33,746 bases of DNA from Clostridiales bacterium. GTDB lineage: Bacteria; Bacillota; Clostridia; Christensenellales; UBA1750. Under the pieces are notes generated by a model that was not told the origin of the DNA, made no database searches, and worked only from the letters and a program-made list of their open reading frames with translations. The DNA lies in NCBI GenBank assembly GCA_015056005.1, contig SVHB01000024.1, positions 1 through 33,746 on the forward strand, read 5' to 3'. Every line of letters starts with the position of its first letter. The first letter of the stretch is position 1. The translations under genes and the position numbers were made by a program. Positions 1 to 33,746 of the stretch are shown piece by piece.

Positions 1-2406
1 CACAAGAGCATGCAGAATTTCGGTAAGACCATTGAAGAGATAAACGACGCACAGAAATATCAGATACTTGCGCTCACCGTGCGCGACCAGATCATGGAAA
101 AGCGCGCCCTGTCCTCCGGCAGGCGCATGGAAGCGGGCGCAAGGAAGGTGTACTACCTTTCCGTAGAATTTTTGATCGGCAGGCTCATGAGCAACAACAT
201 GATAAACCTTTTGTCCGACACCGCGTATAGGGCGGCCTGCGATGAGCTTGGCATCAACTTAAACGCAGTTGAGGAATACGAGCCCGAGCCCGGCCTTGGC
301 AACGGCGGCCTTGGCAGGCTTGCAGCCTGTTTCCTCGATTCTCTGACCTCCATGTCCCTTCCCGCAATGGGCTGCTCCATCAGGTACGAGTTCGGCCTGT
401 TCAGGCAGAAGATACTGGACGGCAACCAGGTAGAGCTTGCGGACAACTGGCTCGAGAACGGCAACATCTGGGAGATCCCCGTGCCCGAAGACGAGTGCGA
501 GGTCCATTTCTACGGCAGAGTTGAAGAGGACTGGTCCTCCGGCAAGCTCAAAATCAAGCATGTCGACTATTCCACCGTCCTTGCTATGCCCTACGATATC
601 CCCGTTGTGGGTTATGACACCAACCGCGTAAACCAGCTGCGCCTGTGGAGCGCCAAGGCTCCCGAGCGCATCAACATGCACTACTTCAATCAGGGCGAGT
701 ACACCCGCATGATGGAAGAAAAAGACCTTGCCGAGGTCATCTCCAAGGTCCTCTATCCCGAAGACAGGCACATTCAGGGCAAGGAGCTGCGCTTAAGGCA
801 GCATTACTTCCTTGCAAGCGCCACCATGCAGCTGATCGTCAAGGACTTTAAGAAGACCTACACCGAAGACCTCACCCGCCTGCCCGAGAAGATCGCCATC
901 CAGATCAACGACACCCATCCCGGTCTTGCCATCCCCGAGCTCATGCGCATCATGATGGACGAGAACGGCTATTCATGGGAGGACGCAGAGTACGTCTGCC
1001 GCAGGGTCTTTGCATACACCAACCACACCGTCCTTTCCGAGGCTCTTGAGCGCTGGGGCGAGGACATCGTAAAGACCACCCTGCCCAGGATTTATTCCAT
1101 CTTAGTCGAAATGAACAGGCGCCTTTGCAAGCGCCTTTGGGATTTCTACCCCAACCAGTGGGAGAAGATCGCTTCCATGGCGATCATCGCCTACGGCCAG
1201 ATCCATATGGCAAACCTGTGCGTCGATATCGCCCACACCGTAAACGGCGTATCCCAGCTGCACGCCCAGATATTAAAGCGCGATACCTTCCGCGATTTCT
1301 ATGTCACCGATCCCGGGAAATTCTTAGGCATCACCAACGGCATTACTCACCGTCGCTGGCTGCTGGATTCCAACCCCGGTTTGACTAACCTCATCTGCGA
1401 GGCGATCGGCGACGGCTTCAAGCGCGATCCTTCCAAGCTCGAAGATCTGCTCGCCTTCCGCAAGGATAAGGCGTTCCTTGATAAGTATGCTCAGGTCAAG
1501 CGCGATAACAAGGTCAGGCTTTCCAACTACCTCAAGGAGCGTCAGGGCGAGGATATCGACCCCGATTCCATCTTCGATGTTCAGGCAAAGCGCCTGCACG
1601 AGTACAAGCGCCAGCTGCTCAACATCCTGCATGTCATGCACCTTTACAACCGCATCAAGACCGAGCCCCGCTTCAGGATGCCCAAGAAGACCTTCATCTT
1701 CGCCGCAAAGGCCGCGCCCGGTTATTCCATGGCAAAGCAGATCATCAAGCTCATAAACGACGTTGCCCGCATGATCAACAACGATCCCAAGGCTTCCAAG
1801 TACCTCAAGGTCGTTTTCCTTGAAAATTACTGCGTTTCCAACGCCGAGATCCTCATCCCCGCTGCCAATATCTCCGAGCAGATCTCCACTGCCGGCAAGG
1901 AAGCCAGCGGCACCGGCAACATGAAGTTCATGATGAACGGCGCCCTCACCTGCGGCACCATGGACGGCGCAAACGTCGAGATCTACGAGCGCGTGGGCGA
2001 TGAAAACATCTATATCTTCGGCCTGCTCGCGCAGGAGGTCGATAACCTCATCAAGCATAACCAGTACCGCGCAGGTCAGGTCTACGAGGCAGACGCGCGC
2101 ATCCGCCGCGTGCTCGATCAGCTGATCGACGGTACCATCAACCCCGACCAGCCCAAGATGTTCGGCGATATCTACCACGCCCTCCTGTTCGGTCAGTGGG
2201 GTCAGATGGCCGATCCCTACCTCGTCCTTAAAGACTTCGACGCCTACGTCTCCGTCAAGGAGCGCATCAATAAGGACTATACCAACCACTATAAGTGGCA
2301 GGAAATGGCCCTCGTCAATACCGCAATGAGCGGCTTCTTCTCCTCCGACCGTACCATCGACGAGTACAACCAGCGCATCTGGGGTCTGTCGCCTATTACT
2401 GAGTAG
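1..2406 (+). CDS. glgP: Glycogen/maltodextrin phosphorylase (GT35), 5' partial
   Basis: Phosphorolysis of alpha-1,4-glucans to glucose-1-phosphate, in the cytoplasm. The reading frame is open from base 1 (His-Lys-Ser before the Met at 10). The segment around that Met resembles the 'K-S-M-FGK' stretch about 20 residues inside clostridial phosphorylases, so the true start is probably left of the window and Met10 is internal. The GNGGLGRLAACFLDSL motif near residue 100 is typical. The PLP site motif EASGTGNMKFMMNG has its Lys at codon 642 counted from base 1, followed by MDGANVEI, as in the family. About 800 residues are visible, near the usual 800-830. The stop is followed after one base by the G-run of a repeat composite; no intrinsic terminator is visible. 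In related Firmicutes mnmE usually precedes mnmG; here glgP does. Confidence 0.95.
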   Translation, partial: HKSMQNFGKTIEEINDAQKYQILALTVRDQIMEKRALSSGRRMEAGARKVYYLSVEFLIGRLMSNNMINLLSDTAYRAACDELGINLNAVEEYEPEPGLGNGGLGRLAACFLDSLTSMSLPAMGCSIRYEFGLFRQKILDGNQVELADNWLENGNIWEIPVPEDECEVHFYGRVEEDWSSGKLKIKHVDYSTVLAMPYDIPVVGYDTNRVNQLRLWSAKAPERINMHYFNQGEYTRMMEEKDLAEVISKVLYPEDRHIQGKELRLRQHYFLASATMQLIVKDFKKTYTEDLTRLPEKIAIQINDTHPGLAIPELMRIMMDENGYSWEDAEYVCRRVFAYTNHTVLSEALERWGEDIVKTTLPRIYSILVEMNRRLCKRLWDFYPNQWEKIASMAIIAYGQIHMANLCVDIAHTVNGVSQLHAQILKRDTFRDFYVTDPGKFLGITNGITHRRWLLDSNPGLTNLICEAIGDGFKRDPSKLEDLLAFRKDKAFLDKYAQVKRDNKVRLSNYLKERQGEDIDPDSIFDVQAKRLHEYKRQLLNILHVMHLYNRIKTEPRFRMPKKTFIFAAKAAPGYSMAKQIIKLINDVARMINNDPKASKYLKVVFLENYCVSNAEILIPAANISEQISTAGKEASGTGNMKFMMNGALTCGTMDGANVEIYERVGDENIYIFGLLAQEVDNLIKHNQYRAGQVYEADARIRRVLDQLIDGTINPDQPKMFGDIYHALLFGQWGQMADPYLVLKDFDAYVSVKERINKDYTNHYKWQEMALVNTAMSGFFSSDRTIDEYNQRIWGLSPITE

Positions 2407-3060
2407 TGGGGGTACGTTCGAGAGGTTTCACCTCTCGAGCTCTCTGACCAAGGGTTTGCAACCCTTGGAACCCGCGGCATTTTGTTTGAGTAATTGAATA
2501 CGTTAGCTTACGCGTGACCCGTAAAGTATGGGTCACGCGTGATTTATTTTCAGGAAGTTTATTCTTTAGGGTAGTTACTAATCAAAACATGCGCGCATTG
2601 CATATTACTTGTTATGACTCCTTCAGTCAACTTCGCTGACAGCGACGTGCATAAAGAGGAAGACTCCTGTAACACAAACGCTTGGATTAAGAAAAACTAT
2701 TTTTTATATACTTACATTTGAGGTTGCAGTATTTAAAGGCGCCCTCCCCGAGGGAGCTGGCGCCCGAAGGGCGACTGAGGGAGTCCTCTAAGTAGCTAGC
2801 CAAAGCTCGCCGCAGGTTTGTCCCGCGGCGCGTCGGTGGCAGCCGCAAGGCTGACGGAAGGAGTAATAGCAAGTATTTTGCGTGCGCGGATTCTTGGTTC
2901 GCAGAATTTATGACGGCTGAAGAACCGGTAAGTTTTTTAAGGTATAGAAGCCATCTCGCGCACATATCGCGCGGCGAAGCCGCATATCGCGTTTGCGCAA
3001 GCAAACATATCGCTCACGAAGTGACGATCTTGGGGTTACGTTCGAGATGGCTGCGCCCTT
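2407..3060 (+). repeat. Mosaic composite, F orientation (copy 1)
   Basis: No gene. From the glgP stop: GGGGGTACG; C cap hairpin 2418-2438 (TCGAGAGGT, loop TTC, ACCTCTCGA); B hairpin 2448-2468 (CCAAGGGTT, loop TGC, AACCCTTGG); E palindrome 2510-2540; linker; a GGCGCCC/GGGCG hairpin block near 2739-2780; a CAGCC-GCAA-GGCTG hairpin near 2843-2856; the 'tattttgcgtgcgcg' G segment from about 2873; and a D array at 2955-3030. The array holds GCGGC-GAA-GCCGC, GTTTGC-GCAA-GCAAAC and TCAC-GAA-GTGA separated by ATATCGC. A half C hairpin follows at about 3036-3058. Short open frames here translate repeats and are not genes. Confidence 0.9.
2510..2540 (+). repeat. E palindrome 1 (F)
   Basis: Arms ACGCGTGACCC / GGGTCACGCGT, loop GTAAAGTAT; followed by GATTTATTTT. 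Confidence 0.93.
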
Positions 3061-3480
3061 TTTTTGGAAGAAGGCTTTGCCTTCTCCCAAAGATTTTTCT
3101 TCCTCTGGCAGATAGATTTTGTTCTTTAGTTGTTTATGTGGAAGAAGGCATTGCCTTCTCCCAAACCCTCATCCACCAAGGGATTTCATCCCTTGGATTC
3201 CTGAATCTTTGGGATCAGGTAATTTCATACTGTAGCTTACGCGTTGCCCGTAAAGTATGGGCAACGCGTGATTTATTTTTAGGGGAGTTATGCGATAGAA
3301 ATTAAGGGTTATTCAGCCTTTTCTTTTTGTAATAGACTGCGGTGTTTAAAGGCTCCCTCTTGAGGGAGCTGTCAGCGAAGCTGACTGAGGTAGTCCTCTA
3401 AGTAGCTAGCCAAAGCTCGCCGCAGGTTTGTCCCGCGGCGCGTCGCTGGCACGGCGAAGCCGTGACGGAAGGAGTTTTCA
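3061..3480 (+). repeat. Mosaic composite, F orientation (copy 2, lacks D array)
   Basis: There are two A caps: 3069-3085 (AGAAGGC, TTT, GCCTTCT) and 3143-3159 (same arms, loop ATT). Then come the B hairpin 3176-3196 (CCAAGGGAT, TTC, ATCCCTTGG), the E palindrome 3239-3269, hairpins CTCCCTC-TT-GAGGGAG (3353-3368) and GTCAGC-GAA-GCTGAC (3371-3385), and CACGGC-GAA-GCCGTG (3450-3464). The last occupies the place where copy 1 has CAGCC-GCAA-GGCTG, a stem replaced by a different but paired stem. The copy stops before the G segment and D array. Confidence 0.87.
3239..3269 (+). repeat. E palindrome 2 (F)
   Basis: Arms ACGCGTTGCCC / GGGCAACGCGT, loop GTAAAGTAT. Confidence 0.93.
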
Positions 3481-3504
3481 AAGTAACCAGCCAAAGCCCA
3501 ACGC

Positions 3505-3533
3505 TTGACATTTCCCTTGTCGTATTTTGCAAT
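3505..3533 (+). promoter_or_regulatory. Possible promoter upstream of mnmG
   Basis: A perfect -35 TTGACA (3505-3510) with 17-bp spacing to TGCAAT (4 of 6 matches). It lies in non-repeat DNA between the left (F) and right (R) composites. A second weak pair, TTGTCG and TATACT (3541-3546), overlaps it. A hairpin with arms ATACTTAA/TTAAGTAT (3542-3562, loop TCTGG) follows. If used, the mnmG leader would be about 600 nt and contain the whole R composite. Weak -10, so tentative. Confidence 0.35.
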
Positions 3534-3562
3534 TCTATGTTATACTTAATCTGGTTAAGTAT

Positions 3563-4120
3563 GTATTGCGCCTATGGTGCAGCAAGAGATTGCACCTTCG
3601 GTGCAGCGATATTCCCTTCGGGAGCGATATTCACCTTTGGTGAGCGATATGCGCCTTCGGCGCGCGATATGTGCGCGATAGAGTTTTTGCGCCTTATCAC
3701 AGTAACCGTTTCTTCATCCGTCAAAAATTTTGCGAACGAAGAATACGCGCACGCAAAATACTTGTTATTACTCCTTCCGTCAGCCTTGCGGCTGCCACCG
3801 ACGCGCCTCGGACAAGCCTCGGCGGGCTTTGGCTACAAACAGTCCACCGGACTGTTTGCTTAACGCGTCGCCCCCTCAAGAGGGAGGCTTTAAATAGAGC
3901 ATACTCTAACAAGAAAAGAAACGGACGATTGGCTGTCCAAATCTCTGTCGCATAAGTTCTCACAAAAGCGATCACGAGGAACCCATACTTTACGGGTTCC
4001 TCGTAAGCCAATGTATAAAATTTACTGATCCCAAAGTCTCAGGAATCCAAGGGATGAAATCCCTTGGTGGATGAGGGCTTGGGAGAAGGCAACGCCTTCT
4101 TCCAAAAAAAACGTCCCCCT
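3563..4120 (-). repeat. Mosaic composite, R orientation (copy 3)
   Basis: Read left to right this is the mirror order. The D array (about 3585-3680) has GCGATAT at 3606, 3624, 3644 and 3664 between TGCACC-TTC-GGTGCA, TCCC-TTC-GGGA, TCACC-TTT-GGTGA and GCGCC-TTC-GGCGC. Then follow the G segment, a hairpin AAACAGTCC-ACC-GGACTGTTT (3837-3857), the linker, E (3974-4004), B (4047-4067, loop GAA), A cap (4084-4100, loop AAC) and an outer end ACGTCCCCC (4111-4119). The composite ends about 10 bases before the mnmG ribosome binding site. Confidence 0.9.
3974..4004 (-). repeat. E palindrome 3 (R)
   Basis: Arms ACGAGGAACCC / GGGTTCCTCGT, loop on this strand ATACTTTAC. Confidence 0.93.
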
Positions 4121-4143
4121 CTCCACCCCACAAAGGAGCGACC

Positions 4144-6012
4144 ATGAAATACGAAGCAGTAGTAGTAGGCGCGGGGCATGCAGGCGTAGAAGCGGCGCTT
4201 GCGCTTGCGCGGATGGGTCACAGGACCCTGCTTATGACGCTGAACATAGACGGCGTAGCGCTGATGGCGTGCAACCCTGCGATAGGCGGCACAGCGAAGG
4301 GCCACCTTGTAAGGGAGGTCGACGCGCTGGGCGGCGAGATGGGCAAATGCATTGACGATGTATTTTTGCAGTCGAGGATGCTCAACACCGGCAAAGGCCC
4401 CGCTGTCCATTCGCTCAGAGCGCAGGCCGACAAAAAGATGTACCAGTTCAGGATGACCAGAACACTGCTCAGACAGGAGAACCTTGACCTCATCCAGGCA
4501 GAAGCGGCCGAGATAATAACTAAGGGCGGTAAGGTCACCGGCGTAAAAACCGCAACAGGCGTTGTTTATGACTGCGCAGCAGCCGTGCTCGCAACCGGCG
4601 TTTACCTAAAGAGCAGAATCATCATCGGCGAATACATGGCAAACGAAGGCCCCTCCGGTCTCACCAACGCAAACCCGCTGTCGGACAGCCTTAAAAGCCT
4701 CGGCTTTGAACTGAGAAGGTTCAAGACCGGCACCCCCGCAAGGGTGGATATAAAATCTGTTGATCTGAGCAAATTGGAACCCCAGTACGGCGACAGCAAG
4801 ATCGTCCCCTTCTCTTTCATGAACGATAATCTTGAGAAGGACCAGATCTGCTGCTACCTTGGGTATACCAATGCAAAAACCCATGAGATCATTAGAAATA
4901 ACCTCCACCGCGCGCCCATGTTTACCGGCGTTATCGAGGGCGTCGGCCCAAGGTACTGCCCCTCGATCGAGGACAAGATCGTAAGATTCGCGGATAAAGA
5001 ACGCCACCAGTTCTTCTTGGAGCCCGAAAGCGTGTTTTCCGACGAATGGTACGTGCAGGGCATGAGCAGCTCGCTGCCCGAGGACGTGCAAAGGCAGTTT
5101 TATAAGACCTTGGACGGCTTTGAAAACGTCCGCATCACAAGATTGGCTTACGCCATCGAGTACGACTGCATCAACCCCACCGTTCTAAAGCGTACATTGG
5201 AGAGCAAGGACATAAAAGGCCTGTTCTTCGCAGGGCAGATCAACGGCTCCTCGGGCTATGAGGAAGCCGCCGCTCAGGGCATCATCGCCGGCATCAACGC
5301 CGCAAGAATGCTTGAAGATAAGGGAGAAGTCGTCCTTGGCAGGGCCGACGCATACATCGGCGTTTTGATCGACGACCTTACCACCAAGGGCACCAACGAG
5401 CCCTACCGCATGATGACGTCGCGTGCAGAATACAGGCTCACCCTCAGGCAGGACAACGCCGATATGCGCCTGACAAAAATCGGCCTTGATATCGGCCTTG
5501 CGGAAGAAAAGCGCGGCGAAAAGCTGGAAAAGAAGCTCAAAGACATCGAGACAGGCGTATTAGCCCTTGAAAAAGTCCGCTTTACCCCCGATGAAGTAAA
5601 CGAAACTTTATTAAGCTTGGGCGAAAGCCCCGTATCGGGCAGGGTCAGCGGCATCGAGCTGATGAAAAGGCAGAAGGTCACCTGGGATATCTTGAAATCC
5701 ATCAAGCCCGACGAGCTGCCCGATATCTGCTATCAGGCGGGCGAGCAGATCGAGATCAGGCTCAAATACGAGGGGTATCTCAGGCGTCAGGAGGCGCAGA
5801 GCGCCGAGTTCCGCAGAAAGGAAGCGCAGAAGCTGCCCGAAGATGTCGATTACAGTAAGATCGACTCCCTCAGGATAGAAGCGCGCCAGAAGCTTTCCGC
5901 CATCCGCCCCGAGACCCTGGGTCAGGCGGCGCGAATTTCGGGCGTTTCCCCCGGCGATATCAGCGTGCTCATGGTATATTTGGAAAAAAGAAAGCGTGAA
6001 AAAACACTATGA
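4144..6012 (+). CDS. mnmG: tRNA uridine-5-carboxymethylaminomethyl modification enzyme MnmG (GidA)
   Basis: FAD-dependent subunit that, with MnmE, modifies wobble U34 of tRNAs reading NNA/NNG codons. The 622 residues match the usual length of about 630. The N-terminus has the dinucleotide-binding motif VVGAGHAGVEAALAL (residues 7-21), then NPAIGG and the family motifs RFKTGTPAR and NGSSGYEEAAAQG. Start chosen at 4144 with AAAGGAG about 6 bases upstream. The stop overlaps the rsmG start as ATGA (6009-6012), so the two are translationally coupled, the classical gidA-gidB arrangement next to oriC in Firmicutes. mnmE is not in the window. Confidence 0.97.
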   Translation: MKYEAVVVGAGHAGVEAALALARMGHRTLLMTLNIDGVALMACNPAIGGTAKGHLVREVDALGGEMGKCIDDVFLQSRMLNTGKGPAVHSLRAQADKKMYQFRMTRTLLRQENLDLIQAEAAEIITKGGKVTGVKTATGVVYDCAAAVLATGVYLKSRIIIGEYMANEGPSGLTNANPLSDSLKSLGFELRRFKTGTPARVDIKSVDLSKLEPQYGDSKIVPFSFMNDNLEKDQICCYLGYTNAKTHEIIRNNLHRAPMFTGVIEGVGPRYCPSIEDKIVRFADKERHQFFLEPESVFSDEWYVQGMSSSLPEDVQRQFYKTLDGFENVRITRLAYAIEYDCINPTVLKRTLESKDIKGLFFAGQINGSSGYEEAAAQGIIAGINAARMLEDKGEVVLGRADAYIGVLIDDLTTKGTNEPYRMMTSRAEYRLTLRQDNADMRLTKIGLDIGLAEEKRGEKLEKKLKDIETGVLALEKVRFTPDEVNETLLSLGESPVSGRVSGIELMKRQKVTWDILKSIKPDELPDICYQAGEQIEIRLKYEGYLRRQEAQSAEFRRKEAQKLPEDVDYSKIDSLRIEARQKLSAIRPETLGQAARISGVSPGDISVLMVYLEKRKREKTL

Positions 6013-6740
6013 TCGGCGAATTTACGGTTGAAATACTTAAAAAAGCGGGGCTTAACCAGATCCCCGGCGATGCGGCGGAGAAATTCACCGCATTTTACGA
6101 CATGTTGATCGAAGCCAACAAAAAATTCAATCTCACAAGGATCGAAAGCGAGACTGACGCTGCGTGGAAGCATTTTTATGACAGCGCCGCCCCCCTCATC
6201 CACGCCGCTTCCTACATCAAAGAGGGAGCCAAAGTCATCGACCTCGGCGCGGGCGCGGGCTTTCCCTCCATCCCCCTCATGATCCTTAGAAGAGACCTTT
6301 CCTTCACCATGGTCGACGCGGTCGGCAAAAAGGTCAATTTCTTGAACGAGACCTGCGCCGCGCTTTCCCTCCCCGGAAAGGCTTTGCACGCAAGGGGCGA
6401 GGAGCTTGCAAGGGAGCCCGGCTTCCGCGACAGCTTCGACCTCGCCTTGGCAAGGGCGGTCGCCTCCTATAACACCCTCATCGAGCTCACCCTTCCCTTC
6501 GTAAACGTCGGCGGCAGCTTCATCGCCTACAAGGGCCCGGGCATCGACGAGGAGCTCATCAATTCCGACCGCGCGCTTTCCGCTCTTGGCTGTGAAGAAA
6601 AATACATAAAATCCGATTACTCCCTTTTTGACGGCGAGCAGAGCCGCACCCTCATTATCGCGCGCAAAATCCGCCCCACTCCCCCAAATTTCCCCAGAAC
6701 CTTCGCTCAGATAAAAAAATCGCCGATCGGCAGCAAATAG
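6009..6740 (+). CDS. rsmG: 16S rRNA (guanine527-N7)-methyltransferase RsmG (GidB)
   Basis: SAM-dependent methylation of G527 in 16S rRNA. The 243 residues are typical. The SAM-binding loop VIDLGAGAGFPSIPLMI is near residues 76-92, followed by the FVDAxxKK-like MVDAVGKKVNFL and the ALARAVASYNTLIEL motif. It overlaps the mnmG stop by 4 bases (ATGA) and is followed 20 bases after its stop by an intrinsic terminator, so mnmG-rsmG is a complete two-gene unit here. Confidence 0.96.
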   Translation: MIGEFTVEILKKAGLNQIPGDAAEKFTAFYDMLIEANKKFNLTRIESETDAAWKHFYDSAAPLIHAASYIKEGAKVIDLGAGAGFPSIPLMILRRDLSFTMVDAVGKKVNFLNETCAALSLPGKALHARGEELAREPGFRDSFDLALARAVASYNTLIELTLPFVNVGGSFIAYKGPGIDEELINSDRALSALGCEEKYIKSDYSLFDGEQSRTLIIARKIRPTPPNFPRTFAQIKKSPIGSK

Positions 6741-6741
6741 C

Positions 6742-6810
6742 CGACATTTATGTCGAATATGCGTGCGCAGCTTATGTCGCACGCTTTTTCTTGCTCTTTT
6801 GGCATATTCG
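6742..6810 (+). terminator. rsmG terminator nested in alternative hairpins, upstream of noc
   Basis: Stem GCGTGCG (6761-6767) / CGCACGC (6778-6784) followed by TTTTT (6785-6789). It is enclosed by a second perfect inverted repeat CGAATATGC (6754-6762) / GCATATTCG (6802-6810). A further CGACAT (6742-6747) can pair with ATGTCG at either 6750-6755 or 6774-6779. These pairings overlap the terminator stem, so mutually exclusive folds are possible, as in an attenuator. The terminator itself is clear; regulation is inference. Confidence 0.75.
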
Positions 6811-6852
6811 TGGCATTATACATGTACACGAAGACGAAAGGAGCGCGGCGAA

Positions 6853-7695
6853 ATGACTCAGCTTGCGATCAGGAAAACCGCCAATGACGATGCGGCAAAA
6901 CGGAAAGTGACCTCTGTACCGATATCAATGATACGCACCAACCCTTTCCAGCCGCGCAAATTTTTCTCCGAAGAAAACCTCTTTGAGCTCGCTCAATCCA
7001 TCCATCAGGTCGGGCTCATCCAGCCCATCACGGTCAGAAAGACCCGCAGCGAGGAATACGAGCTGATCGCGGGCGAGCGCAGGCTGCGCGCATGCATCAT
7101 GCTCGGGCTTCAGTACATCGACGCGATCGTGGTCACCGCCTACGATTCCGACTCCGCTTACATGGCGATGATCGAGAACCTGCAGCGCGAAAACCTTCAT
7201 TTCATCGAGGAAGCCGAGGGCTACATTAACATCATGCGCAAGATGGGCATCTCGCAGGACGAGCTGGCAAAGCGCGTGGGCAAAAACCAGTGCACCATCG
7301 CCAACAAGATCCGCATTTTGAAGCTCGCGCCCTCGGTCAAGCGCCTTATCCTTCAGCACAACCTCGTTGAGCGTCAGGCAAGGGCGCTCCTGCGCCTGCA
7401 CGACGAGGTGCTTCAAAAGCAGGCGATAACCTCCATCGTTCAGAATCAGATGAACGTCAAAGAGACCGAGTCCCTCATCGAGCGCATGCTGGACACCAAA
7501 TACCGCATGGATTCCGATTCCCCCAAGCGCGTGCCCCGCATCATGACCCTCACCGCCGACGCGCGTCTTTTTGTGAACTCCTTCAAGGACATCGTCGAAA
7601 AGATGAAGGTCGCAGGCTTTGACACCAAGTATTCCGCCACTCAGGCGCACGACCACCTTGAGATTAGCATTGTCATTCCCATGAAGCGCAGATGA
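6853..7695 (+). CDS. noc: Nucleoid occlusion protein Noc (ParB family)
   Basis: CTP-dependent DNA-clamping ParB paralogue that in Bacillus blocks division over the nucleoid. 280 residues (B. subtilis Noc 283). The start is ATG 6853 with AAAGGAG 10-15 bases upstream; an upstream in-frame GTG lacks an SD and lies in the terminator. N-terminal ParB/CTP motifs: NPFQPRK, GERRLRA and ENLQRENL. In the HTH region, residues aligned with Caulobacter ParB 173/179/184/201 are Gln (GKNQ), Lys (IANK), Lys (RILK) and Arg (VERQ), the published Noc-type combination. The ParB at 10686 has Arg, Ala, Ser and Gly. The N-terminus lacks the obvious amphipathic membrane helix of Bacillus Noc. It sits between rsmG and parA as in Bacillus. 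Confidence 0.93.
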   Translation: MTQLAIRKTANDDAAKRKVTSVPISMIRTNPFQPRKFFSEENLFELAQSIHQVGLIQPITVRKTRSEEYELIAGERRLRACIMLGLQYIDAIVVTAYDSDSAYMAMIENLQRENLHFIEEAEGYINIMRKMGISQDELAKRVGKNQCTIANKIRILKLAPSVKRLILQHNLVERQARALLRLHDEVLQKQAITSIVQNQMNVKETESLIERMLDTKYRMDSDSPKRVPRIMTLTADARLFVNSFKDIVEKMKVAGFDTKYSATQAHDHLEISIVIPMKRR

Positions 7696-7768
7696 TCCCC
7701 GCCGATCCTCGCCCGATTTAGTTTTCCTTCGGTCATTCCTCCGTTTACTCTTCATTATTCGATAATAA

Positions 7769-7784
7769 TGTTTCACGTGAAACG
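7769..7784. promoter_or_regulatory. parS: parS site 1
   Basis: The 14-bp palindrome GTTTCACGTGAAAC (7770-7783) is the core ParB-binding site, 15 of 16 to the consensus (final G for A). It lies 74 bp after the noc stop. Flanking AATAA / TTATT extends the symmetry. Confidence 0.96.
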
Positions 7785-7792
7785 TTATTATA

Positions 7793-7813
7793 GGGCGGAC
7801 CGCCCGTCCGCCC
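7793..7813. repeat. Perfect hairpin between parS and the noc terminator
   Basis: Arms GGGCGGAC (7793-7800) and GTCCGCCC (7806-7813) with loop CGCCC and no following T-run. It lies between parS and the terminator; role unknown. Confidence 0.6.
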
Positions 7814-7836
7814 GAAAATATGCCCCTTCACTCGTA

Positions 7837-7875
7837 CCCCCCGCCGGATCTGCCCGTCCGCGGGGGGATTTTTTT
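7837..7875 (+). terminator. Intrinsic terminator downstream of noc
   Basis: Arms CCCCCCGC (7837-7844) and GCGGGGGG (7860-7867), an inner CGGA/TCCG stem, then A and seven Ts (7869-7875). It ends the noc transcript after parS. Confidence 0.88.
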
Positions 7876-7889
7876 AGTTATGAGGGGTG

Positions 7890-8195
7890 GTTTTTATGGG
7901 AGAAGGCTTTGCCTTCTCCCATACCCTCATCCACCAAGGGATTTCATCCCTTGGATCCCGCGGCTTTGGGTTTTAGGAAGTCAAGCGGAAGCTGTCGATG
8001 GCGGCGGCAGGTATGCCGCCATCGAAAATGGCTGAGAGGAAGGGTCAAAGTATTTTGCGTGCGCGGTTTCTTCGTTTGCGAAATTTATGACGGCTGAAGA
8101 ATTGGTTACTGTGATAAGGCAGTAAAGTCGTCTCGCGCACATATCGCGCGGCGAAGCCGCATATCGCACGAGCGAAGCGAGTATATCGCTTTTTG
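7890..8195 (+). repeat. Mosaic composite, F orientation (copy 4)
   Basis: A cap with 12-bp arms ATGGGAGAAGGC / GCCTTCTCCCAT (7896-7922, loop TTT); B hairpin 7934-7954; E palindrome 7995-8025; G segment about 8048-8125 containing ATTTATGACGGCTGAAGAA; D array about 8132-8189 with GCGGC-GAA-GCCGC between ATATCGC spacers. The linker blocks present in copy 1 are missing. Confidence 0.88.
7995..8025 (+). repeat. E palindrome 4 (F)
   Basis: Arms TCGATGGCGGC / GCCGCCATCGA, loop GGCAGGTAT. Confidence 0.9.
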
Positions 8196-8199
8196 GGGG

Positions 8200-8490
8200 G
8201 GAGACGTTCGAGATGGCTGCGCCCTCTCGAGCTCTGGGCCCAAGGGATTTCATCCCTTGGATTCCGCGGCTTTTTGGGGGCGTGGGATGTTACGCGAAAG
8301 TGCGCGGCAAATGCAATCGTGGGAATTTATGCTGAAGACAAGTATTTTGCGTGCGCGTAAGCCAAATAACGAGAAATTTATGACGGCTGAAGAACAGGTT
8401 AGTTTAATAAGGCTTAAAAGTCGTCTCGCGCACATATCGCGCGGCGAAGCCGCATATCGCACGAGCGAAGCGAGTATATCGCTTTTTTGG
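8200..8490 (+). repeat. Mosaic composite, F orientation (copy 5, no E palindrome)
   Basis: C cap with one mismatch, 8208-8230 (CGAGATGG ... CCCTCTCG); B hairpin 8240-8260; then the G segment (about 8340-8415) and D array (8424-8482). The E palindrome and linker are absent, so modules can be lost independently. Confidence 0.85.
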
Positions 8491-9013
8491 GGAGGTACGT
8501 TCGAGAGGTTTCACCTCTCGAGCTTTTTTGGGGGATGGTTTAGCGGGCGGTTCTTTTGTGCAACTATAAATAATAAGCGGTGACACCTCATCCGTCACCC
8601 TTCGGGTGCCACCTGAACGGGTCGCAATTATAAATTGCTCCCCGCTTTGGCTACAAATCGTCCACCGGACGATTTGCTTAACGCGTCGCGCCTCTAGGGG
8701 AAGGCAAGCGCTGCTGCATACTTCGGAAAATAAAATAATTACGGCATTTAAAAATACTATCGCATAACTCCCTCAGTCGCCCTTTGGATAGACAGTCCAC
8801 CGGACTGTTTGCTTAACACGTTGCACCTCCGAGGAGACGCCGAGATATCTCAGCATTCTCAAAATGTTGACTGTCTGAAAATAATGCCAATAAACAATAT
8901 TTTGAGTTTGCTAAAATTACTTGCCTTCCCCTTGAGGGGAAGGTGCCTCGAAGAGGCGGATGAGGTGTCCGCATTTGAGCTTTTTCTTGCCCAAACAGAA
9001 CACAAAAAGTTTG
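8491..9013. repeat. Degenerate mosaic fragments between noc and parA
   Basis: No gene seen. A perfect C cap is at 8501-8521. After it come scattered hairpins with no complete composite: CACCC-TTC-GGGTG, GCAATT-ATA-AATTGC, AATCGTCC-ACC-GGACGATT (about 8647-8665), a second hairpin with arms ACAGTCC / GGACTGT (about 8786-8802), a CCTTCCCC-TT-GGGGAAGG block (8924-8942) and GCCTC-GAA-GAGGC (8946-8958). The two ACC-loop hairpins are the same module with different paired arms. The AT-rich stretch 8700-8930 holds nothing else I recognise. Confidence 0.7.
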
Positions 9014-9380
9014 AGCAATATAGCCTTCGGCTGAGATATTCACCTTCGGTGAGCGATATGTTTGCTTGCGCAAACGCGATATGCGCCTTGCGGCGTGCGA
9101 TATGTGCGCGAAATTACTTTTCTTCCTTATCAAACTAACCAATTCTTCATCCGTCATAAATTTCGCGAACCAAGAATCCGCGCACGCAAAATACTCTGAC
9201 CCCTGTTTGAACAAGCTCTCAGCTATCCTCGACGTGGCCACCCCTTACGGCCACGTCGACGCAAAAGCCTGACTTTTCCCGATCCCAAAGTCTCAGGAAT
9301 CCAAGGGATGAAATCCCTTGGTTGGATGGGGCTTGGGGAAGGGTGAAGCCCTTCACCAAAAAAACGTTCCCCCCAAGATC
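9014..9380 (-). repeat. Mosaic composite, R orientation (copy 6)
   Basis: D array 9014-9112 (AGCC-TTC-GGCT, TCACC-TTC-GGTGA, GTTTGC-TTGC-GCAAAC and a GCGCC-TTGC-GGCG unit, with GCGATAT-type spacers); G segment to about 9205; E 9229-9259; B 9301-9321; A cap 9339-9355 (GAAGGGT, GAA, GCCCTTC with one T-G pair). Confidence 0.88.
9229..9259 (-). repeat. E palindrome 5 (R)
   Basis: Arms TCGACGTGGCC / GGCCACGTCGA, loop ACCCCTTAC. Confidence 0.9.
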
Positions 9381-9820
9381 GTCACTTCGTGAGCGATATG
9401 TTTGCTTGCGCAAACGCGATATGCGCCTTGCGGCGCGCGATATGTGCGCGAGACGGCTTTACTGCCTTATCACAGTAACCAATTCTTCAACCGTCATAAA
9501 TTTCGCAAACGAAGAATCCGCGCACGCAAAATACTTGTTATTACTCCTTCCGTCAGCCTTGCGGCTGCCACCTCCCTCAAGAGGGAGGCTTTAAATAGAG
9601 CATACTCTAACAAGAAAAGAAACGGGCGATGGACTGTCCAAATCTCTGTCGCATAAGTTCTCACAAAAGCGATCACGATGAACCCATACGTTACGGGTTC
9701 ATCGTAAGCCAAAGCCTGACTTTCCCTGATCCCAAAGTCTCAGGAATCCAAGGGATGAAATCCCTTGGTGGATGAGGGTTTGGGAGAAGGCAAAGCCTTC
9801 TCCCAAGAAACCGTCCCTTC
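9381..9820 (-). repeat. Mosaic composite, R orientation (copy 7)
   Basis: D array 9382-9452 (TCAC-TTC-GTGA, GTTTGC-TTGC-GCAAAC, GCGCC-TTGC-GGCGC); G segment; GTCAGCC-TTGC-GGCTGCC and CCTCCCTC/GAGGGAGG hairpins (about 9552-9590); linker; E 9675-9705; B 9748-9768; A cap with 12-bp arms TTGGGAGAAGGC / GCCTTCTCCCAA (9780-9806, loop AAA); outer end ACCGTCCC. It ends eight bases before parS site 2. Confidence 0.9.
9675..9705 (-). repeat. E palindrome 6 (R)
   Basis: Arms ACGATGAACCC / GGGTTCATCGT, loop ATACGTTAC. Confidence 0.93.
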
Positions 9821-9827
9821 CCCTCCA

Positions 9828-9843
9828 TGTTTCACGTGAAACA
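9828..9843. promoter_or_regulatory. parS: parS site 2 (perfect consensus)
   Basis: TGTTTCACGTGAAACA matches the 16-bp parS consensus exactly. It directly abuts the -35 box of the parA promoter (9844), so ParB bound here could repress its own operon as well as load for segregation. Confidence 0.97.
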
Positions 9844-9872
9844 TTGAAAAAGGGGGAGAAAGGATGTATAAT
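9844..9872 (+). promoter_or_regulatory. Promoter of parA-parB-mscS
   Basis: TTGAAA (9844-9849), 17-bp spacer, TATAAT (9867-9872). The predicted transcript starts near 9879. That excludes the upstream in-frame ATG at 9864, which overlaps the -10 box, and supports 9906 as the parA start. Confidence 0.88.
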
Positions 9873-9905
9873 AGAAAAATAACAAAGAGAAGGACGTGGA
9901 GAGAG

Positions 9906-10676
9906 ATGGGCAAAGTAGTCGCGGTGACGAATCAGAAAGGCGGCGTTGGCAAGACGACGACGGCGGTAAACCTGTCTGCGGCGGTTGCGAAGGCGGGCAA
10001 AAGGGTGCTTTTGGCGGACATTGACCCGCAGGGCAACGCCACAAGCGGCTGCGGCGTGGACAAATCCACGCTTGAGCTCACCATGTTCGACGTGTTTTCA
10101 GGCGAAAGCGCCATAAACGAGGTCATCAAGTCCTCGACCGTGCAGGGGCTTGATGTTGCGCCCGCGAACATCCAGCTTGCAGGCGCGGAAGTGAGCCTTG
10201 TAGACGTAAAAGGCAGGGAGAGCGTGCTGAAAGAAGCGCTGGCGAAGGTAAAGGACGAGTACGATTATGTGTTCATCGACTGCCCGCCCTCGCTGGGACT
10301 GCTGACCCTCAACGCGCTGACCGCAGCCGACAGCGTCCTTGTGCCCATCCAGTGCGAGTATTATGCCCTGGAAGGGCTCACCCAGCTCATGAGCACCGTC
10401 AGGCTTGTGAAGCAAAGGCTGAACAAAAAGCTGGACGTTGAAGGCGTGCTCATGACCATGTACGACGCAAGAACCAACCTTGGCAATCAGGTCGCAGCGC
10501 AGGTCAGAGCATATTTCAAGGATAAGGTCTATAAGACCGTCATCCCAAGGAACGTAAGGCTCTCCGAAGCGCCTTCCCATGGGCTGCCCATCTGCGCCTA
10601 TGACGAAAGAAGCACCGGCGCTGTGGCATATAAAAAGCTTGCAAACGAGTTTTTAATGAACAACGAGGAAGAATAG
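9906..10676 (+). CDS. parA: Chromosome partitioning ATPase ParA/Soj
   Basis: Deviant Walker-A ATPase that forms nucleoid-bound gradients pulled on by ParB-parS complexes. 256 residues from the chosen start; Soj proteins are about 253. Motifs: KGGVGKTT (residues 11-18) and Walker-B-like DYVFIDCPPSLG. The upstream Met at 9864 has a purine-rich sequence before it but lies inside the promoter; MGKVVAVTNQKGG is the usual N-terminus. parB follows after 9 bases, so they form one operon with mscS. Confidence 0.96.
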   Translation: MGKVVAVTNQKGGVGKTTTAVNLSAAVAKAGKRVLLADIDPQGNATSGCGVDKSTLELTMFDVFSGESAINEVIKSSTVQGLDVAPANIQLAGAEVSLVDVKGRESVLKEALAKVKDEYDYVFIDCPPSLGLLTLNALTAADSVLVPIQCEYYALEGLTQLMSTVRLVKQRLNKKLDVEGVLMTMYDARTNLGNQVAAQVRAYFKDKVYKTVIPRNVRLSEAPSHGLPICAYDERSTGAVAYKKLANEFLMNNEEE

Positions 10677-10685
10677 GAGAAAAAT

Positions 10686-11534
10686 ATGAAGATGAAAGGA
10701 CTGGGCAAAGGGCTCGAAGCGCTGCTTGGCGATACCATGGCGGATATTTCGCAGGACGAACAGGCGCTTGCAGACGTTGATATAAACCTTATCGACCCCA
10801 ACCCCAACCAGCCAAGGCGCAGCTTTGATAAGGATAAGCTCAAGGAACTGGCCGATTCCATCGCCGCTGTTGGCGTGATCTCGCCCATTATAGTCTATAA
10901 GAACGGCAATAGATATACCATCATCGCAGGCGAGCGCAGGTATAGAGCAAGCAGAATGGCAGGGCTGAGCACCATCCCCGCTGTGATCAGGGACTATGAC
11001 GAGATCAGGCGCGCTGAGGTCGCGCTGATCGAGAACCTGCAAAGGGACGATTTGAACCCCATCGAGGAAGCCATGGGCATCCATGGGCTTATAGAGCAGT
11101 GCGCCTATACCCAGGAGCGGGCAGCGGAAAGACTGGGCAAGTCAAGACCCGCCATCGCAAATGCGCTCAGGCTTCTGTCACTTGACGATAAGATAAAAGA
11201 TGATGTCAAAAACGGCGTTTTGTCCGCAGGCCACGCAAGAGCGCTGCTTGCTGTGGAAGATGTAAAGCTAAGACAGGAGATCGCCAAAAAAGCCGCCGAG
11301 GAAGGCTGGTCGGTCAGGAAGATCGAACAGTATATAAAGGAACTTGGCAAGCAGGAAAAGCCGAAAAATAAGCTTTCCGACGCAGAGCTTGATCAGGTCG
11401 GCGACCAGTTCAAGAAGATGTTCGGTTTGAAGGTCAGCTTTTCGGGCGACAGGAACAAGGGCAGGATCACCCTGCACTATTCCTCGTTTGAAGAGCTTGA
11501 AAGAATATATGATCTTATAAAACAGGAGGATTAA
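10686..11534 (+). CDS. parB: Chromosome partitioning CTPase ParB/Spo0J
   Basis: Binds parS, clamps DNA with CTP and loads SMC. 282 residues, as for Spo0J. The N-terminal LGKGLEALL motif stimulates ParA. CTP-binding motifs: NPNQPRR, GERRYRASRMAG and ENLQRDDLNPIEEA. The HTH has GKSR, IANA, RLLS and LSAGHAR, giving Arg/Ala/Ser/Gly at the specificity positions, ParB-type rather than Noc-type. SD AGGAG lies about 7 bases before the ATG. It sits between parA (9-bp gap) and mscS (2-bp gap). Confidence 0.97.
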   Translation: MKMKGLGKGLEALLGDTMADISQDEQALADVDINLIDPNPNQPRRSFDKDKLKELADSIAAVGVISPIIVYKNGNRYTIIAGERRYRASRMAGLSTIPAVIRDYDEIRRAEVALIENLQRDDLNPIEEAMGIHGLIEQCAYTQERAAERLGKSRPAIANALRLLSLDDKIKDDVKNGVLSAGHARALLAVEDVKLRQEIAKKAAEEGWSVRKIEQYIKELGKQEKPKNKLSDAELDQVGDQFKKMFGLKVSFSGDRNKGRITLHYSSFEELERIYDLIKQED

Positions 11535-11536
11535 AA

Positions 11537-12400
11537 ATGGAAAACCCTACCAACTATTTCTCGTTTGAATGGCTCCTCGGCTCAGGCGTTGTTGCCAAGG
11601 TCGTCTCCTGCATGATAATCGCCCTTGTTGGGCTCATCGTGCTTAAAATCTTCTCCGGCTGGGTCAAAGGCCGCATCGCCCGCGGCAAAAAGCAGGAAGC
11701 AATGAACTTCATCTACCGCAGCGGCAAAGCACTCATCATCTGCCTGACCGTGGTCATCATGCTCATGCAGTTTGAGATGTTCTCTTCCGCAATGGTGTCC
11801 CTGCTCGCAGGCTCCGGCGTTGTCGCGGTAGTCGCAGGCTTTGCATCTCAGGATGCGCTGGGCAACCTCGCATCGGGCGCAATGCTCATGCTCACCCACC
11901 CCTTTGAGGTAGGCGACAGGATCAGGATCCCCGATAAGGGCATCGACGGCTTTGTTGAGACTATGACCATCCGCCATACCATCGTGCGTACCCTCACCAA
12001 CACCAGAATGGTCATCCCCAACTCCACCATGAACACCCTCGTTATCGAGAACCTCAACATGAGCGATGAAAAGGTCGTGAACCTGCTTGAGATCGGCGTA
12101 AGCTATAAAAGCGATATCGAGCTTGCAAGGCGCATCATGGCAGAGGAAGTCGAAAAGCATCCCGCCTTTGTCGATACAAGGTCTGAAGAAGATAAGGCCG
12201 CAGGCGTTCCCGCAGTCGGTGTCATCTGCATCGCCCTTGCCGATTCTTCCGTGACCCTGAGAGCTCCGTTCACCAGCCCCGATGCAGGCAGCGGCTTCGG
12301 CGCTCTTTCCGACCTCAGAATTTCCGTCAAAAAACGCTTCGACGAGGCCGGCGTTTCCATCCCCTTCCCCCAGAGAGTCGTCCATATCGCCAAAGACTAA
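11537..12400 (+). CDS. Small-conductance mechanosensitive channel, MscS family
   Basis: Inner-membrane tension-gated channel protecting against hypo-osmotic shock. 287 residues, the size of E. coli MscS. Three hydrophobic segments lie at about residues 18-40, 66-86 and 88-115. The last is the Gly/Ala-rich pore helix (AGSGVVAVVAGFASQDALGNLASGAMLML region), followed by the soluble MscS beta domain with THPFEVGDRIRI. GGAGG in the end of parB acts as SD; the start is 2 bases after the parB stop. Third gene of the par operon, with its own terminator. Confidence 0.93.
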   Translation: MENPTNYFSFEWLLGSGVVAKVVSCMIIALVGLIVLKIFSGWVKGRIARGKKQEAMNFIYRSGKALIICLTVVIMLMQFEMFSSAMVSLLAGSGVVAVVAGFASQDALGNLASGAMLMLTHPFEVGDRIRIPDKGIDGFVETMTIRHTIVRTLTNTRMVIPNSTMNTLVIENLNMSDEKVVNLLEIGVSYKSDIELARRIMAEEVEKHPAFVDTRSEEDKAAGVPAVGVICIALADSSVTLRAPFTSPDAGSGFGALSDLRISVKKRFDEAGVSIPFPQRVVHIAKD

Positions 12401-12414
12401 AACCAATCTATCCC

Positions 12415-12449
12415 AAAACGACCCGGCAATGCGCTCGGGTCGTTTTTTT
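12415..12449 (+). terminator. Intrinsic terminator of parA-parB-mscS
   Basis: Arms ACGACCCG (12418-12425) and CGGGTCGT (12436-12443) with seven Ts (12443-12449), 15 bases after the mscS stop. This unit has a classical terminator and no mosaic composite directly at its stop, unlike glgP, GH2, GH51 or purD. Confidence 0.93.
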
Positions 12450-12629
12450 ATCCGATTTTTATACGACAAACCAAAGCGTTTCCCCGACATCGCGCGCGAA
12501 ATCGCCCCATGATCATCCGACAAACCGGGCGGGCTTTCGACATGGAAAATACATGAAGTAAGTTTAAGAACAGTTAATGTAAGGAATTTTTATTAGCAGA
12601 AAAGTATGGGGAAATTGTGCTGTATTATA
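12450..12629. other. AT-rich gap after the mscS terminator
   Basis: No gene, repeat module or RNA seen. TATTATAC at 12623-12630 stands just before the next D array and could serve as a -10 box, but no -35 is visible. Confidence 0.4.
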
Positions 12630-13110
12630 CATGAAAAATTGCACCTGCGGTGCAGCGATATATTGCACCCTTGGTGCAGCGATATTCCCTTCGGGAGCGA
12701 TATTCACCTTCGGTGAGCGATATGCGGCTTCGCCGCGCGATATGTGCGCGAGACGGCTTTTAAGCCTTATTAAACTAACCGGTTTTTCAGCCGTCATAAA
12801 TTTCGCGTATTTTTAGTACGCGCACGCAAAATACTTGTTATTACTCCTTCCGTCAGCCTTGCGGCTGCCACCTCCCTCAAGAGGGAGGCTTTAAATAGAG
12901 CATACTCTAACAAGAAAAGAAACGGTCGATTGAATACCCAAATCTCTGTCGAATAACCGCCCTGAAAATAAATCACGAGTGGCCCATACCTGCCGGGCCA
13001 CTCGTAAGCAAACGTATAAAATTTTCTGATCCTAAAGAATCAGGGATCCAAGGGATGAAATCCCTTGGTCGGATGGGGCTTGGGGAAGGGTGAAACCCTT
13101 CACCAAAAAC
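12630..13110 (-). repeat. Mosaic composite, R orientation (copy 8)
   Basis: The longest regular D array, 12640-12752. It has five GCGATAT spacers (12655, 12679, 12697, 12717, 12737) between TGCACC-TGC-GGTGCA, TGCACC-CTT-GGTGCA, TCCC-TTC-GGGA, TCACC-TTC-GGTGA and GCGGC-TTC-GCCGC. Then the G segment, GTCAGCC-TTGC-GGCTGCC, linker, E 12975-13005, B 13048-13068 and A cap 13085-13101 (GAAGGGT, GAA, ACCCTTC). Confidence 0.92.
12975..13005 (-). repeat. E palindrome 7 (R)
   Basis: Arms ACGAGTGGCCC / GGGCCACTCGT, loop ATACCTGCC. Confidence 0.93.
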
Positions 13111-13549
13111 CCGTCCTCCTAAATCGTCACTTCGTGAGCGATATTTCCCTTCGGGAAGCGATATGCGGCTGCGCCGCGCGATATGTGCGCGAGACGGCTT
13201 CTATACCTTAAAAAACTAACCAATTCTTCAACCGTCATAAATTTCGCGTATTTTTAGTACGCGCACGCAAGATACTTGCCATGACTCCCTCAGTCGGCTT
13301 CGCCGACAGCTCCCTCAGGGAGGGCGCCTTTATAGAGCAACCACTTACTGTAACATAGAAACGGACGATTGACCGCCCAAATCTCTGTCGCATAACCGCC
13401 CACAAAAGCAATCACGCGTGACCCATACTTTACGGGTCACGCGTAAGCAAACGTATGAAATTACTCAACCAAAAAGCCGCGGGATCCAAGGGATGCAATC
13501 CCTTGGTCGGATGGGGCTTGGGGAAGGGTGAAACCCTTCCCCAAAAAAC
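13111..13549 (-). repeat. Mosaic composite, R orientation (copy 9)
   Basis: D array 13126-13192; G segment; GTCGGC-TTC-GCCGAC and CTCCCTC/GGGAGG hairpins (about 13288-13325); linker; E 13414-13444; B 13486-13506 (loop GCA); A cap with 12-bp arms TTGGGGAAGGGT / ACCCTTCCCCAA (13518-13544, loop GAA). It ends 5 bases from the hflX stop codon (minus strand). Confidence 0.9.
13414..13444 (-). repeat. E palindrome 8 (R)
   Basis: Arms ACGCGTGACCC / GGGTCACGCGT, loop ATACTTTAC. Confidence 0.93.
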
Positions 13550-15304
13550 TTATTCCAACATTTTAAGCACCCTCGCGTGGGAAACGGGGTCGATGGTGAA
13601 GGTAATGAGGGTACCGGAGTCGTTATATTCTTCGGCTTTAACGGTACCGTACTTATGGATGAAAGCGGAGACATTGCTTTTTGCGTAGGGGATGAGGAGG
13701 GTATCGTCGATCATTCCGCCGCGCAGCTCGTCCTGAATAAGCAAAAGGAGCCTGTCGAGGTTGAGCCTGTGCTTGCCCGAGACGGCGACGCAGGGCTTTT
13801 CAACGATGTCCATGAGCGCAGGCGACTTATCGCATTTGTTGTAAGCGTAAATACGTGGCTTATCGCCCGCGCCGAGCTGAGTGAGGACCTCGTCGACCAC
13901 CTGCTGCTGCTCGCGCATGTGTGGGCTGGAAGCGTCGGCAACAACAACGAGCAGATCGGCGTACAGCGCCTCTTCAAGGGTCGACTTAAAGGCGTCGACC
14001 AATGTGTGCGGCAGGCGGCTGATGAACCCTACCGTGTCGACCAAAAGGCATTCGCTGCCGTCGGGGAGGCTGATGCGGCGCGTGGTGGTGTCAAGGGTGG
14101 CAAAAAGCTGATCCTGAACGTATACGTCGGAGCCGGATATAGCGTTCAAAAGGGTCGACTTGCCCGCGTTGGTGTAGCCGACAAGCGCAGCCACGGGCGT
14201 TGCGTTTCGCTCGCGCTTCTGGCGGCGTACAGCGCGGTTTTTGGCAACGGCGGCGATCTCGCGCTCGATCTCGTTTATGCGCATCCTTATCCTGCGCCTG
14301 TCCATCTCAAGCTTCGTCTCGCCCGGGCCCCTCGTACCGATACCGCCGCCCAGCCTCGACATGGCAACGCCCATGCCGATCAGGCGCGTGGAGTTGTACT
14401 TGAGCTGCGCAAGCTCGACCTGCAGCTTGCCCTCTCTGGACTGCGCGCGCCCGGCGAAAATATCGAGTATCAGCATCGTGCGGTCGATTATCTTGCAGCC
14501 GGTGAGCTGGGTGAGGTTCTTTATCTGTACGCCCGTGAGCTCGTCGTTGAAAATTATCACCTGCGCTGAAAGCGACTGCGCGATCAGGGAAAGCTCCTGC
14601 GCCTTGCCGCTGCCGATGTAAGTGCCCGGCTCGGTGGTGCGGCGTTTCTGGCAATCGATGTAAACCGTCCTGACCCCAGCCGTGTCGGCAAGGGCCTTTA
14701 GTTCGCGCATGGTCTCACTCTCTGGGTCGTCCCTGCCGAAAAGGATTGCGCTCTCCCCCTCCTCCTCGTTGGAAGTCGTGGAAAACGCGTCGATCTGCGC
14801 GTCAACGTCCAGAATCGTTTGATACCAGTCGTTCTGGGGAATGCGGTAAATGCCGTAAACATCGGAGACCGTCACGCCCATATCGTCGCCGTTTGGGCAA
14901 AGCCATGCGCACTGCACAGCCGAAGGCCTGCCGTCCTTGACCGATAGCGAAGCCATAGCGTCCAAGCGCAGTGTCTTGAGCGAGTTTAGGTCAACCAGCG
15001 ACAGCGCAGGGTCGCCGTTTGGATGCGTGTGCAGGCACCTGATGCCCGCAAGCGTCCTCCCGCTCCTGCGCAGCCTGAGGTTTATGAGCGATACCGTGTT
15101 GCTGTCGCCGATCGATACGTCAAGCACGCCGCCCGTGCGGTCAATGTATACCGCGATCTCGCGCTGCAGTATCCCGGTGTACTTCGCAAGCGCTTCCATA
15201 AGCTCCCGCGAGGCAAACTCGTCCGCGTCAGTCGGTATGTCGTATATCGATTCCATCTCGTCAAGCAAGCTTAAACGAATGTTCTCAATAGCGCCGTTTA
15301 TCAT
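13550..15304 (-). CDS. hflX: Ribosome-associated GTPase HflX with N-terminal JAMM-like domain
   Basis: HflX splits stalled or hibernating 70S ribosomes. I chose MINGAIENIR (ATG at 15304), giving 584 residues; the open frame runs on upstream only through repeat DNA that encodes no plausible protein. The HflX core occupies about residues 185-584: N-terminal domain with GSGKAQEL, the GGGIGTRGPGETKLE motif, G1 GYTNAGKST (376-384), G2 TTTRR, G3 DTVGF and G4 NKCD. Residues 1-170 form an extra domain with HTHPNGDPALSLVD (92-105), an exact JAMM pattern H-x-H-x7-S-x2-D, and a candidate Glu49 upstream. This suggests a Zn-binding MPN/RadC-like fold; activity is unproven. Extensions of this type occur, to my recollection, in clostridial HflX. 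Weak SD AGGGAAAG. Confidence 0.94.
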   Translation of the reverse strand: MINGAIENIRLSLLDEMESIYDIPTDADEFASRELMEALAKYTGILQREIAVYIDRTGGVLDVSIGDSNTVSLINLRLRRSGRTLAGIRCLHTHPNGDPALSLVDLNSLKTLRLDAMASLSVKDGRPSAVQCAWLCPNGDDMGVTVSDVYGIYRIPQNDWYQTILDVDAQIDAFSTTSNEEEGESAILFGRDDPESETMRELKALADTAGVRTVYIDCQKRRTTEPGTYIGSGKAQELSLIAQSLSAQVIIFNDELTGVQIKNLTQLTGCKIIDRTMLILDIFAGRAQSREGKLQVELAQLKYNSTRLIGMGVAMSRLGGGIGTRGPGETKLEMDRRRIRMRINEIEREIAAVAKNRAVRRQKRERNATPVAALVGYTNAGKSTLLNAISGSDVYVQDQLFATLDTTTRRISLPDGSECLLVDTVGFISRLPHTLVDAFKSTLEEALYADLLVVVADASSPHMREQQQVVDEVLTQLGAGDKPRIYAYNKCDKSPALMDIVEKPCVAVSGKHRLNLDRLLLLIQDELRGGMIDDTLLIPYAKSNVSAFIHKYGTVKAEEYNDSGTLITFTIDPVSHARVLKMLE

Positions 15305-15330
15305 AATTCTTTCCCTGCCTTTCGTTTTAG

Positions 15331-15480
15331 GGGGTACGATTTTTTGGAAGAAGGCGTTGCCTTCTCCCAAGCCCTCATCCACCAGAGGATTGCATCCTCT
15401 GGACTCCGCGGCTTTGGGGTAGTGGGAGTTTTCGCGTTTGTGGTCGATGGCGGCGGCAAGTATGCCGCCATCGAGATTTA
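15331..15480 (+). repeat. Mosaic half-composite, F orientation, in the hflX leader (copy 10)
   Basis: Outer end GGGTACGATTTTTTGG (15332-15347); A cap 15349-15365 (AGAAGGC, GTT, GCCTTCT); B hairpin 15382-15402 (CCAGAGGAT, TGC, ATCCTCTGG); E 15444-15474. It has no linker, G or D modules. It lies between the hflX promoter and its start codon, so it is transcribed antisense as part of the hflX 5' UTR. Confidence 0.88.
15444..15474 (+). repeat. E palindrome 9 (F)
   Basis: Arms TCGATGGCGGC / GCCGCCATCGA, loop GGCAAGTAT. Confidence 0.9.
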
Positions 15481-15515
15481 CGCTGCAGAAAGTTATACTT
15501 AAAAGTTCAGGTAAT

Positions 15516-15544
15516 ATTATACCCTCTCGCCCGCCCGTTTTCAA
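15516..15544 (-). promoter_or_regulatory. Promoter of hflX
   Basis: On the minus strand: TTGAAA (15544-15539), 17-bp spacer, TATAAT (15521-15516). It predicts a leader of about 205 nt containing the E, B and A hairpins. It sits in the gap between the left half-composite and the right composite. Confidence 0.82.
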
Positions 15545-15545
15545 T

Positions 15546-15942
15546 GGGCACGGCTGCCGATGATATGCGCCTTGGGGCGAGTGATATGTTTGCTTCGCAA
15601 ACGCGATATGCGCTTTGGGGCGCGCGATATGTTTGCTTCGCAAACGCGATATGCGCCTTGCGGCGCGCGATATGTGCGCGAGGGGGCTTTTTTATGCCTT
15701 ATCAGAGTAACCAAGTCTTCAGCCGTCATAAATATCACGAACTAAGAATACGCGCACGCAAAATACTCCGACCCCTGCTTGAACAAGCACTCAGCTATCC
15801 TCGACGTGGCCACCCCTTACGGCCACGTCGACGCAAAAGCCTAAATTCCCTGATCCCAAAGTCTCAGGAATCCAAGGGATGAAATCCCTTGGTGGGATGG
15901 GGCTTGGGGAAGGGTGAAACCCTTCACCAAAAAACCGTACCC
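15546..15942 (-). repeat. Mosaic composite, R orientation (copy 11)
   Basis: D array 15561-15682 with GTTTGC-TTC-GCAAAC twice, GCGCC-TTGC-GGCGC and GCGATAT spacers at 15603, 15624, 15646 and 15667. Then the G segment, E 15801-15831, B about 15870-15890, A cap about 15910-15926 and outer end CCAAAAAACCGTACCC (15927-15942). This outer end pairs with 15332-15347 at 15 of 16 positions as an inverted repeat. Confidence 0.9.
15801..15831 (-). repeat. E palindrome 10 (R)
   Basis: Arms TCGACGTGGCC / GGCCACGTCGA, loop ACCCCTTAC. Confidence 0.9.
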
Positions 15943-16011
15943 AAAAAAAATCTGCGCGCTTATCCAAACAGCGCAAAAGCTTAGCGGAATCGCTCAGCAA
16001 ATCGAGCTTGA

Positions 16012-16040
16012 TTGACTTATGATCCCGGATAAAGTAAAAT
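16012..16040 (+). promoter_or_regulatory. Promoter of the GH2 gene
   Basis: TTGACT (16012-16017), 17-bp spacer, TAAAAT (16035-16040). It lies outside the repeat composite. A short AGCG-GAAT-CGCT symmetry sits just upstream at 15983-15994 but is too short to call an operator. Confidence 0.8.
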
Positions 16041-16080
16041 TTATGTATAAAGTGCAAAACAAAATATCGGAGGTGTTTTT

Positions 16081-18888
16081 ATGAGGGAGAAACTGCTCAT
16101 GAACCGCGGCTGGCTTTATCATTTCGGCGAGCCGGAGTATCTTAAGCCGAAGCCAACGTCTTCCGACCAGACCTATCGCGGCTCGAGGAGCGAGAACGCG
16201 AGGGGACCCGCAAGGCGCGATTTTGACGACAGCGCCTGGAAGCAGGTCACACTGCCCCACGATTTCGTGAACGAGAACGGCCCCGACTACAAAAACTGCA
16301 AACCGGGCGAAAAGCATCGTTACCCCTTGGACAGGGGCACGGCGTGGTACAGGCGCTATTTCAAGCTCGATAAAGAGGACGCCGGCAAGCGCATCACCCT
16401 GCTTTTTGACGGCGCAGCGCTTAACTGCAAGGTCTATGTAAACTCGATGCTGCTCAAGACCAACCACACCGCGGGCATCGGCTTTGAGGTCGATATCACT
16501 CAGGTGGCGAAGTTCGGCACCGATTATAATGTCGTCTCCGTTCACTGCGACTGCACCGACTTTGAAGCATGGTACTACGAGGGCGGCGGCATATACAGGG
16601 ACGTGTATCTGATAAAGACCGACCCCTTATCAGTCGACCTCTGGGGAACCTTTGTCAAATCCACAAGGCTTGAAGGAAATACGTGGAATCTGGATATATT
16701 GACCGAGGTCAGGAACGACTATTACGACGATAAGACCGCAAGCGTCGTGTCGAGCATAATCGATAAGGATGGAAACGCAGTTGCGTCCATTAACAGCGAA
16801 AGCATCTCCTTCCCGCAGCAGGAGACCATGGAGGTCTGGCAGAGCGTCGAGCTGGAATCTCCCCTGCTCTGGTCGCCCAAACAGACCAATATGTACATGC
16901 TCAAAACCCAAATCGTAGCTGATGGAAAGGTCGTTGATGAATACGATACCCCCTTCGGCATCAGGGAGATCACCTTTGATAAGGATAAGGGCATGTTCTT
17001 AAACGGCGAAAAGACCGTCATATACGGCTTTGCCAACCACCAGATACAGGTCGGCATGGGCAACGCCATGAGCGATTCCATGCGCGAGTACCAGATGCGC
17101 ACCATCCGCGATATCGGCGGCAACGGCTTCAGAACCGCGCACAGCCCCCACGGGCCCGCGACCTATGATTATTGCGATAAATACGGACTTATGGTCATGG
17201 ACGAAAACCGCATCTTCCAGCCGGGCGAGATCAGGCAGGACGAGGTAAAGCGCCTTATCAAGCGCGACAGGAACCACCCCAGCGTAGTCATGTGGTCGCT
17301 TTATAACGAAGAGGACACCGTTTCACATGAAACAGGCAGGCGCATATTCAAAAAGCTCTATTCCGTGGCAAAGAAATACGACGATTCAAGACCGATATCG
17401 GGCGCTACCAGCTACGGCATGTTCACAGAGGGCAGCGTTGACGATTACGACATCTTCGGCGTGAACCACCAGACCATGAATTTCCCGGGCCTGCACGCGC
17501 AGAAGCCCGATAAACCCCTTTACTGCTCGGAAATGGTCTTCCCCTTGGGCCCCGTCCGCCCCGGGCGCGACGCCGTACCCGGTCAGGACGCACGCGCGCT
17601 CGAGCTGCCCTATGCCATCGGCGGCTTCCATTTTACCGCATGGACGTTCGGAAGCGGTAAAGGCAGGATATTCGACTGCGACGGCAGGATGCGCTCTGTC
17701 GCCCACGGCTTTAAGGCGTACCTTAAACAGGACGAGCCCTACATGAAGATATGCCCCGGCTGGGATATGGACGGCTTTGAGGGCAAGGAAGTCGAACTGC
17801 TGCTTGCAAACAACGGCGATTATGTCGAACTTGAAATCAACGGCAAGCCAGCAGGCAGGTTCACAACCGACATGTACTCCATCACCCCCGCCTGTGTTGT
17901 GTATGAGCCGGGTACGATCAAGGCGACCGCCTACAAAAACGGCGAAGTCTGGGCGACCGACACGGCCTGCACCCCCGGCGCGCCCGTATCAATTAAGATG
18001 GTCATGGAAAACGAAGTCCTTTACGCAGACGACAACGACGTTGCCATCATCAGCGCATATCTTATCGACAAGGACGGCAATATCTGCACCAATTACACAG
18101 GCATGCCCACCCTTTTCGTTTCCAACGAAGCGGGCGAGTACGTGAGCTCCGTTCGCACCCGCGACGACGGGTTCATGGGCTGGCACGATAACCACGTCAC
18201 CTTCTTCGAGGGCAAGACCCAGCTGTTCTTCCGTTCAATGGATGCAGAGGATGACCTTGTTATCACCGCCATCCCCGACGCGCAGCTTGACGCTGTCTCG
18301 CTCACCATCGTGCGCGACAGGAGCGTGAAGGTGCCCTCAGTTCCCGTTGTGCCCAACAACTTCGTGCTCAACTGGCGCATCTCCCCGCTCATGCCCTACA
18401 CCATCGATATGGAAGGCATAATGCGCGCAGGCGCGCCCAAGGTCTGGGAAGTGATCGACACTTTGGGTTCGCCCGATGTGCTCTTTGGCGCAAACGAGCG
18501 CTTTTCCCCCGATGTGCCGCTCAATTACGCCTATTACAACAAGGCAGTCGTGCCCGATATGGGTAAAGCGCCCGAGGGCGAAAGGCTTTACCTTGCTTTC
18601 GAGGGCTTTGACGGCGTTGCCGATATTTACCTTGTCTCCCGCACTAAAACCATGCACGCCTCCCATGCCCCCGATTCGCCCTGGCCCGGTCATTACCGCC
18701 CCGTCTGGTATGTCGACGCTTCCTGCTTCGATCCCGGCGAGGAAGTGACCGTCTGGATATTCGTCCACGCCGCCAAGCGCGTCACCGGCATCGGCTGGCC
18801 CGTCCACTGGCATTTCCTCTCCCCCGATTTCGTAAATGAATACAACGCCCGCGAAAAGCGCGAGTGGGCTCAGCATCTGGTTAAGTAG
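16081..18888 (+). CDS. Glycoside hydrolase family 2 (beta-galactosidase/beta-glucuronidase type)
   Basis: Retaining exo-acting hydrolase of beta-linked galactose, glucuronate or related sugars. 935 residues, no signal peptide, so cytoplasmic. The N-terminal jelly-roll domain (about 1-190) has LPHDFV, GTAWYRRYF and the FDGAALNCKVYVN motif. An Ig-like domain follows, then a TIM barrel from about 300. The acid/base is Glu410 in WSLYNEED (Asn409-Glu410) and the nucleophile Glu484 in LYCSEM. About 350 C-terminal residues form extra beta domains with Ig-like character. SD GGAGGTG at 16069-16075. A single-gene unit with its own promoter. Substrate cannot be fixed from sequence. A degenerate parS lies inside (17320-17333). 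Confidence 0.92.
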   Translation: MREKLLMNRGWLYHFGEPEYLKPKPTSSDQTYRGSRSENARGPARRDFDDSAWKQVTLPHDFVNENGPDYKNCKPGEKHRYPLDRGTAWYRRYFKLDKEDAGKRITLLFDGAALNCKVYVNSMLLKTNHTAGIGFEVDITQVAKFGTDYNVVSVHCDCTDFEAWYYEGGGIYRDVYLIKTDPLSVDLWGTFVKSTRLEGNTWNLDILTEVRNDYYDDKTASVVSSIIDKDGNAVASINSESISFPQQETMEVWQSVELESPLLWSPKQTNMYMLKTQIVADGKVVDEYDTPFGIREITFDKDKGMFLNGEKTVIYGFANHQIQVGMGNAMSDSMREYQMRTIRDIGGNGFRTAHSPHGPATYDYCDKYGLMVMDENRIFQPGEIRQDEVKRLIKRDRNHPSVVMWSLYNEEDTVSHETGRRIFKKLYSVAKKYDDSRPISGATSYGMFTEGSVDDYDIFGVNHQTMNFPGLHAQKPDKPLYCSEMVFPLGPVRPGRDAVPGQDARALELPYAIGGFHFTAWTFGSGKGRIFDCDGRMRSVAHGFKAYLKQDEPYMKICPGWDMDGFEGKEVELLLANNGDYVELEINGKPAGRFTTDMYSITPACVVYEPGTIKATAYKNGEVWATDTACTPGAPVSIKMVMENEVLYADDNDVAIISAYLIDKDGNICTNYTGMPTLFVSNEAGEYVSSVRTRDDGFMGWHDNHVTFFEGKTQLFFRSMDAEDDLVITAIPDAQLDAVSLTIVRDRSVKVPSVPVVPNNFVLNWRISPLMPYTIDMEGIMRAGAPKVWEVIDTLGSPDVLFGANERFSPDVPLNYAYYNKAVVPDMGKAPEGERLYLAFEGFDGVADIYLVSRTKTMHASHAPDSPWPGHYRPVWYVDASCFDPGEEVTVWIFVHAAKRVTGIGWPVHWHFLSPDFVNEYNAREKREWAQHLVK
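17320..17333. promoter_or_regulatory. Degenerate parS-like site inside the GH2 gene
   Basis: GTTTCACATGAAAC differs from the parS core by one base (A for G at the centre). It is in frame over Thr-Val-Ser-His-Glu-Thr. Sites with one mismatch can bind Spo0J weakly; use here is unproven. Confidence 0.35.
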
Positions 18889-19558
18889 GGGGACGGTTTT
18901 TTGGGGGACGGTTCTTGGGAGAAGGTTTCACCTTCTCCCAAACCCTCATCCACCAGAGGATTGCATCCTCTGGACTCCGCGGCATTGGGGTAGGATAATT
19001 TCATACGTTGGCTTACGCGTTGCCCGTAAAGTATGGGCAACGCGTGATTTATTTTGTGGAGAGTTATTCTTTAGGGTAGTTACTAACCAAAACATGCGTG
19101 CAGCGAATATATCACATTCCGAAGGAATATATCATTCATTACACGCCGCAGGCGTATATCATTGGCGGTCACGCGTGATTGCTTTTGTGGGCGGTTATGC
19201 GACAGAGATTTGGGCGGTCAATCGTCCGTTTCCTTTCTTGTTAGAGTATGCTCTATTTAAAGCCTCCCTCTTGAGGGGGCGAAGCGTTTAGAAAACAGTC
19301 CGGTGGACTGTTTTTAGCGAAGCCCGCCGAGGCTTGTCCGAGGTGCGTCGGTGGCAGCCGTAAGGCTGACGGAAGGAGTAATAACAAGTATTTTGTGTGC
19401 GCGTATTCCTCGTTCGCGAAATTTATGACGGCTGAAGAACCGGTTGGTTTGACAAGGTAGGGCAGTCGTCTCGCGCACATATCGCGCGCCGCAGGCGCAT
19501 ATCGCGTTTGCGAAGCAAACATATCGCTCACGAAGTGACGACTTAGGGGAAACGGTTT
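18889..19558 (+). repeat. Mosaic composite, F orientation, chimeric (copy 12)
   Basis: The G-run begins in the GH2 stop codon (TAG then GGGG); a GGGGGACGGTT motif occurs twice. A cap with 12-bp arms TTGGGAGAAGGT / ACCTTCTCCCAA (18915-18941, TTC loop); B 18953-18973 (CCAGAGGAT, TGC, ATCCTCTGG); E 19015-19045. Then a foreign-looking array at 19104-19165 with spacer ATATCATT and units ATTCC-GAA-GGAAT and ACGCC-GCA-GGCGT. Then a half E arm, GGTCACGCGT (19167-19176), of a different arm class from the intact E, a complete linker, an ACAGTCC-GGT-GGACTGT hairpin, the G segment and a normal D array (about 19475-19545). It looks like two elements joined. Confidence 0.87.
19015..19045 (+). repeat. E palindrome 11 (F)
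   Basis: Arms ACGCGTTGCCC / GGGCAACGCGT, loop GTAAAGTAT. Confidence 0.93.
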
Positions 19559-19735
19559 TTGGTGAAGGGTTTCACCCTTCCCCAAGCCCCATCCGACCAG
19601 AGGATTGCATCCTCTGGACTCCGCGGCAGTGGGGTAGGATAATTTCATACGTTGGCTTACGCGTTGCCCGTAAAGTATGGGCAACGCGTGATTTGTTTTG
19701 CGGGCGGTTAGGCGGTGGGGTGGGATTCGCGGTAT
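19559..19735 (+). repeat. Mosaic partial composite, F orientation (copy 13)
   Basis: A cap 19564-19580 (GAAGGGT, TTC, ACCCTTC), B 19597-19617 (CCAGAGGAT, TGC, ATCCTCTGG) and E 19659-19689, then truncated in the linker. Confidence 0.87.
19659..19689 (+). repeat. E palindrome 12 (F)
   Basis: Arms ACGCGTTGCCC / GGGCAACGCGT, loop GTAAAGTAT. Confidence 0.93.
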
Positions 19736-20171
19736 ATGGAAGAAGGTTATGCAGGGGCAGCCAATGCAGGCGGGGGAGATATTGCGCCTTTGGCGCAGCG
19801 ATATACGCTTCGCGTGCGATATGCGCCTTGCGGCGCGCGATATGTGCGCGAAACTACTTATTTTCCTTATCAAACCAACCGATTCTTCAGCCGTCATAAA
19901 TTCCGCGAACCAAGAATCCGCGCACGCGGATACTTTGACCCTGTTTGAATTTGCTCTCGCAAAACAGAAACGGCCGATAAGCCATCCAAATCTCAAAGGA
20001 ATAACTTCCCTCAAAATACGAATCGGGTGACCCATACTTTACGGGTCACCCGACAACAAACGTATTAAATTACTCGACCAAAAGCCGCGGAGTCCAGAGG
20101 ATGCAATCCTCTGGTGGATGAGGGTTTGGGAGAAGGCAACGCCTTCTTCCAAGAAAACCGTCCCTCCCCCC
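19736..20171 (-). repeat. Mosaic composite, R orientation (copy 14)
   Basis: D array about 19780-19853 (TGCGCC-TTT-GGCGCA, ACGC-TTC-GCGT, GCGCC-TTGC-GGCGC); G segment; linker remnant; E 20023-20053; B 20094-20114 (loop GCA); A cap 20131-20147 (loop AAC); outer C-run ACCGTCCCTCCCCCC that reaches to within two bases of the rpoD stop codon. Confidence 0.9.
20023..20053 (-). repeat. E palindrome 13 (R)
   Basis: Arms TCGGGTGACCC / GGGTCACCCGA, loop ATACTTTAC; the only copy of this arm class. Confidence 0.92.
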
Positions 20172-21248
20172 TTACAGGAAATCCTTGAGCTTTCTGGAGC
20201 GGGAGGGGTGGCGGAGTTTACGAAGCGCTTTAGCTTCGATCTGTCTTATACGCTCTCTTGTAACATTGAAATCGCGGCCGACTTCCTCGAGGGTTCTTGC
20301 CCTGCCGTCGTCCAGACCGAAGCGGAGGCGGAGCACCTTTTCCTCTCTGGGGGTAAGGGTATCGAGCACGTCCATGAGCTGTTCTTTAAGCAGCATAAAG
20401 GCGGCGGCATCGGCGGGGGCGGGAGCGTCGTCGTCGGGGATGAAATCGCCGAGGTGGGAATCCTCTTCCTCGCCTATGGGGGTTTCAAGGGAGACGGGCT
20501 CCTGGGCGATCTTGATTATCTCGCGCACCTTATCCTCGGGGATCTGCATGACCTTGGCGATCTCATCGGGCTGGGGCTCTCTGCCGTACTCCTGAAGGAG
20601 CTGGCGGGAGACGCGGATAAGCTTGTTGATGGTCTCGACCATGTGCACGGGGATGCGGATGGTGCGCGCCTGATCTGCGATGGCGCGGGTGATCGCCTGA
20701 CGGATCCACCAGGTCGCATAGGTGGAGAACTTATACCCCTTGCGGTAATCGAACTTATCGACAGCCTTGATAAGACCTAAGTTGCCCTCCTGAATAAGAT
20801 CGAGGAACTGCATGCCTCTGCCCACATAACGCTTTGCGATAGAAACTACCAGACGCAAATTTGCTTCTGCCAGCTTACGCTTTGCTTCCTGATCGCCCTG
20901 TTCCATGCGCTGAGCGATGTCGATCTCCTCTTCTGCGGAAAGGAGGGGCACTTTGCCGATCTCTTTTAAGTACATCCTTACGGGGTCGTCTGTGGAGATG
21001 CCCTCGGGGATGGTGATGTCGACCTCGCCTGCGGCTTCAGCCTGAATCTGTGCGTCGTCGGGCTCGGCGTTGTCGGCGATTATGTCTACGCCGAGATTTT
21101 CAAACGCCTCGTATATCTTTTCCAGCTGATCGGGGTTGAGTTCCATCTCGACAAGCTTGTGATTGAGCTCGTCCACGTTCTTGGGCGCGTCCTTTTTAAG
21201 TTCGTTTACGACTTCGTCAACCGATTTGCTGTTTTTCTTTTCGCTCAT
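20172..21248 (-). CDS. rpoD: Primary sigma factor RpoD/SigA
   Basis: Housekeeping sigma-70 that directs RNA polymerase to TTGACA/TATAAT promoters like those seen here. 358 residues, usual for Gram-positive SigA. Short region 1.1; region 1.2 [12 protein letters not shown] (88-98); region 2 with [24 protein letters not shown] and the -10 recognition helix [10 protein letters not shown] (about 177-186). Region 4.2 has [26 protein letters not shown] near the C-terminus. GGAGG lies 11 bases before ATG 21248. It follows dnaG by 42 bp, the classical dnaG-sigA operon; rpsU is absent. Confidence 0.97.
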
Positions 21249-21290
21249 TTAATGTATTTCCTCCCTCCACGGGATCAAACGCCAAAAGCG

Positions 21291-23045
21291 TTATTTGCCC
21301 ATGCGGTCCTTCAGCTCGCGTTCCATTTGAGTCAGTTTTATCATTTCCAAAAGCGTTTCGCGGTCCGACTGAGCCTTTCCCCTCAGCTCGTCCAGACGGC
21401 TCTGCACTTTGAACAATCTTATTGTGTCAACATAATCCGATACGGCCTTGGGTATGAGCTCGGGCGTGATCTCCTCAAGCTCGGAAAATATCCTTGCCGC
21501 TTCCGCTTCCTTTTCGGGCTCTTCCCGAAATTCCGAGAGCACCTGCGGCGCGCTCATGCCGCTCAGAAGAAGCCTTGCTGTCTCTTTTAAGTCGTCCCTT
21601 GTAAAATCGTTTGCCGACAAAAGCCCGTTTGGAAGCTTTACGCCCGAAGCCATAAGGGCGATCAGCTGCCTTTGCGCTTTTATGTGCGGAAGTTTCAGAT
21701 CCTGCGCCCTCTGCCTTGCCTTTTGCGGCTCTTCCCTCGGGACGGGGGGCGTATCCAAAGGCTGCGAGGCTGCGGAAACGCCTATCTGGCGCATCAGCAC
21801 TTCCCTTGAATACCCGGTATCGACCATCAGCTGCTTTATGTAGTTTTCAAGCACAACGGGCTGGGTCACCTGCTTGAGTACCGCGCAGGCGGCCATCGCG
21901 TATTTGCTCCTGCCCTCTTCAAGCGACATATCGCATTGCTTTTTCTCTCTGTCCAGCAAAAACTGAACGGCTTTTGTGCGCTTTAGCTCCATAAATGCCT
22001 GAGCGCCGTTGGCTTTGATGAAATCGTCCGGGTCCTGACCGCCCGGAATAGAGATCACCGAAGGCTCGATGCCCTCGTTTTTCAGTATTCCTATCGCCCT
22101 GACAGCAGCCTTCTGCCCCGGCTCGTCGCCGTCGTAGCATATCACGATATCGCTTGCGTACCTTTTCATCAAGCGCGCCTGCTCGGGCGTGATGGCGGTG
22201 CCGAGGGTCGCAAGGCAGCCGGGCACGCCGTGGCTCACAAGCGAAACGACGTCGATATACCCTTCGACCAAAAATATGGTCTTGAGCTCCCTTAAACCCT
22301 TGAGCATATGTATTCCGAAAAGGTTTACGCGCTTGTTGAATATTATCGTATCGCCGGTGTTAAGATATTTGGGCTGCTCGTCATTCATTATCCTGCCGCC
22401 GAAGGCGATGACCTGTCCCCTTGCGTTTATGATGGGGAACATGACCCTGCCTCTGAACATGTCGTAGAGCTTGCCGTTTCGCTCAACCGAAAGCCCTGCG
22501 TCTATCAGCTCTTCCTTTGTAAAGCCGTTTTTGAGCATGTCCAAAGAAAGCGTGTCCCACCCCGAGGGCGAAAGGCCCATGCCGAACCTTCTGACCGACT
22601 GCTCGGATATCTGCCTTTTTGCGATATACGCCCTTGCCTTTTCCCCTTCGGGGGAATTAAGCAGGCTCCTGAAATACCTCGCGGCATAGGTGCAGGCTTC
22701 CACTGCGCGCTCTTTCCTTTGAGTGCTTGCGCCCTTGTAGCTGTTTCTTTTGGGCATTTCCAGCCCCACGCTGCCTGCCAGCTGCTCCACAGCCTCCCAG
22801 AACTCAAGCCGCTCCGTTTCCATAACGAATTTGAAGATATCCCCGCCCTTATGACAGCCGAAGCAGTAATACATCTGTTTTTGTCTGTCAACGGAAAACG
22901 AAGGCGTTTTTTCCATATGGAACGGGCAGCAGCCCCAGAACTTTGAGCCTTTTTGCTTCAGCGGCACATGCCCCGAGATATAATCGACGATATCGACGCG
23001 GGAGCGCAGCTCGTCAAGGAAATTGTCTCTTTGATAATCCGCCAA
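21291..23045 (-). CDS. dnaG: DNA primase DnaG
   Basis: Makes RNA primers at the replication fork. 584 residues. The N-terminal CHC2 zinc finger has Cys40, His43, Cys61 and Cys64 (spacing C-x2-H-x17-C-x2-C). The RNAP core includes FGGRIMNDEQPKYLNT and the TOPRIM domain includes FLVEGYIDVVSL and CYDGDEPGQKA. The C-terminal helicase-binding region is short. The start is TTG at 23045: no ATG is available before the zinc finger, the N-terminus then matches the family, and GGGAGG stands 9 bases upstream. First gene of dnaG-rpoD. Confidence 0.96.
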   Translation of the reverse strand: MADYQRDNFLDELRSRVDIVDYISGHVPLKQKGSKFWGCCPFHMEKTPSFSVDRQKQMYYCFGCHKGGDIFKFVMETERLEFWEAVEQLAGSVGLEMPKRNSYKGASTQRKERAVEACTYAARYFRSLLNSPEGEKARAYIAKRQISEQSVRRFGMGLSPSGWDTLSLDMLKNGFTKEELIDAGLSVERNGKLYDMFRGRVMFPIINARGQVIAFGGRIMNDEQPKYLNTGDTIIFNKRVNLFGIHMLKGLRELKTIFLVEGYIDVVSLVSHGVPGCLATLGTAITPEQARLMKRYASDIVICYDGDEPGQKAAVRAIGILKNEGIEPSVISIPGGQDPDDFIKANGAQAFMELKRTKAVQFLLDREKKQCDMSLEEGRSKYAMAACAVLKQVTQPVVLENYIKQLMVDTGYSREVLMRQIGVSAASQPLDTPPVPREEPQKARQRAQDLKLPHIKAQRQLIALMASGVKLPNGLLSANDFTRDDLKETARLLLSGMSAPQVLSEFREEPEKEAEAARIFSELEEITPELIPKAVSDYVDTIRLFKVQSRLDELRGKAQSDRETLLEMIKLTQMERELKDRMGK

Positions 23046-23070
23046 GCTTCCCCGCCTCCCAAAATGCTTA

Positions 23071-23076
23071 ATTATA
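23071..23076 (-). promoter_or_regulatory. Possible -10 box for dnaG-rpoD
   Basis: TATAAT on the minus strand about 26 bases before the TTG start. The -35 position (GAAAAC) is weak. This divergent gap (23046-23269) contains no mosaic module. Confidence 0.4.
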
Positions 23077-23202
23077 TTTCGCCAAGCGCGGGCGTTTTCC
23101 TTCCGCGCAATGAAGTAATATTCGCCGTTTGATGGATTTTATCCTTCTTTTTTCGTGTTATAAAGCCGCAAAAGAGCAGTAGATTTATTTTTCCCCGTAT
23201 AG

Positions 23203-23208
23203 TATAAT
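23203..23208 (+). promoter_or_regulatory. -10 box for the GH51 gene
   Basis: TATAAT 62 bases before the start codon, with no good -35 at 16-18 bp (TAGATT at 17). An activator may be needed; no cre-like site was recognised. Confidence 0.45.
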
Positions 23209-23227
23209 CTATATTGGATAAATGTAG

Positions 23228-24751
<1,524 letters not shown>

Positions 24752-25142
24752 GGGGATACGTTCGAGATGGCTGCGCTTGCTTGGGAGAAGGCTTTGCCTT
24801 CTCCCAAACCCTCATCCACCAAGGGATTTCATCCCTTGGATTCCTGAGACTTTGGGATCAGGGAAGCCAGGCTTTAGCTTACGATGAACCCGTAAAGTAT
24901 GGGTTCATCGTGATCGCTCTTGTGAGAACTTATGCGACAGAGATTTGTGCGGTCAATCGTCCGTTTCTATTCTTTGTTCGTGGAAGCGATAAGTGTATTT
25001 TGCGTGCGCGTATTCTTCGTTCGCAGAATTTATGACGGCTGAAGAATCGGTTAGTTTGATAAGCCGCAAAAGCCCTCTCGCGCACATATCGCGCGCCGCA
25101 AGGCGCATATCGCGTTTGCGCAAGCAAACATATCGCTATATT
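24752..25142 (+). repeat. Mosaic composite, F orientation (copy 15)
   Basis: Outer end GGGGATACGTTCGAGA joined to the GH51 stop; half C cap; A cap with arms TTGGGAGAAGGC / GCCTTCTCCCAA (24781-24807, loop TTT); B 24819-24839; E 24881-24911; linker; G segment (about 24998-25060); D array about 25075-25140 (GCGCC-GCAA-GGCGC, GTTTGC-GCAA-GCAAAC). Confidence 0.9.
24881..24911 (+). repeat. E palindrome 14 (F)
   Basis: Arms ACGATGAACCC / GGGTTCATCGT, loop GTAAAGTAT. Confidence 0.93.
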
Positions 25143-25345
25143 TCAGGAGAGATATCCCAAGAAGTTTCTCCTTCTCCCCAAAAAGCATAACCAACCGATT
25201 CCGTCAATCTCGATGAAGCCACGCTTTACGGCTTCATCGACCACAAACGAATAAAATAACTGAACAAAAAGACCTCGGGATCCAAGGGATGAAATCCCTT
25301 GGTGGAGAGCTCGAGAGGTGAAACCTCTCGAACGTACTCCCCCCA
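25143..25345 (-). repeat. Mosaic half-composite, R orientation (copy 16)
   Basis: Contains E 25210-25240, B 25282-25302 (loop GAA) and C cap 25311-25330 (TCGAGAGGT, GA, ACCTCTCGA). The outer end TCTCGAACGTA (25325-25335) matches the left end TACGTTCGAGA (24757-24767) as a perfect 11-bp inverted repeat, then CTCCCCCC. No ilvD promoter was found between this and the SD, so the leader or promoter may lie in the composite. Confidence 0.88.
25210..25240 (-). repeat. E palindrome 15 (R)
   Basis: Arms TCGATGAAGCC / GGCTTCATCGA, loop ACGCTTTAC; the only copy of this arm class. Confidence 0.92.
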
Positions 25346-25369
25346 AAAAAACCAAAAGGAGGAACCTAA

Positions 25370-27082
25370 ATGCAGAAATCGGCAAAAGAGAGGCTGCTTT
25401 GGTCGCAGTTCGACTCACTTCAGATCGGCATGGACTGGGACGAAGAGGACATCGTTCGTCCGCAGGTACTCATTGAAGACGTATTCGGCGACAGTCATCC
25501 GGGCTCGTCGCATTTGAACAGGCTTGCAGAGCAGGTAAAGTACGGCGTATACGAAAAAGGCGGCAAGCCCGCGTCGTTCCACGCAACGGACATCTGTGAC
25601 GGCTGCGCGCAGGGGCACGACGGCATGAACTACATCCTTGCATCGCGCGAGACGATCGCCGACATGGTAGAGCTGCATGCGATGGCGACCCCGTGGGACG
25701 CACTTGTGCTCATTTCGTCCTGCGACAAGTCCCTGCCCGCGCATCTTATGGCTGCGGCGAGGATAGACATCCCCACCATCCTTGTGCCCGGCGGCTCGAT
25801 GCGCCCCGCGCCCTACATGACCACTTCCATCAGGGCGGGCGATATTTCTCTTCGCCAGAAGAAGAAGGACGCTATCTCCGATGAAGAGATCAGGGAATTC
25901 AAGCTGACCGGCTGCCCCTCCGAGGGTGCCTGCCAGTTCCTGGGCACCGCATCCACCATGCAGTGCATGAGCGAGGCGCTTGGCATGTCTTTGCCCGGAA
26001 GCGCCCTTGCACCCGCGACCATGCACGATATCCTGAACCTTTCCCGCAAGGCTGGCAGGGCTGCGATGAATCTTTATAAAAAGGGCATCAAGGCATCCGA
26101 CATCATGACCCCCGCCGCGTTCAGGAACGCCATCATCGTGCACTCCGCAATCGGCGGCTCGACCAACGCGACTCTCCACCTGCCCGCGATCGCAGCCGAG
26201 CTGGGCATCGACCTGCCCGTTGACCTGTTCGACGAGATCAATCATCTCATCCCCCACATCGGCAACATTTATCCGGGCGGAAAGCACCTGACCGAGTCGT
26301 TCTGGTTCGCAGGCGGTATCCCAAGGGTACAGCTGATGCTCAAGGATTATCTTGATCTTTCCGTTATGACCGTAACGGGCAAGACCCTTGGCGAAAACCT
26401 GCAGGATGTTGTGAAGGATAATTTCCTTTCCCGCAACGCCGGCTACCTTGCAAATTACGGCATCGATGTTGATGAAGTCGTGCGCCCCGTCTCTTCCGTC
26501 AAGGAGATCGGCTCGCTGGCTATGCTCAAGGGCAACATCGCGCCCGAGGGCAGCGTTGTCAAATACGGCGCGCTCACCGAAGAAATGATGGTTCACGAGG
26601 GCAGAGCAAGGGTTTACGACAGCGAAGAAGCCTGCTACGGCGCAGTTGTTGCCGGTGAAGTCGATCAGGGCGACGTGCTCGTTATCCGCTACGAGGGCCC
26701 CAGAGGTTCCGGGATGCCCGAAATGCTCATGACCACCGAGGCTATCGTCTGCGACGAGCGATTGAACGGCACCGTTTCCCTTATCACCGACGGCAGGTTC
26801 TCCGGCGCGACCAGAGGCGCCTGCATCGGTCATGTCTCCCCCGAAGCCGCAAGCGGCGGCCCCATTGCCTTCATCCGCACAGGCGATATCATCCGCTATG
26901 ACATCCCCGGCCGTACCCTCGATGTAGTCGGTATCGACGGCGTGAAAAAGACCCCCGAGGAAGTCGCTGCTGTCTTTGCTCAAAGAGCCAAAGAAGGCAT
27001 CATCCCCCGCCCGAAGAGAAAAGGCGTGCTGAAAAAATACACCGACAACGCCAAGTCCGCCATGAAAGGCGCAGGGCTGTAG
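25370..27082 (+). CDS. IlvD/Edd family dehydratase (dihydroxy-acid dehydratase or sugar-acid dehydratase)
   Basis: Fe-S dehydratase removing water from a 2,3-dihydroxy acid. 570 residues, normal for IlvD. Motifs: [26 protein letters not shown] (cluster Cys), a Cys-rich [26 protein letters not shown], and GSGMPEM / [22 protein letters not shown] near the C-terminus. At the position of the first cluster Cys of [2Fe-2S] enzymes (TPCNxHL) it has HPGSSHL, as in the E. coli IlvD type. The N-terminus is shorter and rather divergent from typical IlvD, and no ilv or leu genes are adjacent. A pentonate dehydratase is therefore possible, given the arabinofuranosidase upstream. SD AAAGGAGG. Confidence 0.82.
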
Positions 27083-27091
27083 GAGGTTTTA

Positions 27092-27417
27092 GGGAGGGGG
27101 GACGTTTTTTTGGAAGAAGGCTTTGCCTTCTCCCAAGCCCTCATCCACCAAGGGATTTCATCCCTTGGATTCCTGAATCTTTGGGATCAGGAAATTTTAT
27201 ACGTTAGCTTACGCGTGACCCGTACAGTATGGGTCACGCGTGATTTATTTTGTGGACGGTTATGCGAAGGCGGTTTGGACACTCAATCGTTCGTTTCTTT
27301 TTGTTTGCTAGAGGATGCTCTTTTTAAAGGCGCCCTCTCCGAGGGAGCTGGCGCCCGAAGGGCGACTGAGGAAGTCAACAAGTAACCAAAACATGCGCAA
27401 AGAGCATATATTATAAT
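27092..27417 (+). repeat. Mosaic composite, F orientation, left half of the ilvD-purE element (copy 17)
   Basis: Terminal GGGAGGGGGGACGT (27092-27105); A cap 27115-27131 (loop TTT); B 27148-27168; E 27211-27241; linker; GCGCCC-GAA-GGGCG block (about 27345-27366); ends in 'aagtaaccaaaacatgcg'. Confidence 0.9.
27211..27241 (+). repeat. E palindrome 16 (F)
   Basis: Arms ACGCGTGACCC / GGGTCACGCGT, loop GTACAGTAT. Confidence 0.93.
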
Positions 27418-27730
27418 ATTTTAGAGATATAGCCTTCGGCTGCGATATGCGCCCGGAGCTTGCTGCGCAAGCAATGATATACGCCTTGCGGCGCATGAGG
27501 AATGATATATTCCTTCGGAATATGATATATGTGCTTCGCACATATTCTGGGTAGTAACTACCCTAAAGCCTAATTCTTCTGAGAACTGATCACGCGTTGC
27601 CCACCCTTTACGGGCAACGCGTAAGCAAACGCATAAATCCCCTAAATCCCCCAGCCGCGGGATCCAAGGGTTGCAAACCCTTGGGCCCAGAGCTCGAGAG
27701 GGCGCAGCCATCTCGAACGTCCCCCCTCCC
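27418..27730 (-). repeat. Mosaic composite, R orientation, right half of the ilvD-purE element (copy 18)
   Basis: D array variant 27423-27545 with AGCC-TTC-GGCT, ATTCC-TTC-GGAAT and ATGTGC-TTC-GCACAT, with spacers drifting between GCGATAT and ATGATAT. Then GGGTAG-TAA-CTACCC (27549-27563), E 27592-27622, B 27664-27684 (CCAAGGGTT, GCA, AACCCTTGG), C cap 27694-27716 (one mismatch) and terminal ACGTCCCCCCTCCC (27717-27730), the exact inverse of 27092-27105. Confidence 0.9.
27592..27622 (-). repeat. E palindrome 17 (R)
   Basis: Arms ACGCGTTGCCC / GGGCAACGCGT, loop ACCCTTTAC. Confidence 0.93.
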
Positions 27731-27750
27731 CCGCTTCCCCCAAAAAAAGC

Positions 27751-27779
27751 TTGATAAAAGGCAATGTACATGGTATGAT
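27751..27779 (+). promoter_or_regulatory. Promoter of the pur operon
   Basis: TTGATA (27751-27756), 17-bp spacer, TATGAT (27774-27779). It starts 20 bases after the element's terminal repeat. The leader is only about 30 nt, leaving no room for a purine riboswitch, and none is seen. Confidence 0.82.
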
Positions 27780-27814
27780 ATAAGAGCTGAAATATTGTTG
27801 CGGGAGGTATTTTT

Positions 27815-28309
27815 ATGCCGAAAGTTGCACTGGTAATGGGCAGCAAGAGCGATCTGCCTGTGCTTGAAGGCTTCTTCAAGGTATGCAAGGAATTCAATGT
27901 GGAATACGAAGCGCGCGTTCTTTCCGCGCACAGGACGCCTGTAGAGGCGGCGGAATTTGCGCAGGGCGCAAAGAGCAGGGGCGTTGAGGTCATCTGCGCA
28001 GCTGCGGGCAAGGCGGCGCATCTTGCGGGCGCAATGGCTGCGAACACGACTCTTCCTGTCATCGGCATCCCTGTAAAATCCTCTACTCTGGATGGGCTTG
28101 ACGCGCTTTTATCCACCGTGCAGATGCCCTCCGGCATGCCTGTTGCGACCGTAGCGATCAACGGCGCGGACAACGCGGCTCTGCTTGCCGTACAGATACT
28201 TGCAATAAAATACCCCGAACTTGCTGATAAACTTACTGCCTACAGGCGCGCCATGACCGAAAAAGTGCTGGCAGCCGACGAAGAACTCAATAAGGAGATA
28301 GAGAAATGA
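27815..28309 (+). CDS. purE: N5-carboxyaminoimidazole ribonucleotide mutase PurE (class I)
   Basis: Converts N5-CAIR to CAIR in purine synthesis. 164 residues, typical. The N-terminal [10 protein letters not shown] and SAHRTP (catalytic His) motifs and the [25 protein letters not shown] segment are clear. SD GGGAGG. First gene of the operon. Its stop overlaps the purM start as ATGA. Confidence 0.97.
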
Positions 28310-29328
28310 TCACCTATAAGGATTCCGGTGTTGACGTAGAACGCGGCTATGAAGCCGTAAAACTGATGAAAAAGAACGCTATGGCGACCTTTGACAAGAA
28401 CGTACTCGGCGGCCTTGGCAGCTTCGGCGGTTTTTATTCCATCGCTGATTATAAGTACGAGGAACCCGTCCTCGTATCCGGCACCGACGGCGTAGGCACC
28501 AAGCTGAAGATAGCATTTTTGATGGACAAGCACGACACCATCGGCATCGACGCTGTTGCAATGTGCGCAGACGACGTAGTCTGCCAGGGCGCAAAGCCCC
28601 TGTTCTTCTTAGACTATCTTGCAACCGGCGCTCTTGAGCCCCAGAAGGCTGCGGATATCGTCAAAGGCGTTGCCGACGGCTGCAAAATGGCCGGCTGCGC
28701 TCTCATCGGCGGCGAGACCGCTGAAATGCCCGGCTTCTACCCCGCAGGCGAATACGACCTCGCAGGCTTCTGCGTAGGTATTGTTGATAAAAAGGCAGTC
28801 ATCAACGGCGCGAACATCAAAGCCGGCGACGTCCTTATCGGCCTTGCATCCTCCGGCGTTCATTCCAACGGCTACAGCCTGGTAAGAAGGCTGCTTGTCA
28901 ATAAGCCCGACGACGTTTTCGTGTATTCCGACGAGCTTGGCAAGACCGTGGGCGAAGAGCTCCTCACCCCCACCAGAATCTATGCCGGCAACCTCATGAA
29001 ACTGGTTTCTGAGATGCCCATCAAGGGTATTGCCCATATCACCGGCGGCGGCTTCATCGAGAACATCCCGAGAATGTTCCCCGAAGGCGTAGGCTGCGAT
29101 ATCAAGCTTGGCACCTGGGAAGTTCTGCCCATCTTCAATATGCTCAACCGCCTCGGCGGCCTTGACGACGCTCATGCATACAACACCTTCAACATGGGCA
29201 TCGGCATGGTCCTTGCCGTTGATCCCACCATCGCCGATAAATGCGTTGCCGCATTAAGCGCAATGGGCGAGAAGGCTTCCATCATCGGTACCGTGCGCGA
29301 AGGCGAAGGCGTCACCCTTATCAAATAA
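28306..29328 (+). CDS. purM: Phosphoribosylformylglycinamidine cyclo-ligase PurM
   Basis: ATP-dependent closure of FGAM to AIR. 340 residues, as in the family. Motifs: [23 protein letters not shown]-like [30 protein letters not shown] and [14 protein letters not shown]. It overlaps purE by 4 bases, so it is translationally coupled. purB, purC, purS/L/Q and purF, which commonly lie between purE and purM in Firmicutes, are absent. Confidence 0.97.
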
Positions 29329-29340
29329 AGAAGGCATAAT

Positions 29341-29967
29341 ATGGGCAAAAAACGCATCGCGGTGCTCTGCTCCGGCGGCGGCACCAATTTTCAGACCATC
29401 ATCGACGGCATCAAAGCGGGTGAGATAAACGGTGAGATCGTGCTCATGATCGCGTCCACCAAAACCGCCTATGCTATTGAGAGGGCGAAGGAAAACGGCA
29501 TCCCCGTGAAGGTCATCTCCAAGGCAAAATGCGGGTCTTTGGAAAATGCGTACGAAAAAAGGCACGAGGCGCTTGTTGAATGCAGCCCCGACCTTATAGT
29601 GCTTGCGGGTTACCTTGGCATCCTTCTGCCAAAAACCATACAGGCGTTTCCCAATAAGATCATCAATACCCACCCCGCGCTCATCCCCTCCTTCTGCGGC
29701 CCGGGGATGTACGGGCATCATGTGCATGAGGCTGTGCTGAATTACGGCGCAAAGGTTTCCGGCCCCACCATCCATTTCGTAAACGAGCAGGTCGACGGCG
29801 GCCCCATCATCGCGCAGGACTGCGTCCCGGTTCTGCCCGACGATACCCCCGATACCCTGCAAAAGCGCGTCCTCAAGCTGGAGCATGTCCTTCTTCCCAT
29901 GGCGGTAAAGAAGTTCTGCGAGGATAAGATAAGGGTCGAGGGCAGGAAGGTCATCATCGATGCATAA
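29341..29967 (+). CDS. purN: Phosphoribosylglycinamide formyltransferase PurN
   Basis: Transfers formyl from 10-formyl-THF to GAR. 208 residues. N-terminal VLCSGGGTNFQTIID; catalytic Asn-His in NTHPALIPSF; VDGGPII with the catalytic Asp. The loop after NTHPALIPSF reads CGPGMYGHHVHEA, as in a variant branch of PurN, rather than the common PGLHA. It starts 12 bases after purM and overlaps the next gene by 8 bases. Confidence 0.95.
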   Translation: MGKKRIAVLCSGGGTNFQTIIDGIKAGEINGEIVLMIASTKTAYAIERAKENGIPVKVISKAKCGSLENAYEKRHEALVECSPDLIVLAGYLGILLPKTIQAFPNKIINTHPALIPSFCGPGMYGHHVHEAVLNYGAKVSGPTIHFVNEQVDGGPIIAQDCVPVLPDDTPDTLQKRVLKLEHVLLPMAVKKFCEDKIRVEGRKVIIDA

Positions 29968-30499
29968 CCTCAGGTGGTTTTCTCCCGGAATGTATAAGCA
30001 GGTGCAGCGCATCGACGAGGATTTTATTGAGCACGGCGAGCAGCCGTATTTCAACTTCGATTCCTTTGTCGATTATTGCCTGTGGCTTGCGCTTTTGTCC
30101 GAGAACAGGAAAGGGCGCGAATTGCCCCCCGGCTGGTCGGCGTATGAGCTGAACGCTCTGGTCGACGAGCATAATCAGGTGCTCTGCATGGGGCAGATCC
30201 GCTTTGGAGACTGCTGCGACAACATCACCTGGGCGGGTCATATCGGCTATACCGTCCCGCCGTCCAAGAGAGGCAACGGCTATGCCAAGGAATATCTCAG
30301 GATGTCACTTGAGCGGGCGTGGTCATTGGGCTTTGAGCGCGCAATGCTCACCTGCGACCTTGACAATCACGCCTCAAGAGCTGTCATCGAGCATACGGGC
30401 GGAGAATTTCTGGATATATACACCGACGGAAGATACTGCAAGCGAAGGTATTGGTTCTTTAACCCCAATATAGATAAACCGCATAACACAAAAGTTTAA
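29960..30499 (+). CDS. GNAT-family N-acetyltransferase
   Basis: Predicted acetyl-CoA-dependent acyltransferase of unknown substrate. 179 residues. The acetyl-CoA-binding motif is in GHIGYTVPPSKRGNGYAKEYLRMS (Arg-Gly-Asn-Gly-Tyr-Ala pyrophosphate loop), followed by LTCDLDNHASRAVIEHTGGEF, the usual C-terminal GNAT helix-strand. An N-terminal region with DEDFIEHGEQPYFNFDSFVDY precedes it. It overlaps the purN 3' end by 8 bases in another frame and lies 27 bases before purH, so it is co-transcribed and probably translationally coupled in the purine operon. No purine-specific motif is visible. Confidence 0.85.
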   Translation: MHNLRWFSPGMYKQVQRIDEDFIEHGEQPYFNFDSFVDYCLWLALLSENRKGRELPPGWSAYELNALVDEHNQVLCMGQIRFGDCCDNITWAGHIGYTVPPSKRGNGYAKEYLRMSLERAWSLGFERAMLTCDLDNHASRAVIEHTGGEFLDIYTDGRYCKRRYWFFNPNIDKPHNTKV

Positions 30500-30526
30500 T
30501 ATAAGTTTTACAGGAGGAAAAACAAG

Positions 30527-32074
30527 ATGAAAAAGCGTGCTCTTATCAGCGTATCCGATAAGACCGGCGTAGTCGAGCTTGCAAGAGAGCTTTCCCAGCT
30601 CGGCTTCGAGATCGTTTCCACCGGCGGTACCCATAAGGCTATTGAATCCGCAGGCGTTCCCGTGACCGGCGTTTCCGATATCACCGGCTTCCCGGAGTGC
30701 CTTGACGGCAGAGTCAAGACCCTGCATCCCGCTATCCATGCCGGCGTTCTGGCAATGAGGGCAAATGAGGAGCATATGCGCCAGATCGAAGAGCTGGGCA
30801 TCAACCCCATCGACATCGTAGTCATCAACCTCTACCCCTTCCGCAAGACCATCGAAAAGGAAGGCGTTTCCTTCGAAGAATGCATCGAGAACATCGATAT
30901 CGGCGGCCCCACCATGATCAGAGCAGCCGCCAAGAACTGGCAGGACGTAGCCGTAGTCGTCGACCCCGCCGACTATGAAAAGGTAGTTTGTGAGATCAAG
31001 GAAAACGGCGCTGTTTCCCTTGAGACCAAGGCGACCCTTTGCAGGAAGGTGTTTGAGCATACCTCCCAGTACGATACCATGATCGCAAATTATCTGCGCC
31101 GCCATCAGGGCATCGATAACCTCCCCGACGCTCTTACCCTCACCTATGAAAAGGTTCAGGAGATGCGCTACGGCGAGAACCCCCATCAGCGCGCAGCTTT
31201 CTACCGCGAAATTCAGGCTCCCAAGAACTCCCTTGCAAACGCTGTCCAGCTTCAGGGCAAGGAGCTTTCCTATAACAACATTTCCGATACCGACGGCGCT
31301 CTGGATCTGCTCAGAGAGTTTGACGATCAGATCGCAGTTGTCGGCGTAAAGCACGGCAACCCCTGCGGCGTCGGCGTAGCCGATAACGTCCTTGACGCTT
31401 GGAAGCTGGCATACGAGTCCGACCCCGTTTCCATCTTCGGCGGCATCGTAGTTACCAACACCGAAGTCGATGAAGAGACCGCAAAGCTCATGGCCTCCAT
31501 CTTCCTTGAGATCATCGTTGCTCCCTCCTATACCGAAGGCGCACTCAAGGCACTGAGGAAGAAGAAGAACGTTCGCGTTCTGGTTCTCGATCCCAAGGGC
31601 GGCATCGCTCCCTTTGCAATGAACATGAAGAAGGTCTACGGCGGTCTGCTTGTTCAGGATTACGACCGCAAGATGCTTCCCGACGATGTCGAGCTCAAGG
31701 TCGTCACCAAGGCTCAGCCCACAAGCAAGCAGATGGAAGACATGCTCTTTGCATGGAAGATCGTAAAGCATGTAAAATCCAACGGTATCGCCATTGCCAA
31801 GGACAACCAGTCTCTGGGCATCGGCCCCGGTCAGGTCAACCGCATCTGGCCCACCGAAGCAGCCTGCGAGCGTTCCGGCGAAAAGGCACAGGGCGCAGCT
31901 CTTGCTTCCGATGCGTTCTTCCCCTTTGACGACTGCGTAAAGGCAGCTGCCAAGGCAGGCATCTCCTGCATCATCCAGCCCGGCGGCTCTTTGAACGACC
32001 AGATGTCCATCGACGCCTGCGACGAGGCCGGCATCGTTATGGTCTTCACCGGCATGCGTCACTTCAAGCACTAA
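30527..32074 (+). CDS. purH: Bifunctional AICAR formyltransferase / IMP cyclohydrolase PurH
   Basis: Last two steps to IMP. 515 residues. The N-terminal IMP cyclohydrolase (MGS-like) domain, about 1-190, has ISVSDKTGVVELA and STGGT. The AICAR transformylase domain has GENPHQRA, KELSYNNISDTD, VKHGNPCGVG, SIFGGIV, NQSLGIGPGQ, SDAFFPFDD and the C-terminal TGMRHFKH. SD AGGAGG 10 bases before the ATG. Confidence 0.97.
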   Translation: MKKRALISVSDKTGVVELARELSQLGFEIVSTGGTHKAIESAGVPVTGVSDITGFPECLDGRVKTLHPAIHAGVLAMRANEEHMRQIEELGINPIDIVVINLYPFRKTIEKEGVSFEECIENIDIGGPTMIRAAAKNWQDVAVVVDPADYEKVVCEIKENGAVSLETKATLCRKVFEHTSQYDTMIANYLRRHQGIDNLPDALTLTYEKVQEMRYGENPHQRAAFYREIQAPKNSLANAVQLQGKELSYNNISDTDGALDLLREFDDQIAVVGVKHGNPCGVGVADNVLDAWKLAYESDPVSIFGGIVVTNTEVDEETAKLMASIFLEIIVAPSYTEGALKALRKKKNVRVLVLDPKGGIAPFAMNMKKVYGGLLVQDYDRKMLPDDVELKVVTKAQPTSKQMEDMLFAWKIVKHVKSNGIAIAKDNQSLGIGPGQVNRIWPTEAACERSGEKAQGAALASDAFFPFDDCVKAAAKAGISCIIQPGGSLNDQMSIDACDEAGIVMVFTGMRHFKH

Positions 32075-32099
32075 AACAGGCGCTTAATAGGAGATAAAG

Positions 32100-33371
32100 A
32101 TGAAAGTTCTTCTGGTAGGCGGCGGCGGGCGCGAGCACGCCATCGCATATAAGCTCAGTTCTTCTCCTTTGGTTGACGAACTTCTTTGCGCACCCGGCAA
32201 CGCAGGCATCAGGTCCGTTGCCAGGTGCTTCCCCGAAATAAAGGCGACCGACCTTGACGGCGTGATCTCTCTGGCTCTTTCCGAGAATGTCGATTTCGTT
32301 GTCGTCGCTCCCGATGATCCCTTGGCTCTTGGCATGGTGGACAGGCTGAACGCCCTGAACATCCCCGCTTTCGGTCCCACCGCAGCCGCTGCTCAGGTCG
32401 AGGCCAGCAAGGCGTTCTCAAAGGGGCTCATGAAAAAGTATTCTATTCCCACCGCAGCCTATGAGACCTTCACCGATTATGACGCTGCGTGCGCATACCT
32501 TGAAACTCAGAATATGCCCATCGTCATCAAGGCGGACGGCCTGGCTCTTGGCAAGGGCGTAATTATCGCAAAAACTCTTGAAGAAGCCAAGCAGGCAGCC
32601 TATGATATGCTGATCGGCGGCAAGTTCAAGGCAAGCGGTTCCACCATCGTTATCGAGGAGTTCATGGTAGGGCGCGAGGTCACTCAGCTGGTCTTCACTG
32701 ACGGCGAGCACTTCTCCCTCATGCCCTCAAGTCAGGATCATAAGCGCGCGCTTGATAACGACGAGGGTCTGAACACCGGCGGCATGGGCGCATTCGCTCC
32801 CTCGCCCTATTACACCGACGATATCAAGCAGGAGACCATCGAGAAGGTCATTAAGCCCACCATCGCAGCTCTTGCTCAGGAGGGCAGGCCTTTCAAGGGC
32901 GTTCTGTATTTCGGTCTTATGATGACCCCCGCTGGCGTTAAGGTAGTTGAGTACAATTCCCGTTTCGGCGATCCCGAAACTCAGGCGATCCTCCCTCTTT
33001 TGAAGACCGACCTCATGGAGATCTTTGTCGCCTGCGCAAACGGTACGCTGGACAGCATCGATATTGCGTGGGAAGATGCTTTCTGCACCACCGTTGTTCT
33101 CGCTTCCGGCGGCTATCCCGGCTCTTATCAGACCGGTTATCCCATCTCCGGCATCGATGAAGCTCAGGAGGGCGGCGCGATCGTATTCCATGCAGGTACC
33201 AAGATGGGTACCGGCGCCCTCGACGGCGCAGTGCTCACCTCCGGCGGAAGAGTCCTCGCTGTCTCCGCCGTAGCCGATACCTTCGAAAATTCTATCCGCG
33301 ACGCCTATACCGCCGCGAACTGCATCACCTTCACCGACCTGCACAAGCGTTCTGACATAGGACGCGTGTAG
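32100..33371 (+). CDS. purD: Phosphoribosylamine-glycine ligase PurD
   Basis: ATP-dependent joining of phosphoribosylamine and glycine (GARS). 423 residues, usual length. The N-terminal VLLVGGGGREHAIAYKL, ATP-grasp lid and loop KADGLALGKGVIIA, and the SQDHKRALDNDEGLNTGGMGAFAPSP and YNSRFGDPETQ motifs are diagnostic. SD AGGAG 7 bases before the ATG. It is the last operon gene; the stop TAG is followed directly by GGGG of a repeat composite and no classical terminator is seen. Confidence 0.97.
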   Translation: MKVLLVGGGGREHAIAYKLSSSPLVDELLCAPGNAGIRSVARCFPEIKATDLDGVISLALSENVDFVVVAPDDPLALGMVDRLNALNIPAFGPTAAAAQVEASKAFSKGLMKKYSIPTAAYETFTDYDAACAYLETQNMPIVIKADGLALGKGVIIAKTLEEAKQAAYDMLIGGKFKASGSTIVIEEFMVGREVTQLVFTDGEHFSLMPSSQDHKRALDNDEGLNTGGMGAFAPSPYYTDDIKQETIEKVIKPTIAALAQEGRPFKGVLYFGLMMTPAGVKVVEYNSRFGDPETQAILPLLKTDLMEIFVACANGTLDSIDIAWEDAFCTTVVLASGGYPGSYQTGYPISGIDEAQEGGAIVFHAGTKMGTGALDGAVLTSGGRVLAVSAVADTFENSIRDAYTAANCITFTDLHKRSDIGRV

Positions 33372-33570
33372 GGGGAGAGGGGACGGTTTTTGGTGAAGGG
33401 TTTCACCCTTCCCCAAGCCCGGGGGACGTTCGAGAGGTTTCACCTCTCGAGCTCTCTGACCAAGGGATTGCATCCCTTGGAACCCGCGGCATTAGGATTT
33501 AGTAATTTCATACTGTAGCTTACGAGTGGCCCGGCAGGTATGGGCCACTCGTGATTTATTTTGTGGGCGG
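33372..33570 (+). repeat. Mosaic composite, F orientation (copy 19)
   Basis: G-run and GGGGACGGTTTTTGG joined to the purD stop; A cap 33395-33411 (GAAGGGT, TTC, ACCCTTC); C cap 33430-33450; B 33460-33480 (CCAAGGGAT, TGC, ATCCCTTGG); E 33522-33552; start of linker. Both cap types are present in tandem. Confidence 0.9.
33522..33552 (+). repeat. E palindrome 18 (F)
   Basis: Arms ACGAGTGGCCC / GGGCCACTCGT, loop GGCAGGTAT. Confidence 0.93.
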
Positions 33571-33746
33571 TTATACAAGAGAGACGTTCGAGATGGCTGC
33601 GCCCTCTCGAGCTCTGGGCCCAAGGGTTTGCAACCCTTGGATCCCGCGGCTTTTTGATCAGTAAATTTCATACGATAGCTTACGAGGAACCCGTAAAGTA
33701 TGGGTTCCTCGTGATTTATTATCAGGGGAGTTATACGACACAGATT
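33571..33746 (+). repeat. Mosaic composite, F orientation, cut by the window end (copy 20)
   Basis: C cap 33588-33610 (one mismatch), B 33620-33640 (CCAAGGGTT, TGC, AACCCTTGG), E 33682-33712, then linker to the window end. It continues beyond the sequence given. Confidence 0.9.
33682..33712 (+). repeat. E palindrome 19 (F)
   Basis: Arms ACGAGGAACCC / GGGTTCCTCGT, loop GTAAAGTAT. Confidence 0.93.

Follow-up and report, generated by a model that had tools for sequence, protein, structure and literature searches.

A dispersed hairpin repeat, probably carried passively, in the leader of a clostridial hflX gene

A hairpin-forming repeat that lies between a promoter and a gene may control that gene or may simply be carried along in its transcript, and this is the question raised by the hflX locus of a gut Clostridiales bacterium (assembly GCA_015056005.1). 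The window, the whole stretch of DNA that was analysed, is the 33,746-nt contig SVHB01000024.1. Upstream of hflX lie three hairpins, E, B and A, which together form one copy of a dispersed repeat, here termed a half-composite. The case separates a transcribed repeat from a regulating repeat, two things that are easily confused. The features of the locus, listed in the direction of hflX transcription, are as follows:

15800 to 15941, minus strand: another half-composite, lying upstream of the promoter that serves the divergent gene at 16081 and outside the interval from this promoter to the gene (profile search)
15562 to 15690, no strand assigned: GATATG-type repeat units, upstream of the hflX promoter, termed an F half-composite in the first-pass annotation (repeat map)
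15539 to 15544, minus strand: −35 hexamer TTGAAA of the hflX promoter (promoter scan)
15516 to 15521, minus strand: −10 hexamer TATAAT, after a 17-nt spacer (promoter scan; rarity in the genome sample)
15509, minus strand: inferred hflX transcription start, about 7 nt past the −10 hexamer, which would give a 205-nt leader
15333 to 15505, minus strand: half-composite, HMM positions 2 to 174, running from E to A along hflX transcription (profile search)
15444 to 15474, minus strand: hairpin E, an 11-bp perfect stem, allele TCGATGGCGGC, found in 6 of 76 copies (stem reading)
15382 to 15402, minus strand: hairpin B, a 9-bp stem, allele CCAGAGGATTGCATCCTCTGG, found in 22 of 77 copies (stem reading)
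15344 to 15370, minus strand: hairpin A, a stem of 12 pairs that includes one G-U in the leader RNA, identical in 8 of 77 copies (stem reading)
15314 to 15323, minus strand: Shine-Dalgarno region GAAAGGCAGG (pairing with the 16S tail)
13550 to 15304, minus strand: hflX, 584 amino acids, start ATG at 15304 to 15302 (profile match and homology)

The hflX product matches TIGR03156 at 442.9 bits (cut-off 216.75). Gene starts were taken from a crude in-house gene caller, and the hflX start was placed by hand from homology: the N-terminus MINGAIENIR is conserved in relatives and fixes the start at the ATG at 15304 to 15302. The Shine-Dalgarno region has no unbroken GGAGG; its GAAAGG-C-AGG pairs with the 16S tail at −13.1 kcal/mol, and 880 of 952 genes pair equally weakly or more weakly, a ranking that does not bear out an earlier description of the site as weak. 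A 56-codon open reading frame (15305 to 15473, minus strand) begins in the E stem and its TGA overlaps the hflX ATG; no ribosome-binding site was seen for it.

The hflX promoter, TTGAAA-17-TATAAT at 15544 to 15516 of the minus strand, carries 11 of the 12 consensus bases. Sites of at least 11/12 are overwhelmingly intergenic, with 79 per 254,720 intergenic strand-bases vs. 2 per 1,126,808 coding strand-bases in 690,764 bases sampled from the host genome. Over a 1,249,338-base sample, 138 such sites point toward a gene start, five toward a gene end and 13 lie within coding sequence. Dinucleotide shuffling of the 296-nt stretch upstream of hflX produced none in 2000 trials. Since sites this good concentrate upstream of genes and are absent from the shuffles, the hflX promoter is credible. 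Nor is it repeat-borne, because the 80 nt that include it (15560 to 15481) match nowhere else in the genome.

Between the element and the hflX ATG is a gap of 28 nt in which no promoter-like site was found. The leader strand holds no intrinsic terminator, and both terminator-like sites in the scanned region are on the plus strand, outside the leader. Because there is neither a promoter between element and gene nor an intrinsic terminator in the leader, RNA polymerase would pass through the element, and the three-hairpin repeat is very probably transcribed together with hflX. The first-pass annotation had proposed the consensus promoter, a leader of about 205 nt in which hairpins E, B and A follow one another, and transcription of hflX through them. 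The promoter and the hairpins are confirmed; the leader length agrees with a start some 7 nt past the −10 hexamer and an ATG at 15304; and there is good support for transcription through the hairpins. It is unlikely that the working promoter of hflX lies elsewhere, such as inside the repeats or past them, and not at 15544 to 15516. A consensus match is no proof and the intergenic region is long and rich in repeats, but 11/12 sites in this genome are strongly intergenic (79 vs. 2) and mostly point at gene starts (138 vs. five at ends), and no competing site lies closer to hflX.

The origin of the long leader is suggested by relatives. The −10 box ends 211 nt before hflX here, and 33, 36, 46, 52 and 52 nt before it in five of the 10 family genomes compared, all five of one genus that is not the host's. 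The other five, including the closest relative (G001), have no comparable hflX promoter, G001 showing only a weak 9/12 site. Removal of the 173-nt element from the 211-nt distance leaves 38 nt; because this falls within the 33 to 52 nt of the relatives, insertion of the repeat between the native promoter and the ribosome-binding site of hflX is the simplest and most likely history. A search with the hflX leader DNA matched the host's own genome alone (1 of 41), and a homologous leader in relatives was rejected on that result.

The reading favoured here, held with fairly good confidence, is that the hflX element is a passively carried repeat of BOX/BIME-like type in the leader of an ordinary promoter, where its insertion has been tolerated. 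A single ordinary sigma-70-type promoter at 15544 to 15516 would drive hflX, and the half-composite, presumably inserted there, would sit exactly between this promoter and the ribosome-binding site. RNA polymerase would read through the element, whose three hairpins have no T-tail on the hflX strand. The hairpins are predicted to fold locally and to leave the ribosome-binding site as open as random spacer would, or more so. The element would thus be carried passively in the 205-nt 5' UTR, and any effect, such as one on decay from the 5' end, would be a by-product.

The first-pass annotation had further suggested that the hairpins control translation of hflX, a claim for which the modelling gave no support. 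The leader is predicted to fold at −76.8 kcal/mol (z = −3.99), with none of 200 shuffles as stable, which its hairpins must bring about. Opening the hflX ribosome-binding site is modelled to cost 8.6 kcal/mol when the element is present and 6.6 kcal/mol when it is removed. The former value was equalled or exceeded by 170 of 200 shuffled elements and by 54 of 84 other family copies placed at hflX in the folding model, and sequestration of the ribosome-binding site by the element was rejected because the native value is not above either control. A terminator or attenuator in the leader was likewise rejected, as the leader strand has no intrinsic terminator. The window gave no match at gathering score in a search of Rfam 15, and a riboswitch or other known structured RNA was rejected on this result.

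A 5' UTR in which the hairpin array has been selected to control translation or decay of hflX mRNA is consequently judged improbable. The likely transcription of the hairpins and the folding z-score fit such a role, as does the attenuating leader that controls Listeria HflXr according to the available text of PMC6310831. The minimum-energy fold also pairs a UUUCUGC preceding the element with GCAGGGA at the ribosome-binding site, but this long-range pairing is missing from the centroid fold. An opening energy at or below that of most shuffled elements and most other family copies and the lack of a leader-strand terminator speak against selection for control, as do stem alleles that are common at other loci (E in 6/76, B in 22/77 and A in 8/77 copies) and the lack of any such leader in the 10 family relatives examined. 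Regulatory control of hflX by the element is thus not supported, the models having yielded no positive evidence for it; putative effects on hflX mRNA decay are possible.

Translation of the leader, either through the 56-codon frame coupled to hflX or from an in-frame GTG at 15382 within the element, is less probable still. Both frames are open and the crude gene caller chose GTG 15382, but no ribosome-binding site is visible ahead of the ATG of the 56-codon frame, a TGA/ATG overlap arises with any ATGA start, and the proteins of relatives begin at the residue encoded at 15304.

Comparable leaders had been suggested for mnmG and ilvD. The positional part of this suggestion stands, in that the two starts are preceded, at 27 and 39 nt, by the end of a half-composite, but no promoter of at least 10/12 faces either gene. 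The gene upstream is co-directional in both cases, and transcription of these elements by read-through from upstream is the likelier and simpler account. The gene called ilvD (25370 to 27082) scores 525.8 vs. an IlvD cut-off of 618.15, and its product may be a sugar-acid dehydratase. This gene follows an arabinosylfuranosidase gene.

An Lsa-type ABC-F gene elsewhere in the host genome (G000, contig C12, L185:10785) is a clearer parallel to hflX than mnmG or ilvD. A 12/12 promoter lies 553 nt upstream of it, and its leader (L185:10203-10785) contains a short open reading frame (MMDGERMF), a T-tailed hairpin resembling an attenuator-terminator and two half-composites, followed by a Shine-Dalgarno sequence. 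At least one relative (L190) appears to have a comparable ABC-F leader without repeats. Within the half of the genome that was sampled, HflX and this ABC-F protein, both of which act on stalled or drug-bound ribosomes, are the only products of strong-promoter genes with elements in the leader. It is nevertheless very improbable that the repeats have been co-opted as a leader element common to a ribosome-stress regulon: the two-of-two pattern is striking but was noticed post hoc, and ABC-F leaders are long by nature and offer more room for elements.

The rarity of such leaders is evident from the dispersed family as a whole. A profile built from 14 window copies was applied to the window plus 80 stretches of the host genome (1,249,338 of 2,503,417 bases) and found 121 half-composites, none inside predicted genes; 20 of the 80 stretches were chosen for element matches, and densities are thus not genome means. 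Of 111 convergent intergenic regions 20 carry half-composites, as do 26 of 657 tandem and two of 122 divergent regions (convergent vs. divergent, Fisher p = 1.7e-5). The A end adjoins a stop codon (no more than 25 nt away in 41 of 77 cases) or a start codon (no more than 58 nt away in 16 of 37). Copies of the family thus extend through intergenic DNA as far as stop codons and Shine-Dalgarno sequences, yet nearly all leaders between promoter and gene are free of them: in this sample, an element intervenes for only two of 138 strong promoters that face a gene start. A previous run, covering the window and 40 stretches, gave 110 half-composites, and an element lay within two of 73 such leaders.

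Transcription of the copies that do lie near start codons probably comes from upstream for the most part. In the first sample, 24 matches had their A end no more than 250 nt from a start codon. Where the gap between the A end and the start was at most 58 nt, none of 14 had a promoter in it; where it was longer, seven of 10 had a promoter of at least 10/12. Since 11 of the 14 half-composites with the short gap lie after a co-directional gene, most start-adjacent copies are probably read through from that gene; hflX and one further locus (L177) are divergent exceptions.

The family appears confined to its host lineage. The E core has 63 exact copies in the host genome and none in 395 other genomes of the order or in 397 others of a phylum-wide draw, and no description of the repeat was found in the literature searched, which was limited to one paper collection. 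Spread in viruses was rejected, as viral contigs gave no stretch with the one E-allele pattern used. The density of half-composites is uneven, with 83 in the 20 match-picked stretches, 23 in the window, and three in 20 and 12 in 40 of the others; it is highest in the window, which carries mnmG, noc, parA and parB-type genes. Density tracks the GC3 of genes (r = 0.67), and a bin chimaera was rejected as its cause because composition appears to form a continuum (GC3 0.50 to 0.71), an argument short of proof.

The stems are nearly perfect. Across 76 full copies, the 11-bp E stem occurs as 13 alleles with 831 of 836 cells Watson-Crick; B stems are comparable (687 of 693 cells) and A stems less clean (836 of 924). 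This shows that something maintains the hairpins. The near absence of G-T or A-C intermediates from the E and B stems favours upkeep at the DNA level, or recent copying, over drift under RNA selection, but does not prove it. Blocks appear to have been shuffled between E stem alleles. One copy (L174:16887) has a 26-bp perfect palindrome across hairpin B and its flanks.

As a regulatory claim, the hflX locus is ordinary, translational control being unsupported; its leader is of moderate interest in that it illustrates a dense repeat family specific to one lineage. Of greater interest than the hflX copy is the family itself, which has many perfect-stem alleles and for which no Y1 transposase was found.

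Known leader and repeat systems offer several comparisons. The leader of Listeria hflXr (Rli80) is described, in the available text of PMC6310831, as having a 14-aa RLR open reading frame and a terminator/anti-terminator switch. As far as that text goes, the two share a long structured leader ahead of an HflX-type gene; they differ in that the host hflX leader has no terminator on its strand. The three forward-frame translations of this leader contain no RLR motif.

REP/BIME elements are palindromes of 20 to 40 nt, present in many copies and in opposite orientations, that lie mostly downstream of genes, between co-directional or convergent neighbours, and CGTC-tagged REPs without a dedicated transposase occur among them (PMC3733652, in the text available). 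The host family is similar in its short palindromes, high copy number and intergenic location (121 half-composites, none inside genes). It differs in that no Y1 (RAYT-type) transposase (PF01797) was found in the host genome, which is 94% complete, although eight of 21 genomes searched have one; a RAYT-driven REP system was rejected for this reason. Near the A tip, 37 of 85 copies have GACG/CGTC and 16 of 85 have GTAG, and CGTC occurs in 287 of 5000 random intergenic 45-mers. The CGTC is suggestive of a REP tag.

BOX elements of Streptococcus pneumoniae are modular hairpin repeats, limited in lineage and enriched between convergent genes; they are sometimes co-transcribed in untranslated regions, and are regarded by the authors as parasites and not as dedicated regulators (PMC3049150, in the text available). 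To the extent of that account, half-composites resemble BOX in being modular hairpins that are lineage-limited, enriched between convergent genes and, in some cases, probably transcribed within untranslated regions. They differ in that several stem alleles are shuffled among hairpin slots, and the likeness proposed is one of organisation. Membership in either BOX or REP is not claimed; by analogy, half-composites would work like BOX and REP/BIME elements.
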